A stretch of DNA of 64,000 bases from NCBI RefSeq assembly GCF_013376475.1, contig NZ_CP045508.1, positions 3,136,001-3,200,000 of the forward strand, read 5' to 3'. Positions within the stretch are counted from its first letter, which is position 1, and each line of letters begins with the position of its first letter. Made by a program: the position numbers and the translations under genes. Positions 1 through 64,000 of this stretch are shown here, one piece after another. The notes beneath the pieces are model-generated. The model was given only the letters and a program-made list of their open reading frames with translations, was not told where the DNA came from and ran no database searches. The DNA comes from Desulfolutivibrio sulfoxidireducens. Lineage in GTDB: Bacteria > Desulfobacterota > Desulfovibrionia > Desulfovibrionales > Desulfovibrionaceae.

Positions 1-48
1 GTTATCGACCAGGGACTTGGCCACGTATTCGATCAAGTCCTTCAACAT
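1..48 (-). CDS. khpA: KhpA, KH-domain RNA-binding protein (N-terminal fragment)
   Basis: Only the first 16 codons are in the window. They read MLKDLIEYVAKSLVDN, which matches the start of the small KH-domain protein KhpA (YlqC family), an RNA chaperone that often pairs with KhpB. A strong AGGAGG ribosome site lies a few bases before the ATG at 48. The gene follows rpsP on the same strand, the usual place for khpA in the ffh-rpsP-khpA-rimM-trmD-rplS operon. The call rests on a short peptide plus context. Confidence 0.8.
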   Translation of the reverse strand, partial: MLKDLIEYVAKSLVDN

Positions 49-204
49 GTTCACCTCCTGCGTGCACTGCCCTCAAGGCGAAGCCAGGGACCTTAGACGC
101 GGTTATCCGAACGTCGTCGGACACGCGCGATCCGTCTCCCCGTCCCTTCTTCGCGGGTTTTCTTCGAATCCATCGGCATGCGGCGTCAAAAGCCGCGAAG
201 GAAG

Positions 205-444
205 CTACTTCCCGGCTTTTTTGAGCAGGGCCTTGACCGTATCCGAGGGTTTCGCGCCGAGATCGGTCCAATACTTCACCTTTTCCATATCCACCTTCAG
301 CTCGGCCGGGTCAACCATGGGGTTGTAGTGGCCAAGGTACTCCAGGGCGCGGCCGTCACGGCGGGTGGCGCTGTCCAGGGCGACGATGCGGTAGAAGGGC
401 CGTTTTTTGGACCCCATGCGGGTCAGACGAATTTTCATGGCCAT
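205..444 (-). CDS. rpsP: 30S ribosomal protein S16
   Basis: This 79-residue protein is a component of the small ribosomal subunit that binds 16S rRNA and helps 30S assembly. The N-terminus carries the S16 signature [18 protein letters not shown], followed by the conserved lengths and the YLGHYNP motif. AAGGAG sits 8 bases before the ATG at 444; a second in-frame ATG two codons on (438) is an alternative start. It lies 69 bases after the ffh stop and about 156 bases before khpA, so the three are probably cotranscribed. Confidence 0.97.
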
Positions 445-513
445 GATGCGATCTCCTTCAAAAGGATCAGGTTGCGTGTGGTATTGGCGGCGGGCAAGGC
501 CCGCCCTCCCGGG

Positions 514-2007
514 TCAGCGGGATTTTCCTTTTTTGCGTTTCTGTTTTTTGCGCTTGGAGGCGCTGGTGACCTTGCCCGGGGTGCGGGCGAAGCGCGGGTC
601 CACGGGCGGGGCCTCGCCGGGATCGCCGCCGGGCAGCCCGGGCATGCCGCCGGGCAGGCCAGGCATTTTGGGCATCCTGGGCATCTTCCCCGGGGCGGGC
701 ATCTTGCCCCCGGCCCCCATCATGCGCTTCATCATCTTTTGCATCTGGGTGAAATTCTTGAGGAGCTGGGCCACGTCCTGGACGGTGGATCCGGAGCCTT
801 TGGCGATGCGCTCGCGGCGGCTGGGGTTTATGATTTTGGGATTCTCGCGCTCCTTTTTGGTCATGGATCCGATGATGGCCTCGACGCGGGCCATTTCCTT
901 CTCGGGCATCTGCACTTCGCCGAGTTTCTGGCGCACCTGGGACATGCCGGGGATGAGCTTCAAGATGCCGTCGAGGGAGCCGAGTTTGCGCACCCGGCGC
1001 ATCTGGGTGCGGAAGTCCTCGAGGTTGAATTCGGCCTTGCGGAGTTTTTTCTCCATGGCCGCGGCTTCCTCGGCATTGATGTCGGTCTGGGCCTTTTCGA
1101 TGAGCGTGAGGATGTCGCCCATGCCCAGGATGCGCGAGGCGGCCCGGTCGGGGTGGAAGATCTCCAGGTCGGCGAGCTTTTCGCCCATGCCCACGAACTT
1201 GATGGGCTTGCCGGTGACCCCCTTGATGGACAGGGCCGCGCCGCCCCGGGCGTCGCCGTCCATCTTGGTGAGCACGATGCCGGAGACGTCCAGGCGGTCG
1301 TTGAAGCTTGCGGCCACGGTGACCGCGTCCTGGCCGGTCATGGCGTCGGCCACGAAAAGGATCTCGGCCGGGGAGGTTCTGGCCTTGATGGCCGCGAGTT
1401 CCTCCATGAGGGTCTCGTCCACGTGCAGGCGGCCGGCGGTATCGAAGATGACCACGTCGAAGCCGTTTGTGGCGGCCACGTCCATGGCCTGGGCGCAGAT
1501 GTCCACCGGGTTCTGGTCCGGGGTGGACGGATGGACGCTGATGTCGATCTGGGAGCCCAGTTTCTTGAGCTGCTCGATGGCCGCCGGGCGATAGACGTCG
1601 GCCGGGACCAGGTAGGCTTTTTTCTTGAGTTCGCGGCGCAGCCGCAGGGCCAGCTTGGCCGAGGTGGTGGTCTTGCCCGAGCCCTGCAGGCCGACCATCA
1701 TGATGGCCGTAGGGCGGGCCTTGAGGTCGAGGCCGGTGGTCTGTCCGCCGAGCAGTTCGATCAGTTCGTCGTGGACGATCTTGACCACCTGCTGGCCGGG
1801 GGTCAGGCTTTTTAAGACGTCCTGGCCCATGGCCCGGTCGCGGACGCGTTCGACGAAGTCCTTGACCACCTTGAAGTTGACGTCGGCCTCAAGAAGGGCC
1901 AGACGCACCTCGCGCAGGGCGGCCTGGACGTTTTCCTCGGTTAAGCGGGCGTGACCCCGGATTTTTTTGAAGACCCCTTCGAGGCGGTCGGTCAGGCTGT
2001 CGAACAT
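514..2007 (-). CDS. ffh: Signal recognition particle protein Ffh (SRP54)
   Basis: Ffh is the GTPase of the signal recognition particle. It binds 4.5S RNA and signal sequences and delivers nascent inner-membrane proteins to FtsY. The 497-residue product has the N-terminal helical bundle, the P-loop GLQGSGKTT at about 106-114, the later G motifs (DTAGR, TKMDGDARGG) and a C-terminal M domain ending in a Met/Gly/Pro-rich tail (many MPK/MPG repeats) and a basic KRKKQKRKKGKSR end. The start at 2007 (MFDSLTDRLEGVFKKIRG) was chosen because it begins at the family's normal N-terminus and has GGGAG five bases upstream. It is the first gene of the rpsP-khpA run. Confidence 0.97.
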   Translation of the reverse strand: MFDSLTDRLEGVFKKIRGHARLTEENVQAALREVRLALLEADVNFKVVKDFVERVRDRAMGQDVLKSLTPGQQVVKIVHDELIELLGGQTTGLDLKARPTAIMMVGLQGSGKTTTSAKLALRLRRELKKKAYLVPADVYRPAAIEQLKKLGSQIDISVHPSTPDQNPVDICAQAMDVAATNGFDVVIFDTAGRLHVDETLMEELAAIKARTSPAEILFVADAMTGQDAVTVAASFNDRLDVSGIVLTKMDGDARGGAALSIKGVTGKPIKFVGMGEKLADLEIFHPDRAASRILGMGDILTLIEKAQTDINAEEAAAMEKKLRKAEFNLEDFRTQMRRVRKLGSLDGILKLIPGMSQVRQKLGEVQMPEKEMARVEAIIGSMTKKERENPKIINPSRRERIAKGSGSTVQDVAQLLKNFTQMQKMMKRMMGAGGKMPAPGKMPRMPKMPGLPGGMPGLPGGDPGEAPPVDPRFARTPGKVTSASKRKKQKRKKGKSR

Positions 2008-2120
2008 GTGGCTCCCGCTGGTGTCGGCTGGCACGCCAAAAAGCATGCCCGAAAGGCAAAGCCTTTCTACCTATCCACCAGACGGCATTTCGTCAAGGGC
2101 TGTGGAAAAAGCGCGAAGGG

Positions 2121-2138
2121 GGCGGCCGCAAGGCCGCC
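2121..2138. terminator. GC-rich hairpin upstream of ffh
   Basis: GGCGGCC and GGCCGCC form a perfect 7-bp stem around a GCAA loop. A second small dyad (GAAAGGC-AAA-GCCTTTC) lies near 2053-2069. Both sit in the 233-bp gap between the end of the aminotransferase gene and ffh, so they may end or attenuate the aminotransferase transcript. No long T-run follows. Confidence 0.35.
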
Positions 2139-2180
2139 GCGGGCATCCCCCCCGGCATGTTTGGGCAAAAGCCTCTTTGT

Positions 2181-2269
2181 TACAATCCCTCCCGGGCGCG
2201 GGCCAATCAGGCGAATGGCTAAGGCCCTGGCGTTTCAGTTCTACAATCCTTCCCGGGCGCGGGCCAATC
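2181..2269. repeat. Two near-identical 28-bp direct repeats at the aminotransferase 3' end
   Basis: Positions 2181-2208 and 2242-2269 agree in 27 of 28 bases; the core is TCCCGGGCGCGGGCCAATC. The second copy is the last codons of the aminotransferase gene (reading ...LARAREGL stop). The first copy lies 61 bases further downstream, in non-coding DNA. This looks like a local duplication of the gene end, or a repeat at which recombination has moved the stop codon. Confidence 0.7.
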
Positions 2270-3428
2270 CCTCCTCGGCCCGGGCGATGACCTCCTCGCC
2301 CACGCAAAAGGCCAGCCGGAAATAGCCCGGCATGCCGAAGCCCCGGCCGGGCACGCCCAGAACCCGCTCCTTGGCCAGCCGGGAGACGAAGGCCACCTCA
2401 TCTGGGATGGGCGATTTGGGGAAGAAGTAGAAGGCCCCCTTGGGCTTGAAAAACTCATACCCGGTCCGGGTCAGGACCTCGGCCATGCGATCCCGGCGTC
2501 TGGTGTACACGGAGGTGTCCACCTGGGAACCCATGGCCTTGAGCAGGATGGCCTGGCCGATGGCCGGGGCGTTGACGAAGCCCATGATCCGGTTGGCGAA
2601 GATGAGCCCGCCGATGAGCTTCTCCTTGCCGGGCATGTTCGGGGCCACGGCCACGAACCCCACCCGCTCGCCGGCCAGGGACAGATTCTTGGAAAACGAG
2701 CTGACCAGGACGCTGTAGGGATAGACCGGCAGGACCGGGGGCACCGTGACCCCGTCGAAGGTCAGGAAGCGGTAGGGCTCGTCGGCCACCAGATAGATGG
2801 GCCGCTCGCGTCCCTTGGACAGATCGGCCAGGGCCTGGGCCAGGGCCTGGATATCGGCCTCGGGGTAGACCTGTCCGGTGGGGTTGTTGGGCGAATTGAT
2901 CAGCACCGCCCGGGTCTTGTCCGTCACAGCGGCGGCGATGGCCGCGACGTCCAGGCCGAAATCGCCCTGGCGCGAGGGCACGGGCCTGAGCACCCCGCGA
3001 CTGTTGGCCACGTAGAACCCGTATTCCACGAAATAGGGCGAAAGGCAGATGACCTCGTCCCCGGGTTCGAGCACGGCCCTGAAAAAGATGTTCAGCCCGC
3101 CCGCCGCGCCGCAGGTCACCAGCAGGTCCTGAGGCTCCACAGCCAGGCCCTGCTCCCGGCTGACGTATCCGGCCAGGGCCTCGCGCACCCGGGGATAGCC
3201 GGGATTGGGCATGTATCCGAAAATGAAAGGTCTTCCCGCGTTTCCGGCCAGGTCGGAGAGGCACTCGCCGACAATGGCCGGAGGCGGCAGGTCCGGGTTG
3301 CCCAGGGAAAAGTCGCATACCGCGTCTTCCCCGTATTTTTTCTTCAGTTCCAGCCCAAGCTCAAAAATCGAGCGAATCCAGGCCCCTTGGGCCAGATACC
3401 CGTCCATCTCCTCCGATAACAACCGCAC
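2241..3428 (-). CDS. Pyridoxal-phosphate-dependent class I/II aminotransferase
   Basis: The product (about 395 residues) is a fold-type I aminotransferase of the aspartate-aminotransferase superfamily, probably acting on an amino acid or keto acid in the cytoplasm. Visible marks are FSLGNPDLPPP near the N-terminus, the NSPNNPTGQVY motif, ADEPYRFL with its PLP-ring Asp, and SSFSKNLSLAGERVGF, which carries the Schiff-base Lys. The start at 3428 is a GTG chosen because AAAGGAG lies 6 bases before it; an upstream in-frame GTG at 3479 and an ATG at 3407 are alternatives. It is transcribed towards ffh. The substrate cannot be read from sequence. Confidence 0.9.
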   Translation of the reverse strand: MRLLSEEMDGYLAQGAWIRSIFELGLELKKKYGEDAVCDFSLGNPDLPPPAIVGECLSDLAGNAGRPFIFGYMPNPGYPRVREALAGYVSREQGLAVEPQDLLVTCGAAGGLNIFFRAVLEPGDEVICLSPYFVEYGFYVANSRGVLRPVPSRQGDFGLDVAAIAAAVTDKTRAVLINSPNNPTGQVYPEADIQALAQALADLSKGRERPIYLVADEPYRFLTFDGVTVPPVLPVYPYSVLVSSFSKNLSLAGERVGFVAVAPNMPGKEKLIGGLIFANRIMGFVNAPAIGQAILLKAMGSQVDTSVYTRRRDRMAEVLTRTGYEFFKPKGAFYFFPKSPIPDEVAFVSRLAKERVLGVPGRGFGMPGYFRLAFCVGEEVIARAEEGLARAREGL

Positions 3429-3690
3429 AGCCCGCTCCTTTGTTACAACCGCGCACACACCTTGCGCAACCCCCGTCACATAGCACCAAACCCGGCCGGC
3501 CGGAAGACCCCGGGGCCGTCAGGCGAACATATCCTGAAAGGATTCTCCATGGATTTTTAACAACCACACGGTTTCATGGAATTTTTCGTACGTGTTTTTC
3601 CATCTCGCCTTGCGGCCACAAATGGGCTATGTCTAGACGCCTTCGGTGAAGGCCGTTCCAACGTTTCCGCACGTCAACCCCACGGACCCC

Positions 3691-5667
3691 ATGACCTCGA
3701 TCCCCAAACCGGAAATCCTGGCCCCGGCCGGCGACCCGGCCTCTTTTCTGGCCGCCCTGGCCGCTGGCGCGGACGCCGTCTACTGCGGCCTCAAGCATTT
3801 TTCCGCGCGCATGCTGGCGCGCAACTTCTCCGTTTCCGAGCTGGCCCGGCTGGCCGAACTGGCCCGGGGCAAGGGCCGGCGGACCTATGTGGCCGTAAAC
3901 GTCATGGTCAAGCCGGACGAGATCGAGAAGGCCGGCCGGCTGGTCAGGCGCCTGGTGGACCAGGTCGCCCCCGAGGGCCTTATCCTCCAGGACATCGGCA
4001 TGGCCAAGATCGCCCGCCTGGCCGGGTTCGAGGGCGAACTGCACCTGTCCACCCTGGCCAATGTCAGCCACCCCATGGGCCTGGCCACGGCGGCGGACCT
4101 GGGCTTTTCCCGGGTGGTGGTCCCGCGCGAGCTGTCCGTGGACGAGATCCGGGCCATGGCCGAGGCCTGCGGACCGGGCATGTCCATCGAGGTCTTCGTG
4201 CACGGGGCACTGTGCCACAACGTGTCCGGCCGGTGCTGGTGGAGCAGTTTCATGGGCGGCAAGAGCGGGCTTCGCGGCCGGTGCGTGCAGCCCTGCCGCC
4301 GGGTCTACGAACACCGGGGCCAGGAGGGCCGCTTTTTCTCCTGTCTGGACCTGAGCCTGGACGTTTTGGCCAAGACGCTTCTGCCCATCCCAAACATCTC
4401 GGCCTGGAAGATCGAGGGCCGCAAAAAAGGCCCCCACTACGTCTTTCACACCGTGGCCGCCTACAAGCTTTTGCGCGACGAACCCGACGATCCGGCCGCG
4501 AAAAAGGCCGCCCTGGACTATCTCGAACAGGCCCTGGGCCGCACCGGCACCAACTACGGATTTCTGCCCCAGCGCCCCAAAAACCCCGTGGACCACCGGG
4601 ACCGCACCGGGTCCGGGCTGGCCGCCGGCAAGCTCTCCCGTAGCGAGCAGGGCGGCTTCCAGCTTGCGTCGCGCATCCCGCTTCTGGCCGGCGACCTTTT
4701 GCGCGTGGGCTTCGAGGACGCCGCCGGGCATCAGATCATCCGCATAAGCCGGTCCGTGCCCAAGGGCGGCCGGTATTCGCTGCGCTTCGAGCCCGGCCAG
4801 CGCCCCGAGTCCGGCACGCCGGTCTTTCTCATCGACCGCCGGGCCCCGGAGCTGGCCCGCATCCTGGAGAACATGGAGGCCGAGCTGGCCGCCATCCCGG
4901 AGAAAGAGGCCGCCCCCGTCGAGGTCGAAATAAGCCCGCCAAAGCCCTACCGCCCGGCCAAACGGGCCATGCCCGTGGCCCTGAACGTGTGGCGGCATCC
5001 CGATCTGGTCAAGGAGAAGGGAACGTTCGGGGTGTGGGTGTCCCTCAGCCGGGCCCACAACCTGCCCCTTGGCCGGGCCAAGACGACCTGGTGGTGGCTG
5101 CCGCCGGTCATCTGGCCCAACGAGGAGAGCGAATTCGCGGGGTTGGTGGAGCTTCTGCTTTCACGCGGGGCCGAGCGCTTTGTCCTAAACGCCCCGTGGC
5201 AACGGGCGCTCTTCCCCAAGGACGTCAAGGCCATCCTGTGGGCCGGGCCGTTTTGCAACATCGCCAATCCCATGGCCCTTGTGGCCCTCAAATCCCTGGG
5301 CTTTTCCGGGGCCATCCTCTCCCCGGAGCTTTCCGGCGAGGACATTCTGTCGCTGCCGGGCAAAAGCCCCCTGCCCCTGGGCCTGGTGGTCGACGGGGCC
5401 TGGCCGCTTGGCATTTCCCGGACCATCTCCCCCGAGATCAAGACCTGCATGGCCCTGACAAGCCCCAAGGGCGAGGTCTGCTGGGCCGTGCGCTACGACC
5501 AGAACTATTTCATCTATCCCAACTGGCGCATGGACCTTTTCCCGCACCGGGACGCCCTGATCAAGGCCGGATACGAGATGTTTCTGTCCCTGCGCGAACC
5601 CATGCCCAAGGAGGTGCCGGCCCGGGATCGCCAGGGCCTGTTCAACTGGGAGACGGGACTTTTATAA
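3691..5667 (+). CDS. U32-family protein (peptidase U32 / tRNA-rRNA hydroxylation type)
   Basis: The product (about 658 residues) belongs to the U32 family. This family was named for collagenases, but several members are now known to be needed for RNA hydroxylation (TrhP, RlhA). The N-terminal TIM-barrel part opens with PEILAPAGD and contains the family signature EVFVHGALCHNVSGRC at about 182-197 and the cysteine motif GRCVQPCRR. The C-terminal half is a long extra region, so the total length is closer to RlhA-type proteins than to short U32 peptidases. Neither possible start (ATG 3691, GTG 3646) has a good ribosome site. The stop is 21 bases before the PFK-2-like gene, so the two are probably cotranscribed. 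The exact substrate is unknown. Confidence 0.85.
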   Translation: MTSIPKPEILAPAGDPASFLAALAAGADAVYCGLKHFSARMLARNFSVSELARLAELARGKGRRTYVAVNVMVKPDEIEKAGRLVRRLVDQVAPEGLILQDIGMAKIARLAGFEGELHLSTLANVSHPMGLATAADLGFSRVVVPRELSVDEIRAMAEACGPGMSIEVFVHGALCHNVSGRCWWSSFMGGKSGLRGRCVQPCRRVYEHRGQEGRFFSCLDLSLDVLAKTLLPIPNISAWKIEGRKKGPHYVFHTVAAYKLLRDEPDDPAAKKAALDYLEQALGRTGTNYGFLPQRPKNPVDHRDRTGSGLAAGKLSRSEQGGFQLASRIPLLAGDLLRVGFEDAAGHQIIRISRSVPKGGRYSLRFEPGQRPESGTPVFLIDRRAPELARILENMEAELAAIPEKEAAPVEVEISPPKPYRPAKRAMPVALNVWRHPDLVKEKGTFGVWVSLSRAHNLPLGRAKTTWWWLPPVIWPNEESEFAGLVELLLSRGAERFVLNAPWQRALFPKDVKAILWAGPFCNIANPMALVALKSLGFSGAILSPELSGEDILSLPGKSPLPLGLVVDGAWPLGISRTISPEIKTCMALTSPKGEVCWAVRYDQNYFIYPNWRMDLFPHRDALIKAGYEMFLSLREPMPKEVPARDRQGLFNWETGLL

Positions 5668-5688
5668 CCAGACGCGAGGGGGTTCGGC

Positions 5689-6906
5689 ATGAGCAGGGGA
5701 GACAAGCTGGTGGTGGCCATGGTCGGGCTTCCGGCCATGGGCAAGTCCACTGTGGCCCTCAAGCTCAAGGAGAACCTGGAGAAGGAAGACGTCCGGGTGG
5801 CCGTGTTCAATAACGGCGACGTGCGCCGGCGCATGCTCACGGGCGACACCGCCCACGCCGGGTTCTACGATCCCAAAAACGCCGAGACCCTGGCCCTTCG
5901 GGAGCGCATCGCCGAGATCAACATGGCCGAGGCCAGGGCCTTTTTAAGCGCCGGCGGCCAGATCGCCATCCTCGACGCCACCAACGCCAGCCCCAAACGC
6001 CGGGAGGCCATCCGGGCGACCTTCACCGACGTGCCGCTTTTGTTCATCGAATGCCGCAACGACGACCCGGCCCTTTTGGACTTCAGCATCGAGCGCAAGG
6101 TGCGCGGCGCGGAATTCGCCCATCTGCCCGAGGCCGAGGCCAAAAAAAGCTTCCGGGAACGCATCGGCTACTACCGGCACATCCTGCGTTCGCTGTCCCC
6201 CGAGGACGGCAACGGGGTCATCCTGGACTCGCTGACCAACCGCATCCTGGTGGAGCGGGCCGACTCGCTTCTGCCCTACTACGCCCGCATCCGGGACCTT
6301 CTGGTCTCGGACTGGGTCAAAAGCCTGATCCTGGCCCGCCACGGCCAGTCCGAGGACAATCTGGCCGGGCGCATCGGCGGCGACTCGGACCTGACCGAGA
6401 CCGGCCGGGCCCAGGCCTGGTCCCTGTCGCGGCACTTCATCGGCACGCCCATCCCCTACGTCTTCACCAGCACGAAACGGCGCACCCAGGAGATGGCCGA
6501 GCCCCTGGTGACCGCCCGGCAATACTGCTCGGCGTTCGCCTTTGCGGAGTTCGACGAGATCGACGCCGGGGAGTGCGAGGGCATGACCCCGGCCGAGATC
6601 AAGGACAGGCGTCCCGAGGTCTACGCCGCGCGCAGCCTGGACAAGTACCGCTACACCTACCCCGGCGGCGAGAGCTACGCCGTGCTGGCCGAGCGCGTGG
6701 AACGCGGGCTGAAAAAGGCGTTTTTTTTGAGCGGCAACGCGGAGAACATCCTCATCGTGGGCCATCAGGCCGTCAACCGGGTGATTTTGTCCCACTTCCT
6801 GTTCCGCCGGGCCGAGGACGTGCCCTACATCTACATCCCCCAGGACCGCTACTTCCACATCGTCTCCACCCACACCAAGAAGCTCTTCGAGCTCAAAAAG
6901 TTCTGA
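5689..6906 (+). CDS. Bifunctional 6-phosphofructo-2-kinase/fructose-2,6-bisphosphatase-like protein
   Basis: The 405-residue protein joins two domains in the order of eukaryotic PFK-2/FBPase-2. Residues 1 to about 205 form a P-loop kinase with Walker A GLPAMGKST (13-21) and the conserved FNNGDVRR. Residues from about 210 form a histidine phosphatase with ARHGQSEDN (catalytic His218), a TSTKRRTQEMA arginine motif, the acid FDEIDAGECEG near 289 and VGHQ (His359). If active, it would make and break fructose 2,6-bisphosphate. GAGGGGG lies 6 bases before the ATG, 21 bases after the U32 stop. The kinase substrate is not proven; a related sugar or nucleotide kinase activity is possible. Confidence 0.85.
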   Translation: MSRGDKLVVAMVGLPAMGKSTVALKLKENLEKEDVRVAVFNNGDVRRRMLTGDTAHAGFYDPKNAETLALRERIAEINMAEARAFLSAGGQIAILDATNASPKRREAIRATFTDVPLLFIECRNDDPALLDFSIERKVRGAEFAHLPEAEAKKSFRERIGYYRHILRSLSPEDGNGVILDSLTNRILVERADSLLPYYARIRDLLVSDWVKSLILARHGQSEDNLAGRIGGDSDLTETGRAQAWSLSRHFIGTPIPYVFTSTKRRTQEMAEPLVTARQYCSAFAFAEFDEIDAGECEGMTPAEIKDRRPEVYAARSLDKYRYTYPGGESYAVLAERVERGLKKAFFLSGNAENILIVGHQAVNRVILSHFLFRRAEDVPYIYIPQDRYFHIVSTHTKKLFELKKF

Positions 6907-6940
6907 GCCCGGGCCGCGTTTCGGGATGCCGGCAAGGGAA

Positions 6941-7237
6941 TTACCGGGGTTTGCCCAAAACCGGGGCAAGTTCGGGACAGGTCATGACCGGATCGAACTC
7001 CAGGATCGTATAGGCGGCCACCCCTTCCCGCTTGAAAGGGTCGTTCTCCAAAAGGGCCTCCACCTCGGCCCGCTCGCGGGCATGGGCAAGGATGACCCCG
7101 CCGGTCCTGGGCCGGCGCGGCCCGGAGGCCAGAAATCGCCCGGCGGCGTACTGCTCCCGCAGAAAGGCGCGGTGCGCCTCAAGCCAGGGGTCGACGTCGG
7201 CCAGGGGCTTCACGTAGTCGACGATAATTACGAACAT
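6941..7237 (-). CDS. YciI-like protein
   Basis: This 98-residue protein has the YciI/YCII fold pattern: MFVIIVDYVKPL, a conserved His in EAHRAFL, an ASGPRRPRTGG stretch and the DPF motif before the last strand. The family is small, cytoplasmic and dimeric with a proposed His/Asp active site, but its reaction is generally unknown. The start at 7237 has GGAG 6 bases upstream; an ATG four codons earlier (7249) has AAGGAG too close to it. It converges on the PFK-2-like gene with a 34-bp gap. Confidence 0.8.
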   Translation of the reverse strand: MFVIIVDYVKPLADVDPWLEAHRAFLREQYAAGRFLASGPRRPRTGGVILAHARERAEVEALLENDPFKREGVAAYTILEFDPVMTCPELAPVLGKPR

Positions 7238-7289
7238 GCCGTACTCCATTCTCCTTCGCGGCGCGGAGAAAAATGAAAAGGAAAAAATT

Positions 7290-8405
7290 TTACCTCAGCA
7301 AGAAATCAAGGAAACTTCTCACTGCGTCAATCCGTGTCAGGAACACATCTTTTTTGGCAAAAGGAAAGGCCTTGTCGAGATCATCCTGAAGATGCAGATT
7401 CATGGATCTGGCGATGTCCACCAATCCCTCCCGGGCCTTTTCCGCCTGCTTCGTGCCCCTGGCGAATCCGATCTGGAACTGCGCGTTCCCGTCGGTCCAG
7501 AGAAGAATGATCGGATTGTGCGACACGGACGGCACGACGATGCCCAAAGAGCCCGTATCCCCCCGACCGTACTTGAAAACGGCCCCGGCGGACCCGGCCG
7601 CCTCGACAAGCGTCCGTATTCGGGAAAACGCATCCTCTCCGACGTTGTCCCGCAATGTGTCGAGAAAGAGCGGCTTCGTCCAGATTCTTTTTTCTTTCGT
7701 TTGTCTTTGAAGGGTATTTTCCTTCTTTATTCGTCGTGCCTCTTCCGTATAACCAAAAAGCATGGGCACGACGATCTTGGTTTCACCATGACGGTACTGT
7801 TTCGCCTCGACAAGCAGCACCTCTGTGCGTTCCATCTGCCTGTTCAGGAAGTCAACAATGCTTTTCAATTCAGCAGGCGCTTCGTTAAGAAAAAAGACCA
7901 ATCGGACATTCCCTTCGCGCAATTTATACACCGCATTATCGATGAACGCCTCGCAATCGGCGTCATCATCCTGCAACACTTTGCAAATATACTTTTCAGG
8001 TGAAGAACCGTGGGCCATCGATGTCTTGCGCAACGACTCCATCAGGAATGATTTGTCCCAATAGAAGGCCCCGTTGGCGGCATATTCCAGGACCTGGGCG
8101 ACGATTTCCCGTCTCGCCCTGGTGTCCGTACCGCGCTTGCATTCCACGAAGGTCGGCGTCGCGTCCTGGTCAAGGAAGAAGAAATCTATGCTCCATCGGT
8201 CCCCCCCCGCGCCAGGATCAGGCACGGGCATTTCCCTCTGAACCAGGAGCCATCGTCGGGGGCTTTGCGGATTTATCTGGTCACCGGGGAGAAGATCATG
8301 GTTTCTTTCCAGGGCCTGCTGGAGTTCCCTCTCCTCGCTCAAACACGGGGCCTTCTCCAGTTTCCGTGGATACCCATTCTCGTCGACACGAAAAATATCC
8401 GCCAT
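7290..8405 (-). CDS. PD-(D/E)XK nuclease-like protein of unknown role
   Basis: The product (about 371 residues) has, near residues 70-110, the pattern of a restriction-endonuclease fold: a WSIDFFFLD strand supplying Asp, then TPTFVECKRGTDTRARREIV with the E-x-K pair, then VAQVLEYAANG. The middle and C-terminal parts were not recognised. The DNA is visibly less GC-rich than its neighbours, with runs such as TCTTTTTTCTTTCG, suggesting acquisition by transfer. The ATG at 8405 has AAGGTGG 5 bases upstream and was preferred to the one at 8447. It has no methyltransferase or helicase neighbour, so a restriction-modification role is not supported here. It could act in DNA repair or defence. Confidence 0.65.
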   Translation of the reverse strand: MADIFRVDENGYPRKLEKAPCLSEERELQQALERNHDLLPGDQINPQSPRRWLLVQREMPVPDPGAGGDRWSIDFFFLDQDATPTFVECKRGTDTRARREIVAQVLEYAANGAFYWDKSFLMESLRKTSMAHGSSPEKYICKVLQDDDADCEAFIDNAVYKLREGNVRLVFFLNEAPAELKSIVDFLNRQMERTEVLLVEAKQYRHGETKIVVPMLFGYTEEARRIKKENTLQRQTKEKRIWTKPLFLDTLRDNVGEDAFSRIRTLVEAAGSAGAVFKYGRGDTGSLGIVVPSVSHNPIILLWTDGNAQFQIGFARGTKQAEKAREGLVDIARSMNLHLQDDLDKAFPFAKKDVFLTRIDAVRSFLDFLLR

Positions 8406-8577
8406 GATGACCACCTTGTAAAACGGTACAGGTCTTTTCGTGGCCACTGCGTCGTCGATATATGAAAGAAGGCATACTGGCCGAGGTCAGTGTACCCCCC
8501 CGGCGCAATCAGTACAAAGCATCTATGGTCCTTCCGGACTCGCCGGGGACGCGTCGGATGCGCTGCCCCGCCCCGCC

Positions 8578-8853
8578 TCAGCCGTGAAGCGCGGTCAGGG
8601 CGGCCCGGCACACCGCCAGGGCCGCGTCCGGGTCCTCCCGTTCAAACCGGCGGCCGTGCCGGGAAAAGACCGCCCTCCACAGCGTGGTCGCCGGGTCCTT
8701 GGGCCTGGCGTCGAAAAGCCGGAATCCGAATCCCCGCTTTTCGAGCGCTTCGGCCAGGCCCAGGGCGGCGTTGACGTCCCGGACGGCGTCGGCGGGCAGG
8801 CTATCGCCCAGAAATTGCCCCAAGGCCTGTTGCAGGTCTTCGCGTTCTGGCAT
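8578..8853 (-). CDS. Small conserved-looking protein of unknown function
   Basis: This 91-residue soluble protein (MPEREDLQQALGQFLGD...) has no motif I recognise. It is rich in Ala, Arg and Asp and predicted helical. It is the last gene of a four-gene minus-strand cluster after the pseudo-receiver (25-bp gap), the IscU-like and the NifX-like genes. An AAAGGGA ribosome site precedes the ATG. Its conservation with these neighbours would be the main clue to function. Confidence 0.6.
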   Translation of the reverse strand: MPEREDLQQALGQFLGDSLPADAVRDVNAALGLAEALEKRGFGFRLFDARPKDPATTLWRAVFSRHGRRFEREDPDAALAVCRAALTALHG

Positions 8854-8878
8854 GGCTCACGTCCCTTTCGCGGTTCCG

Positions 8879-9244
8879 TCAGCCCAGCAACAGGCGGCGC
8901 AACTTCCCGGCCAATTCCTCTCCATCGCGCCGCGTGGGCTCGACCGGAATCCGGGCCAAAACGCCGAGCCCCTCGCTGGCCTCGTGAAACGCCTCCTCGC
9001 TCAACGAACTGACCACGGCGGTCGTGATCATGGCGTTGACCGTAAGCAGTTTCCGCACAAAGGCCAGTGCGGGCCCCCCCGTCATCGTTTCATCCGCGAT
9101 GACCAGATCCGGCTTCAGGGCGGCCGCCATGTCCAGGGCCGCGGTCGCGGATTCGGCCAAAAAAACCTCCGCCCCGGTCGAGGCCAGACCAGCCGTGAAC
9201 TCCGCGATCCGGTCCGCCCGCGTCGTGACCACCAAAAACACCAT
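8879..9244 (-). CDS. Stand-alone degenerate response-regulator receiver domain
   Basis: The 121-residue protein has the CheY-like order of strands and helices, with MVFLVVTTRADR at strand 1 and KPDLVIADETM, in which Asp51 sits where the phosphoacceptor belongs. The acidic pair after strand 1 is missing, and the conserved Lys after strand 5 is replaced in VLARIPVEP, so normal phosphotransfer is doubtful. AAGGAG lies 7 bases before the ATG. It sits between the IscU-like gene and a small unknown gene, with no kinase beside it. It may be a protein-interaction module for the iron-sulfur genes. Confidence 0.7.
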   Translation of the reverse strand: MVFLVVTTRADRIAEFTAGLASTGAEVFLAESATAALDMAAALKPDLVIADETMTGGPALAFVRKLLTVNAMITTAVVSSLSEEAFHEASEGLGVLARIPVEPTRRDGEELAGKLRRLLLG

Positions 9245-9295
9245 GTTATCGCTCCTTGCGCGTCGCCTCTCAATTTCAGACGGTGGGTGCGCCGG

Positions 9296-9697
9296 CTACC
9301 CCGGTTTTTTCCCCGACCGCTCCAGATGGTCCGTGATGGCCTCGCCAAGCGCGTTGAGCGCCAGACGGGCGCAATGCTGGTGGTCCTCGGACAGCCCGCC
9401 GATCTCCCGCACGATGTCCCGGGGTTCGAGGCGTAGCGCCTCGTCCAGGGTCTTGCCGTCGGCCAAGAGGCTCATGGCGCTGGAACAGACCACGGTAAAG
9501 GCGCAGCCCGTGGGCAGCACCCGGATGCCGCGAATCACGTCGCCGTCGACATGGATGCCCACGGCGATGGAATCGCCGCACTGGCCGGTCATCTCGGCGA
9601 TTCCGTCGGGATTTTCGAGCACTCCCTGGTTATGGGGAAAACGCATGTGCTCCAAAAATTCCCGGGGGAGATGCTCCAGAGAGTGGTGTTCGTGCAT
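9296..9697 (-). CDS. IscU/NifU-type iron-sulfur cluster scaffold protein
   Basis: The 133-residue protein matches the NifU N-terminal (IscU) domain. Cluster ligands are in place: Cys40 and Asp42 in GQCGDS, Cys65 in TGCAFT, Cys71 in VVCSS and Cys109 in EDHQHCA. In the known family this domain receives sulfur from a cysteine desulfurase and assembles 2Fe-2S or 4Fe-4S clusters. The IscU motif LPPVK that binds HscA is absent, as in many anaerobe scaffolds. It lies 36 bases after the NifX-like gene, and no desulfurase gene is nearby. Confidence 0.88.
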   Translation of the reverse strand: MHEHHSLEHLPREFLEHMRFPHNQGVLENPDGIAEMTGQCGDSIAVGIHVDGDVIRGIRVLPTGCAFTVVCSSAMSLLADGKTLDEALRLEPRDIVREIGGLSEDHQHCARLALNALGEAITDHLERSGKKPG

Positions 9698-9733
9698 GGC
9701 GTTCTCTTCGCTTTTGACGTGAAACCGTAACGG

Positions 9734-10111
9734 CTACCGACCGCCGCCGCAGGTCTGCTCCGGGGTGAACCGCCGCAGCCTGCCCGCAAGCAGGGCGTCA
9801 ACGGCCTCGCCCACGCTTCCGACCTCGCCGCAGGTGTAGACCTCGATCCCCACCTGCTGAAAGCCCATCAAGGGCCGCATGCCCATGCCGCCGGCTATGA
9901 GCAGGTTCACGCCGTTGCCGGCCAGATGGTTCACCGGGGCCATACAGCCGCCCTGCTGGTGGGGAACGTTGGCAAGGGTGGCGACATTGGCCACGGCGCC
10001 GTTCTCCACATCGACGAGGGTGTAGATGTCGCAATGGCCGAAATGCTGCCCGATTCCGGCCTCAAGGCCTCCCGGCATGGCGGAGGGGATGGCGATTCTT
10101 CCTTTTTCCAT
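9734..10111 (-). CDS. NifX/NifB-type dinitrogenase cofactor-binding-like protein
   Basis: The 125-residue protein belongs to the NifX/NafY (MTH1175-like) cofactor-binding fold. It shows the signatures GIGQHFGHCDIYTLVDVENG, HQQGGCMAPVNHL and LLIAGGMGMRPLMGF, and ends in a Cys/Gly tail (TCGGGR). In nitrogen fixation such domains hold iron-molybdenum cofactor precursors, while many stand-alone forms have unknown clients. The ATG at 10111 has AGGGAG 6 bases upstream. It heads the cluster with the IscU-like scaffold, which supports a role in metal-cluster handling; no nif structural genes are in view. Confidence 0.85.
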   Translation of the reverse strand: MEKGRIAIPSAMPGGLEAGIGQHFGHCDIYTLVDVENGAVANVATLANVPHQQGGCMAPVNHLAGNGVNLLIAGGMGMRPLMGFQQVGIEVYTCGEVGSVGEAVDALLAGRLRRFTPEQTCGGGR

Positions 10112-10275
10112 GATGATCTCCCTGGATATTTGTGTGTTGCCTGGGTGTGCGGTCCTTCCGGAGCCCGGCCGACCGTGTGCGGCGTACCGTCTGGAGACGG
10201 GCAAGCGGGCAACGCCCGCCCCGGTTTCAGGGCGCGCCGTCCGGCCGACGTCGGCCCGATGACCAGGGCCGCGCA

Positions 10276-10760
10276 CCGTGTTTCGGATGATGAACGACCT
10301 GGTTGTCTATGCCCGGGGGGTCGTGTTCGTCAACGTGGCGTCGCAGGCCAGGGCATGCATGTGCTCGCCGGCTGGTCGCCCGGATGGCCTCGACCAGCCC
10401 CGAAACATGGCCCATGGGCCCGCCCCAGCGCCAGGCGATGGCCTCGACCATGTCGGCGTGGGAGCTCGTCCAGGTCGCCACCGTCTCCGGCGTGGCCGTT
10501 GTCGCCGGGGTCATGGAGGCGAACAGGGAATGGGCGTCGACCGCGCGGGCGTTCATGGCCACGGCCTTGATGCGCGGATCGTGCTGGGCGGACCGCGGGG
10601 CGAAGCCGCCGCCACTCATGCCGAAGACCGCGAACCGTCGCCAACCGCTTTGCGGCACGCTATCGCGCCAGCGGCCCATTGGCAACACCGCCCGCGCGAA
10701 ACGCCGGCAACCAGCCGCCACCACCGCCCCGGACCACTGCGGCCTTTGGAAGCCGGATCT
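10276..10760 (-). pseudogene. Decayed alpha/beta-hydrolase gene
   Basis: A minus-strand frame contains WRRFAVFGMSGGG, with the G-x-S-x-G nucleophile elbow, then DPRIKAVAMNARAVDAH and IAWRWGGPMGHVSGLVEAIR. These are the core and lid region of an FrsA-like or pseudooxynicotine-hydrolase-like alpha/beta hydrolase. The N-terminal third, the catalytic Asp/His region and a sensible start are missing, and the frame becomes low-complexity at both ends. It lies between the small membrane-protein gene and the NifX-like gene. It is best read as a gene remnant. Confidence 0.5.
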
Positions 10761-10778
10761 CGGGAGACCCTCACCGGG

Positions 10779-11180
10779 CTACGGGACGCGACGGGAGGGG
10801 CCGATCCCTTCCTTGAGCCGTTTTTCCTGGAGCACCACCGGGATGGCGAAAAGCAGGTAGGGGATAAACACCATGGCCGCGTGAACAAGGCCCGGACCGA
10901 ACAGTCCCGGCGGCCCGTAGGGCGTGTCCGTGGCCGCGAGAATCACGGCGTAGATCCCCAGGGCGAAGGTGGCCTGGTACAAAAGCCGGCACTTGGCCGC
11001 GTCGAGCCACGTCCGGCCGAAGGCCTGGTCGTAGGCCGTGCGCAGGCACAGGGCGAGAACCACGACGTCCCCCAGGTTCTTGACCAGGGACAGGGCCTGG
11101 GGGAAGGCCAGGATGCCGATTCCGGCGTTGACCACGCACGGCAGGTACAACACGGCCAGCAAGATGAAAAAGGGCTTCAT
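10779..11180 (-). CDS. Small integral membrane protein of unknown function
   Basis: The 133-residue protein shows about four hydrophobic segments (near residues 3-25, 35-50, 65-85 and 95-117) with a short charged C-terminus. I do not recognise the family. AAGGAG lies 5 bases before its ATG, and the start is only 10 bases after the stop of the cNMP/CBS/DUF294 gene, so it is probably the last gene of the symporter operon. Confidence 0.7.
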   Translation of the reverse strand: MKPFFILLAVLYLPCVVNAGIGILAFPQALSLVKNLGDVVVLALCLRTAYDQAFGRTWLDAAKCRLLYQATFALGIYAVILAATDTPYGPPGLFGPGLVHAAMVFIPYLLFAIPVVLQEKRLKEGIGPSRRVP

Positions 11181-11190
11181 GGCGGCTCCT

Positions 11191-13113
11191 TCAGCCGAGG
11201 TTGAGGCGGAACATGTCTTTTAAAAACGTCTGCATGGCGCCGATGACCCCGAAGGCCTGGCGCAGGGTGGTCCGGTCCAGATCCGAGAGCCGACCGGGAT
11301 CGATGAAATTGTCCGGGGGCCGGCCCGCCTCCACCTGGGCAAGCTGGTGCGACAGCTTGACCTGGAGCAGGAACTCGAAGGCCTGACCCACCTCGCGGCC
11401 CAGTTCCCGGGGAACGTGTCCGTTTTTGGCCAGGGTCTCGACGCGCCCGAGCGTGCTCGTTTCGCGCACGCCGTGGCTTAGGGCCAAAACCCTGGCGAAG
11501 TCCTGGAAGGGCACCAGCCCGCGTTTTTTAAGGTCCAGGGTGTTTTTGCGCTCCCCGTTTTTCTCCACCACGAAGCCCTTGAAAAAGGTCAGGGGCGGCC
11601 GGGTGACCAGGCAGTCCGCGGCCAGAAACCGCAGGAAGATGCCGCTTGCGGCCGCGCGCCCGGCCACGTGCCCGCGCAGTTCCTCGGCCAGTCCCGTCTG
11701 GCCGGCCACGCCGCGAAAGTCGAAGAAGATGGTGGCGTGCAGGACCTCCCTGGCCTCGGGCACGGCGATCCAGTCGTCGAAGGTCTCCTTCCAGCCCGAC
11801 AGGCTTTTGCGCCAGGCCGGGTTCGAGGCCATCATGTCCCCCTTGCAGCGGGGGAATCCGGCCTTGTCCAGGTGGCTGACCACCCGCTCGGCCAGGGCCT
11901 GGAAATAGACCCCGGCCGCGCGCCGCACGGCCTCGTCCCGGCAATCGGCGTGGATCAGGGCGTTGTCCTGGTCCGTGGCGAAGGTCTGCTCGCGGCGGCC
12001 CTCGCTGCCCATGGACATCCAGCACCAGGCCACGGGCGGTGGCCCGATCTCCCGGGTGACCATCTCGATGATCTTGTGCAGGATGAGGTCGTTGACCACG
12101 GTGATCAGGCGGGTGACGTGCCCGGCCCTGGCCCCGGTGTCCATCAGGGCCCGGATCACCCGGGGGGCCTTGGCGGACAGGGGATACAGGCCGGCCACCT
12201 CGCGTTGGGACTCGATTTCCCGAAAAAGGGACAGCGGCGACGTGCCCTGCAGGGCCAGGATGTCGTGGGCCGTGACCACCCCCGCCAGCCCACCCGGCCC
12301 GGTCACTGCCAAATGGTGGACCTTGTGGGCCATCATCTTGAGCAAGGCGTCGAAACAGGGTTCGTATCCGGCGATGTCCAGCACCGGGGAGGCCATGATG
12401 GTCCTGACCGGGGACTCGACGTCGCGGCCCAGGGCCACGGCCTTGCGCAGATCCTTGTCGGTGACGATGCCCCGCAGGTCTCCCGAGGCCTCGCGCACCA
12501 GAAGCGAGCCCGCGTTTTCCTTGAGCATGATCCGGGCCGCGTCCCGGATGGCCAGTCCGGGTTCGGCGGTGATCGGCGGCCGGACCGCCAGGTCTCCGAC
12601 GCGGGTGCCGAAAAGGGACAGGTCCGTGCCCTGGGAGGGCGCGGCCCGGGTGGCCGACCCCCCGGGGGCGAGCCGGTCCGAGGCGGCCTCGGCAAAGGAC
12701 TGGAGGAAATGCAGGGCGAGTGCGGGGTTGTCGCGCACGGCCCGCAGGAAGACCTCCCCGGGCATCCTGGCCACGAAGGTGTCCTCTTTGGCCTCGGCGT
12801 CGCATTCGGGCCGGCCGTCGCGAAAAAGGGCCATGTCCCCGAGGATGTCGCCCGGGCCGGCCTCGTCGAGTGGGATTTCCGAACCATCGTCGCCGGGCAG
12901 CAGGCGGGCGACCCGGCCCGAAAGCACGAGCAGCAGGGCGTCGAGGCCGGCGGCCCCGCGCAGGAAAAGCCGGTCCCCCTTGGGGACGAAATCGATCAGG
13001 CAGGAACTCGCCAGGGCGACAAGGACGCCATGGTCCAGGCCGCGCCAGGGCGGCGTGGTCCGAAGCAGTTCCAGGACCTGGTCCTCGGTGGCTGAAGCGC
13101 GATTTTCCGCCAT
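11191..13113 (-). CDS. cNMP-binding/CBS/DUF294 nucleotidyltransferase-like regulator
   Basis: The 640-residue protein has four parts: a cyclic-nucleotide-binding fold (about 20-140), a CBS-domain pair (about 170-290), the DUF294 nucleotidyltransferase-like domain with GSEGRREQTFATDQDNAL (369-386) and its C-terminal partner domain (about 480-630). DUF294 resembles the catalytic core of GlnD-type enzymes, so it may modify a partner in response to nucleotides. The ATG at 13113 begins right before the cNMP domain; the open frame continues far upstream but has no plausible start there. It follows the sodium:solute symporter, a common arrangement that points to control of that transporter. Confidence 0.88.
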   Translation of the reverse strand: MAENRASATEDQVLELLRTTPPWRGLDHGVLVALASSCLIDFVPKGDRLFLRGAAGLDALLLVLSGRVARLLPGDDGSEIPLDEAGPGDILGDMALFRDGRPECDAEAKEDTFVARMPGEVFLRAVRDNPALALHFLQSFAEAASDRLAPGGSATRAAPSQGTDLSLFGTRVGDLAVRPPITAEPGLAIRDAARIMLKENAGSLLVREASGDLRGIVTDKDLRKAVALGRDVESPVRTIMASPVLDIAGYEPCFDALLKMMAHKVHHLAVTGPGGLAGVVTAHDILALQGTSPLSLFREIESQREVAGLYPLSAKAPRVIRALMDTGARAGHVTRLITVVNDLILHKIIEMVTREIGPPPVAWCWMSMGSEGRREQTFATDQDNALIHADCRDEAVRRAAGVYFQALAERVVSHLDKAGFPRCKGDMMASNPAWRKSLSGWKETFDDWIAVPEAREVLHATIFFDFRGVAGQTGLAEELRGHVAGRAAASGIFLRFLAADCLVTRPPLTFFKGFVVEKNGERKNTLDLKKRGLVPFQDFARVLALSHGVRETSTLGRVETLAKNGHVPRELGREVGQAFEFLLQVKLSHQLAQVEAGRPPDNFIDPGRLSDLDRTTLRQAFGVIGAMQTFLKDMFRLNLG

Positions 13114-13204
13114 GTCGCCACATAGCCTTTTTGCCGGGAGGGGGAAAGTCTTCGGGCCTCGTTCTCGTCCACCCGGCGGTTTTTGTTCGTCCATGGAGAC
13201 GGGG

Positions 13205-13252
13205 GGCGGGGCGTCGCGGCGAAGGCCCTGGCCTTCGCCGCGACGCCCCGCC
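13205..13252. repeat. Perfect 23-bp inverted repeat between symporter and DUF294 genes
   Basis: The arms at 13205-13227 and 13230-13252 are exact reverse complements around a 2-base centre (CT). The hairpin starts 35 bases after the symporter stop, with the DUF294 start 92 bases further on. No T-run follows on the minus strand, so it may be a stabilising 3' hairpin or attenuator that uncouples the two genes rather than a simple intrinsic terminator. Confidence 0.8.
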
Positions 13253-13286
13253 GCGTCTTTGATGTGTCGCCCGGAAGGCATCCCCG

Positions 13287-15068
13287 TTAGTGGGCCGCCG
13301 CGGCCACGCCGGCTCCCCGGGGGATGCGCACGTGTTCGACCAGTTCCTGGATGTGCGCCGGCGGGGCCGGGGTCATCATGGTCACCGCCACGGTGACGAT
13401 GAAATTGAGGACCATGCCCACAGTGCCGATGCCCTCGGGGCTTATGCCCAGGAACCAGGGGGCCACGCCCAGAAACTTGGTCTGGACGATGTAGAGCAGG
13501 GTGAACCCCATGCCCGCGATCATCCCGGCGATGGCCCCTTCCCGGGATGTCCGCCTCCAGAAGATGCCCAGCACGATGATCGGGAAAAAGGACGACGAGG
13601 CCAGGCCGAAGGCCAGGGCCACCACCTGGGCCACGAACCCCGGCGGATTGACGCCGAAGTACCCGGCCACGCACACGGCCACGCCGATCATGATCCGGCC
13701 CAGGAGAAGCTGTGTTTTCTCCGAGGCCTGGGGATTGATGATCCGGAAGTAGAGGTCATGGGAGATGCTCGAGGAGATGACCAGAAGCAGTCCCGAGGCC
13801 GTGGACAGGGCCGCGGCCAGACCGCCGGCGGCCACCAGGGCCACGACCCAGGCCGGGAGATTGGCGATTTCGGGGTTGGCCAGGACCATGATGTCGTTGT
13901 CCACGTAGAGTTCGTTGGCGTTGGCCGTGGGCGCGTTCTTGATCAGCGGCTGCCCGTAGTGGCCGGTCTGTCCGGTGAAGGCCAGCTTGCCCTCGAAGGC
14001 CGCGCCGTAGCGGTACTGGATGATGCCGTCGTTATTTTTGTCCACCCAGGCCAAAAGTCCGGTCTTTTGCCAGTTCCGGTACCAGGAGGGGGCCTGGGCA
14101 TAGGCCACGCCGTTTAACGAATCGATCATGTTGTAGCGGGCGAAGGCGGCCACGGCCGGGGCCGTGGTGTACAGGATGGAGATGAAAAGCAGGGCGTAGA
14201 AGGCCGAGATGCGGGCCGCGCGCACGCTCGGCACGGTGTAGAAGCGCACGATCACGTGGGGCAGGCCGGCCGTGCCGACCATCAGGCACATGGTGATGGC
14301 CAGGACGTCGAGCATGGACTTGGCCCCGGGGCCGGAAAATCCCGTGGTGTAGGCCGCGAACCCCAGGTCCGTGCCGATCTTGTCCAGGGCGGTCAGCAGG
14401 AACTGTCCGGCGTCCTTGCCCTCGATGATGGCGCCGCCGAGGCCCAGTTGGGGAATGGGATTGCCGGTGATTTTGAGCGAAATGGCGATGGCCGGGACCA
14501 GGAAGGCCAGGATGAGCACCCCGTACTGGGCCACCTGGGTCCAGGTGATGCCCTTCATGCCGCCAAGCGCGGCGTAGAAGAACACGATGGCCATGCCGAT
14601 GTACACGCCGGTATTGACGTCCACTTCCAGAAACCGGGAGAACACGATGCCCACGCCGCGCATCTGGCCGGCCACGTAGGTCAGGGAGACGAAGATGGCG
14701 CAGACGAGCGCCACCACCCGGGCGGTCTTGGAATAGTAGCGGTCGCCGACGAAATCCGGGACCGTGAACTTGCCGAACTTGCGCAGGTACGGGGCCAGAA
14801 GCAGGGCCAGAAGCACGTAGCCGCCGGTCCAGCCCATGAGGTACATGCACCCGGCGTAGCCCAGAAACGAGATGATGCCGGACATGGAGATGAACGAGGC
14901 CGCGCTCATCCAGTCCGCGCCGGTGGCCATGCCGTTGGCCAGGGCCGGGATGTTGCCGCCGGCCACGTAGAAGCCCTTGGTGTCCTTCACCCGGCTCATC
15001 CAGGCGATGCCCAGGTACAGGGAGAAGGACAATCCCACGATGATATAGGTCCAGGTCATGATCGACAT
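13287..15068 (-). CDS. Sodium:solute symporter, ActP-like large subunit (VC_2705 type)
   Basis: The 593-residue protein has about 13 hydrophobic segments and the SSS-family pattern: RVKDTKGFYVAGGNIPALANGMATGADWMSAASF near the N-terminus, then GYAGCMYLMGWTGGYVL, and FGLASSSFFPIIVLGIFWRR late. This subgroup imports small carboxylates such as acetate with sodium. A hydrophilic loop near residues 330-385 is larger than in short family members. It lies 24 bases after the DUF4212 subunit gene and ahead of the cNMP/DUF294 gene. The substrate is inferred only from the family. Confidence 0.92.
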   Translation of the reverse strand: MSIMTWTYIIVGLSFSLYLGIAWMSRVKDTKGFYVAGGNIPALANGMATGADWMSAASFISMSGIISFLGYAGCMYLMGWTGGYVLLALLLAPYLRKFGKFTVPDFVGDRYYSKTARVVALVCAIFVSLTYVAGQMRGVGIVFSRFLEVDVNTGVYIGMAIVFFYAALGGMKGITWTQVAQYGVLILAFLVPAIAISLKITGNPIPQLGLGGAIIEGKDAGQFLLTALDKIGTDLGFAAYTTGFSGPGAKSMLDVLAITMCLMVGTAGLPHVIVRFYTVPSVRAARISAFYALLFISILYTTAPAVAAFARYNMIDSLNGVAYAQAPSWYRNWQKTGLLAWVDKNNDGIIQYRYGAAFEGKLAFTGQTGHYGQPLIKNAPTANANELYVDNDIMVLANPEIANLPAWVVALVAAGGLAAALSTASGLLLVISSSISHDLYFRIINPQASEKTQLLLGRIMIGVAVCVAGYFGVNPPGFVAQVVALAFGLASSSFFPIIVLGIFWRRTSREGAIAGMIAGMGFTLLYIVQTKFLGVAPWFLGISPEGIGTVGMVLNFIVTVAVTMMTPAPPAHIQELVEHVRIPRGAGVAAAAH

Positions 15069-15092
15069 ATGCGTCTCCTTTGGCGGCGCGGG

Positions 15093-15404
15093 TTATTCGT
15101 GGACGTCGAACTGCCTGTCCAGCCTGTCCATCAGGAGAAAATAGGCCAGGATCAGCAGGACGAAGACGTACATGGACCCCTGCTGGGCGAACCAGAAGCC
15201 CAGGGGGAAGCCGGCGATGTGGACGGCGTTGAGCTGATTGACGAAAAAAATGCTCAGCACGTATCCGGCTACGAACCAGATGCCCAGGAGCGCCACCATG
15301 TAGCGCAGGTTGCGCTGCCAGTAGCGCCGCATCTTGGCGTCGATCTCGGCCTTGGTCCCGTTGCCGCCCGCCGGGCCGTGAAGGTGTTGTCCCGTGGTTT
15401 CCAT
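15093..15404 (-). CDS. DUF4212 small subunit of the sodium:solute symporter
   Basis: The 103-residue protein has a short polar N-terminus, RYWQRNLRYMVALLGIWFV and two transmembrane segments (about 35-55 and 68-92), as in DUF4212 proteins encoded just before ActP-like symporters. AAAGGGGGA precedes the ATG at 15404. It is the first gene of the symporter operon. Confidence 0.9.
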   Translation of the reverse strand: METTGQHLHGPAGGNGTKAEIDAKMRRYWQRNLRYMVALLGIWFVAGYVLSIFFVNQLNAVHIAGFPLGFWFAQQGSMYVFVLLILAYFLLMDRLDRQFDVHE

Positions 15405-15811
15405 GCGCGTCCCCCTTTCGCTTTTCCGGTCGTGTGTCGCGACGTCCATGGACCGGGCCGGTCCATGCGCCTTTTCCTGGGGCCACCATGGGGCGGCCCG
15501 GCCGGAAGCGCATCCCTTTTTCGGCAAGCGGCGGCAACGGTTCCGGCAGCGGACCAGATGCGGCGAATGGTCGTCCCGGAGGGCTCTCGCCGTTTACGGA
15601 CGGCGAGGCGCCGTTTGCGGCGACAAGCGGAGGATGGTCATGGTGTGTTCCGCCGAAGCGGACGCAGGGGGTGGTAAGCGGCGGTTGACGGGTGGCGGAC
15701 GGGAGAACGGTCGTCGCCGGCGAGGGCAACGAGCCCCTTTCCCGGTCGGCGCACGTCGTCCGGGAAGCGTCTTTTCAGGGTTGCGGATGATCCTTTTGCG
15801 GCCAGCGACCT
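15405..15811. other. 407-bp non-coding interval upstream of the symporter operon
   Basis: It separates the symporter operon from the 15.8-kb gene and should hold the operon promoter. It is GC-rich, and the reading frames across it are low-complexity. I see no convincing gene, RNA structure or clear -35/-10 pair. Confidence 0.4.
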
Positions 15812-16186
15812 TCAGACGGCCCGAAACGCCTCCAGAAAGCGTTCCAGATCGTTTTTGTCGCCCTCGGCGTAGTCCTCGGGGTAGAGAAGCGCGGTCATAT
15901 AGAAGATGCTGCCCAGATCCAGGGCCTGCCCGGCCCGGCGGGAGAAATCCGCCAGCCCGGCCAGGAATTCCTCGGCGCCCGGTCCGGGAGACTCGCCCAG
16001 AAGCGGCTCCACAGTCTCCGGCAACTCGGCCAGGGTCTCGCATTTTTGGACCATCAGGGCGCGGTGCGCCGCCGTGTCCGCGCGGCCGTGCAGGGCCTCC
16101 CCGGCCCGGGCCTCCAGTTCGCGCACCCGGGCGGCCGCCTGGAGAGCGGCCCGCATGGCCTGCCCGGGAATCATGTCCTCACCCAT
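15812..16186 (-). CDS. Conserved hypothetical alpha-helical protein
   Basis: The 124-residue protein is soluble and predicted helical, with ELEARAGEALHGRADTAAHRALMVQKCETL and a C-terminal YPEDYAEGDKNDLERFLEAF stretch. The family is not recognised. TAGGGAG lies 6 bases before the ATG, which starts 11 bases after the Crp-like gene ends; the two are probably cotranscribed. It may be a partner of that nucleotide-binding protein. Confidence 0.75.
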   Translation of the reverse strand: MGEDMIPGQAMRAALQAAARVRELEARAGEALHGRADTAAHRALMVQKCETLAELPETVEPLLGESPGPGAEEFLAGLADFSRRAGQALDLGSIFYMTALLYPEDYAEGDKNDLERFLEAFRAV

Positions 16187-16196
16187 GGGATTCTCC

Positions 16197-16724
16197 CTAT
16201 TTGTCGTGCCGCAGGCGGCCGTGAAGCCGGGTGACCTCCCGGCGCAGGTAGAGAAGTTCGTCGTTCATACGCCGCAGGCGGTCGGCCAAAACCTCGGCGA
16301 AGGCCCGGTAGATCACGGCCAGGATATGGCTTTGCCCTTGCGCGTCCTCGATGTCCACGGCCTCCAGGTCCAGGCGCAGGCACAGGCAATCCCTCTTGGC
16401 GGTCACCGTGGCGCTGCGGCATTTGCTGTCGATGACGCTGATCTCCCCGAAAAAATCGCCCATGCGCCGCAGTTCGCACAACTTCACGTTCTCCTTGAGC
16501 ACGCTGACCTGGCCGTCGATGATAAAATACAAATGCCGGTCACTCTGGTTTTCCCGGATGATGGTCTCGCCGTTGGCGAACCGCAGGATTTCCGAGGCGT
16601 CCAGGAGCCTGGCGATATCCTGGTCGTCCAGGGTCCGTAAGGCCGGAATCTTCCGCACGAGATCGGCCAGTTCCATGGCATCCTCGGCATCCCGAGGGTG
16701 CTGCGTTCGCCCGTTGGGGTCCAC
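16197..16724 (-). CDS. Cyclic-nucleotide-binding domain protein (Crp-like sensor domain)
   Basis: The product (about 175 residues) contains one cNMP fold with GETIIRENQSDRHLYFIIDGQVSVLK and MGDFFGEISVID, then a helical tail ending RRMNDELLYLRREVTRLHGRLR. There is no helix-turn-helix domain, so it is a sensor or adaptor rather than a Crp-type transcription factor. The GTG at 16724 was chosen for AAAGGA 7 bases upstream; an ATG at 16676 is possible. It lies immediately before the 124-residue unknown gene. Confidence 0.8.
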   Translation of the reverse strand: MDPNGRTQHPRDAEDAMELADLVRKIPALRTLDDQDIARLLDASEILRFANGETIIRENQSDRHLYFIIDGQVSVLKENVKLCELRRMGDFFGEISVIDSKCRSATVTAKRDCLCLRLDLEAVDIEDAQGQSHILAVIYRAFAEVLADRLRRMNDELLYLRREVTRLHGRLRHDK

Positions 16725-16907
16725 GGCGTCGTCCTTTCGCGGACCGGACGCGCCCGGTCCGTCTTGTCTGGGTTGACCCGGGAAGGGCGGACCGGGGATG
16801 ACCTCTGTACCACCCGTGGCCCGTGCGGCGCAACAAGGGCCATGGCCCGTCGGCTTGCGAAGGATTCCGGGGGCGGAGCAACAGCCGTCATGGGCGGCCA
16901 CAGGGGT

Positions 16908-17858
16908 TCAGGGGCCGTCCAACGGGCCCGACACCTCGCCTGCCTCCGGATGCGGACGCGGCGCGGACGGGTCGAGGGTTGCGCCGACGTCCCGGACCCC
17001 GGGCTTGACGCCCCGGGCCTGAAAAAAGGTCAGGCTGGAGAAAAAATATCCCCGGCTGTCGGCCGTGCGCTGTTCCTCAAGAAACTCCCGGCCCTGCCCC
17101 GCAGTCAGGCGACCCTGGCCCACGGCCTCGGCCACGGTCTTCTCGATGTCGTAGATGGCCTCGGCCGTTTGGAAATCCCGCAACACGAAGGTCCTGGGCA
17201 CGACCGTCACCGCCGCAAGGCCGGCCTCGGCCAGGCCCCGGGCCAAAAAGCGGCCCACGGTCCCGCTCGGGAAGCGGTCGCGCCAGGTCCCGGCCACGAT
17301 CCGGGCCGCTTGCGGCGAATCCGAGTCCAAGACGAAGGTCCCCCAGTCCGGCTCCACGGCCACCACGCGCCCGCCGGGCCGGGTCACCCGGGCCATCTCG
17401 GCCAGGACCCGAAAGGGATCGGCGGCGTGCTGCAGGGTGCGGTCCACCCGGCAGGCGGAAAACGCGGCGTCGGCAAAGGGCAGAAGGTGCGCGTCGCCCG
17501 CGATCAGCACCGGCCCGGAACCGGGTTTTTCGCCAGCCGCGCCGGCTTTTCCGGCCCGATCGAGCATGACCAGGCTGGCGTCCAGGCCCACGGCCAGACC
17601 CGCGTTCCCCACCCGTTCGGCCATATCCGCCAGATCGCGCCCCAGGCCGCAGCCGACCTCGAGGACCGTGTCCCCCGGGGCCAGCCCAAGGGCCTGTATG
17701 GAGTCTTTTTTATAGTCGCGAAAAAAGGGGATGGCGGCCAGAAGCTGCAGGCAGGCCACGAAGCGGCCGGGGTCGCGGGCTCTATCCACGCCGCGAAAGT
17801 CCCCGGCCAGGGAATCGGAGGAGGCCATGGCGGCGCGGCCAGGGGATGTCGGAGGCAT
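16908..17858 (-). CDS. Class I SAM-dependent methyltransferase
   Basis: The 316-residue protein has motif I LEVGCGLGRDLADMAERVG, the acidic VGLDASLVMLDRA, GDAHLLPFAD and the post-motif VTRPGGRVVAVEPDWGTF, as in UbiE/Coq5-like enzymes. The C-terminal 40 residues are Pro- and Gly-rich and not conserved in the fold. It starts 12 bases after PBP1A stops. The substrate is unknown. Confidence 0.85.
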   Translation of the reverse strand: MPPTSPGRAAMASSDSLAGDFRGVDRARDPGRFVACLQLLAAIPFFRDYKKDSIQALGLAPGDTVLEVGCGLGRDLADMAERVGNAGLAVGLDASLVMLDRAGKAGAAGEKPGSGPVLIAGDAHLLPFADAAFSACRVDRTLQHAADPFRVLAEMARVTRPGGRVVAVEPDWGTFVLDSDSPQAARIVAGTWRDRFPSGTVGRFLARGLAEAGLAAVTVVPRTFVLRDFQTAEAIYDIEKTVAEAVGQGRLTAGQGREFLEEQRTADSRGYFFSSLTFFQARGVKPGVRDVGATLDPSAPRPHPEAGEVSGPLDGP

Positions 17859-17870
17859 GGGGTCCGCGCG

Positions 17871-20297
17871 TCAGAACATCTGCTTGAGCAGATCCTCGCC
17901 CCGGGCCAGGGGGGCGTTGGGGTCGGCGAACAGCACCCGCTCGGTCTCCTCGTCCACGATGGCGAAGGAGCCGCGCTCCGTGCCTTCCTTAAACGGCATG
18001 GGGATGCCGTCCACATCGGCCATGACGATGCCCGGTGGGCGCTGGAAATCCTCCACCGGATAGTCGTTCTCCACGCCCTGGCGGTAGGCGATCCAGATGG
18101 GCAGGGCCGCCCGGCCGCCGGTCTCGCCGTTGCCCATGGACCGGGGCTGGTCGTAGCCGATGTACACCCCTGTCAGAAGGTACGGGGTGAAGCCCATGAA
18201 CCAGGCGTCCTGGAAGTCGTTGGTGGTGCCGGTCTTGCCGGCCATGGGCCGGCCGAAGACCTTGGCCGCCGTGGCCGTGCCGGCCCGGACCACCTCCTTG
18301 AGCATGGAGGCCATGATGTAGGCCGTCTGGGGGGTCATGACCACAGTGGCCTCGGGCTGGGAATCGTAGACGTCCTCGCCCCAGGCGCTTTTGACGGTCA
18401 GGATGAACCGGGGCTTGACGGTCGAGCCGTCCCGGGCGAAGGCGGAATAGGCCTGGCACATGTCCAGGAGGTTGACGGCCACGGCCCCCAGGCTGACCGG
18501 CAGGTAGGGCACGAAATCGCCGCGAAGTCCCAGGGCCTGGGCCCGCTCCACGACCTTTTTCATGCCGACCTGCTGGGCCACCCGGATGGTCACCAGATTG
18601 CGGGACTTGGCCAGGGCCGAGCGGATGGACATGGGCCCCATGAAGTCGCCGCCGTAGTTGCCCGGGCTCCAGACCTTGCCGCTCCAGGGATCGCGGTAAT
18701 AAAAGGGCGAGTCCATGACCACGGTGGCCGGGGTCAGGCCGTTGTCCATGGCCACGGAATAGACGATGGGCTTGAACGACGATCCAGGCTGGCGCAGGGC
18801 CTGGGTGGCCCGATTGAACTGGCTGCGCTCGAAGGAAAAGCCGCCCACGCAGGCCAGAACCTCACCCGAGCGCGGGTCCATGGACACCATGGCCCCCTCG
18901 ATCTGGGGTTCGAACTGGGCGTTTAAGCGCCATACGGGCCTGCTTCTGGCCTTTTGCCCGGGGCTGGCCGGCTCCTGGGCCTTCGCGGCCAACTGCGCGG
19001 GCGTCGGGGCGGGCGTCGGGACGGGCGTTTGAGCGGACTTGGCCGAGCCGGGCTTGGCCGGCGGGGCGGCCTTGGGGTCCGGTGTCGCCGGGGCCTCGCC
19101 GGGGCCGGCCGCGACCGTGGTCCACAGGGCATCGCCCGGGGACAGGCGGCCCTTGGCCCAACTCATGCTTTCCGTGGCGATGTATCCGGTCTTGTCCCCG
19201 AAGCGCACCGTAACCCCGGCCGGGGTGACCTCGGTCACCAGGACCTTGACCCAGGCCCCGGGGGCCAGGGCCCGTTCGGGCATGTCGCTGGCCGCCAGGA
19301 ACTCCTCGTACTTGCCTTTGTCCACATGTTCGAGCTGGGGCTTGAAGCCGCGCCGCTTTTCCGAGGCCGTAAGCCCCTCGCGCAGGGCCTTGGAGGCCAG
19401 TTCCTGGTGCCGCAGGTCCACGGCGGTATAGACGTGCAGGCCGCCGGAATAGACCATGTCCTCGCCGTAGCGTTCGATGAGCTGGCGGCGGACCTCTTCG
19501 AGGTAATACGGGGCGATCTGCCAGGAGGGATCGGGCATGCTCTTGAACACCAGGGGTTCGGCCAGGGCCTTGTCGTGCACCTCCTGGGTGATCCAGCCCT
19601 GCACCAGCATGCGCCCCAGCACGTATTTCTGGCGGGCCTTGGCCGACTCGAAATCGCGGAAGGGGCTATAGCGGGTGGGGGCCTGGGGCAGTCCGGCCAA
19701 AAGCGCGGCCTGGGCCACGGTGAGGTCCTTGACGTGGACCCCGAAATAGGTGCGGGCCGCGGCCTCCACGCCGTAGGCCCGGGAGCCCAGATAGATCTGG
19801 TTCAAGTAGATGGTCAGGATCTCGTCCTTGGTCAGGTACTTTTCCAGGCGGTAGGCCAAAATGGCCTCTTTGAGCTTGCGTTGGTAGCTTTTTTCCGAGG
19901 ACAGAAGCAGGCGCTTGATGATCTGCTGGGTGATGGTGCTGCCGCCCTGCTTGATGCCCCCGGCCTGGAGGTTGCGGATCATGGCCCGGAAGATGGCCCC
20001 CAGGTCCACGCCCTCGTGCTGATAGAAGGCGGCGTCCTCGGAGGCCAGAAAGGCCTTGGGCAAAAACTCGGGCATCTCCGAGAGGGTGACCAGGAAACGT
20101 TTTTCCGAATAGAGGTAGCCCAGGACCTGGTTGTCCCGGGCATAGACCGTGGTCACCAGGGGCGGCCGGTAGTCGGTGATCTTGCGGAATCCCGGCAGAT
20201 CCTCGGAGGCCCAGAAATACAGGCCCACAGCGGCGGCCACCCCGGCCACCGCGCCAAGAAAGGCCAGAAGGAGAAACACCATAAGCAGTTTTTTCAC
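17871..20297 (-). CDS. Penicillin-binding protein 1A (transglycosylase/transpeptidase)
   Basis: The 808-residue class A PBP polymerises and crosslinks peptidoglycan. A signal anchor covers residues 3-29. The GT51 domain has FLASEDAAFYQHEGVD (catalytic Glu87) and GGSTITQQIIKRLLLS. An OB-like domain (about 315-395) is followed by an Ala/Pro-rich insert (about 398-455). The transpeptidase has PGSSFKP (nucleophile Ser506, Lys509) and GKTGTTNDFQDAW. The start is a GTG whose last bases overlap the stop of the YkgJ gene (GTGA), implying coupled translation. Confidence 0.95.
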   Translation of the reverse strand: MKKLLMVFLLLAFLGAVAGVAAAVGLYFWASEDLPGFRKITDYRPPLVTTVYARDNQVLGYLYSEKRFLVTLSEMPEFLPKAFLASEDAAFYQHEGVDLGAIFRAMIRNLQAGGIKQGGSTITQQIIKRLLLSSEKSYQRKLKEAILAYRLEKYLTKDEILTIYLNQIYLGSRAYGVEAAARTYFGVHVKDLTVAQAALLAGLPQAPTRYSPFRDFESAKARQKYVLGRMLVQGWITQEVHDKALAEPLVFKSMPDPSWQIAPYYLEEVRRQLIERYGEDMVYSGGLHVYTAVDLRHQELASKALREGLTASEKRRGFKPQLEHVDKGKYEEFLAASDMPERALAPGAWVKVLVTEVTPAGVTVRFGDKTGYIATESMSWAKGRLSPGDALWTTVAAGPGEAPATPDPKAAPPAKPGSAKSAQTPVPTPAPTPAQLAAKAQEPASPGQKARSRPVWRLNAQFEPQIEGAMVSMDPRSGEVLACVGGFSFERSQFNRATQALRQPGSSFKPIVYSVAMDNGLTPATVVMDSPFYYRDPWSGKVWSPGNYGGDFMGPMSIRSALAKSRNLVTIRVAQQVGMKKVVERAQALGLRGDFVPYLPVSLGAVAVNLLDMCQAYSAFARDGSTVKPRFILTVKSAWGEDVYDSQPEATVVMTPQTAYIMASMLKEVVRAGTATAAKVFGRPMAGKTGTTNDFQDAWFMGFTPYLLTGVYIGYDQPRSMGNGETGGRAALPIWIAYRQGVENDYPVEDFQRPPGIVMADVDGIPMPFKEGTERGSFAIVDEETERVLFADPNAPLARGEDLLKQMF

Positions 20298-20902
20298 GTA
20301 TTGAATCTCGCTAGGGCGGGAGTGACGAAGGCCATGCCCTCCTCGGGAGGAAGCCCCCAGGCCAGTCGCAACCGGCGGTGCAGGTCGAGCAGGGATGGCG
20401 CCCGGGTTTCCAGGCTGACGAGCATGCCCGAAATCGTCCGGCCCTCCCGGTGGGCCAGGCAGGCGCCCGAGGTGAAGACCGTCAGCCTCCCGGCCACGAC
20501 CCAGAACGGAAAGAGGCGACAGTAATACGGCCGAACCTCGTTTGGCAAGACGCACCCCGCTCCCGACAAAAACTGGCAGCGTCCCCGGGCGTCCGTGGAC
20601 AGGCGCAGGTGCGTCCCTCCCATGGGAAAAAGCGCGTCCACCACCCGGCGTTCCCGGGGGAAGAGGCGATGCAGGTTGGCCGCGAAGGCCCGGGAGTTTT
20701 TCTCCTCCACGAACCCGCCCCGGGTCAGGACCAGGTGGTCGCTTATGCGTTGGCGTTCCAGTTCCGAGACCGGAAAGCAGCACTCCTCCTGGCCTGGCGC
20801 GATCTCACAGCAGGTCGGTCCCAGGGCCGCGCACCGGACGCAGACGAAGGCCGCCCGCCCCTCGGGGTCTTTGCTTGTGTCCGTCAAAAGGTCCGCCACC
20901 AC
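20294..20902 (-). CDS. YkgJ-family cysteine-cluster protein
   Basis: The 202-residue protein has many cysteines in the YkgJ (CxxCxxxCC) arrangement: CVRCAALGPTCCEIAPGQEECC at 21-42, then GRCQFLSGAGCVLPNEVRPYYCRLFPF. Such proteins probably bind zinc or an iron-sulfur cluster, with unknown function. Its stop overlaps the PBP1A start by four bases, so the two are translationally coupled. Confidence 0.85.
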   Translation of the reverse strand: MVADLLTDTSKDPEGRAAFVCVRCAALGPTCCEIAPGQEECCFPVSELERQRISDHLVLTRGGFVEEKNSRAFAANLHRLFPRERRVVDALFPMGGTHLRLSTDARGRCQFLSGAGCVLPNEVRPYYCRLFPFWVVAGRLTVFTSGACLAHREGRTISGMLVSLETRAPSLLDLHRRLRLAWGLPPEEGMAFVTPALARFNT

Positions 20903-21094
20903 ACCTCCGGGGCCGCCACGGGTAAAATGCGCGGCAGGCTCGCCGCTTCTCGAAGAGTCGCCCGGGCAAGAGGTAATGCCGGCGCGCCCCGCCGTAAAGG
21001 GCGCGGCGCACCCCGGCCGAAAATCAGCCGCGCGTCCGGCTCGGCCGGACGGCCCTCGCCTCCCGGCCTCGGTGAGGCGGTGCCGGGGGCCGGC

Positions 21095-21760
21095 CTATCC
21101 CGGACTTTTGAGATGAAAATACCAGTCCCGGCAGTCGGGATCCCCGGCCTTGACGCGTTCCTCGGCCATCTCCACGGTGCGCGGCGGGGACACGATGACC
21201 TTGTCCCCGGGCAGCCATCCGGCGGGCGTGGCCACACCGTGCCTGTCCGTGGTCCGAAGGGCCCGCACCAGGCGCAGGATTTCCTCCACGCTCCGGCCGG
21301 TGGTCATGGGATAGTACAAAACGGCCCGCACGACCTGGCGGTCGTCGATGACGAAGACGGCGCGCACGGCCTCGGTGGCCGACTCCCGGGGCATGAGCAT
21401 GCCGTAGGCCCGGGCCACCTCGCCCGAGGCGTCGGCCACGATGGGAAAGGTGATCCTGGCCCCGAAGGTGGCCTCGATGGCCCGGACCCAGGCGATGTGG
21501 GCGTAGACCGAGTCCGTGGACAGGGCCAGCAGTTCGCAGCCGTTTTCCTTGAACGCGGGAGAAAGGTTGGCGAAGGCCAGAAATTCCGTGGTGCACACCG
21601 GGGTGAAGTCCGCCGGATGGGAAAAAAAAACCAGCCAGCTGCCGGCATAGTCGTCCAGGCGCAGGGTTCCCTGGGTGGTCTCGACCTCGAAGGCCGGGGC
21701 CGGTTCCCCGATGCGGGGCGGGCTTGGAAGGAAGGCGGCGGCAACGGTCGGCTGGTCCAT
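21095..21760 (-). CDS. Peroxiredoxin (Prx6/AhpC-TSA type)
   Basis: The 221-residue protein reduces peroxides through the peroxidatic Cys in FFSHPADFTPVCTTEF (about residue 56). The length and the late DCRDWYFHL cysteine fit the long Prx6-like form found in archaea and anaerobes. The resolving step may use this C-terminal Cys. It stands alone on the minus strand. In this organism it likely serves oxygen defence. Confidence 0.93.
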   Translation of the reverse strand: MDQPTVAAAFLPSPPRIGEPAPAFEVETTQGTLRLDDYAGSWLVFFSHPADFTPVCTTEFLAFANLSPAFKENGCELLALSTDSVYAHIAWVRAIEATFGARITFPIVADASGEVARAYGMLMPRESATEAVRAVFVIDDRQVVRAVLYYPMTTGRSVEEILRLVRALRTTDRHGVATPAGWLPGDKVIVSPPRTVEMAEERVKAGDPDCRDWYFHLKSPG

Positions 21761-21941
21761 GGGATCATCTCCTCGGCGCTCGCCGCGAGGCGGCGTTTTT
21801 TGCCGTTTTTCGGGGCTTATCCGGCCCGTGCGGCGGCGTCAAGACGCGGGCCGCGCGGCAGTTTGCGGTGCGCCACGATTTGCTGCATGACAGGGGCATC
21901 CGTGATGCCCCGGCGGCAGGCCGCCGGATGACGAGGAGCCC

Positions 21942-22187
21942 ATGCCCACGGTCTTGCGCGATGGTCCGTATCGGTTGTATTTCTTCAGCCACGAGCCCAG
22001 CGAACCCGCGCATGTGCATGTGGACTGTGGCGATTTTTCGGCGAAATTCTGGCTGGTTCCCGTAAGCCTCGCCAGAAACTACGGATTTTCGCCTCGGGAA
22101 CTCAAAAGGCTTCACGAGCTCGTGGAGACCCACAAGACGCTTCTCATGGAGGCCTGGCATGGGCATTTTGGCGCCGGCGGCGGATGA
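21942..22187 (+). CDS. DUF4160 protein
   Basis: The 81-residue protein has the DUF4160 signature: MPTVLRDGPYRLYFFSHEPSEPAHVHVDCG, then AKFWLVPVSLARNYGFSPRELKRL and a helical end. DUF4160 and DUF2442 genes are often paired, which has led to the idea that they form a toxin-antitoxin-like or accessory module. The next gene starts 29 bases before this one stops. Confidence 0.85.
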   Translation: MPTVLRDGPYRLYFFSHEPSEPAHVHVDCGDFSAKFWLVPVSLARNYGFSPRELKRLHELVETHKTLLMEAWHGHFGAGGG

Positions 22188-22437
22188 ACGGGTCAAGGGT
22201 GTGCGCCTGACCACGGACAGCCTGGTGGTGGACCTCATGGACGGCCGGACCATCTCCGTGCCTCTGGCCTGGTATCCCCGGCTGCTCAACGCCGCAGAGA
22301 CAGCCCGCTCCCGTTTCGAGATCTGCGGCGGCGGCTACGGCATCCACTGGCCGGACATCGACGAGGACCTCAGCACCGAGGGGCTTTTGCGCGGCGCGCC
22401 AGCCCCCCTCTCGCGCCCCCGAGGGACGTCTCTTTGA
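22159..22437 (+). CDS. DUF2442 protein
   Basis: The 92-residue protein shows the DUF2442 pattern: VKGVRLTTDSLVVDLMDGRTISVPLAWYPRLLNA and GGGYGIHWPDIDEDLSTEGLL. GGAG lies 7 bases before the ATG, inside the DUF4160 gene, so translation of the two is coupled. It is the probable partner of DUF4160. The C-terminus (APAPLSRPRGTSL) is an unconserved tail. Confidence 0.85.
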   Translation: MGILAPAADERVKGVRLTTDSLVVDLMDGRTISVPLAWYPRLLNAAETARSRFEICGGGYGIHWPDIDEDLSTEGLLRGAPAPLSRPRGTSL

Positions 22438-22478
22438 GCAAAACCCGGCTCCCGTCGGAACAACTTGTTTTCATAAAG

Positions 22479-22499
22479 AAAAACATGCGCGTGTTTTTT
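22479..22499. terminator. Bidirectional intrinsic terminator
   Basis: AAAAACATGC pairs with GCGTGTTTTT (one mismatch), giving an A-run on one side and a T-run on the other. It lies between the convergent DUF2442 and glnD genes and can end transcription in both directions. Confidence 0.65.
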
Positions 22500-22509
22500 C
22501 GCTATGCCC

Positions 22510-25143
22510 TCAACACAAAAGCCGGTGCAAAAGCGCGGCCCTGATCTCCCGGACCTGTTCCGGGTCCTCGATCTTTTTGCCGTCGGCCCCACGCACGTAG
22601 AACACGTCGCGAACGACGTCCCCCATGGTGTCCGCCTTGGCCAGATGCACCTCCAGGCGCAATTCGGCCATGGCGTGGGCGATGTCGTACAAAAGCCCGA
22701 TACGGTCCCTGGCCGCGACCTCAATGAGCGTATACAGGGCCGAGGCCTCGTTCTCCACCCGCACCGACGCCGCGCCCGGACCGCCCCCCGAACGGGTCCC
22801 CCGCCCCGGCCGGCAGGACAGGATCGACTCCCGCTTCCGGGCCAGTCGGTATTCCAGGGACAGCTTCCCCAAAAGGGCGTAGCGCACCGCGCCGCCCACC
22901 CTGGTCCACAACTCCTCGGCATACAGGGCGTCCGGCGGGTCCGACACCCGAAACACGTACACCGAGGTGCCGTCGGCCCACAAAAACACGTCAGCGGACA
23001 GAATGTTCAGGTCATGCAGGGCCAACACGCCGGCCAACACGGCGAAAAGCCCCGGGCTCTCCCCGGCCGCCACCGTGACCTCGTGCCCGGCGCCCCCGGG
23101 CGAGGGCCGGGCGGAAAGCACCGCCGGTCCCCCGGAGCACAGAAGCCGTGCCCGGGGCATGCGCCGGGCGTAATCCCGGGCCTCCTGGCGTAGCCGAACC
23201 ACCAGGGACAGGTGCCGCAGGATGTCCGGCACGGACAACGCGATCAGGTAGCGCGGGGGCATGGCGTCCAGACAGGCCTCGATCTCGGCCCCGGACATGA
23301 TCCCCACAGCCCCGGCCCGCACCTTGTCCCTGGCCCGCAACATCCGCCCGGCGTCGTGCTCGTCGAAAAGGTCGCCCTGGCCGAGCATGCGGGCCGCCTT
23401 GCGAAAAAGCTCCCACACCAGGCCTTCCTTCCAGTCCGTCCAGGCCGATGGTCCCGTGGCCCGGGCGTCGGCGTAGGTCAGAAGCATGAGCATGTTCAGA
23501 CGGTCGAGGGCGCCGGCCCGGGCGGCGCAGGAGGCGATCACGTCGCGGTCCGCAAGGTCGCGACGCCAGGCCGTGTCCGCCAGAGACAGGTGTTCGCGGA
23601 CCAGAAAGGCCACCTCGTCCCGGGTTGCGTCATCCACGCCGAAGCGTTCGAGGGCCTGCCGGGCGATGTCCGCGCCCTTTTCGGCGTGCCCGCCGCCCAG
23701 GCCCTTGCCGATGTCGTGAAAAAGCGCGCCCAGGATCAACCGATCCGGATGGAGCACGCCGCGAAACAGCTCATGGTACCGGTTTTCGGGATCGGCCCCG
23801 GCCTCGGCCAGTCGCCTGACGACCTCCAGGCTGTGCCTGCCCACGGGATGCACATGGTAGAGGTCGAATTTCACCAGATGCGCCACCCGGCCGAATTCCG
23901 GCAGCATGGCCGCGAGAACCCCGGACTCGAAGACGGCCTCGGCGGTCTGTCCCGAGGCGTCGGCGGCCAGGATGCCCACCAGCGACGACAGGGCCGCCCC
24001 ATCGCTTTGAAGCCGCCCCCCATGGGCCTCGGCCAGCCCCCCGATCCTGCGGATGGCCGAAAAGGAGATGGCCGATTCCGTGCGCACGGCCGTGCCGAAA
24101 AGCGGAAAGAGCCTGTCGAAGGCCTGCCCGTCCGAAAGTCCCGGGGCGAAATCCAGCCCGCCCGGTCCGCGGGCGATGCCGTCGCCCACCGGTTCCGGCG
24201 GCCGGTCCGAGATCGCGCCAAGGGCCAGGGCCAGCCCCGGCCACAAGGCCTGGCGCAGGTTTTTCACGGCGGACATGCGCCGCAAAAGCTCGGCCAGAAA
24301 GACCTCCACGCCAAGCGCCCCCTCCCGGTCGGCAAAGCCCAGCCGGGCGGCGATGCGCTCCTGGATATCGAAGGGCAGCTTGTCGGTCTTGCGGCCGGTC
24401 AGCCGATGCAGATGGGAACGCACCAGGAGCAGGAACTCCGAATCCCGGAAAAGGTCCGGCCCCACGCCGGCCCCCAGCGCCCCGCCGCCACCGGCCAGGG
24501 CCGCCAACCGGGACAACCATACAATCTGATGCGCGTCGCGAAGCCCGCCCAGGCCCTCCTTGAGCTGGGGTTCGAGCAGGGCCCCGGCGTCGCCGTGGAC
24601 CTCCCCGCGCCGGACGTTGGCCGCATCCAGCCAGGACGCGAAATCGGCCCGCCTTTCGGGATAGACCTCGACCGCCAGCCGTTCGCACAGGGTCCCGAAC
24701 ACCCTCGCGTCCCCCACCAGATGCCGGGCATCCAGAAACGAGGCCAGCACCTGATGGTCGCTTCGGGCCAGCTCCACGCAGAGGTCCAGGCCGCGCACCC
24801 CGTGCCCCAGTTCCACGCCCAGATCCCACAGCGGGAAAAACAGGAACCGGGCCAACTCCCCGGCCCACTCCGGCGGCTCGCCGGAAAAAACCACCAGCAC
24901 GTCGATGTCCGAAAAAGGGCACAGCTCCCGCCGTCCGTACCCACCCACGGCCACCAGGGAGAAGCCCTTGCCCCCCCTGCCCCCATACTCGGCCAGGCGT
25001 TCTCCGAAATAGCGGTCGGCCAGATCGGACAGGGCCACGACGCACCCGGCCCCCACCCGTCCCGCGTCGAGATCGGCGAAAAGGGCCTCCCGGGAGGCGG
25101 CAAACGCCCTGGCGCTCTGGGGCGGATGGGCGGGAATGGGCAT
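22510..25143 (-). CDS. glnD: Protein-PII uridylyltransferase / uridylyl-removing enzyme
   Basis: GlnD (877 residues) uridylylates PII under nitrogen limitation and removes UMP under excess. The nucleotidyltransferase motif VAVGGYGRRELCPFSDIDVL (about 64-83, Asp79 and Asp81) is near the N-terminus. A central HD domain has HPVGRHSLEVV and LGALFHDIGKGLGGGH, and two ACT domains follow (YVFRVSDPPDALYAEELW; LYTLIEVAARDRIGLLYDIA). The ATG at 25143 has GGAGG 7 bases upstream. It lies downstream of glnB, its substrate, separated by three strong inverted repeats. Confidence 0.95.
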   Translation of the reverse strand: MPIPAHPPQSARAFAASREALFADLDAGRVGAGCVVALSDLADRYFGERLAEYGGRGGKGFSLVAVGGYGRRELCPFSDIDVLVVFSGEPPEWAGELARFLFFPLWDLGVELGHGVRGLDLCVELARSDHQVLASFLDARHLVGDARVFGTLCERLAVEVYPERRADFASWLDAANVRRGEVHGDAGALLEPQLKEGLGGLRDAHQIVWLSRLAALAGGGGALGAGVGPDLFRDSEFLLLVRSHLHRLTGRKTDKLPFDIQERIAARLGFADREGALGVEVFLAELLRRMSAVKNLRQALWPGLALALGAISDRPPEPVGDGIARGPGGLDFAPGLSDGQAFDRLFPLFGTAVRTESAISFSAIRRIGGLAEAHGGRLQSDGAALSSLVGILAADASGQTAEAVFESGVLAAMLPEFGRVAHLVKFDLYHVHPVGRHSLEVVRRLAEAGADPENRYHELFRGVLHPDRLILGALFHDIGKGLGGGHAEKGADIARQALERFGVDDATRDEVAFLVREHLSLADTAWRRDLADRDVIASCAARAGALDRLNMLMLLTYADARATGPSAWTDWKEGLVWELFRKAARMLGQGDLFDEHDAGRMLRARDKVRAGAVGIMSGAEIEACLDAMPPRYLIALSVPDILRHLSLVVRLRQEARDYARRMPRARLLCSGGPAVLSARPSPGGAGHEVTVAAGESPGLFAVLAGVLALHDLNILSADVFLWADGTSVYVFRVSDPPDALYAEELWTRVGGAVRYALLGKLSLEYRLARKRESILSCRPGRGTRSGGGPGAASVRVENEASALYTLIEVAARDRIGLLYDIAHAMAELRLEVHLAKADTMGDVVRDVFYVRGADGKKIEDPEQVREIRAALLHRLLC

Positions 25144-25160
25144 GGTTGGCCTCCGGCGGC

Positions 25161-25200
25161 CGGGGAGGGAACCTTTTTTGAAAAAAAGGTTCCCTCCCCG
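25161..25200. repeat. Perfect 19-bp inverted repeat at the glnD 5' end
   Basis: The arms at 25161-25179 and 25182-25200 are exact reverse complements around 2 bases, each with a run of six A or T next to the centre. It ends 17 bases before the glnD ATG, next to the ribosome site. It could act as a terminator or an mRNA hairpin limiting glnD expression. Similar hairpins with a CCCTCCCCGGACCCC flank are, to my knowledge, common between Desulfovibrio genes. Confidence 0.75.
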
Positions 25201-25271
25201 GACCCCTCTCTCCAAAAAACTTCAACGGCTTCGCCCCGCGGGCGGCGATCCGTGCCGCGCGACCCGGAATC

Positions 25272-25337
25272 GGGCCTCTTTACGCGGTCAGGGGCCTGGG
25301 AGCGCGCTCCCAGGCCCCTGACCGCGTAAAGAGGCCC
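25272..25337. repeat. 66-bp perfect palindrome between glnB and glnD
   Basis: Bases 25272-25304 and 25305-25337 are exact reverse complements, a 33-bp arm with no spacer (centre GGGAGCGCGCTCCC). It lies 46-111 bases downstream of the glnB stop on the same transcript. No T-run follows. It could form a very stable RNA hairpin or a DNA cruciform. Confidence 0.85.
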
Positions 25338-25349
25338 CGTTCGGGGGGT

Positions 25350-25372
25350 CCGGGGGGAATGATTCCCCCCGG
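25350..25372. terminator. Hairpin just after glnB
   Basis: CCGGGGGGAAT and ATTCCCCCCGG form an 11-bp perfect stem around one base, 11 bases after the glnB stop. It is the likely end or processing signal of the amtB-glnB transcript. A nearly identical ATTCCCCCCGGAA sequence recurs inside a gene at 40626. Confidence 0.6.
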
Positions 25373-25382
25373 AATTCCTGTC

Positions 25383-27029
<1,647 letters not shown>

Positions 27030-27106
27030 TCATCCCCATGCCGGTACGAGGGTGACGCCCGCGCCGCTTTCCCATCCCCGTCCACGGGGAAGGAAATAGT
27101 GTTGAA

Positions 27107-27135
27107 TTTACATTTTTGCAATATATTTTTCTCAA
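27107..27135 (-). promoter_or_regulatory. Candidate sigma-70 promoter for amtB
   Basis: On the minus strand TTGAGA (27130-27135) and TGTAAA (27107-27112) are spaced by 17 bases in an unusually AT-rich stretch (27090-27160) between amtB and the divergent kinase gene. A good sigma-54 -24/-12 pair was not found, which is unexpected for a nitrogen-regulated gene. The AT-rich stretch may also serve the kinase gene on the other strand. Confidence 0.4.
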
Positions 27136-27289
27136 AAGAGAGAATTTGCCACATGAACCAATTTTGTCGCAATGCCTCCCGCCCGGCCAGCGCGTCCCGG
27201 CCCTGGCCCCGCGCCCCTTGCCGTTTCCCCGCCAACCCGGCATAATCCATCATCTCCCTGTCCCTCCGGCTCTCCAGGAGGTCCCGCGC

Positions 27290-28831
27290 ATGAAAAAGAA
27301 ACAGCCCCTGATCCTCATCGTCGACGACGATCCCACCCTGCGCGACACCATCGCCCTGTGGCTCTCCGGCGCGGGCTACCGCACCGCCCAGGCCGACGAC
27401 GGTCGGCAGGCCCTGGCGGCCGTGGCCCGGGAGCATCCCGCCCTGATCCTTCTGGATCTGCGCATGCCGGTCCTCGACGGCTTCGGTTTTTTGTCCGAAA
27501 TCGAGGAGCTGCCGGAGAGGCCTCCGGTCATCGTCATCTCCGGGCGCGGGGAGGTGCGCGACGTGGTGGAAAGCTTCAAGCGCGGGGTGACCGACTACAT
27601 CCAAAAGCCCATCGAGAGTTACGAGCTTTTGGAACACGCCGTGGCCGCGGCCATCGAGGCCGCCGGCATCCGGCGGCGCATGCTTTCGGCCGAGGCCAGG
27701 TATTTCAATCTGGTGCAGAACCTGCCGCTTCTGGTCTTTGCCCTGCGTCCGGACTTCTCCCTGGAGTTCGTCAACAAGGCCTGCCGGACCATGCTCGGCT
27801 TTTCCCGGACCAAGGCCCTGACCCGGCCCGGATGGCTTTTGGAGCGCGTCCATCCCGACGACCGGGATCGTATCCGGGACGCCCTGGGGCGCGCCTTTTC
27901 CGGACATTCCCAGGTCCTGGAGGACTGCCGCCTGATCCGCGGGGACGCAACCACGCTGTACGCCATCCTCAAGGCCATGCCGGCCGCGCCGGACCCCGAG
28001 GGGGCCGGGCCGCTGGTCGAGGGCATGATCTTCGACATCACCGACCGGGTGGAACTGGAGAAGCTCTCGGTCCAGGAGGAAAAACTCAAGACCCTGGGGG
28101 CCGTGGCCGCCGAGGTGGCCCATGAGATCAGAAACCCGCTGTTCGCCATCGCCGGGTTCGCCAAGAGGCTGCGCGACCGCCATCCCGAGGCCCGGGAGCC
28201 TCAGATCATCCTGGCCGAGGCGGCCCGCCTGGAGGCCCTGGTGGACAGGGTTCGGGACTACCTGCACCCGGTCGCCCCCAAACCATCCCGGTGCCCGCTG
28301 GAGGATGTGATCCGGCAGGTCCTAAAGGCCCTGGAGGCCGAGCTCACGGCCAGGGACATCACCTGCCGGACCTCGATTCGGCCGGGCACGGCGGACGTGG
28401 AGGAGGATCCGGAGATGCTGCGCCAGGCGGTGACCAACCTGGTGCGCCACGCCGCGGCCGGCCTTCCCGTGGGCGGAGCCATGGAGCTTGCGGCCTGGTC
28501 CGAGGCCGGATTTTCGCGCCTGGCGGTCTCGTTCCCGGAAAAGACGCCTGAAAAAGAGCCCGAGCGGCTTTTTCTGCCCTTCGAGGAGAGCGGCAAAAAC
28601 GCCGGCCTGGCCCTGGCCAGGCGTCTGGTCAAGAACATGGGGGGCTTTCTGACCTACGCCCACGACGCCGGCAGGGCCGTCTTCACCGTGGCCCTGCCCC
28701 TTTTCCCCCACGCCCATGAAAGCGACGTCCCCCCCGACGCTCCCCTCGACGCGCCCGCGGACGACCCTGGGGACGCCGGCCCTGAAACTCCGTCCCCCGC
28801 CCCCAAGAAAGACGGGGGTCCCACGGCATGA
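27290..28831 (+). CDS. REC-PAS-histidine kinase hybrid with degenerate ATPase
   Basis: The 513-residue protein has an N-terminal receiver (1-120, phosphoacceptor Asp56 in LLDLRMP, Lys106), a PAS domain (about 135-255) and a HisKA dimerisation domain with EVAHEIRNPLFAIAGF (His278). The ATPase has an N-box-like VTNLVRHA (Asn383) but no DxGxG; the region reads FPEKTPEKEPERLFLPFEE before a recognisable GLALARRLVKNMGG. It may therefore not phosphorylate itself normally. A ribosome site CAGGAGG is 8 bases upstream. It is divergent from amtB, which suggests but does not prove a role in nitrogen control. The FkbM gene overlaps its stop by 4 bases. Confidence 0.82.
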   Translation: MKKKQPLILIVDDDPTLRDTIALWLSGAGYRTAQADDGRQALAAVAREHPALILLDLRMPVLDGFGFLSEIEELPERPPVIVISGRGEVRDVVESFKRGVTDYIQKPIESYELLEHAVAAAIEAAGIRRRMLSAEARYFNLVQNLPLLVFALRPDFSLEFVNKACRTMLGFSRTKALTRPGWLLERVHPDDRDRIRDALGRAFSGHSQVLEDCRLIRGDATTLYAILKAMPAAPDPEGAGPLVEGMIFDITDRVELEKLSVQEEKLKTLGAVAAEVAHEIRNPLFAIAGFAKRLRDRHPEAREPQIILAEAARLEALVDRVRDYLHPVAPKPSRCPLEDVIRQVLKALEAELTARDITCRTSIRPGTADVEEDPEMLRQAVTNLVRHAAAGLPVGGAMELAAWSEAGFSRLAVSFPEKTPEKEPERLFLPFEESGKNAGLALARRLVKNMGGFLTYAHDAGRAVFTVALPLFPHAHESDVPPDAPLDAPADDPGDAGPETPSPAPKKDGGPTA

Positions 28832-29562
28832 CCGGCCCCGAGCGCCAGACGCCCGCCCCGCGTCCCGGCGACCCCATCTCCCGGCTGGCCGGGCTGTGCC
28901 CCGTCCCGGACCCGGTGATCGTGGACGGCGGGGCCAACAAGGGCCGGATCACGGACCGGTTCCTGGCCCTTTTCCCGGGCTGCCGGGTGGCGGCCTTCGA
29001 GCCCCTTCCGGAACTGGCCCGCAAGCTCGAAAAACGCTTCGCCGCCGACCCCCGGGTCACGGTGCGCGCCCAGGCCCTTGGCCCCGAGCCGGGCACGGCG
29101 TCGCTTATGGTCCTAAGCCGCCGCACCCTGTCCTCGGTGCTCCCCCCCACCGGCATCCACGACAAGTACGCCGGACAGACGCTTCGCGAGACCGCCCGGA
29201 TCAAGGTCCCGGTGGTCCGGCTGGACGCGGCCCTGCCCGGCGGGGCGGACATCGTGAAGCTGGATCTGCAGGGCTACGAGCTGGCCGCCCTTCGCGGAGC
29301 CCTGGGCATCCTTCCCCGGGTGCGGCTCATCCTGGCCGAGACCGCCTTTCTCCCGCTCTACGCGGGCCAGCCGCTTTTTTCCGAGCTTCGGAATTTTCTT
29401 TCGGCCCGGGGATTTGGCTTCGAGGGCCTCTACGACCCCTTTTTCGACAAAAACGGCACGCTCGTCTCGGGGGACGCCCTGTTTACGGCCGGGCCCCGGG
29501 CGGAAGCCGGCCGCGCGCCCCTCGGCCGTTCCCGCCCGGGCCGGGCATTGACCCGCGAATGA
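28828..29562 (+). CDS. FkbM-family methyltransferase
   Basis: The 244-residue SAM-dependent methyltransferase has VIVDGGANKGRITDRFLALF, VAAFEPLPELARKLEKRF and the family motif DIVKLDLQGYELAALRGA. FkbM enzymes O-methylate sugars or polyketides, and in Desulfovibrio they often sit in surface-glycan loci. Its start overlaps the kinase stop (ATGA), giving translational coupling to a sensory gene, an unusual pairing. Confidence 0.87.
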   Translation: MTGPERQTPAPRPGDPISRLAGLCPVPDPVIVDGGANKGRITDRFLALFPGCRVAAFEPLPELARKLEKRFAADPRVTVRAQALGPEPGTASLMVLSRRTLSSVLPPTGIHDKYAGQTLRETARIKVPVVRLDAALPGGADIVKLDLQGYELAALRGALGILPRVRLILAETAFLPLYAGQPLFSELRNFLSARGFGFEGLYDPFFDKNGTLVSGDALFTAGPRAEAGRAPLGRSRPGRALTRE

Positions 29563-29659
29563 TCTGTTGCGTAAAGAAACGGAACGTCGAAAAGGGGCGC
29601 GCCTGTCCGCCCCGACGGGACATACGGGCTTGGCCATCGGTACGGAGGGAGTTTTATCC

Positions 29660-30859
29660 ATGCCCCGTGGTTTTTTTCATGTTCTCCTGGTGGCTGCATG
29701 CCTGCTTGCGTGTGCGTCCGTCCGCCCGGTCCAGGCGGCCGAGACCGCCGCGCCGGGCAGGATGCGCATCGCGGTGCTGGAGTTCGAGCCGGCCACCCCC
29801 GAGGCCCGCACGAGCGAAAAGGGCCGCCTGGTCTCGGAGATGCTGACCACGGCGGCGGTCAATTCCCGGTGGTTCGCGGTGGTTGAACGGCGCATCGTAA
29901 GCCGGCTGCTGGAGGAGATGGAATTCGGGGAGCGGGGCCTCAGCTACACCTCGGCGGCCCTCAAGGTAGGGGCACTGACCGGCGCGGCCGCGATCTTAAG
30001 CGGTTCGGTGGCCGAATCCGGCGGCAGGACGCGCATCGACGCCCGGTGCATCGACGTGGAGAGCGGGCGCATCCTGTGGGCCAAGGTGGTCACGTCCGGG
30101 TCGGGCCTGGACAGTGTCGCCGCCGCCTCGCAACGGCTGATGCGCGAGCTTGAGGGCTTCGTGGCCCAACACCCGAGGGAGAACGCCAGGACCGCCGAGG
30201 GCGCGGCCCCCTCCGTCCCTCTCACCGCCCCGGTGCTCGCCGAGGCCGCCGACGCCACCCCGCCCACGCCGCCCACACCGGAGAAAGCGGCGGTTGGGCA
30301 GACCGCCCCCCTTACTCCTCCCGCGCCCGCCGAGGCCGCCGAGGGCGCGGCCCACCCACCCGGCGAGACGTCCCCCGGCGTCGATCCGCGGGCGGCTCGC
30401 ACGGCCCAGGCCCATTACCAGAGGGCCAGGGAGCACGGCCGGGCCAAGCGCTACGCCAAGGCCGTCCGGGAAATGGACCAGGCCCTGGCCCTGGACCAGA
30501 CCCGGGCCGAGTATCACGCCGCCCGGGGCCATGCCCGCTATTTCCAGGGAAATCCGAGGCAGGCCCTTGAGGATTACGACCAGGCCCTGGCCCTGGACGC
30601 CTCCCAGGCCGCGATCCACTCCATGCGCGGCCTGTGTCTGACATCTCTGGGGCGGACCGAAGAGGCGGTCGCGGCCTATGACCGGGCCGTGGAACTCGAT
30701 CCGGACAACGCCGAGCTGTTCGTCCGGCGCGGCCGGCTCATGCGGACCCAGGGCCTCGCGGACCGCATGTGCGCGGACTTCGCCTCGGCCTGCCGCCTGG
30801 GCAAATGCGAATGCCTCGATCGCGCCAAAAAGGAGGACCTATGTCCCGCCACGCCCTGA
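29660..30859 (+). CDS. Secreted CsgG-like/TPR protein
   Basis: The 399-residue protein begins with a signal peptide (MPRGFFHVLLVAACLLACASVRPVQA). Residues 35-175 resemble the CsgG/curli-assembly fold: RIAVLEFEP, VVERRIVSRLLEE, GAAAILSGSVAESGGRTRIDARCIDVESGRILWA. A Pro/Ala linker (about 178-245) follows, and then about three TPR units (250-370). It is probably periplasmic or outer-membrane associated. AGGGAG precedes the ATG. The SH3 lipoprotein gene starts inside its 3' end. Confidence 0.8.
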   Translation: MPRGFFHVLLVAACLLACASVRPVQAAETAAPGRMRIAVLEFEPATPEARTSEKGRLVSEMLTTAAVNSRWFAVVERRIVSRLLEEMEFGERGLSYTSAALKVGALTGAAAILSGSVAESGGRTRIDARCIDVESGRILWAKVVTSGSGLDSVAAASQRLMRELEGFVAQHPRENARTAEGAAPSVPLTAPVLAEAADATPPTPPTPEKAAVGQTAPLTPPAPAEAAEGAAHPPGETSPGVDPRAARTAQAHYQRAREHGRAKRYAKAVREMDQALALDQTRAEYHAARGHARYFQGNPRQALEDYDQALALDASQAAIHSMRGLCLTSLGRTEEAVAAYDRAVELDPDNAELFVRRGRLMRTQGLADRMCADFASACRLGKCECLDRAKKEDLCPATP

Positions 30860-31239
30860 CGGGCATCCTGTCCACGTGTCTTTTGGCCCTTGTCGTGTCG
30901 GCCTGTTCGGTGAGCATCGGCAAGAACCCGCCCCCGCCGCCCCCGCCGCCGCCCGCGCGCATCGAGCATGTGACCATCCAGGGCCTCAACCTGCGCCAGG
31001 GGCCCTCGGTCACAACCGGGGTCATCCGCTCCCTGTCCCTGGACGAGGCCGTGGAGGTGCTCGCCCGACAGGACAACTGGATCCGGGTCCGGACCATGGA
31101 CGGCCTGGTGGGATACGCCTACGGGGCGTACCTCACCGGCTTCGACATAAGGCCCGCCAGACGCGATCCGGGGAAGCCCGCCCCGCCCGGGGGGTCCTCC
31201 GGCCTGTCCCCGGAGGAGGAACAGGAGCTGTGGAACTGA
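30841..31239 (+). CDS. SH3-domain lipoprotein
   Basis: The 132-residue protein has a lipoprotein signal with lipobox LVVSAC (Cys about residue 22), a run of prolines (KNPPPPPPPPPAR) and one bacterial SH3 domain (LNLRQGPSVTTGVIRSL...WIRVRTMDGLVGYAYGAYL). Such domains bind peptidoglycan or proteins in the envelope. It starts 19 bases before the TPR gene stops, with AAGGAGG just upstream. It probably acts with the CsgG-like/TPR protein. Confidence 0.85.
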   Translation: MSRHALTGILSTCLLALVVSACSVSIGKNPPPPPPPPPARIEHVTIQGLNLRQGPSVTTGVIRSLSLDEAVEVLARQDNWIRVRTMDGLVGYAYGAYLTGFDIRPARRDPGKPAPPGGSSGLSPEEEQELWN

Positions 31240-31272
31240 GGCGAGCGTTCCCGGGACCTGTCGGCGCCGCGC

Positions 31273-31345
31273 GAGGCGGGTCCATCCCGGTTTTTCCCGC
31301 CTCCCGCGAGGGATGAGCCTGGGCGGGGGCCGCTTGGCGGCCCCC
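31273..31345 (+). terminator. Two GC-rich hairpins after the SH3 lipoprotein
   Basis: GAGGCGGG/CCCGCCTC (31273-31280 and 31296-31303) and GGGGGCCGC/GCGGCCCCC (31325-31333 and 31337-31345, loop TTG) form stems 34 and 86 bases past the stop. Neither has a T-run after it; the first has a T5 in its loop. They probably end the upstream operon. Confidence 0.5.
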
Positions 31346-31736
31346 GGCTCACGGTTTCCCCCTACCCGTCGCGGGGTCCGTGGTCGTAAAAACGGTCGTT
31401 CCAGGTGCCTCGGCCCGACCGTCTTGGCCGTGCCAACATGTTGCACACTACCCTTCGTCTCCGCCTTCCCCCTCCCCGCCCCCTTTTCATCAGCCGCGCG
31501 ATCTTGAAAATCCCCCATGGCGACGTAAACATCCCCCCGGCGCATCGTAGCGCCACGGTGTGTTTCCTCACTGTCCATCGTTGACAGCCACGGATGTAAA
31601 AAAACAAGCGGCATGACGTTGAAAAAGGGCTGCTCCCAGGGTATGGTGCTTAATCGGCATGCATGGCCCTGTTTGAAAAGGCATGCGCTCAGGGGCCTCT
31701 CACCCGAGACGCCGCCAGAAAGGAAAGGAAACGACC
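31346..31736 (+). other. Leader region of the chemotaxis gene
   Basis: This non-coding stretch contains an A-rich tract near 31598 and no recognisable gene. It should hold the promoter of the chemotaxis receptor. I looked for sigma-28 and sigma-54 type promoters and found no convincing match. Confidence 0.35.
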
Positions 31737-34172
31737 ATGTTCAGGAAAATGGGAATCGGGCTCAAGCTGTCGGTGTGCGTCGGTTTGGTGGTGACCCTTA
31801 TTCTGGCGGGCATCACGCTCTACTTCGCCCAGACCTTGAACGATGCGGCCAAAAAACGGGTGCAGGACGCGGTCAAGATGGAGGCCGCGGCCAGCGGGGC
31901 CCTGATCAAGGCCGAACTCGACGAGGCCCTGGGAGCGGCCAGGACCCTGGCCCAGTCCCTGGCCTTTGTGGAGGATCTGCCGGCCGAGACCCGTCGCGCC
32001 CGGGTGAACAACATGCTGCGGGGCATGGTCGAGCACAATCCGGATTTTCTGGGCGCCTGGACCGTGTTCGAAAAAAACGCCCTGGACGGCATGGACGCGG
32101 ACTATGCCGGGACAGAGGGCCATGACGCCTCGGGCCGGTTTGTTCCCTACGTTAACCGGGTGGGCGGCATCCACCTGGAGCCGTGCACGGACTACGAGGC
32201 CCCGGGCAAGGGCGACTACTATTTCAAGGCGTTTCGCTCGGGCAGGGAGGTGGTCATGGACCCGGTGTCCTACACCGTGGGCGGCCGTGAGACCATGCTC
32301 GTCAGCCTGTGCGTGCCCATCCGGCAGGAGGGGAAAATCGTGGGCGTGGCCGGGGTGGACGTCGGCGTCGAAAAAATTCGGGAGATCGTGGCCGGCATCA
32401 AGCCCTTTGGCGAGGGCTACGCCTTTTTGTTCTCCAACGACACCACCTACGTGGCCCATCCCAAGGCCGAGTTCCAGGGGAAAAAGGTGCTCGACGTGCG
32501 CGCCGACGCCCACGACCGCGACCGGGACGTGCGCGCCGGCCGGGCCCGCACCGAGGAAAACGTGTCCCTGGCCACGGGAGAGACCTCGTTTTACGCCTTC
32601 GCGCCCATCGCCATCGGCGAAACCGGGACCCCCTGGAGCATGGCCCTGACCGTGTCCCTGGACGCCCTTCTGGCCGACGCCCGACACAGCGTGCGCATGA
32701 GTTTTGCCGCCGGCGCGGCGGGCATCGTGGTCCTTTTGGTCCTGGTCTTTGTCCTGTCCAGGACCATCGTGACCCGGCCCCTGGCCCGGATCGTGGACGC
32801 GGCCAGGCGTTTCGCGGCCGGGGACTTCACCGCGCGGCTGGCCGTGACCTCGGCTGACGAGGTGGGCCAGGCGGCCCTAAACCTCAACACCGCCTTCGAC
32901 ATCGTGGTGGACAAGGTCTTCTGGTACGAGGCCATCCTGGACTCCATCCCCTTCCCGGTCTCGGTCACGGACATGGAGCAGCGCTGGACCTTCCTCAACA
33001 AACCCGCCGAGGACGTGACCGGCAAGAAACGGGCCGATCTCGTGGGGCGGCCTTGCCAGGAATGGGGCGCGTCCATCTGCGGCACTGACCAGTGTGGGGT
33101 GGAGCGCCTGCGGCGCGGCAACCCCGTGTCCTCGTTCACCCAGCCGGGAATCGACCGGGATTTCCAGGTCAACTCCGCCTACCTGTTCAACGCCCGGGGC
33201 GAAAAGACCGGCCACATCGAGGTGGTCCAGGACGTGACCGAGGCCAACCAGATGCGGCGCAAGGCGGAAAACGCCCTGCACGAGGGCATTTTGGCCGCCG
33301 CCGGAAAGCTCGAGGGCATCGTGGACCGGGTGACCATGTCCTCGGAGGAGCTCTCGGCCCAGATCGACGAGATCAACCGGGGCACGGAACTGCAAAAGGA
33401 GCGTATGGGCGAGACGGCCACGGCCATGGAGGAGATGAACGCCACGGTCATGGAGGTGGCCAAAAACGCTGGCCAGGCCTCGGACAGCGCCGAGAAGGCC
33501 AAGGCCAAGGCCCAGTCCGGATCGAAGATCGTGGAGGAGGCCATCGCGGCCATCTCCGAGGTCCGGCGCATGTCCCAGTCCATGAACGCCAATCTGGCCG
33601 AACTGGGCCGCCAGGCCGAATCCATCGGCCAGGTCATCAGCGTGATCAACGACATCGCCGACCAGACCAACCTTCTGGCCTTAAACGCGGCCATCGAGGC
33701 GGCCCGGGCCGGGGAGGCCGGCCGGGGATTCGCCGTGGTGGCCGACGAGGTCAGAAAGCTGGCCGAGAAGACCATGGGCGCGACCAAGGAGGTGGGCGAC
33801 AACATCCGGGCCATCCAGACCGCCACCCGAAAAAATATCGAGGACATGACAGCGGCCGGGACCATGGTGGAAAAGGCCACGGGACTGTCCACCTCCTCGG
33901 GAGGGGCGCTTACCGAGATCGTGGCCCATTCCGAGGAGAGTTCGGCCCAGGTGCAGGGCATCGCCTCGGCGGCCGAGGAGCAGTCCGCGGCGTCCGAGGA
34001 GATCAACCGGTCCATCGAGGAGGTCAACCGGGTGGCCACGGAGACGGCCGAGGCCATGGAACAGTCGGCCCGGGCCGTGGGGGAGCTGGCGGCCATGGCC
34101 GGCGAGTTGCGCCGGCTGATCGAGGAGCTCAAGGGCGAGGACGGGGACGGCCCCCGGGCGCTTGGGAGCTAA
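31737..34172 (+). CDS. Methyl-accepting chemotaxis protein with dCache and PAS domains
   Basis: The 811-residue receptor has TM1 (about 8-30), a periplasmic dCache-type sensor (about 35-300, with [31 protein letters not shown] and a late DVGVEKI), TM2 (about 320-345), HAMP, a cytoplasmic PAS ([27 protein letters not shown]) with cysteines in [13 protein letters not shown], and the signalling tip with [19 protein letters not shown]. The PAS Cys pair may hold a cofactor. GGAAAGGAAA precedes the ATG. Confidence 0.94.
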
Positions 34173-34183
34173 GCGGTTCCTGC

Positions 34184-34247
34184 GCGCCGAAACGGCCCCT
34201 GTCCGTCCCACGGCGGGCACGGGCCGTTTCCTGTCCCGACTCGGCGC
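34184..34247. terminator. Hairpin between convergent MCP and marR genes
   Basis: GAAACGGCCC (34189-34198) pairs with GGGCCGTTTC (34221-34230); a competing outer pair GCGCCGA/TCGGCGC also exists. It lies between the two stop codons and likely ends transcription from both sides. Confidence 0.55.
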
Positions 34248-34250
34248 GGC

Positions 34251-34667
34251 CTAAAACTGGACCATGATCTTTTTGAGCATGTCCGGGAAACGCTCGGCCT
34301 CCTCGGGCGACAGGGCCCCGGCGATGTCCTGGGAGAGCTGCAGGTGCAGCTTGTGGTGGCCCTCGAAATGCTTTTGCCCCTCAGGGGTAAGTCCCACCCG
34401 GATGGAGCGGCGATCCTTCTCGTCGGGCCGGCGTTCCACCAGCCCGGCCCGCACCAGCCGGTCCACCAGGACCGTCAGCGACCCCGTGGTCACCCCCATC
34501 TTCTCGGCCAGTTCCTTCATGCGCAGCTCGCCGGACGCGCCGATGATCTCCAGGGTGTGCATCCGGGGCAGGGTCAGGCCCGTCTCGCGCACCACCCCCT
34601 GCTCCCAGGAGGAGAAACGCTCGTAGAACTCGATCAGGAGCCTGGTCAATTCCTCGATGTTGTCCAC
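34251..34667 (-). CDS. MarR-family transcriptional regulator
   Basis: The product (about 138 residues) has the winged-helix MarR pattern LTLPRMHTLEIIGASGELRMKELAEKMGVTTGSLTVLVDRLVRAGLVERRPDEKDRRSIRVGLT. The GTG at 34667 was chosen because GGAGG is close upstream. MarR proteins bind small phenolic ligands and often control efflux pumps; the RND genes lie about 1 kb away on the other strand, so control of them is possible but not shown. Confidence 0.88.
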   Translation of the reverse strand: MDNIEELTRLLIEFYERFSSWEQGVVRETGLTLPRMHTLEIIGASGELRMKELAEKMGVTTGSLTVLVDRLVRAGLVERRPDEKDRRSIRVGLTPEGQKHFEGHHKLHLQLSQDIAGALSPEEAERFPDMLKKIMVQF

Positions 34668-34774
34668 GTCCCCTCCGCTGTCCCCGGCCTCGCTGACCGG
34701 CCCAAAACCTGTCCGCGACGAGCCTTGAGGCGGCATCCCATACGCCCCATGCGCCCTGTCCCGCCCTGTCCGGC

Positions 34775-35317
34775 TCAGAACCGGTCCACGGCCTTTTTGA
34801 AGGCCTCGCGCAATTCGGCGAAGGCGGCGGAAAATCCCTTGCGCATCTCCTGGAAGGCCTGGCCGCCGTTTTGCGACAGCCCCCGCAGGCGTCCGGCGGC
34901 GTCGTCATAGAGGGACTGGAGCCTCTCCTTTCCCACGCCGCATTTGGCCAGCCCGGCCTTGATCTCCCGAAGTTGCCCCTCCACGGTGCGGACGAGGCTG
35001 CGGTAGTCGAGCCAGTGGGAGTCCCCCCACTCCTGGCCCGAGGCCTCGGCGGCCTCCTTGAGCTCCTTGCCCGGGGTGAACTTGACCGCCTTTTTGGGCT
35101 GGATGACCATGGGTTCTCCGGTGCGGGGATTTTTTCCCGTGCGCCCGGCCCTGGTCACCACGCAGAAGGTTCCGAAATTCTTGAGGGCCACGGGATTTCC
35201 CCCGGCCAGCTCCTCGCTGATCGAGCCCACAATGGCATCCACGGCGGCCATGGCCTGGGCCTTGTCCGCCAGCCCGGCCTTGTCCCGTATCATCTCGGCC
35301 AACGCTTCCTTTCCCAT
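34775..35317 (-). CDS. HU-type DNA-binding protein with long C-terminal extension
   Basis: The 180-residue protein starts with an HU/IHF domain (1-92): MGKEALAEMIRDKAGL, NPVALKNFGTFCVVTRAGRTGKNPRTGEPMVIQPKKAVKFTPGKELKEA. A second, helical region (93-180) then follows with DYRSLVRTVEGQLREIKAGLAKCGVGKERLQSLYDD. Ordinary HU is about 90 residues. GGGAGG lies 5 bases before the ATG. The extension may mediate oligomerisation or binding to another protein. It lies 107 bases from marR. Confidence 0.85.
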   Translation of the reverse strand: MGKEALAEMIRDKAGLADKAQAMAAVDAIVGSISEELAGGNPVALKNFGTFCVVTRAGRTGKNPRTGEPMVIQPKKAVKFTPGKELKEAAEASGQEWGDSHWLDYRSLVRTVEGQLREIKAGLAKCGVGKERLQSLYDDAAGRLRGLSQNGGQAFQEMRKGFSAAFAELREAFKKAVDRF

Positions 35318-35605
35318 GGTTCCTCCCGGGTCATGGTTCATGACGTCGCCCGGCCGTCCGGGCCGCGCCGCCCGCGCCTTCCCGCCTCGCATCCTGCGCA
35401 GTGTGGGGTATGCTATGCCGAAAATCTCATCCATGACAAGGGGTTCCCCACAAAGATCGCGCCGCGCCATGTGGCAAGGTTCTGTTCACGGCCATGCATC
35501 GACGGTCAACTCGCCATCCTGTCCGCACTTTCCCCTGAGTCCGAGGTATGGTAGCAACAGGTCATGCGGGAAATACCGTCGAACCCAAGCCCCGAGGACT
35601 CCCCC

Positions 35606-36775
35606 ATGCCGCACGCCGCCACCCGCGCCGGACTGTTCCTGGCCCTGGCCGTTTCCGCGTTGTTTCTGGCCGGGCCGGCCACGGCCCAACCGCCAGCCGT
35701 CCAGGCCCCGGACCGGGAGGTCACGGCCCAGTCCCGGGACATCGTCGAATGGTACGAGGCCGTGGGCACCATCCGGCCCAAGACCGAAACCACTGTGGAA
35801 TCCCAGGTCCAGGCCAAGATCCTGGACGTGAAGGTCCGCCCCGGCCAGACCGTGGACAAGGGCGAACTGCTGGTGGTCCTGGACGACCGCGAGCTTGCGG
35901 CCCGGGCCGAACGGGCCAATCAGGCCGTCAGTTCCGCCCGGGCCTCCAGGAACCAGGCCCGGGAGGCCATCGCCTCGGCCAAGGCGGCCTTTGACAACGC
36001 CCAGGCCGACAATCGGCGCATAAAGACCCTTTTTGCCTCGCGCACGGTCACGGCCCAGGAGATGGACCGTTCCGAGGCCGAGTTCCTGCGCGCCCAAAGC
36101 GCCCTGGAGCAGGCCCGGGACGGCTTCGAGGCCGCCGAAGGACAGGCGGCCCAGGCCGAAAAGGCCCTGGAAGAGGCCACCATCGCGGCCGGGCACGCCC
36201 GGATCCACGCCCAGGCCGCCGGCGAGGTGGTCGCGCGCCAGGCCGAACCCGGGGATCTGGCCCTTCCCGGCAAGCCGCTTTTGATCCTGCACACGGGCCG
36301 GGCCCTGCTCCTGGAGGCCCTGGTGCGCGAGGGGCTGATCTCCCGGGTCAAGCTCGGGGACGCCTTTCCCGTGCGGGTGGCCGCCCTGGCCGTGCCCGGG
36401 GCGGCCCCGGAGCTTGCCGGCGGGCCGGACGCGAACGGGTCCGGGGGACTTTCGGCCGTTGTGGAGGAGATCGTGCCCACGGCCGATCCCCTGACCCGCA
36501 CCTTCCTGGTCAAGGCCGCCCTGCCCGAGACCCCCGGCCTCTATCCGGGCATGTTCGGCCGGCTGTTCATCCCCCTGGGGACGCGCCAGGCCGTGGTCGT
36601 GCCCCGGAACGCCGTGCGCCGGGTGGGACAGATCGAGATGGTGACCGTGAAGGACGGGGATCGTTCGGGCAACTACGCGGTCAAGACCGGCCAATCCCTG
36701 GACGGCGGATACGTGGAAATTCTTTCGGGCCTGACCGGAAACGAAACCCTGCTCGTCCCGGGCCGCGACAGATAA
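35606..36775 (+). CDS. RND efflux periplasmic adaptor (membrane fusion protein)
   Basis: The 389-residue protein has a signal peptide (about 1-28), the barrel-sandwich start VRPGQTVDKGELLVVLDDRE, a long coiled-coil hairpin (about 80-190, rich in Ala, Gln and Glu) and the returning lipoyl strand GEVVARQAEPGDLALPGKPLLIL. A beta-barrel domain follows with LYPGMFGRLFIPLGTR. The ATG at 35606 is preferred over one at 35564 because it begins the signal peptide. It joins the inner-membrane pump encoded 24 bases downstream to an outer-membrane channel not in the window. Confidence 0.9.
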   Translation: MPHAATRAGLFLALAVSALFLAGPATAQPPAVQAPDREVTAQSRDIVEWYEAVGTIRPKTETTVESQVQAKILDVKVRPGQTVDKGELLVVLDDRELAARAERANQAVSSARASRNQAREAIASAKAAFDNAQADNRRIKTLFASRTVTAQEMDRSEAEFLRAQSALEQARDGFEAAEGQAAQAEKALEEATIAAGHARIHAQAAGEVVARQAEPGDLALPGKPLLILHTGRALLLEALVREGLISRVKLGDAFPVRVAALAVPGAAPELAGGPDANGSGGLSAVVEEIVPTADPLTRTFLVKAALPETPGLYPGMFGRLFIPLGTRQAVVVPRNAVRRVGQIEMVTVKDGDRSGNYAVKTGQSLDGGYVEILSGLTGNETLLVPGRDR

Positions 36776-36799
36776 CCGCAAGGGCCGCCAGGAGACGTC

Positions 36800-39700
36800 A
36801 TGAGCCAGCATCCCCCGCGCCGCCCCCAGGGTCCGGACGACATCGGCGGTTTCATCCCGGCCGTGGTCCGGGTATTCTTGGAGACCCGCATCTCCCTGGT
36901 GTTCATCATTTTTTCCATGTGCCTGGGCGTTTTCGCCATCCTTTTGACCCCGCGCGAGGAGGAGCCCCAGATCACCGTGCCCCTGGCCGACGTGGTGGTC
37001 AGCGCGCCCGGGGCCTCGGCCGCCGAGATCGAGCAACTGGTGGCCACGCCCCTTGAGCGCCTGTTGTGGCAGATCGACGGGGTGGAATACGTCTATTCCG
37101 CGTCCCGGCCGGATTCGGCCGTGGTCACGGTGCGCTTCTACGTCGGCGAGGACCGGGAGGAGTCCCTGGTCAAGCTGCATAACACCATCATGATGCACCA
37201 GGATCTGGTGCCGCCCATCGTCAAAAACTGGCTGGTGCGGCCCGTCGAGATCGACGACGTGCCCATCGTGACCCTGACCCTGTCCTCGAGGCGTTACGAC
37301 GAATTCGACCTGCGGCGCATGGGCGAGGAGCTTTTCGCCCGGCTGACCGAGACCCCGGACCTCTCCAAGCTGACGCTGACGGGCGGGCTGGCCCGGGAGA
37401 TTCGGGTGGAACTCGACCCCGAGCGGCTTTCGGGCATGGGCCTGACCCCGGTGGAGGTGGCCGACGCCCTCACGCGCGCGGATATGTCCGTGCGGGCCGG
37501 GAAGTTCGAGGCCCTGAACCAGGAATTCGCGCTCACGGCCGATTCGTTTTTGCGCTCGGCCAGGGAGGCCGGGGACCTGGTGGTCGGCGTGCACCAGGGC
37601 CGCCCGGTGTACCTGCGCGACGTGGCCGAGGTCAAAGACGGCCCCGCGGAGATCGCAAGCTACACCCGCCGGGGCCTGTCCGACGCCCAGGCCGCCCGCT
37701 CCGGAGAGACGCCCGGGGATTCCACGGCGGCCGTGACCCTGGCCCTGGCCAAAAAAAAGGGCACCAACGCCGTGTCCGTGGCCGACGACATCCTGGCCCG
37801 GGTCGGACATCTGGAGAAGGCCGTCCTGCCCGACGGGGTGACCGTGGAGGTCACCCGCAACTACGGCGAGACGGCCCAGGAAAAGGTCACGGAGCTGATC
37901 TGGTCCCTTTGCGAGGCGCTTTTGACCGTGGTCATCCTCCTGGCCCTGACCATGGGCCGGCGCGAGGCCATGGTGGTGGCCCTGTCCGTGCCGGTCAGCT
38001 TCGCGCTGGCCCTTTTCGTGAACATGCTGCTCGGCTACACCATAAACCGGGTCACCCTCTTCGCCCTGATCCTGTCGCTGGGGCTTGTGGTCGACGACCC
38101 CATCGTCAACGTGGACAACATCCAGCGCCACATCCTGGCCGGACGCCTGCCGCCGAGGCGGGCCACGCTTTTCGCGGTCAGGGAGGTGCTGCCTCCGGTG
38201 ATCATGTCCACATTGGCCATCGTGGTGTCCTTTCTGCCCTTGTACTTCATAAGCGGCATGATGGGGCCGTACATGGCCCCCATGGCCGCCAACGTGCCCC
38301 TGGCCGTGGGCTTTTCCATGATCGCGGCCCTGACCGTGGTGCCCTGGCTGTCGTACCTTTTGCTGCGCGGCAAGTCCCCGCTTCCCGACCTGCCCGAGGA
38401 CGCCCCGCTCCCCGAGCCGGCCGCCGCCCCTTCCGGACCGCCTTCGGACCCGGGATTGGACGAGGCCCGGGCTTTGGCCCCACCCGCCCCGGATTCCGGG
38501 CCGGCCCTGGCCGCTTCGTCCGGCGAGGACCAGGCCCCGACCGTGAGGCAGGAGCCTGTTGTGGAGCCTGCCGCGGCCGAGACCCACGAGGACAAGGCCG
38601 TCACCGGCCGCCTTGGACAACTCTATCGCCGCGTGGTGTCCCCGTTTTTGGATTCCCGGGGCAGGCGGCTGGGGCTTGCGGCCACGGTGGTCGGGCTGCT
38701 TTTGGCCTCCCTGCTTCTGGCCGGCCTGGGGCTTGTGCCGCTTAAGATGCTGCCCTTCGACAACAAGAACGAATTCCAGGTCGTGCTGGATATGCCCGAG
38801 GGGACGACCCTCGAAACCACGGACCGGGCCGTGCGCGACCTGGAGGCGTACCTGCGCGGCGTGCCCGAGGTCACGAACTTCGTCAGCTACGTGGGCACGG
38901 CCTCGCCCATGGACTTCAACGCCCTGGTGCGCCAGTACTATTTGCGCGGCGAGTCCAACCAGGCCGACATCCGGGTGAACCTTTTGCAAAAGGACGCCCG
39001 GGACATGCAAAGCCATGCCATCGTCCTGCGCCTGCGCCAGGATCTGGAGGCCCTGGCGGCGCGGCACAAGGCCAGGATGCGCCTGGTCGAGACCCCGCCC
39101 GGACCGCCCGTGGTGGCCACGGTGGTGGCCGAGGTCTACGGCGCCCCGGACATGCCCTACGAGGCCCTGGTGGAATCGGCCCGGGGCATGGGCGGCCTGT
39201 TCCGGGACGAGCCCGGGGTCACGGACGTCTTCGACTCCACCCAGGCCCGACGGGACCGCATCAATTTCTTCCTGGACAAGGAAAAGGCGGCCCTGCACGG
39301 GGTGGCCGCCGAGGACGTGACCGCCAGCCTGTCCCTGGCCATGTCCGGGGCCACCCCGGCCATGGTCCACGAACCGGGCGAGCGCCGGCCGCTTCTGACC
39401 CGGCTGGTTCTGCCCCGGGAGAAGCGCTCGTCGATTTCGGCCCTCGAGCGCATCCCGGTAAAAAGCGACGCGGGCAATATCGCGCCCCTGGCCGAACTCG
39501 GACAGTTTCTGCCCGTGCTCGAGGACCAGGCCATCCTGCACAAGAACATGCGCCGGGTGGCCTACGTGTTCGGGGAGACGGCCGGCCGGGCCCCGGCCGA
39601 GGCCGTGTTCGGCCTGCAAGCCCGGCTGGCCTCCGATCCGCCGCGAAAGGGCATCGAGGTGGACTTCGCCGGGGAAGGCGAATGGAAGATCACCGTGGAC

Positions 39701-40240
39701 GTGTTCCGGGACCTGGGCCTGGCCTTTGGCGCGGCCCTTGTCGGCATCTACATCCTTTTGATCATCGAGACCAAATCCTTTTCCCTGCCGCTTTTGCTCA
39801 TGACCGCCATCCCCCTGACCCTGCTTGGGATTCTGCCGGGATTCTGGCTCCTAAACGGCCTGTTCGGCAAGACCGTGGGCGGCTATGCCGATCCGGTCTT
39901 CTTCACGGCCACGAGCATGATCGGGATGATCGCCCTGGGCGGCATCGTCATCCGCAACTCCCTGGTCCTGATCAACTTCATTGACGATTCCATGCGCCAG
40001 GGCATGGAGCTTCGGGAGGCGGTGCTCAGGAGCGGGGCCATCCGGCTGCGGCCCATCGCGCTCACGGCCCTGACGACCATGCTCGGGGCCTGGCCCATCA
40101 CCCTGGACCCGATCTTCTCGGGCCTGGCCTGGGCGCTCATTTTCGGGCTTCTGGCCTCCACGGCCTTTTCGCTGCTGCTCATTCCGGTGGCCTATTACGC
40201 GGTGAAGGCCAAGGCCGCCCGGACCGTGGTCGCGGCGTAA
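36800..40240 (+). CDS. RND-family efflux transporter (AcrB/MdtB/CzcA superfamily)
   Basis: The 1146-residue proton-driven inner-membrane pump has the proton relay Asp pair in LGLVVDDPIVNVDNI (432-433), the two large periplasmic loops and about 12 helices. A Pro/Ala/Glu-rich cytoplasmic insert (about 525-600) is not part of the usual core and separates the two repeats. AGGAGA lies 5 bases before the ATG. It is cotranscribed with the adaptor. The substrate class (drugs versus metal) cannot be read. Confidence 0.93.
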   Translation: MSQHPPRRPQGPDDIGGFIPAVVRVFLETRISLVFIIFSMCLGVFAILLTPREEEPQITVPLADVVVSAPGASAAEIEQLVATPLERLLWQIDGVEYVYSASRPDSAVVTVRFYVGEDREESLVKLHNTIMMHQDLVPPIVKNWLVRPVEIDDVPIVTLTLSSRRYDEFDLRRMGEELFARLTETPDLSKLTLTGGLAREIRVELDPERLSGMGLTPVEVADALTRADMSVRAGKFEALNQEFALTADSFLRSAREAGDLVVGVHQGRPVYLRDVAEVKDGPAEIASYTRRGLSDAQAARSGETPGDSTAAVTLALAKKKGTNAVSVADDILARVGHLEKAVLPDGVTVEVTRNYGETAQEKVTELIWSLCEALLTVVILLALTMGRREAMVVALSVPVSFALALFVNMLLGYTINRVTLFALILSLGLVVDDPIVNVDNIQRHILAGRLPPRRATLFAVREVLPPVIMSTLAIVVSFLPLYFISGMMGPYMAPMAANVPLAVGFSMIAALTVVPWLSYLLLRGKSPLPDLPEDAPLPEPAAAPSGPPSDPGLDEARALAPPAPDSGPALAASSGEDQAPTVRQEPVVEPAAAETHEDKAVTGRLGQLYRRVVSPFLDSRGRRLGLAATVVGLLLASLLLAGLGLVPLKMLPFDNKNEFQVVLDMPEGTTLETTDRAVRDLEAYLRGVPEVTNFVSYVGTASPMDFNALVRQYYLRGESNQADIRVNLLQKDARDMQSHAIVLRLRQDLEALAARHKARMRLVETPPGPPVVATVVAEVYGAPDMPYEALVESARGMGGLFRDEPGVTDVFDSTQARRDRINFFLDKEKAALHGVAAEDVTASLSLAMSGATPAMVHEPGERRPLLTRLVLPREKRSSISALERIPVKSDAGNIAPLAELGQFLPVLEDQAILHKNMRRVAYVFGETAGRAPAEAVFGLQARLASDPPRKGIEVDFAGEGEWKITVDVFRDLGLAFGAALVGIYILLIIETKSFSLPLLLMTAIPLTLLGILPGFWLLNGLFGKTVGGYADPVFFTATSMIGMIALGGIVIRNSLVLINFIDDSMRQGMELREAVLRSGAIRLRPIALTALTTMLGAWPITLDPIFSGLAWALIFGLLASTAFSLLLIPVAYYAVKAKAARTVVAA

Positions 40241-40301
40241 GGGATGGGGGTTTGCCGGTGATCCCGCCTTCGCGGAAGCGGCCCTTTTCGCGCCATGTGG
40301 G

Positions 40302-41006
40302 TTGGTCGAGGTGAACCCGTTTCCCCTCGACCGGTTCACCGCGTTTTTCCTGGAACGCCAGTTCGCGATCAAGGAGCGCCTGAGTCCGGCGTACCGGAAC
40401 TACGTCTTCGGGCCGGAGGCGGTGTCCACCATCGACATGGCCGCCTCGTTCGAGGCCGTGTGTTTTCTTTTCGGGCTGTGCGCATTTCGGCGGCCGGAAA
40501 GCATCCTGGATCTGGGGACCGGGATCTCGTCCGCGATCTTCCGGCTCTCCCGCCGCATGGCCGAAGGGCCCTGCGAGGTGACGTCCCTGGACGCCTCGGC
40601 CGCATGCGGATCCACCGCCGAGTTCATTCCCCCCGGAACTCCGGGCTGCGAGGTGACCTCCCTGGACGCCTCGGCCGCATGGCTCGAGAAGTCCCGGGCC
40701 TACAGCCTGAAGACGGCCGGCGACGACCAGGGCTTTTTCACCTGGGAGGCCTATGCGGGGCGGGAGCCATTCGATCTGGTGTTCGTGGATATCGACTATA
40801 CGCCCAGGCGGCCGGCCTATTACGACCCCGTGCTGACCCGGTTCACGAAAAAGGGGTCGCTGGTGGTGTTCGACGACATGCACAGCCGGATCCTGTCCGC
40901 CGCCTACCGGGAGACGGTTGCGGGGCATCCGCATGTGGAATACGACATCAAAAGCCTGACGTTCGACTTTTTCGGCCGGTTTTCAACGCTGATTCAGATG
41001 GGGTGA
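40302..41006 (+). CDS. Class I SAM-dependent methyltransferase with internal duplication
   Basis: The 234-residue protein has ILDLGTGISSAIFRL and CEVTSLDASAAWLEKSR, then FDLVFVDIDYTPRRPAYYDPVLTRFTKKGSLVVFDDMH, a Rossmann methyltransferase. CEVTSLDASAA occurs twice, 25 residues apart, around an insert that breaks the second strand of the fold. The insert stays in frame. The start is uncertain: TTG 40302 or GTG 40311, neither with a good ribosome site. It lies 61 bases after the RND gene, possibly in its operon. Confidence 0.7.
   Translation: MVEVNPFPLDRFTAFFLERQFAIKERLSPAYRNYVFGPEAVSTIDMAASFEAVCFLFGLCAFRRPESILDLGTGISSAIFRLSRRMAEGPCEVTSLDASAACGSTAEFIPPGTPGCEVTSLDASAAWLEKSRAYSLKTAGDDQGFFTWEAYAGREPFDLVFVDIDYTPRRPAYYDPVLTRFTKKGSLVVFDDMHSRILSAAYRETVAGHPHVEYDIKSLTFDFFGRFSTLIQMG
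40571..40681 (+). repeat. In-frame 75-bp tandem duplication/insert in the methyltransferase gene
   Basis: Bases 40571-40606 and 40646-40681 match in 35 of 36 positions. The 39 bases between them include ATTCCCCCCGGAACTCC, nearly identical to part of the hairpin after glnB (25362-25378). The pattern fits insertion of a short intergenic element with duplication of 36 bp of target. Confidence 0.75.
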
Positions 41007-41163
41007 CGAACCGGCGTGGCCGGGAACGTGCGCGGAAGCGCCCCTCCCAAGACGATTTCACGAACGCAAGCCGCCGAAAACGACCCTTTCCCTCCCAATT
41101 GAAGCCGATCCGACAGGCGATCGGGAATATCCGCCTGCGCCGCCGACGTCGCCATGGCCCCAC

Positions 41164-41202
41164 GCCAGAAGTCCCCGGAAAAAAGCTCCGGGGACTTCTG
41201 GC
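41164..41202. terminator. 16-bp perfect hairpin upstream of the first IS
   Basis: GCCAGAAGTCCCCGGA and TCCGGGGACTTCTGGC pair perfectly around a 7-base loop (AAAAAGC). It lies 158 bases after the methyltransferase stop and may end its transcript or that of the gene remnant on the other strand. The rest of 41007-41317 holds no recognisable gene besides that remnant. Confidence 0.6.
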
Positions 41203-41269
41203 CCAACATGGCGAACCGCGTTTCTCCGATGCCGTTTTGGAACATCGCGGCATCACAGCCCGCGTCACC

Positions 41270-41317
41270 TCAGGATTTGATTTTCAGATTCAAGAGCTTC
41301 CTGATCTTTTGCATATC
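41270..41317 (-). pseudogene. Probable 3' remnant of the IS-disrupted gene
   Basis: Read on the minus strand directly after the first IS, 15 codons give DMQKIRKLLNLKIKS and a stop. This is a plausible C-terminus for the membrane-anchored protein whose 5' part lies on the other side of the IS (42580-42953). The link is inferred from position, strand and character. Confidence 0.4.
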
Positions 41318-42579
41318 GAGACCGCTGCACAATCCTATGATGTCGTTACGGAATTCTTCCGAAAGGTCTCGGACGTCTTATTCCGCCGTTGTTTAGCCGC
41401 CAGCGATGATCTTGCTTCGCCTTGCGGCGGCGCTCGTCACCCCGTTGGCGTAAGTGTTCCTCAGCATGCCGCTTTGAGCGCCGCCTTTTTTAGGTTGAAG
41501 GCCATGGCGTTGAGTAAAAATTCAAGCTCGACCTTGGGCACCCCAAGGTAACGCGTCCGGAAGAATCCATAACCTCGCTTGAGCGTTCCGAAAGCCCGTT
41601 CCACCTTCGACCGGACACTGCTGACTTGGCGGTTTGCCGCTTTTTCGGCGGGGTTCAGCGCACGGTTGCGAGCGGCCTTATGCATGATGCCGTCAGCAAG
41701 TCCCCGGGCTTGGAGCACATGCCTGTTCAACTGGCTGCTGTATCCCTTGTCTGCGTAGATGCGGCCCCCTGGCATGGGGCCAATCTCATCCAGAATATCC
41801 ACGAATTCCTGCGTATCCGAATGGTTGGCCGGCGTGACATGGCCGCCAAGGAGAAAGCCGTCCCGGCTGTCCGTGGCCGCATGGACTTTGTAGCCGTAAT
41901 ATGCCCGGTTCCCTTTGCGCAACCAGGCCGCATCGGCGTCATCGGAGTAGCTGATGGTTACGTCCGACGCCTCGTCGTCATCTTCCTCGCGGTCTTCGGG
42001 AAGAATATCGATCACCTTGAGGGGGCGGCGCGAGGAGGTGATGACGCTCGCGTCCACGATGGCTCCTTCACGTACCAGTATGCCGCGCCGCTGGAGTTGA
42101 TGGTTGAGTTTGTCCAGAAGCCGCTTCAAGACGTTTTTTTCAAGCAGGCTCTGCCGAAACCGGCAAATGGTCGAGGAATCGGGCACTTGGTCATGATCAA
42201 GGGAGAGGCGCACGAACCGGACAAAGGACAACCGATCGTACAAGCATTCTTCCACCGCCGCATCGCTCAGGTTGTACCACCTCTGGAGCAGAAGGATTTT
42301 AAACATCGGCAACGGCGCATAGGCGGGATTGCCAACGGCATTGGCAACCCGGCTAAGCTTTTTCCGAAGAAGCTTCTCAAACGGCTTCCAGTCAATGAGG
42401 CGATCTATTTCGTCCAGGAAGCATTCCTTGTGCCTGCGACGGGACACGACGTAGTCGGCAATGCCGGGCTTTTTGGAATTGCGCTCGTTCATGATCGCCT
42501 CCATCATTTTGATGGAGAAAACATAGCACAATTGCCTAAAATTACAACAGATTTGTGCCATTTTTCGCGCAACGATCTC
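41318..42579 (-). mobile_element. IS5-family insertion sequence, copy 1
   Basis: The 1262-bp element is bounded by imperfect inverted repeats beginning GAGACCGCTGCAC and, from the other end, GAGATCGTTGCGC. It carries one transposase gene. It appears identical to copy 2 (43098-44359), in the same orientation. Its flanks (ATATC left, TTTAT right) show no target duplication, so DNA next to it has probably been deleted. Confidence 0.85.
41461..42492 (-). CDS. IS5-family transposase (copy 1)
   Basis: The 343-residue DDE transposase has the IS5 N-terminal domain (WYNLSDAAVEECLYDRLSF), then GAIVDASVI, IYADKGYSSQ and SKVERAFGTLKRGYGF, supplying the D, D and E. The ATG at 42492 has GGAGG 5 bases upstream. 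The reading frame is intact, so the copy may be active. The protein is the same as that of copy 2. Confidence 0.93.
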   Translation of the reverse strand: MNERNSKKPGIADYVVSRRRHKECFLDEIDRLIDWKPFEKLLRKKLSRVANAVGNPAYAPLPMFKILLLQRWYNLSDAAVEECLYDRLSFVRFVRLSLDHDQVPDSSTICRFRQSLLEKNVLKRLLDKLNHQLQRRGILVREGAIVDASVITSSRRPLKVIDILPEDREEDDDEASDVTISYSDDADAAWLRKGNRAYYGYKVHAATDSRDGFLLGGHVTPANHSDTQEFVDILDEIGPMPGGRIYADKGYSSQLNRHVLQARGLADGIMHKAARNRALNPAEKAANRQVSSVRSKVERAFGTLKRGYGFFRTRYLGVPKVELEFLLNAMAFNLKKAALKAAC

Positions 42580-42953
42580 TTTATGTCGAATTTCTGGAGA
42601 TCGTTTTGCGAAACGCCGATGGTCTCGGGATTCATGCGCACGCCTTCCAAACTCATGGACAAAAATGCCGGGATCGCAGATCGTTGATCGAAATCCTTGA
42701 CGACGGCCCTGGAGATGTCAATGGCCTTGCTGGTTCCTTTCGGGGCGATGGACACGTTCGAGATCGTCACGTCCTGATTGAGAAGATTCATCGAGACATC
42801 CTCATATCCGACATCGACGATTTTCGACATCCTGGCTATGGTGTCATTGACGTTTTGCGCCGCCACGCCATTGGCGTAACTCTTCACAAGGAACAACGCC
42901 ACGACAAGCACCAGGGCTGCCGCTCCGAAAACGATCTTTTTCCTGCTCACCAT
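42504..42953 (-). pseudogene. Membrane-anchored protein truncated by IS copy 1
   Basis: About 124 native codons remain. Residues 6-26 form a signal anchor (KKIVFGAAALVLVVALFLVKSY), and a periplasmic domain follows with GYEDVSMNLLNQDVTISNVSIAPKG, which resembles envelope proteins of an AsmA-like or DUF945-like style. After ...DLQKFDIKRS the frame runs into the IS end and closes with a short IS-encoded tail. AAGGAGG lies just before the ATG; a GTG directly after it may be the real start. A likely 3' end survives at 41270-41317. Confidence 0.75.
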
Positions 42954-43092
42954 ATCCTCCTTGCCGGCTTTCGGACAGGAACCATTGGAACAAACAGCGC
43001 ACTCCTCCACAGACGCGTTGTCCGATGCACACAAAAGCCCGGTTCCGGCCTGGCCGAAAAACCGGCGCCCCATCGCGGAACGTATATTTCCT

Positions 43093-43097
43093 TACCT
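43093..43097. repeat. Target-site duplication of IS copy 2 (left)
   Basis: TACCT here is repeated at 44360-44364 on the other side of copy 2. A direct repeat of this kind marks a simple independent insertion. Confidence 0.6.
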
Positions 43098-44359
43098 GAG
43101 ACCGCTGCACAATCCTATGATGTCGTTACGGAATTCTTCCGAAAGGTCTCGGACGTCTTATTCCGCCGTTGTTTAGCCGCCAGCGATGATCTTGCTTCGC
43201 CTTGCGGCGGCGCTCGTCACCCCGTTGGCGTAAGTGTTCCTCAGCATGCCGCTTTGAGCGCCGCCTTTTTTAGGTTGAAGGCCATGGCGTTGAGTAAAAA
43301 TTCAAGCTCGACCTTGGGCACCCCAAGGTAACGCGTCCGGAAGAATCCATAACCTCGCTTGAGCGTTCCGAAAGCCCGTTCCACCTTCGACCGGACACTG
43401 CTGACTTGGCGGTTTGCCGCTTTTTCGGCGGGGTTCAGCGCACGGTTGCGAGCGGCCTTATGCATGATGCCGTCAGCAAGTCCCCGGGCTTGGAGCACAT
43501 GCCTGTTCAACTGGCTGCTGTATCCCTTGTCTGCGTAGATGCGGCCCCCTGGCATGGGGCCAATCTCATCCAGAATATCCACGAATTCCTGCGTATCCGA
43601 ATGGTTGGCCGGCGTGACATGGCCGCCAAGGAGAAAGCCGTCCCGGCTGTCCGTGGCCGCATGGACTTTGTAGCCGTAATATGCCCGGTTCCCTTTGCGC
43701 AACCAGGCCGCATCGGCGTCATCGGAGTAGCTGATGGTTACGTCCGACGCCTCGTCGTCATCTTCCTCGCGGTCTTCGGGAAGAATATCGATCACCTTGA
43801 GGGGGCGGCGCGAGGAGGTGATGACGCTCGCGTCCACGATGGCTCCTTCACGTACCAGTATGCCGCGCCGCTGGAGTTGATGGTTGAGTTTGTCCAGAAG
43901 CCGCTTCAAGACGTTTTTTTCAAGCAGGCTCTGCCGAAACCGGCAAATGGTCGAGGAATCGGGCACTTGGTCATGATCAAGGGAGAGGCGCACGAACCGG
44001 ACAAAGGACAACCGATCGTACAAGCATTCTTCCACCGCCGCATCGCTCAGGTTGTACCACCTCTGGAGCAGAAGGATTTTAAACATCGGCAACGGCGCAT
44101 AGGCGGGATTGCCAACGGCATTGGCAACCCGGCTAAGCTTTTTCCGAAGAAGCTTCTCAAACGGCTTCCAGTCAATGAGGCGATCTATTTCGTCCAGGAA
44201 GCATTCCTTGTGCCTGCGACGGGACACGACGTAGTCGGCAATGCCGGGCTTTTTGGAATTGCGCTCGTTCATGATCGCCTCCATCATTTTGATGGAGAAA
44301 ACATAGCACAATTGCCTAAAATTACAACAGATTTGTGCCATTTTTCGCGCAACGATCTC
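43098..44359 (-). mobile_element. IS5-family insertion sequence, copy 2
   Basis: This 1262-bp element is an apparently identical second copy of the IS at 41318, in the same orientation, 518 bp away. It is flanked by TACCT on both sides. Identity implies recent movement or gene conversion. Confidence 0.87.
43241..44272 (-). CDS. IS5-family transposase (copy 2)
   Basis: The 343-residue product is identical to that of copy 1, with intact D, D and E motifs (VDASVI, ADKGYSS, VERAFG). The start at 44272 (MNERNSKKPG) has GGAGG 5 bases upstream. Confidence 0.93.
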   Translation of the reverse strand: MNERNSKKPGIADYVVSRRRHKECFLDEIDRLIDWKPFEKLLRKKLSRVANAVGNPAYAPLPMFKILLLQRWYNLSDAAVEECLYDRLSFVRFVRLSLDHDQVPDSSTICRFRQSLLEKNVLKRLLDKLNHQLQRRGILVREGAIVDASVITSSRRPLKVIDILPEDREEDDDEASDVTISYSDDADAAWLRKGNRAYYGYKVHAATDSRDGFLLGGHVTPANHSDTQEFVDILDEIGPMPGGRIYADKGYSSQLNRHVLQARGLADGIMHKAARNRALNPAEKAANRQVSSVRSKVERAFGTLKRGYGFFRTRYLGVPKVELEFLLNAMAFNLKKAALKAAC

Positions 44360-44452
44360 TACCTTATTGCGCAACCGGCAATTCCAACTCCAAATCTTCA
44401 TGGGGAGTAGCAGAAGCACCCGATACCTGGCCCCTGCCCCCTGGCGGACCGC

Positions 44453-45343
44453 TCACCGCCCCGATCCGTCGGCTCTCCCTTCGCCCCGGACCCTGCGCAG
44501 CCGGAACCACCTCCCGAACCGTTTCGGCGCATGCCCCTGCCGCCAGATGCGCAAAAAATGCCCGCCCCACAGGATGACCGCCGTGCTGTAGTGCAGCCAC
44601 AGCACGAACAGCACAGCGCCCGCCAGAGACCCGTAGACCATGTTGTAGCGCGGCATGGCCGACACGAACCAGGTGAAAAGCGCCGTCACCCCATACGCGG
44701 CCACGGCCAGCCCCACACACAGCGGCCCCGCCGCCCGAAGCGGTCGCACATGCGGCAAGGCCAGGGCATAAATGGAAAAGATCAGCGCCGCCAGGCACAA
44801 AAGCGACCACACCACCCGCAACGCCTCACCCCACAGCCGGCCGCTCGGAAAGATCTCCTCGGACGTGTGCGCCAGGACCAAAAGACCGGTCAGAACCGCC
44901 GTCAAAAGCCCGCTGACCACCGGCCCGCCAAGCCACGCCGCCACCCGATGCCACACCGGAGTCCGATCCTCGCCGCCCTTCTTCCAGGGATGCCGCAGAT
45001 TGGCCCGCAGCGCCGAGAAAAACAGACATGACGTCCAGGCGATAAACACCACGCTCGGCCAGCGCAGATGCGGCGCGGCCCACACCAGCCGCCGCATGCG
45101 CCCCACCAGCGCGTCGTCCACAAACGGGGCCACCTCGCCCAGATGCCGCTTCACCAGAAGCTGGGCCTCCCAGGTGTCGCCGACCACCATCCCGTGCAGC
45201 GAGATAAGCAAAAAACCCATGGGAATAAACGAGATCAGCGCGTAAAAGGCCAGGGCCGCCGCCTGGGTCAGCCCCTGGTGGCGGAAAAAATCCCGCGTCG
45301 CGGACCGCGCGGTCTTTATGACGTCGAAAAAAATCACGTTCAC
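44453..45343 (-). CDS. YihY/BrkB-family inner-membrane protein
   Basis: The 296-residue protein has six predicted helices and BrkB signatures: LTQAAALAFYALISFIPMGFLL near the N-terminus and YNMVYGSLAGAVLFVLWLHYSTAVILWGGHF near the end, with a basic C-terminus. The family was once misnamed RNase BN and its function remains uncertain. IS copy 2 lies about 90 bases beyond its stop. Confidence 0.9.
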   Translation of the reverse strand: MNVIFFDVIKTARSATRDFFRHQGLTQAAALAFYALISFIPMGFLLISLHGMVVGDTWEAQLLVKRHLGEVAPFVDDALVGRMRRLVWAAPHLRWPSVVFIAWTSCLFFSALRANLRHPWKKGGEDRTPVWHRVAAWLGGPVVSGLLTAVLTGLLVLAHTSEEIFPSGRLWGEALRVVWSLLCLAALIFSIYALALPHVRPLRAAGPLCVGLAVAAYGVTALFTWFVSAMPRYNMVYGSLAGAVLFVLWLHYSTAVILWGGHFLRIWRQGHAPKRFGRWFRLRRVRGEGRADGSGR

Positions 45344-45755
45344 GGCAGCCCCATCCCTGCCGTATTTCCGCGCCTTTGGAAAGCGCGGCCCTTTCGCTGG
45401 TATTACCGGAGAGGCCCCGCGCAGGATCGCGGAGTGCTGCCGTGTGCCACAGGCATGGGGGCGAGGGGTCCGGAAATCGTCGGCAAAAAGACTCCGGCGG
45501 CCAAGCGCCCCGCCCTTTCACATATCAAAGCCATGCCGGCCTGTTCCCATCTTGCCGCACCGGCCTCTCCGGCCAATCCGGCTTCTTGCGAAGCCCCGGG
45601 CCAATCCCTGGCGCGCGACGTCCTTCCGCCTGGTCCCGACCGTCTTGCCGAAAAGACGCCCGGATTTTTAGAAAAATAATTATTTCCAATTGTTATTCTT
45701 GAGATTCGCATGCCCGAATTTCACGGACGCGAACGAGCCGCATGACGGCAAAATA
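45344..45755. other. Divergent non-coding interval before the metal ATPase
   Basis: No gene was recognised. The right part (about 45665-45800) is markedly AT-rich and carries the promoter and operator described next. Confidence 0.4.
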
Positions 45756-45789
45756 ATAGTTTGACAATCAAACTATCAGGCCTTAAAGC
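45756..45789 (+). promoter_or_regulatory. Promoter with overlapping perfect dyad operator (ArsR-type candidate)
   Basis: ATAGTTTGA-CAA-TCAAACTAT (45756-45776) is a perfect 9-bp dyad. TTGACA (45761-45766) inside it makes a consensus -35 box, with TAAAGC (45784-45789) 17 bases on as a weak -10. The layout resembles operators of ArsR-family metal sensors, which would block the promoter without metal. It lies 42 bases before the ATPase start. No arsR gene is in the window. Confidence 0.65.
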
Positions 45790-45830
45790 TTTCTCGACAT
45801 CAAACTTTTCCTCTCTCACAGGAGTTGGCC

Positions 45831-47759
45831 ATGATCGGACGTTTCGCCACGCTCGGGACCTACACGGACCTTATGGACAGAAAGGACTTCATCTCCTGCG
45901 CCCTGGGCGGGACGCTGGCCCTTTGGGCCTGGCTGTGGGGCCGTTTCGAGCTGCAACCGCCGTATCTGGCCATGGCCCTGGCCCTGGCCTCGGTGGCCAT
46001 AAACGGCCTGCCCATCGTGTGGGGGGCTCTCCGGGGGCTTTTCGAAAAGCGGCTCAACGTGGACGAGCTGGTCAGCCTGGCCATCGTGGCCTCGGTGGTC
46101 CAGGGGGAGTTCCTCACCGCCGCCGTGATCGCCACCATCATGACCGTGGGCTCGCTTGTGGAGGAGATCGTGGGCGAGTCGGCCAGAAAATCCATCCAGG
46201 CCCTGGCCCGCATGACCCCGGACACGGCCGTGCTGGTCGATCCGGACGGCGGGCGGCAAAGCGTGCCGGTCGCCAGCCTGCGCGCCGGGGACCGGATCGA
46301 GGTCAAGCCCGGGGAGCGGATTCCGGTGGACGGCGAGGTGGTCTTCGGGGTCACGGCCGTGGACGAATCCTCGGTGACCGGCGAGGCCATGCCCGTGACC
46401 CGGGGCCTTGGCGACGAGGTGCTGGCCGGAACCCTCAGCTACAACGGGCTGATCGAGATCGTGGCCACCCGGGTGGGCGAAAGCACCACGCTTGGCGCGG
46501 TCATCCGGCTGGTGACCGAGGCCGAGGCCAGCAAGCCCAAGGCGGCGCGGATCGTGGACGCCTATGCCAGGTGGTTCACCCCGGCGGTTTTAAGCTGCGC
46601 CGGACTGGCCTGGTGGTGGTCCGGGGAGGCCAGCCGGGCTGTGGCCGTGCTCGTGGCCGGGTGCCCGTGCGCGCTGCTCATGGCCGCGCCCACGGCCGCC
46701 GTGGCCGCTGTGGCCCGGGCCGCCCGGTGGGGCATCCTGGTCAAGGGCGGCCGGCCGCTGGAGGAGGTGGGCGGAATCGACGCCGTGCTTTTCGACAAGA
46801 CCGGCACCCTGACTCTGGGGGACCCCCGGGTCGACGAGATCATCACCGCCCCGGGGATTTCCCGGGCCGAGCTTCTGGCCGCGGCGGCCTGCGCCGAGAG
46901 CGGTTCCACCCATCCCCTGGCCCGGGCCGTGCTGCGCGCCACGGCGGCCGAGGGCGTCGCGGCCCCGAGGCCCGAGACTTTTTTAAGCGAGGCCGGGATC
47001 GGGGTGCGCGCGGTTCTCGACGGCCGGGAGATCGAGGTGGGCGGGGCGGCCCTGATCGGCGGGGCCGGGTTGCCGTCGGGACTGGGCCAGGCCCTTGCGG
47101 ACGTCATGTCGCGCGGGGCCACGCCGCTGGTGGTCCTTCGCGACCGTAAGCCCCTGGGAATCCTGGCCGTCACCGACACCATCCGTCCCTCGGCCCGCGC
47201 CTCGGTGGCCGCCCTGCGCGAACTCGGCGTGGCCCGGGTGGGCATCCTGTCCGGGGACCACGGCCGATCCGTCTCCACCGTGGCCGGGGCCCTGGGAATT
47301 GACGAATCCTGGCCGGGCCTTGCGCCGGCGGACAAGCCGCGCATCGTCAAGACGTTCCAGGAGGGCGGCCACAGGGTCATGTTCGTGGGCGACGGCATAA
47401 ACGACGCTCCGGCCCTGGCCCGGGCCGACGTGGGCGTGGCCATGGGCCAGGCGGGCACGGACGTGGCCCTGGAGACGGCCCAGGTGGCGCTCACCCGGGA
47501 CGACATCGGCCGGCTGCCCCTGCTGATGCGTCTCTCCCGGCGCATGCGGCTGGTGATCCAGGTCAACATCGCCCTGGGGATCGCCTCCAACGCCCTGGCC
47601 GTTTTCGGGAGTTCCTACGGGCTTTTGAGCCCCATCGCCGCGTCGGTGTTCCACAATGCCGGGTCGATCCTGGTGGTCCTGTCCTCGGCGGCGCTGTTCT
47701 TCGTGTCCGGCCGGGGCGAGACCGCCCTTACGCCCGCTCCGGCGCGGGCATATCCTTGA
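45831..47759 (+). CDS. Heavy-metal-translocating P1B-type ATPase
   Basis: The 642-residue ATPase has no N-terminal metal-binding domain. Motifs are TGEAMPV (about 183-189), the membrane CPC at 278-280, DKTGTLT (phosphorylated Asp322), the HP pair (361-362), GDGINDAPAL (520-529) and a last-helix HNAGSILVVLSSA (608-620). CPC plus the HNxGS helix differs from typical zinc (HDGST) and copper (MxxSS) pumps and is nearer to CtpC-like manganese/iron types, so the metal is uncertain. ACAGGAG precedes the ATG. Expression is probably metal-induced through the dyad upstream. Confidence 0.92.
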   Translation: MIGRFATLGTYTDLMDRKDFISCALGGTLALWAWLWGRFELQPPYLAMALALASVAINGLPIVWGALRGLFEKRLNVDELVSLAIVASVVQGEFLTAAVIATIMTVGSLVEEIVGESARKSIQALARMTPDTAVLVDPDGGRQSVPVASLRAGDRIEVKPGERIPVDGEVVFGVTAVDESSVTGEAMPVTRGLGDEVLAGTLSYNGLIEIVATRVGESTTLGAVIRLVTEAEASKPKAARIVDAYARWFTPAVLSCAGLAWWWSGEASRAVAVLVAGCPCALLMAAPTAAVAAVARAARWGILVKGGRPLEEVGGIDAVLFDKTGTLTLGDPRVDEIITAPGISRAELLAAAACAESGSTHPLARAVLRATAAEGVAAPRPETFLSEAGIGVRAVLDGREIEVGGAALIGGAGLPSGLGQALADVMSRGATPLVVLRDRKPLGILAVTDTIRPSARASVAALRELGVARVGILSGDHGRSVSTVAGALGIDESWPGLAPADKPRIVKTFQEGGHRVMFVGDGINDAPALARADVGVAMGQAGTDVALETAQVALTRDDIGRLPLLMRLSRRMRLVIQVNIALGIASNALAVFGSSYGLLSPIAASVFHNAGSILVVLSSAALFFVSGRGETALTPAPARAYP

Positions 47760-48099
47760 CGGCGGTGTCTATGAATTTCGCAAGTCCAGTTGTTAACGAA
47801 TTGCCTATTCTTAGGTCGTGTAGACATTTGGGCTAGCCCATGCTATTCTTCTCAGCAAGAAGAAAGCGATGGAACTCCGACACGCTATTATTGACGGCAA
47901 TTGGAGAAGATAGAAGACGATCTGCCATGTATAAGTGGAGACAATGGAAGCACGGCGGGGGACAACATATATTCTTACGGGTGGCAATGCATCTGGATCT
48001 ATCCAGGTATTTCCTTGAATAGAATGGAAGCAGGCTGATTTTATGCTTGCAGACAAGGGATATGATTCACAGGCCATCGTTGATGCCATCAAAGTGAAG
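47760..48099 (+). mobile_element. Low-GC interval with an IS5/IS427-type transposase remnant
   Basis: Near its right end a frame reads QADFMLADKGYDSQAIVDAIK (about 48028-48096), the second-Asp region of an IS427-like transposase, with a stop codon just before it and no start. The remaining interval is AT-rich and shows no intact gene. A short palindrome TGGGCTAGCCCA is at 47829-47840. The element is dead. Confidence 0.6.
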
Positions 48100-48108
48100 G
48101 AAGAGGAT

Positions 48109-48714
48109 ATGGATGGATATCGATTTCGGTACAGGCTCCACGCACAAACCATATACACCGCCCTTTGCCAGGACCCATTTTATGCAACATTAGCAAAGAC
48201 TCTGAACAATAACTGTTGTCAAGAAAGACTGATCATGTACATGGACTATTCTATGCAAGAAAGTGAAGAATTTGGAGAACTTTCCATCTCAGAAAATTGG
48301 AAACATGGAGCTTCACTATGGTTAAAATCGATATCGAATGGCAAGCATAAAGAAATGAAGCGTCGAAAAAAACATTTTATTGAAAAATATCTTGGTCCTG
48401 AATGCTTGGGAGCATACAACTCCATTGTAGAGTTCATGTCCGAAAAAACGGCACCATTCCTATCCGGCAATGAATGGTACCTTTCCATTGTTGGCGTTTC
48501 CCCGGAATATCAAGGACAAGGCATTGGTCAAGGCCTTGTCGACGTAGTGCTGCAAAGCACGGACAAACTCGGCATTGGAACCTATCTTGAGACTTTTTCA
48601 CCACGAAATATCTCATTTTATGAACGCTTAGGCTACCGTGTCGCTGCTTCATTTCTCGATCCGACAACGCAATCTGAATATGCTCTCATGAAAAGGCAAA
48701 CGCTACAAAGGTAA
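48109..48714 (+). CDS. GNAT-family N-acetyltransferase
   Basis: The product (about 201 residues) has motif A WYLSIVGVSPEYQGQGIGQGL for acetyl-CoA binding, and TYLETFSPRNISFYERLGYRV near the end. The DNA is far more AT-rich than the rest of the window, so it was probably acquired. The ATG at 48109 has GGAAGAGG just upstream but begins only about 10 bases after the transposase remnant; the true N-terminus may have been cut or may lie a few codons earlier. The acetylated substrate is unknown. Confidence 0.8.
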   Translation: MDGYRFRYRLHAQTIYTALCQDPFYATLAKTLNNNCCQERLIMYMDYSMQESEEFGELSISENWKHGASLWLKSISNGKHKEMKRRKKHFIEKYLGPECLGAYNSIVEFMSEKTAPFLSGNEWYLSIVGVSPEYQGQGIGQGLVDVVLQSTDKLGIGTYLETFSPRNISFYERLGYRVAASFLDPTTQSEYALMKRQTLQR

Positions 48715-48735
48715 ATGCTACATTTAATCATTATC

Positions 48736-48981
48736 TCAGAAGATGGTTTTTCCTTGGTGAGTTTCAGGATGCCGAGGCAGTAGAAGCAAATCCTGCTCAC
48801 GATACAACAAGATATGATGCATTTTGAAACAAGGCTGCGTCGACATGTATTTCAACCAAATAGAAATCTCCGCCAGTTGAATATCATCTGCCAGACACCA
48901 TTTCCGACCATCTGACAAATCGCTTATGCACCGTTGGCCACGCACCATAATAATCAGGCAAGTCTCGCCAAGGTGCGCCAA
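48736..48981 (-). pseudogene. Possible fragment of an unknown low-GC gene
   Basis: An 81-codon minus-strand frame reads plausible protein-like sequence ([41 protein letters not shown]) but has no good ribosome site and no recognised domain. Its 5' end abuts the high-GC glycosyltransferase gene, so it may be a C-terminal fragment left at the edge of the acquired island. Confidence 0.3.
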
Positions 48982-48996
48982 GCCCCAGGCATCGCC

Positions 48997-50184
48997 CTAT
49001 CCCCTGCCCGCCGCCTCCCGCAGAAGCCGGGCGCTTTCGGCCGCCCCGTCCAGGCGCACGGCGGCCGGCGGGGGCGGATCGCCGCCCAAAAGCCGGGCCA
49101 TGCGGGAAAAAAGCCGGGCGGGCTCCAGATCGTCCGGCTCAAGCAGGCCCACGAGCCCCATGTGTTCCAGGCGCGAGGCCCGCAGGCGCTGTTCCCGGTT
49201 CTGGTCGAAGGGCCGGACCAGGGCCCGGACCCCGGCGGCCAGAACGGCCATGACCGTGTTGTACCCGGCCAGGCTCACGGAGAGGTCGGCGGCCCTGAGC
49301 ACGGCCGGGAAATCGGCGTCGAAACGGGCCACCCGGGCGTCGGGGAGCACGGCCACGGCCGCTTCCAGGGCCGCGAACTCCTCATCCGGGGCGTAGGGAC
49401 CGGAAAAGACCCGCAGGCTGACCGGCCCCAGGGCGGCGGCCTCGGGCCTTGCCAGGGCACAGGCCACGGCCGCGAGCACCTCGCCGCCGACCCGGCCCCC
49501 CCCGGCGCTGGCCACGATCAGCCGACGGCCCGGCCCGACGGACAGCCTTTGCCGGACCCGGGCATCACTTGCCGGCGAGCGGTCCCTTGCCGGGACCACG
49601 CCCGGAGCCACATATCCCGTATAGCGCACGGGCACGGCGATGTCCGCCGCGCGGGAAAAGGTGGCCTCCAGGGGAAAGAGCGCCGGATCGGCATGGATGG
49701 CCAAAAGGTCGAAAGAGGCGTTCAGGCGCGACAGGACCCGGGCCTCGTAGCCCTCCCGGTCCGTCTTCTCCACCAGGATGTCGCGCAGGCCGCACACCAC
49801 GCGCACCGGGCCGAATCGGCCCTCGCGGGCGGCGCGAAGCACCGGCAGCAGTTCGAATTCGAAGGCCTTGCGGCCGAAGGGATAGAGCTCCACGAAAAAT
49901 ACGTCCGGCCGCACGTCGTCGAACAGGCGAAAGAGCGTTTCCCGCCGCGCGGCCTTGACCTCGTCCAGGCCGCCGCCGTCCGTGGCCGAGAGTCGGGTAA
50001 AGGCCGGGTCCATCTCCAGGGCGGGCAACCGGACCTCCCGGACATGGGGCGGCAGGCCGACGGGCACGGGCGGCCCCCCCGAGGCCAGGACCACCTCGTC
50101 CGGGGCCAGGGCGCGCATGATCTCCAGGCTGCGCATGAAATGCCCAAGGCCCAGGACGTGCTGGCAGTAGAAAAGGACTTTCAC
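48997..50184 (-). CDS. MurG-like (GT-B) glycosyltransferase
   Basis: The product (about 395 residues) has the N-terminal motif [23 protein letters not shown], the nucleotide-sugar-side motif [15 protein letters not shown] and a late [23 protein letters not shown]. The same architecture occurs in the gene at 60212, and the two are paralogues. The GTG at 50184 has GGGAGGG just upstream. It probably adds a sugar to a surface glycan or glycolipid; donor and acceptor are unknown. Confidence 0.82.
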
Positions 50185-50338
50185 GACCCTCCCGGGTGGT
50201 TGCAGGGCGCGGCGCATGAGCGCGCACCAGGGTTTCCCCCGCGGGAAACGCCGGTCGCGACGCCCGCCGGCCAGCCGGGATGGGCGAACGGCGGCATCCC
50301 GGAAGCGGCCGGGCGGACGCGGGGCGGGACCTGACGGC

Positions 50339-50932
50339 TCACAGGGGCACGTTGATGTCGCCGAGTTCGAGCCGGCCGTCGCTGACCCGGACCCAATGCA
50401 GGGTCGCGGGCTTGAGAATCTTTTTCTCGTCCGGCAGAAATTCCCGGCCGAGCAGCCGGTAGACCAGGGCCTTGACCACCCCCTCGTGGGTGACCGCCAG
50501 GATCTTTTTCCCCGGCCAGAGCCGGGCGGCCTCGCACAGGGTACGCTCGGCCCGTCCGAACACCTCCAGCCGGCTCTCGCCTCCCGGGGGACGAAACTCC
50601 CAGCCCCTGGCCACCTGCTCCTCCAGGCCGTGCCCCCGCAGATCGTCCACACGCCTCCCGGTCCATTCCCCGAACTTTTGTTCCCGCAGGTTCTTTTCCA
50701 GGGTCATGGGCAGCTTCAGGCGCAGGTTGAGAATCCCGGCCGTGGCCCGGGCCCGGGCCAGATCGCTGACGAACAGGCGGGAGAAGCCCATCCCGGCCAG
50801 GGTTTCGGCCCAGCGGGCGGCATCGGCGGCCCCTTCCGGGGACAGCTCCGAATCCCAGTGGCCCTGGATGCGTTTTTCCTGGTTCCAGACGGTGGCGGCG
50901 TGGCGCAAAAGCGCGAAGACGGCGGTGCTCAT
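50339..50932 (-). CDS. Histidine phosphatase (phosphoglycerate-mutase superfamily)
   Basis: The 197-residue enzyme has ALLRHAATVWNQEKRIQGHWDSELSPEG with the nucleophilic His, SDLARARATAGIL, KFGEWTGRRVDDL and AVTHEGVVKAL. It resembles CobC/GpmB-like small phosphatases. The substrate could be a sugar phosphate or cobalamin-pathway intermediate; no cobalamin gene is nearby. It lies between a glycosyltransferase and the hybrid kinase. Confidence 0.87.
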   Translation of the reverse strand: MSTAVFALLRHAATVWNQEKRIQGHWDSELSPEGAADAARWAETLAGMGFSRLFVSDLARARATAGILNLRLKLPMTLEKNLREQKFGEWTGRRVDDLRGHGLEEQVARGWEFRPPGGESRLEVFGRAERTLCEAARLWPGKKILAVTHEGVVKALVYRLLGREFLPDEKKILKPATLHWVRVSDGRLELGDINVPL

Positions 50933-50964
50933 GGGGGAATCATCCTTGGGCAGTGGGAAAACCT

Positions 50965-53900
50965 TTACCACGGGGCGCGGGTCAAAAACGCCTGCAGGGC
51001 GTGCACGACCAGATCGATGTGCCGGGAAAGAACCGGAAAAAGCCGGGCCGCCTGGGCATGGTCGCCCCGGCCGGCGGCCTCCTCGGCCAGGGTGGCCTGG
51101 CGGCGAAGCTCCCGGGCCCCGAACATGGCCGCGTTGCCCCGCAGGGTATGGGCCAGTCTGGCGAATGTGGCCATATCCCCGGCGGCCAGGGCCGTTTTCA
51201 TATCCGCCACGCACCGGGGCATGGCCTTGAAAAGTTCGTCTCCGATCATGCGCAGGAGTTCTTTTTTCCGTCCATACTGAGCCATAAGCCCCGCACAGTC
51301 GATGACCCCGGCCATATCCGCCTCGTCGCCCGGCTCCAGGGCGCGGGAAGAAGACGTCGGCCCCTCCGGCGCGGCGCGGGGAGCGACGCGGGGGGCGACG
51401 GGCGCGGCGCGTGTCCGCAGAACCCGGCCCACGGCCTCGAAAAAGGCCTCGATATTGACCGGCTTGGTGATGTAGTCGTCAAGGCCGGCCTCCAGGAACC
51501 GTTCCCGTTCCCGGTCCAGGGCATAAGCCGACAGGCCGATGACCGGGATCGCCGGGTCGATGCCGCCGTGGCCGGCCCGGATGGCCCGGGTGGCGGCCAG
51601 CCCGTCCATGACCGGCATCTGGATGTCCATGAGCACCACGTCGAAGGTCTCCCTGGCCAGGATGTCCAGGGCGCCGCATCCGTCCTCGGCCGTGACCACG
51701 GCATGCCCGCCGGAGGCGAGCATATCCTCGGCGAACATCCGGTTGATCCGGTTGTCCTCCACCACCAGCACCTTGTAAGCCCCCCCGGCCGGGCCCGCCC
51801 CGGCCGGGGGGATATCCCGGCCCTTGCCCCCAGAGGGCCGGTCCAGGGACCGATCCACGCGCAGGGGGACCCGGAAGCGGAAGGTGCTGCCATGTCCCAC
51901 GCGACTTTCAAAGGTGATCCCGCCGCCGAGAAGTCCGGCGATTTTTTTGCAGATGGCAAGTCCCAGGCCCGTTCCGGCGTATTTCTTGGTCAGGCTGGAA
52001 TCGATCTGGGTGAAGCTTTCGAACACGGCATCCCGGCTTTCCTCGGGGATGCCGATGCCGGTGTCGATCACGGCGAAGACCAGCGTGGCCCAGTCGTTTT
52101 CCTGGCCTTCGGCCCCGGCCTCGGCGCCCCGCTCCCGGGACACCTCCACCCGGACGCCGCCCTGCTCGGTATATTTGATGGCGTTGCTGATCAGATTGAG
52201 CACAAGCTGGGTAAGGCGCATGGGGTCCACGAACACCCGCGCCGGCACGTCCGGGAAGACCTCCAGGGACAGAACGAGCCCCTTGTTGCCGGCCAGAACG
52301 TCCTGCTGTTTGACCAGGGAGGAGACGATCTCCCTCGGATCGACGCTTTGTTCCTTGACGTCGAACTTCCCGGCTTCGATTTTGGAATAGTCCAGGATGT
52401 CGTTGATGACCGACAAAAGGTTCTGGGCCGACTCCTCGGCCACCTGGAGGCGCTTGGCGGCCGTGGGCGACAGGGTGTCGTTCAGGACGAGCTGGATATA
52501 GCCCAGGACGGCGTTGAGCGGGGTCCTGATCTCGTGGCTCATGTTGGCCAGAAAGCGGCTTTTGGCCCTGTTGGCCGCCTCGGTGCGGCGCATGGCCCGC
52601 AACAGCTCCTCCTCGAGCCGTTTGCGTTCGGTGATGTCGCGCACGAATTCCACCGCGCCCATGACCCGGCCCAGATCGTCGTGAAACGGATAGGCGAAAA
52701 GTTCGATGCACCCGGGCGCACGGCCCTCGTCATCCCCCCGGGACACGGTCTCCGAATGCATCCGGCCGTCGGCCATGGCCCGCAGGGTCGGACAGCTCGG
52801 GCACGGCCCGGCGCGGCCCCTGAAGGCCTGGTAGCACTTGCGCCCCTCCAGGGGCTGGCCCGTTTCGCACATGGCCCGCATGGCGGCGTTGACCTTGAGC
52901 ACGTTCATGTCCACGTCCAGGACGCATATGCCGCCCTGGATGGTGTCCAGAATGGTTTCCAGGAAGATGGCGTTTTCCTTGAGCCGTTGCTGGGCCGTGG
53001 CCCGGGCCGCGATCTCCTGGCGCAAATTTTCATTGGCCGAGGCCAGTTCCGCGGTGCGCACGGCCACCCGGGCCTCGAGTTCGTCCCGGGCGCGCTCCAG
53101 GGCCTGCTCGGCGAGCTTGCGTTCCGTGACGTCGTTGCCCACGGCCTGGTATTCCACCACATGGCCCGCCTCGTCGAAGATGCCCCGGTGGGTCCAGCGC
53201 TGCCAGCGCACCGAGGCGTCGGGCATCAGGATGCGGTGCTCGAAGGCCACGACCGGGGCATCCGGGCCTATCCGGCCCACCCGCTCGGCGATCATCGCGA
53301 GGTCCTCGGCCGGGATGTGGGGGATGAAGTTGACGTTGAGCAGTTCCCGGCGGTGTTTTCCGAAATAGCGGGCGTAGGCCTCGTTGACGAAGGACAGGCG
53401 GCCGTCGGGGCGGTAGCGGCAGATGAGCTCGGTCTGGTCCTCGACGATGGAACGGTAGCGGGATTCGCTTTGGCTTAAGGTCTCGTCGGCCCGCTTGCGT
53501 TCCGAGACGTCCAGGCAGATGCCCTCCACCCGGTCCGGGCGTCCCTGGAAGTCCCGGACCAGCCGGGCCGTGCAGGACACCCACAGAGGGCTGCCGTCCC
53601 GGCGCAGGAACCGGGTTTCGAAGGTGTACGGTTCGTTTTGCCGGGAAAGGACGCTGAGCACCTCGGCCCGTTTGCCGGGGTCGGCGTAGACCTGGGTCTC
53701 GATGTCCAGAACCCCGGCCGCGAGATCTCCGGGGGCGTCATAGCCGAGCATCCTGGCCATGGCCGGATTGGCCTCCAGGAACCGGCCGTCCAGGCTGGTC
53801 TGGAAGATGCCTTCCACGGCATTGGCGAAGATGGTCCGGTAGCTCTGCTCCTTTTCCCGGATGATATCCTTGAGCACGCCGATGTATTCCCACTCCATGG

Positions 53901-54654
53901 CGTTGACCACGTCGGACTGGGTGACCAGCCCGGCCAGACGACCCGAGGCGTCCACCACCACCAGGCGGCGGATGGCGCTGCGGCGCATGGCCGACAGGCC
54001 CTCGTGCACCGGGACATCCTCGCGGGCGGTGATCACCGGGGAGCGCATGACGTCGCGTAGCGGCATTTCCCTGGAGGTTTCCCCAGCCAGGATCACCCCG
54101 GTGGCGTCGCGCTCGGTGATGATCCCCACGGGCTCGCCGTCCCGCACGGCCACCAGGCAGCTTATGCCCTTGTGGGCCATGATGCGCAGGGCCTCGGAGA
54201 GCTGGATATCAGGCGGGGCGGTGACCACCTGGCGGACCATGATCCGGGACAGGCGGCGCAGTTCCACGAAATATTCGTACCCCAGGTGCTGCACCAGGTC
54301 GGACTGGGACACCACCCCCAGGGCCAGCCCGGCCGCGTCGATCACCACCAGGTGGCGCAGGCGGTTTTGTTGCAGGAGGGTGTAGGCCTCATGGGCGGGC
54401 ATGTCCGGCGGAGCGGTCAGGACCGGAAAGGACATGACCTCGGAGACGGATTTCGCGGCCGCGGCCGGGTCGCGGACGGCGGCCCGGAGCAGGCCACGTT
54501 CGGTGATGATGCCCACGGGCCGGCCGGCCTGAAGGACCGGCAGGCAGGACAGGGCGCGTTCGCGCATGAGCGTGGCGGCCTGGCGCACGTTCATGCCGGT
54601 ATCGGCGGCCACGACGCCGCGGGAGTGGATGTCGCCCAATCGTTTTCGGAACAT
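50965..54654 (-). CDS. CBS-PAS hybrid sensor histidine kinase with REC and Hpt
   Basis: The 1229-residue protein starts with four CBS motifs in two pairs (about 1-270), then three PAS domains (about 290-405, 415-530, 570-690), HisKA with FLANMSHEIRTPLNAVLGY, an HATPase with LISNAIKYTEQGG and VIDTGIGIPEESRDAVFESF, a receiver with VLMDIQMPVMDG and a C-terminal Hpt with LAHTLRGNAAMFGA. It is a full phosphorelay in one chain and cytoplasmic, with no membrane segment. CBS pairs usually bind adenine nucleotides, suggesting energy sensing. The ATG at 54654 begins the first CBS domain. Confidence 0.9.
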   Translation of the reverse strand: MFRKRLGDIHSRGVVAADTGMNVRQAATLMRERALSCLPVLQAGRPVGIITERGLLRAAVRDPAAAAKSVSEVMSFPVLTAPPDMPAHEAYTLLQQNRLRHLVVIDAAGLALGVVSQSDLVQHLGYEYFVELRRLSRIMVRQVVTAPPDIQLSEALRIMAHKGISCLVAVRDGEPVGIITERDATGVILAGETSREMPLRDVMRSPVITAREDVPVHEGLSAMRRSAIRRLVVVDASGRLAGLVTQSDVVNAMEWEYIGVLKDIIREKEQSYRTIFANAVEGIFQTSLDGRFLEANPAMARMLGYDAPGDLAAGVLDIETQVYADPGKRAEVLSVLSRQNEPYTFETRFLRRDGSPLWVSCTARLVRDFQGRPDRVEGICLDVSERKRADETLSQSESRYRSIVEDQTELICRYRPDGRLSFVNEAYARYFGKHRRELLNVNFIPHIPAEDLAMIAERVGRIGPDAPVVAFEHRILMPDASVRWQRWTHRGIFDEAGHVVEYQAVGNDVTERKLAEQALERARDELEARVAVRTAELASANENLRQEIAARATAQQRLKENAIFLETILDTIQGGICVLDVDMNVLKVNAAMRAMCETGQPLEGRKCYQAFRGRAGPCPSCPTLRAMADGRMHSETVSRGDDEGRAPGCIELFAYPFHDDLGRVMGAVEFVRDITERKRLEEELLRAMRRTEAANRAKSRFLANMSHEIRTPLNAVLGYIQLVLNDTLSPTAAKRLQVAEESAQNLLSVINDILDYSKIEAGKFDVKEQSVDPREIVSSLVKQQDVLAGNKGLVLSLEVFPDVPARVFVDPMRLTQLVLNLISNAIKYTEQGGVRVEVSRERGAEAGAEGQENDWATLVFAVIDTGIGIPEESRDAVFESFTQIDSSLTKKYAGTGLGLAICKKIAGLLGGGITFESRVGHGSTFRFRVPLRVDRSLDRPSGGKGRDIPPAGAGPAGGAYKVLVVEDNRINRMFAEDMLASGGHAVVTAEDGCGALDILARETFDVVLMDIQMPVMDGLAATRAIRAGHGGIDPAIPVIGLSAYALDRERERFLEAGLDDYITKPVNIEAFFEAVGRVLRTRAAPVAPRVAPRAAPEGPTSSSRALEPGDEADMAGVIDCAGLMAQYGRKKELLRMIGDELFKAMPRCVADMKTALAAGDMATFARLAHTLRGNAAMFGARELRRQATLAEEAAGRGDHAQAARLFPVLSRHIDLVVHALQAFLTRAPW

Positions 54655-54863
54655 GGCCCGCCGTTTCGGTTCACCCGGCGGCGTGGGCGCTGGGAAGCGC
54701 CGCCTCTCCGCCGCGAACAACCGGCATTGGCCGACATATCACGAGGATCGCCGCCCCCGCCAGCACATTTTCCAACCGCGCGGGGGACCGTCCCGCGGCT
54801 TTCCGGGATCGAAACGAGCCGCCGTGGCGGTTCATGGGTCGCGACGACGGACGAGGAAGCGCG

Positions 54864-55199
54864 TCACCCGGGACAGACGACCTGGGGATTCGGATTTCCA
54901 GGGACCACCGCCAGACGCAGGCCGACCGCTTTCAAGACGGCCATCAGGGTCCTCAGCGTCGGATTTCCATTGGGAGACAAGGCGCGATACAGGCTTTCCC
55001 GCTTGATCCCGGCCTCCCGGGCGATTTCGGACATGCCCAGGGACTGTGCGACGTGGCGCAAGGCGAGAAGCAGCACGGCCGGTTCGTCGGCGTCCTCCAT
55101 GGCGGCCTGAAGATATTGGGCGGCAAATGCCGGATCGGCGCGAAGTTCCCGCACCAGGGCCTCGTCATGGCTTACGCTCGCCAGGTCGAGATTTTTCAT
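54864..55199 (-). CDS. Antitoxin of a HigBA-like module (helix-turn-helix)
   Basis: The 111-residue protein is an addiction-module antidote of the DNA-binding HTH type, with LRHVAQSLGMSEIAREAGIKRESLYRALSPNGNPTLRTLMAVLKAVGLRLAV. Its ATG overlaps the toxin stop by four bases (ATGA), so it is made after the toxin. It normally binds the toxin and represses the shared promoter. Confidence 0.87.
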   Translation of the reverse strand: MKNLDLASVSHDEALVRELRADPAFAAQYLQAAMEDADEPAVLLLALRHVAQSLGMSEIAREAGIKRESLYRALSPNGNPTLRTLMAVLKAVGLRLAVVPGNPNPQVVCPG

Positions 55200-55525
55200 G
55201 GGGCCACCCTCTTTTTGAAGTCGGCCAGGCAGGCCGCCGCCCTGTCGACGTCGGCCCGCTGTGTCCGCTTGTCGCCGCCGCAGAGCAAGAGAACCACCAT
55301 CCGGTCCACGATCCCGAAGTACACCCGGTACCCTGGACCATAATCGATGCGCAGTTCCGATACTCCTTCCCGGAGAAATTTGCAGTCGCCGAAGTTGCCG
55401 ACGGCAAGGCGGGCCACCCTGGCGACGATGCGCGCCCGCGCCCGGACATCCCCGAGGCCGGCCAGCCATTCCGAGACGATCTCCCGTCCGTCCCGGGTTC
55501 GGTAGCGGCGAACGACATACTGCAT
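55196..55525 (-). CDS. HigB/RelE-superfamily toxin (addiction-module killer protein)
   Basis: The 109-residue protein has the phage-derived Gp49/HigB pattern: VVRRYRTRDGREIVSEWLAGL, NFGDCKFLREGVSELRIDYGPGYRVYF and LLLCGGDKRTQRADVDRA. Relatives cut mRNA on the ribosome. It precedes its antitoxin, the order of HigBA rather than RelBE. The putative -10 box is only 5 bases from the ATG, so the mRNA may be leaderless. Confidence 0.87.
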   Translation of the reverse strand: MQYVVRRYRTRDGREIVSEWLAGLGDVRARARIVARVARLAVGNFGDCKFLREGVSELRIDYGPGYRVYFGIVDRMVVLLLCGGDKRTQRADVDRAAACLADFKKRVAP

Positions 55526-55530
55526 TCACA

Positions 55531-55559
55531 ACTGTAACTTTTAAGAGACATCCAGTCAA
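55531..55559 (-). promoter_or_regulatory. Promoter of the higBA-like operon
   Basis: On the minus strand TTGACT (55554-55559) and TACAGT (55531-55536) are separated by 17 bases in an AT-rich gap. With transcription expected about 6-7 bases past the -10, the mRNA would begin at or right at the toxin ATG at 55525. Confidence 0.5.
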
Positions 55560-55754
55560 GAGCAAACAATGCAATCCTCAACAATGCGGACGTTCGCCGC
55601 CAATCGAGGGTCCTCCCGCCGGGATGCCTCCGCCACCCGACAATGAATGAAAAAGACCGAATCATGAAGCGCGTGAATCAAACGACCAACCGGAACCGGG
55701 CCAGGAGCGCGGCCCCCCTTGCGCGCCGCCGCCCCGTGCGGCTACACTTGGGCC

Positions 55755-56588
55755 ATGAAGCGCCTGTGCCTGATCCACGCCAACTGCCAGGGCGAGCCTC
55801 TTGTGGACCTGCTTGGCGCCCATCCGGATTTCAGCCGGGACTTCGAGACGCGCCACATCGTCAACTACACGCGCCAGCCCGTGCCGGCCGAGGATCTGGC
55901 CCGGTGCGGTCTTTTTCTGTACCAGCGGCTGGAGGCCGCATGGGGGGACCTGGCCAGCGACGCGCTTTTGGCCAGACTGCCGCCCGGCACGCGCCGTCTG
56001 TGCCTGCCCAACCTGTTTTTCCTGGGATACTGGCCCTTTTGGACCGGAAAAAAGGGGTTCGACTATTCGGACATCTTTCTGGACGCGCTTTTGGACCGGG
56101 GGCTTTCCGACCGGGAGATCATGCACCTCTACCTGCGCACCGACCCGACCCGCTATTACGACCTGGCGGCCATCTTCCGGAAATCCGAGACCCGGGAGAG
56201 GGAAAAGGAACGGCATTGGGACATCCGGCTCACGGATTTCGTGCGCTCCCGGTTCCGCGAAAAACCGCTCTTCCACACGGTCAACCATCCGGGGCGGACC
56301 CTGTGCCTGATGGTGGCCGAGGCGGTGCTTATGCGACTGGGATATCCCCCCCTGCCGGCCGGGGCCCGGGAGGCGTTCGCCGATCCCTTCGCGGAATTCG
56401 ACCTGCCCATCCATCCGGGCGTGGCCGCCTTTCAGGGACTGGCCTTTTTGCCGGAACATCCCCGCTTCCCGGTCTACGGCCGGGACATGGACCTGGCCGA
56501 ATACGTGGGCTGCTACCTGGCCTGCAAGCGCCTGGGCGAGACGGACTTCATTTCCTTTTTGCGCCTGCGGGCGGCGCTTTGCGGCTAA
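55755..56588 (+). CDS. WcbI-family polysaccharide biosynthesis protein
   Basis: The product (about 277 residues) begins RLCLIHANCQGEPLVDLLGAHPDF, the WcbI pattern, and has FHTVNHPGRTLCLMVAEAVL and FAEFDLPIHPGVAAFQGL later. WcbI proteins bind coenzyme A and are thought to acetylate capsular polysaccharide. The ATG at 55755 has only a weak ribosome site. The 3' end overlaps the next, convergent glycosyltransferase gene by 41 bases. Confidence 0.78.
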   Translation: MKRLCLIHANCQGEPLVDLLGAHPDFSRDFETRHIVNYTRQPVPAEDLARCGLFLYQRLEAAWGDLASDALLARLPPGTRRLCLPNLFFLGYWPFWTGKKGFDYSDIFLDALLDRGLSDREIMHLYLRTDPTRYYDLAAIFRKSETREREKERHWDIRLTDFVRSRFREKPLFHTVNHPGRTLCLMVAEAVLMRLGYPPLPAGAREAFADPFAEFDLPIHPGVAAFQGLAFLPEHPRFPVYGRDMDLAEYVGCYLACKRLGETDFISFLRLRAALCG

Positions 56589-57714
56589 AAAGCTCGGCAA
56601 GCGGCCGATCCGCCAGCCTCGTGAGGATGGTCTCGGCCTGGGCGTAATTGCGGGCCAGATCGTGAGTCCGGCGCACCCTGGCCTCGGCCCGCTCCCCCAT
56701 GGTCCGGCGCAGTTCCCGGTCGTCCAGAAGCCGGCAAAGGGCCGCGCAAAAGGCCGCGTCGTCAAAGGGCGGGGTCAGAAGGCCGGTCTCGCCCCTGGCC
56801 ACCACCTCGGGCACCCCGTCGTTGTCGAAGGCCACCACGGGCAGCCCCACGGACTGGGCCTCAAGAAAGACCATGCCCAGGGATTCCCGGATGCCCGGGA
56901 AGGCGAAGAGGTCGGCGGCGCTCAGAAATCCGGCCATCTCCTCCCGGGGAACCCGGCCCAGGAAGAAGGCCCGGCCCGGGAGTTCCCGGCGGGCACGCTC
57001 CAAAAGCTCCTCCCGGCACGGTCCGTCCCCGGCCACGATGAGACGGAAGGCCCGCCCCTGCCGGGCGAGTTCCCCGAGCCGCTCGATCAGGTAGGTCAGG
57101 CCCCGGACCTTGACCCCGGGCCGGAACATGGCCGCCGTGGCCACGATGGGGGCCTCGCCGGCCCCGATCCTGGCCCGCAGGGCCTTTCGCGAGGCCGGAT
57201 CGAACACGAAGCGGCCGGGGACGATGCCCGGCGGGACGTAGGTCAGACGATCGGCCGGGATGATCCGGGCCAGGTTCTCCAGGTCGCGCAGCTTGTTGGT
57301 GAAGACGTGGGCCGCCGCGAGCAGGCTTTTGCGGTTGAGTTCGTAGCCCAGGCGGGTCCCCAGGGTCTTGGCCCTTTTCGTGGAATAGATGCCCTGGAAG
57401 ATGGCGTAGGGGATATGGGCGCGCCGGGCGCACCACGGGCCGAGCACGTCCGGGGCCTTGTAGTAGGCATGGTACGTCAGCCACAGGTCGGCCCGGGCGT
57501 CCTCCACGCGCATCCGGCTCTCCCTCCGTTCCCACAGGACCCGGGGCCACAGCCAGGGCTTTTTGAAGATCCATCTGGCCCGAAGCGCGCTGGCCTCCAC
57601 CACCTCGTGTCCCCGCTGGCGCAGAAACTCCACGAGCCCCCTGGCGATGGTGGCGTCTCCCGAGGGCGTCGGGTCCGACAGGGGCTTCATGGGGGCGTAG
57701 AAGGCGATTCTCAC
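56548..57714 (-). CDS. GT4-family glycosyltransferase
   Basis: The 388-residue enzyme has a GT-B fold with IAFYAPMKPLSDPTPSGDATIARGLVEFLRQRGHEV at the N-terminus, and the GT4 pattern LIVAGDGPCREELLERAR, FLGRVPREEMAGFLSAADLFAFPGIRESLGMVFLEAQSVGLPVVAFDNDGVPEVV. The E-x7-E pair is visible. The GTG at 57714 has GGGAGG 8 bases upstream. It is 24 bases after the next glycosyltransferase gene and probably cotranscribed with it. Confidence 0.88.
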   Translation of the reverse strand: MRIAFYAPMKPLSDPTPSGDATIARGLVEFLRQRGHEVVEASALRARWIFKKPWLWPRVLWERRESRMRVEDARADLWLTYHAYYKAPDVLGPWCARRAHIPYAIFQGIYSTKRAKTLGTRLGYELNRKSLLAAAHVFTNKLRDLENLARIIPADRLTYVPPGIVPGRFVFDPASRKALRARIGAGEAPIVATAAMFRPGVKVRGLTYLIERLGELARQGRAFRLIVAGDGPCREELLERARRELPGRAFFLGRVPREEMAGFLSAADLFAFPGIRESLGMVFLEAQSVGLPVVAFDNDGVPEVVARGETGLLTPPFDDAAFCAALCRLLDDRELRRTMGERAEARVRRTHDLARNYAQAETILTRLADRPLAELFSRKAPPAGAKRK

Positions 57715-57737
57715 GACACGGGCCTCCCGTTTGCCGG

Positions 57738-58994
57738 TTATGCGAAAATCCCGGGAGGGCTTCCGGCGCGCTGCCGGAAGATGTCCGCCAGGCGCGCGGT
57801 GTGGACCGTGTTGTCGAAGTCCCGGCGCACCTTTTCCATGGCCGCCGGGATGATCCGCCCCCGCAGGCCGGCGTCGGTCACAAGCCGATGCACGGCCTGG
57901 GCCAGGGCCTCGGGGTCGCCGGGCGGGACCAGCAGGCCGGTTTCGCCCTCGGTCACCAGTTCCGGGATGGCCGAGACGCTGGTCGCGGCCACAGGCACGC
58001 CCATGGCCATGCTCTCCACCAGGACGTTGGGAATGCCGTCGCGGTCGCCGTTTGGCAGCACCTGGCAGCCCAGGACAAAGGCGTGGGCCGCGCGGTAGAA
58101 ATCGAGGACCTTTTCGTGGGGCATGGCCCCGTGAAAAAAGACCCTGGTGGAGATGCCGCAATAGCCGGCCAGGGCCTCCAATTTCTGGCGGTCCTCGCCC
58201 TCGCCGATGACGTCGCAGGTGAAATCAAGGCCCATTTCGGCCAGAAGGCCCAGGGCGCGCAGGACCGTGGGCAGGCCTTTTTTCGCCGTGAGCCGGGCCA
58301 CGCTGAGGATGCGGTAGGGCGGTTTCAGGGGCGGCGGCGGGCCGGGGGAAAAAAGCGACAGGTCGATGCCGTGGTAGACCAGATGGACCGGGGTCCGCCC
58401 GGCGGCCAGGCGTTCCAGGTAGTCGCGGTTATGCCCGGTGCAGGTCACGGCAAAGGCCGCGTGGCGGATTTTTTCGGTCAGGGCCAAGGGGTTCTGGGTA
58501 TAGACGTCCTTGGCGTGGCCGGTGAAGCTGAATGGCAATCCGGTGAGCATGGCCGCGTACCGGGCCACGGAGCCCGGGGAATGGGCGAAATGGGCGTGGA
58601 AGTGGGCGGCCGGGGGATCGGACGCGGGGTCCTGCAACAGATAGCCGGCCTGGAGCAGGTGCTTGAGCGAGGCCGAACGCCGGGTTTTGACGAACTGACG
58701 CAGCATGCGGGCCGTGGCCTTGAGGTAGGCGGCGGGGCGGGCGCGCAACTGGCGCAGGTTGCGGCGCAAAAACTCGCCCCAATGGCCGGTGAGCATCTCC
58801 GGCAGATAGACCACGTCGGCCTTGATGCGCGAGACCGAGGCGTGGGCGAAGGATTCGCGGGGCCTGCGCATGGAGATGATGCGGATGCGCAGGCCCATTT
58901 CCTCCAGCAGCCGTATTTCGTTGGAGATAAACGTCTCGGAGATGCGCGGATAGCCTTTTAAGACCATCGCCAAAACGGGCCTATCGTCGGCCAT
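57738..58994 (-). CDS. GT4-family glycosyltransferase
   Basis: The 418-residue enzyme has LKGYPRISETFISNEIRLLEEMG, a central HFHAHFAHSPGSVARYAAML, and PYRILSVARLTAKKGLPTVLRAL, FFHGAMPHEKVLDFYRAAHAFVLGCQVLPNGDRDGIPNVLVESMAMGVPVAATSVSAIPELV. This resembles WcaL-like colanic-acid or LPS glycosyltransferases. It leads a two-gene operon. Donor and acceptor are unknown. Confidence 0.88.
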   Translation of the reverse strand: MADDRPVLAMVLKGYPRISETFISNEIRLLEEMGLRIRIISMRRPRESFAHASVSRIKADVVYLPEMLTGHWGEFLRRNLRQLRARPAAYLKATARMLRQFVKTRRSASLKHLLQAGYLLQDPASDPPAAHFHAHFAHSPGSVARYAAMLTGLPFSFTGHAKDVYTQNPLALTEKIRHAAFAVTCTGHNRDYLERLAAGRTPVHLVYHGIDLSLFSPGPPPPLKPPYRILSVARLTAKKGLPTVLRALGLLAEMGLDFTCDVIGEGEDRQKLEALAGYCGISTRVFFHGAMPHEKVLDFYRAAHAFVLGCQVLPNGDRDGIPNVLVESMAMGVPVAATSVSAIPELVTEGETGLLVPPGDPEALAQAVHRLVTDAGLRGRIIPAAMEKVRRDFDNTVHTARLADIFRQRAGSPPGIFA

Positions 58995-59188
58995 GCGGTT
59001 GGGTCTCCTTACGCTTCATGTCCGCCCCAGGAAGCGGATGGTTATGCATACGGGGCCGCCGTGCGGCCGGCGACGCCGGGCGGTAGGTTAGCACCTCGAA
59101 CGACGAGGGTAAACGTCGTCCATGCCCGGCACCGGGACGCTCCAGTGCACGTCCCGGCATTGCGGACAGTCCGAGAGACGACGCTCCA

Positions 59189-59216
59189 TTGACTTCGTCG
59201 ACAATCAGACTGATAA
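59189..59216 (+). promoter_or_regulatory. Candidate promoter of the 59-kb toxin-antitoxin pair
   Basis: TTGACT (59189-59194) and TGATAA (59211-59216) are 16 bases apart, 60 bases before the antitoxin ATG. The spacing is short by one and the site is not tested. Confidence 0.35.
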
Positions 59217-59275
59217 AAAGACTGCTGTCACACATCACGCCATGCCGCCAGGCGACATGCCCGAGGTCGTTCACA

Positions 59276-59554
59276 ATGCCCGAAAACGACGCTCCCCGCA
59301 CCCGGACCATCACCGTCCGGGTCACCCAGGAAGAATACAAGCGTGCCGTATTGCTTAGGCTCGAAACCCGCCGCACCCTTCGCGACATCGTCATGTCCGC
59401 CGTGAACCGGGAATGGGCCAGGATCAACCCCGACGACGCCCTCACCCCGCAGGAGGAATCGCGCATGGCCGAGGCCCTGGCCGAATACCGGGCCGGACTC
59501 GGGGAGTCCCTTACCGACGTGCGCCGGGAACTCCTAGATGGCCGCGATGACTGA
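59276..59554 (+). CDS. Probable antitoxin (RHH-like) of a RelE-type module
   Basis: The 92-residue protein starts ENDAPRTRTITVRVTQEEYKRAVLLRLETRRTLRDIVMSAV, which resembles a ribbon-helix-helix DNA-binding domain, followed by a charged helix that would wrap a toxin. It overlaps the downstream RelE-like frame by 17 bases, typical of such modules. Confidence 0.72.
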   Translation: MPENDAPRTRTITVRVTQEEYKRAVLLRLETRRTLRDIVMSAVNREWARINPDDALTPQEESRMAEALAEYRAGLGESLTDVRRELLDGRDD

Positions 59555-59818
59555 CGCGCCCGATCCCTGGGCGGTCATCCTCTTGGAGAAGGAAAAACGA
59601 TATCTGGCCAAATTGCCCAGGAAGGAGCGGAGGCGGCTTCTCGACGCCATGTCGGCCCTGCACACCGACCCGTTTGCCGGCGACGTGGCCAGGCTCAAGG
59701 GGAGCATGGAGGGCTGGCGGCTTCGCGTGGGGCGCTGGCAGGTCCTTTCGCCGTGGATCAACACCGGCGCGCCGTGATCGTCGCCGGGATCAGGCCGCGC
59801 GGGGACGTGTACAAATAG
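59538..59818 (+). pseudogene. RelE-family toxin, frameshifted near its end
   Basis: The first frame gives AVILLEKEKRYLAKLPRKERRRLLDAMSALHTDPFAGDVARLKGSMEGWRLRVGRWQVL, a clear RelE/ParE core, then wanders into SPWINTGAP and stops at 59777. Inserting one base at the T-run near 59746-59748 restores AVDQHRRAVIVAGIRPRGDVYK and a stop at 59816-59818, the expected C-terminal strand. A single-base deletion is the simplest cause; sequencing error or programmed frameshifting are alternatives. The conserved IRPRGDVYK end is normally needed for activity. Confidence 0.8.
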
Positions 59819-59916
59819 CCGCCCCTCCCCCCTTGACCTCGCTCCCGGTCTTCCCCGCCGCCGTGCCCGTCTGTGCTGAGATGGTTATCACCTGACAGGT
59901 AGGCCACGAACGCGTT

Positions 59917-60195
59917 CTAGCTCTTGCCCTGCACCATGGCGGCGGCGGCAGCCAGCCGATGGACGGCCATGGAAATGCGGACGTTGAACTTCCCGGAATG
60001 CGACATCTCCGGCGTCTTTCCGATCTCCCGGCAGAAATCCAGATAGTCCTCGACGGAATCGGCCAGGGCCGTTTCAAGCTCGGCAATAGAACGCCCCTCG
60101 AACGTCACCACGTCCTGGATGTTCACCACCCGGCCGTGAAAAATCCGCTCCCGCTCGTCGTACTCGAATTCCCCGAGAAAATCCTTGTACCGCAT
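59917..60195 (-). CDS. HicB-like antitoxin, C-terminally cut by a stop codon
   Basis: The 92-residue protein has the HicB domain (FLGEFEYDERERIFHGRVVNIQDVVTFEGRSIAELETALADSVEDYLDFC) and then the start of an Arc-type RHH tail (SGKFNVRISMAVHRLAAAAAMVQGKS). A TAG ends it where Leu is usual; the same frame continues NAFVAYLSG, which fits the normal QGKSLNxFV ending. No hicA toxin gene is beside it, so it is an orphan and may be inactive. Confidence 0.75.
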   Translation of the reverse strand: MRYKDFLGEFEYDERERIFHGRVVNIQDVVTFEGRSIAELETALADSVEDYLDFCREIGKTPEMSHSGKFNVRISMAVHRLAAAAAMVQGKS

Positions 60196-60211
60196 GCATA
60201 CCCCCCCGCCC

Positions 60212-61495
60212 CTACCCCGCGTCCCCGGCCTCGCCAGCCACGTTCGCCGCCTCCCCCGCCCGCTTCCTCTTCGGCCGCGCCGGCCCCTCGCCGGCCTCGC
60301 GCTCCTGGGCCGCCCGGAATTCCGCCACCCGGGCCGAGATCACGTCCAGCCCGCAGAACTTGAACGCCCCCATGGCCCGGCAATACGGCTCCGGATCGTC
60401 CAGAAGCACCCCGATCTTGTCCCGTAGCGCCTCCGGAGAGAGGTCCTCCCACGGCAAAAACTCGATCAGCTTGCGCCTCGAAAGCATCTCGGCCCGGATG
60501 CGCTGCTCCAGACGCGGCACCTCCCGGGGGATCACCAGGGAGGGCTTGATCTGGCTCAATATCTCGCAGGTGGTGTTGTAGCCGCCCATGGTCACCACCG
60601 CGTCGGCCAGCCCCAGAAGCACCTCCATGCGCCGGTAGAAGTGGTAGAAACGCACCCGAAGACCCGCCGCGCGCCGGGCGATGGCCTCCCGCTCCGGACG
60701 GGGCATGAACGGCCCCGACACCAGCACGCTGCGAAACGGCGGACTTTTCATGCCCTCGAGCATGTCCAGGTAGGATTCCATGAGCGGATAGCCGTCGCCG
60801 CCGCCGCCCGTGGTCACCAGGACCAGTTTTTCCTCCCCGGAAATCCGCTCCTCGCGCCGCACAGCGGCCATGGAATGGCGCAGGGGCACCAGACGCGGGA
60901 TGTAGCCGGTGAACACCATCTTGCGGCTTATGCTCTCGGGAATGTCGTATTCCACGATGGGATCGTAGAGGTCCCGGTCCCCGTAGACCCAGATCTCGGA
61001 ATAATATTTCTCCAGGACCTCGTAGACGCCCTTGTCCCGCCAGTCCTTTCGGGTGGTCGCGGCGTCGTCCATGATGTCGCGAAGCCCAAGGATGGTGCGG
61101 GTCCTCGGCAGCCGGCGCTTGAGCCATTTGAGCGTGGGAATGACCTCGCGCTTAAGGCCCATGGGGGCCTTGTCCACGATGAAAAGATGCGGCTGGAAGG
61201 CCTTGGCCGTGGCCACGATGATGTTCCGCCGGATGTTTAAGGCGTGGCGGGCGTTGATCTTGATGGACAGGGGCAGGTATTCCTCGTTGGTCTTCTTGAT
61301 CATGCCCGGGATGCGCACGAAATCCACGCCGTCGGGCGAGGAAAAACGCCCGGCCAGGGGCGAGCCGGTCAGGATGAGGATGTTCACCCCTTTTTGGCGC
61401 ATGTGCGAGGCGATGGCCAGGGTGCGGCGGATGTGTCCCAGACCGTAGGTGTCATGGGAATACATGAGAATATTGTAGGTGGTGGGCTGAGCCAT
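60212..61495 (-). CDS. MurG-like (GT-B) glycosyltransferase
   Basis: The 427-residue protein has ILMYSHDTYGLGHIRRTLAIASHMRQKGV, LGLRDIMDDA, GGGGDGYPLMESYLDML and MGGYNTTCEILSQIKPSLVIPREVPRLEQRIRAEML. It is a paralogue of the 49-kb gene, with the same H-Y-GLGH start and the Gly-Gly-Tyr-Asn-Thr element. The C-terminus is a 30-residue Ala/Gly/Arg tail. It lies upstream of the HicB gene and just downstream of the sigma-54 activator on the same strand. Confidence 0.83.
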   Translation of the reverse strand: MAQPTTYNILMYSHDTYGLGHIRRTLAIASHMRQKGVNILILTGSPLAGRFSSPDGVDFVRIPGMIKKTNEEYLPLSIKINARHALNIRRNIIVATAKAFQPHLFIVDKAPMGLKREVIPTLKWLKRRLPRTRTILGLRDIMDDAATTRKDWRDKGVYEVLEKYYSEIWVYGDRDLYDPIVEYDIPESISRKMVFTGYIPRLVPLRHSMAAVRREERISGEEKLVLVTTGGGGDGYPLMESYLDMLEGMKSPPFRSVLVSGPFMPRPEREAIARRAAGLRVRFYHFYRRMEVLLGLADAVVTMGGYNTTCEILSQIKPSLVIPREVPRLEQRIRAEMLSRRKLIEFLPWEDLSPEALRDKIGVLLDDPEPYCRAMGAFKFCGLDVISARVAEFRAAQEREAGEGPARPKRKRAGEAANVAGEAGDAG

Positions 61496-61557
61496 GCGGC
61501 AAGGGGCCTCGTGGTTGGCGTTTGGGGAACGGCGGCGCGTGCGGCGGGAACCCGGCG

Positions 61558-63081
61558 TCAGGGGATGTTCAGGCCGAGCTTGCGGTATTCGTTGAGCTTG
61601 TTACGCAGGGTGCGCACGGAGATGCCGAGGAGCTGGGCGGCCTGGGTGCGGTTGCCCTCGGTCTTGTCCAGGCTCTTCATGATCATGCGCCGTTCCATGA
61701 GGTCCAGGGTCTCGATCTCCCCGGACGGTTCGCCGGCCAGGGCCGCGAAACCGCCGGCCGGGACGAGTCCCCCGCCGGCCTCGTCCTCGCCCGGACCGGT
61801 GCGGGTCGCGCCCTCCCCGGCCCCGACAGCCAGAGGCGCGTTCGCCTCCCTTTCCGCCGCGATCTCCAGGTCCGGCCAGTTATCGGCGTCGAGCAGGAAA
61901 TGGGCCATGGTGATCAGGCCGCCGCTGGCAAGAAGCACGGCGCGTTCCATGAGGTTTTGCAACTCGCGCACATTTCCCGGCCAGTCGTAGGCCACCAGCC
62001 AGTCCATGGCCTCGGGGGCGAACCGGGGCCGGGCGATGCCGTAGGCCCGGCAATACTTGTCCACGAAATAGTCGGCCAGCCTGGGGATGTCCTGGCCGCG
62101 CTCGCGCAGCGGCGGCAGCTTCAGGGGAATGACGTTCAAACGGTAGTACAGGTCCTGGCGGAACTTGCCCTCCTCCACGTACTCCTCCAGGCGGCGGTTG
62201 GTGGTGGCCAGCACGCGCACATCGGCGCGCACGGTCTCCATGCCGCCCACCCGGTCGAACTCGCCCTCCTGGAGCACGCGCAGAAGCTTGGCCTGAAGGC
62301 CCATGTCCATCTCGGAAATCTCGTCCAAAAGGATGCTGCCGCCCTGGGCCAACTCGAACTTGCCGAGTTTGCGGGCGATGGCCCCGGTAAAGGCCCCTTT
62401 TTCGTGGCCGAACAGTTCGCTTTCCAGGAGATGTTCGGGCAGGGCCGCGCAGTTGATGGCCACGAAGGGACCATCGGCCCGATCGCTGTGGCTGTGCAGG
62501 AAGCGGGCGAACATCTCCTTGCCCGTGCCGGATTCGCCGGAGATGAGCACTGTGGCCCGGGACTTGGCCACCTGTCGCGCCAGGGCCAACACGCGGCGGA
62601 TGGCCGGATGGTCGCCGATGATGGCGAACCGGCCGCTTCCGGCGTCCGAAGGGATCGCGCCGCCCGGTCCCGCGCCGAGCGGCGCGCGGCGCGGGGATTC
62701 GGCCGGCCCAACGGCGGACGGCGCCACGGCCTCGCGCGGCAGGACCGCCTGGATCTTTTCCCACACCAGCGGTTCGAGCCAATAATCCCTGGCCCCCTGT
62801 TCGAGAAATACCTGGGCCTCGGCGGCCGACCCCCGGTCGGTGAAGACGATGACCGGCGGGAAGCCCCCGGCCTCCCGGGCCTGTGCAAGAAGCGCCTCGG
62901 CCTTATAAATGCCGATCTTGGCCTGGGAAAAAACGATCAGCGGCTTCGCTTTCCGAAGAAAAGCCAGTGCGCCGGCCAGAGAATCGGCAATCGCGGCGGA
63001 TATCCCGGCCTCCTTGAGACAGGGGAAAAGCGCGGTCACCGCCTGCGCCTGGGCGACAAAAAGTATTGTCTTTTCCGGCAT
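61558..63081 (-). CDS. Sigma-54-dependent transcriptional activator with degenerate receiver
   Basis: The 507-residue protein has an N-terminal receiver-like domain (1-115) lacking the phosphoacceptor Asp (LIVFSQAK in its place), the AAA+ domain with GESGTGKE (182-189), GAFTGA (229-234) that contacts sigma-54, and LLDEIS (251-256), and a C-terminal Fis helix-turn-helix ([29 protein letters not shown]). It resembles FlrC/NtrC-type regulators of flagella or other regulons but would not be controlled by phosphorylation at the usual site. It is 62 bases upstream of the glycosyltransferase and divergent from DUF2333. Confidence 0.92.
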
Positions 63082-63281
63082 GAAGGCCCTTGTAGCCCCA
63101 AGTCAAACGCTTTTCAATCCACAAGGCCCGGTTTTCCAACGGCCGCCCGGCAAAAAACCGGCCGGTCAAAAGCCCGGCCCGGCATGCCGTCTCTTGACCC
63201 GCTTTCGCCGATAGGACTACTCTTTTCCGCGACAGGGCACGCCCGTCACGGCCAACCAAGCCCTCGAAAAAGGATACCCGC

Positions 63282-64000
63282 ATGCCCACGACCACCACGA
63301 CCCCGCCCGAGCCCGAAAAAAAGACCATCTTCGCCCGCAAGATTCCGGCCCGGTACCTGATCATCGCCGCCGGATTCATCCTGTTCTGGCCCGTGGCCTT
63401 CTACGCCGTAGGAATCCTAAACGGCATTTACGACGCCGTCGATCCCACACGTTTTGCCGAGGTGGACGAATCCGTCAAGGCCCTGGTGCAAAACGTCAAT
63501 GAAAATACGCCGGCCCCGGAAAAAGGGGCCATCCTGGCCGAGGTCGTCATCCATCAGCTCGAACGGGAAATGCGCTCCACCTTCGGCTGGTCGGCCAACG
63601 ACATTCTGCCCACGCGGTTTTTGGACAACCGGGCCTCGCGCCAAAAAGGCGTCATCTTCGCCACCCGCATGCTGATCCGCTTTTTTTCCACGCGCTGCAG
63701 CAAATACGGGGCCATGGGCGCGGAACACGAGGCCCTCAAGGACGCCCGGGAAAAACGCCTGGTCTACGCCGAGGACGTCTGGGGATTTTTTCATTCCTCC
63801 ACGGAAAGCGAATACCAGAAGGGCATCGACCTGGTGCGGCGCTACGAAAAGGAACTGGCCGCCGGCACGGCCGTGTTCAACCTGCGCTCGGACGACATCT
63901 ACGACCTTCTGACCTACATCACCGGCCGGGAATTTCTGGACCAGCCCATGGGGCTTCTGATCCAGTCCGGCGAGGACGTGTTCTTTTCCGAGGAGGACGA
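63282..64000 (+). CDS. DUF2333-family protein (partial, runs off the window)
   Basis: The visible 239 residues start MPTTTTTPPEPEKKTIFARK, then one membrane anchor (about 25-48), then periplasmic sequence with FAEVDESVKALVQNVNENTP, NDILPTRFLDNRASRQKGVIFATRMLIRFFSTRCSKYG and DDIYDLLTYITGREFLDQPMGLLIQSGEDVFFSEEDD, matching DUF2333. AAGGA lies 7 bases before the ATG. The function of the family is unknown. The end of the gene is beyond the window. Confidence 0.85.
   Translation, partial: MPTTTTTPPEPEKKTIFARKIPARYLIIAAGFILFWPVAFYAVGILNGIYDAVDPTRFAEVDESVKALVQNVNENTPAPEKGAILAEVVIHQLEREMRSTFGWSANDILPTRFLDNRASRQKGVIFATRMLIRFFSTRCSKYGAMGAEHEALKDAREKRLVYAEDVWGFFHSSTESEYQKGIDLVRRYEKELAAGTAVFNLRSDDIYDLLTYITGREFLDQPMGLLIQSGEDVFFSEED

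Follow-up and report, generated by a model that had tools for sequence, protein, structure and literature searches.

We found that the three inverted repeats filling the gap between glnB and glnD, here named H1, H3 and H4, belong to an element that recurs across the genome on a common plan: the inverted unit H1, then a spacer in which the long palindrome H3 lies, and last the direct unit H4, with copies that adjoin the 3' ends of genes. The arms of H3 change in pairs from copy to copy, and the gap itself varies among relatives. We put at roughly six in ten the probability that H1, H3 and H4 together make up a single copy of a non-coding, REP-like element dispersed in the genome, whose palindrome arms are matched by quasipalindrome template switching, and that they form no dedicated glnB/glnD switch; our confidence is slightly reduced because about half of the copies are without one part of the full plan. 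Most likely, the element resembles REP sequences while failing the tested features of RAYT-linked REPINs and of the GTAG and CGTC families, and its palindrome stays self-complementary by template switching in DNA. The striking palindrome, once supposed to be a nitrogen switch, is in this way recast as one of many copies of a repeat.

Hairpins in the glnB-glnD gap

The window, i.e., the whole 64-kb stretch of DNA analysed here, carries glnB and glnD on the minus strand, separated by 239 bp (from the end of glnB at 25383 to the start of glnD at 25143). Its features around the gap are as follows.

22510-25143, minus strand: glnD coding sequence, the downstream gene, an open frame with its ATG at 25143-25141; the copy in the congener G002 starts alike
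25150-25159, no strand assigned: outer edge of the H1 unit, CCTCCGGCGG; on the glnD strand it includes GGAGG, placed 6 nt ahead of the glnD ATG as a Shine-Dalgarno sequence would be
25160-25201, no strand assigned: H1 hairpin, the inverted unit, with 20-bp perfect arms and loop GA
25200-25206, no strand assigned: H1 foot GGACCCC, by sequence complementary to the H4 foot
25207-25271, no strand assigned: spacer between H1 and H3, with a short GGCTTCGCC motif at 25227-25235
25272-25337, no strand assigned: H3, a 66-bp perfect palindrome that varies from copy to copy
25345-25351, plus strand: H4 foot GGGGTCC, by sequence
25349-25373, no strand assigned: H4 hairpin, with 12-bp arms and one central base; its pattern occurs at 74 places in the genome
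25383-25721, minus strand: glnB coding sequence, the upstream gene, 112 aa by translation

The preliminary description had reported three inverted repeats in this gap, and they are real: direct reading of the sequence, a repeat finder and an exhaustive scan of the window gave concordant coordinates. H3 lies exactly where it had been placed, with 33-bp perfect arms and no spacer, while the other two stems proved slightly longer than described: H1 has 20 bp (25160-25179 and 25182-25201, with a loop of 2 nt) instead of 19 bp at 25161-25200, and H4 has 12 bp (25349-25360 and 25362-25373, around one central base) instead of 11 bp at 25350-25372. The three hairpins exceed chance, because the window contains just six hairpins with perfect arms of at least 11 bp and a loop of at most 10 nt, and three of the six are H1, H3 and H4. 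Compared with dinucleotide shuffles, folding gave z = -11.0 for RNA of the transcript strand and z = -12.5 for DNA of the plus strand. Transcribed as part of the glnB-glnD mRNA, the element would form three hairpins of very high stability.

Strong hairpins located behind genes could act as intrinsic transcription terminators, a reading that we regard as extremely improbable here. No T-run follows any stem on the transcript side by reading, in agreement with the preliminary description, which had also called such perfect arms unusual as terminators; the element does not look like an intrinsic terminator. A simple terminator scan of 24900-25800 returned a single site, which lies within glnD and not in the gap, and the loci L246 (G002) and L151 (relative G007) have a separate hairpin with a T-run beside a unit. 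The intrinsic terminator was accordingly rejected, as no GC-rich stem followed by a T-run was found. A known Rfam RNA was also rejected: the same 24900-25800 interval gave 41 weak Rfam matches, none of which reached the gathering score of its own family.

A dispersed element, its gene context and its relatives

The genome itself (G000, 4,155,851 bp) was searched with 25140-25400, which gave 88 matches; the left and right parts recur across the genome, often paired in the same order, and the middle palindrome matched itself alone. The plan common to the copies inspected consists of the edge GCCTCCGGCGG, H1, the foot GGACCCC, a spacer, H3, and the foot GGGGTCC with H4, often followed by a further hairpin unit, named H5 here. 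A pattern search for H4 allowing up to three mismatches listed 78 hits (0 in the reversed-pattern control). Once four hits that read a palindromic site a second time are discounted, 74 places remain, and the 71 that lie in the retrieved stretches or the window were analysed. An H1-type inverted unit with its foot stands upstream of H4 at 43 of the 71 under a loose rule, an H3 hairpin at 52, and both at 36, so that the full H1-H3-H4 plan is present in about half of the copies and the remainder are partial. The preliminary description had proposed a genome search for the palindrome and its motifs and had raised a recombination or selfish element as one option; the search supports the selfish reading, with H1 and H4 dispersed, H3 part of the same repeated unit, and a selfish-looking palindromic element whose H4 occupies 74 places.

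Gene context was assigned with a simple codon-usage caller, and six copies were dropped (three called inside a gene and three without a called neighbor), leaving 65. Between tandem genes, 25 copies stand in one orientation and 25 in the other, a further 15 lie between convergent genes, and none lies between divergent genes, compared with 8 divergent among the 25 window gaps of at least 100 bp (Fisher p 1.4e-5). The edge, which reads GGAGG on the transcript strand, was recognized in 22 of 71 copies. In 7 of the 10 copies oriented as at glnD (6 of 9 without glnD itself), an ATG follows 4-8 nt after the edge, the frame having been checked for the glnD ATG alone; no ATG stands within 14 nt of the edge in the 12 edge copies of other contexts. 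At glnD, the edge is thus placed as a Shine-Dalgarno sequence and may serve in ribosome binding, which suggests a way in which such elements can become established in operons at little cost. If the element affects expression, this would be a side effect of its insertion and not the work of a dedicated glnB/glnD switch.

Of 58 other genomes searched, 11 contain H4 (up to two mismatches): ten belong to the same family, and one (G034), with a single match, belongs to another. The loci in G007, G043, G047 and G018 have related plans with other hairpin sequences, a long H3 is missing from several of them, and paired changes between genera are seen in H4 as well. When named genomes were searched with part of GlnD, one relative came up, a Desulfovibrionaceae MAG, the contig of which stops 97 bp before the match. 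Draft contigs also end near elements, as if palindromes broke the assembly (L075; G001 contigs such as C145, C143, C92 and C25), and several G001 matches lie no more than about 100 bp from where a contig ends.

Adjacent glnB and glnD were available from 17 relatives (16 plus G018). Element motifs occur in the glnB-glnD gap of three, each arranged differently: G002, whose GlnD shares 77% amino acid identity with that of the window over 871 aligned positions, has a palindrome, H4 and H5 and no H1, and its arms are perfect yet differ at many pairs from those of G000; G007 has a unit in the opposite orientation without H3; and G018 has a lone unit. The other 14 gaps are without any element motif. 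Among them, the gap of G011 carries a plain intrinsic terminator and those of G006 and G023 other stems of 13 and 8 bp, and the rest have perfect stems of at most 6 bp.

These comparisons bear on the proposal, made in the preliminary description, that the hairpins set the ratio of PII to its modifying enzyme. The hairpins do stand between two functionally linked genes, and the orthologous site in G002 has a palindrome with matched two-sided changes. However, the same kind of element occurs at 74 places and adjoins many other genes, and 14 of 17 relatives are without its motifs while the remaining three are arranged differently. The preliminary description had taken a plain short terminator in relatives as a sign against its reading; such a terminator was found in G011. 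The palindrome of G002, at the same place and with matched arm changes, lends the proposal partial support. Since the element stands at many sites and the gap varies among relatives, the device is not specific to PII control, and a dedicated switch for the GlnB/GlnD ratio at this locus appears very improbable.

Comparison of loci between G000 and G002 further illustrated how copies differ. At L017/L132, the flanks, H1 and H4 align closely, in contrast to the central part of either H3 arm; L015/L059 has H1, whereas G002 is missing the H3-H4 part there. Within G000, L037 and L039, 25 kb from each other, carry almost identical elements, and the left flank of L037 runs on without the element in G002. 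The two flanks of L039 match G002 places about 2 Mb apart (L244 and L246), a rearrangement breakpoint at or near the element. L023 (G000:C1:747846 and 749410) contains two similar elements in the same orientation, 1.5 kb apart, the H3 arms of which differ by three two-sided and two G-U changes. At L040 (G000:C1:554679), part of the spacer and of an H3 arm is tandem-duplicated upstream of the hairpin. The copies would have spread by past mobilization or conversion.

Relation to known repeat families

In the available text of Bertels and Rainey 2011 (PMC3116915), REP doublets or REPINs are described as inverted palindromic units around a less conserved spacer, present in many extragenic copies and able to form hairpins, and the present element is alike in these respects. 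Short palindromes in many extragenic copies with inverted pairing are found here (74 H4 places, H1-type units at 43 of 71, and 65 of 71 between genes). Unlike the REPINs described in that text, it has other unit sequences, its spacer holds a copy-specific near-perfect palindrome, and no RAYT flanked by units was found. Whether it is a REPIN proper, i.e., a REP doublet moved by a REP-associated tyrosine transposase (RAYT), was weighed against these features. The inverted doublet of short, GC-rich, extragenic palindromes and one recently copied element speak for such an origin; on the other side, PF01797 in G000 matches one tnpA alone, which lies between IS-like ends of its own and is read in two frames, and five of eight element-bearing relatives are without a PF01797 match. 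PF01797 searches of G000 and the eight element-bearing relatives found no mobilizing enzyme and no RAYT flanked by units, and a scan of seven loci, a set without L054 and L183 (both of which overlap loci in it), placed no H4 unit beside a PF01797 match. We therefore rejected a RAYT-linked REPIN on the flanking-unit feature and consider movement by a RAYT improbable, if less so than the switch or the terminator. The tnpA of G000 is IS200/IS605-like (L053, about 1200-1800, G000:C1:3512609-3512966), and its halves lie in different reading frames.

The GTAG and CGTC REP superfamilies are also similar in the accessible text of Di Nocera and others 2013 (PMC3733652): they are dispersed extragenic stem-loops, often dimers, some with structured spacers, and the CGTC repeats are likewise without a dedicated transposase. 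These superfamilies were rejected, as the H4 copies have the foot GGGGTCC and no terminal GTAG or CGTC (nor the variants TGTC and CCTC), and the H4 arms have 12 bp versus the 8-9 bp given in that text, in which Desulfovibrio goes unmentioned. Hairpin elements of organelles, as portrayed in the available part of PMC2800124, are alike in being dispersed, hairpin-forming, possibly mobile and without known function; they lie in organelle DNA and have other sequences, and the resemblance is one of form, with no relation shown. Literature on Desulfovibrio repeats, covered at abstract level and with few subscription journals, yielded no description of this repeat, and we do not claim its absence from print.

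Pairing and change in the central palindrome

H3 was defined by arms of at least 15 bp, with matches to H1 excluded; by this rule, no H3 was assigned at 19 of 71 H4 places in G000 and at 12 of 40 in G002, where the remaining 28 places (from 39 fetched loci) have one. In the 52 copies of G000, the arms span 17-33 bp, and 45 of the 52 hairpins end 3-8 nt before H4. All 52 arm sequences are distinct, the closest two being one base apart, and pairing is nonetheless nearly complete: 1192 of 1214 pairs are Watson-Crick, with 10 G-U, 5 A-C and 7 other, and in G002 the proportion is 617 of 626. The hairpin finder favors perfect arms and the first G-U count (10 of 1214) depends on its scoring, so pairing was re-tested with G-U scored as a full pair. 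This rerun gave 85 hairpins among 111 H4 places, with G-U at 3.5% over whole arms, and 48 of the 72 G-U pairs fell in the five outermost pairs; the inner helix has 24 G-U and 16 A-C among 1662 pairs.

Changes were then placed on a minimum spanning (nearest-neighbor) tree of hairpins at least 75% alike, in which 40 of the 80 hairpins of G000 and G002 were joined by 31 edges. The tree contains 93 two-sided changes that keep Watson-Crick pairing, 9 one-sided and 2 other, and the G-U-tolerant tree contains 145 two-sided versus 30 other changes. RNase P RNA served as the control, taken from 25 genomes of the family out of 29 searched, with partial matches dropped; it showed 307 two-sided Watson-Crick versus 248 other changes (129 to or from G-U), although its structure is computed and uncurated and spans genera, so that its other changes may be inflated. 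In the 80 hairpins from two congeneric genomes, set beside this control, two-sided changes far outnumber one-sided ones.

These patterns are relevant to how the arms stay matched. In the mechanism that we favor, the sequence of H3 would largely drift while the arms remain matched, one arm templating the other during DNA replication; such quasipalindrome template switching would copy a mutation across the arms and would sometimes invert the loop. Arm homogenization and spacer inversion are reported marks of template switching in the available text of Abraham and Hazkani-Covo 2021 (PMC8604942), and together with the palindromes of Nematomorpha (PMC6649704, likewise in the text available) that system offers a close likeness, with arms complement-identical and loops invertible; those cases are yeast genes and mitochondrial genes, whereas here there are many copies of a dispersed bacterial repeat. 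One hallmark, the dominance of two-sided changes, is present in the H3 arms. Loop inversion would fit two kindred pairs with TTT versus AAA loops, namely L037/L039, alike at 22 of 23 arm pairs, and L078 (524372)/L081, alike at 20 of 23, but loop usage is skewed overall (GAA 15 versus TTC 2). The H3 5' arm is also T-rich in G000 (T-A 213, A-T 46). Given this base composition and the asymmetry of the loops, the hairpin is not neutral in sequence over its whole length.

Alternatively, the hairpins may act in mRNA, by 3'-end protection, as an RNase III site or in operon polarity, with selection on RNA keeping the helix by compensatory mutations. The copies adjoin gene 3' ends, with 0 of 65 between divergent genes, and RNA folding is very stable (z -11.0), both of which would suit such a role, as would the loops skewed to GAA and the T-rich 5' arm. 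Divergence agrees as well: at 11 orthologous sites, 201 of 235 H3 arm positions are alike, gaps left out, and 279 of 408 four-fold sites of glnD are alike, so the arms diverge no faster than four-fold sites. Faster-than-neutral evolution of H3 is accordingly unsupported. However, the inner helix contains G-U and A-C at 24 and 16 of 1662 pairs, versus 208 and 24 of 2585 cells in RNase P RNA; two-sided changes dominate even on the shortest edges of the tree (four of the five with a single changed pair); and the copies take both orientations to genes, 25 and 25 between tandem genes. We thus hold an RNA function to be unlikely, though clearly the strongest of the rival explanations. The paired changes and the TTT/AAA loops probably fit copying of arm onto arm in DNA better than selection on RNA, and template switching is accordingly our candidate, read from the sequences, for the cause of arm matching.

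A further, more tentative possibility is that H3 is a self-rewriting site, in which the outer units are kept and arm-onto-arm copying gives each copy its own changing self-complementary tag, without a RAYT; we consider this somewhat less probable than its opposite. If it is true, the copies of the element would record template-switch mutation in a bacterium naturally and in replicate. With the 80 hairpins at hand, the old question of whether perfect palindromes persist by selection on RNA or by arm copying in DNA becomes directly testable by resequencing close strains. A bias toward one replication strand was not clear, with 17 plus and 20 minus copies below 2.2 Mb and 19 and 15 above, taking dnaA at 307 and assuming the terminus opposite, with noisy skew.

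Long hairpins exist outside the repeat too: at window 13205-13252, a perfect hairpin stands by itself, with arms of 23 bp, a 2-nt loop and, by reading, neither H1 nor H4 units, and window 41164-41202 has perfect 16-bp arms and a 7-nt loop, with no T-run behind it.
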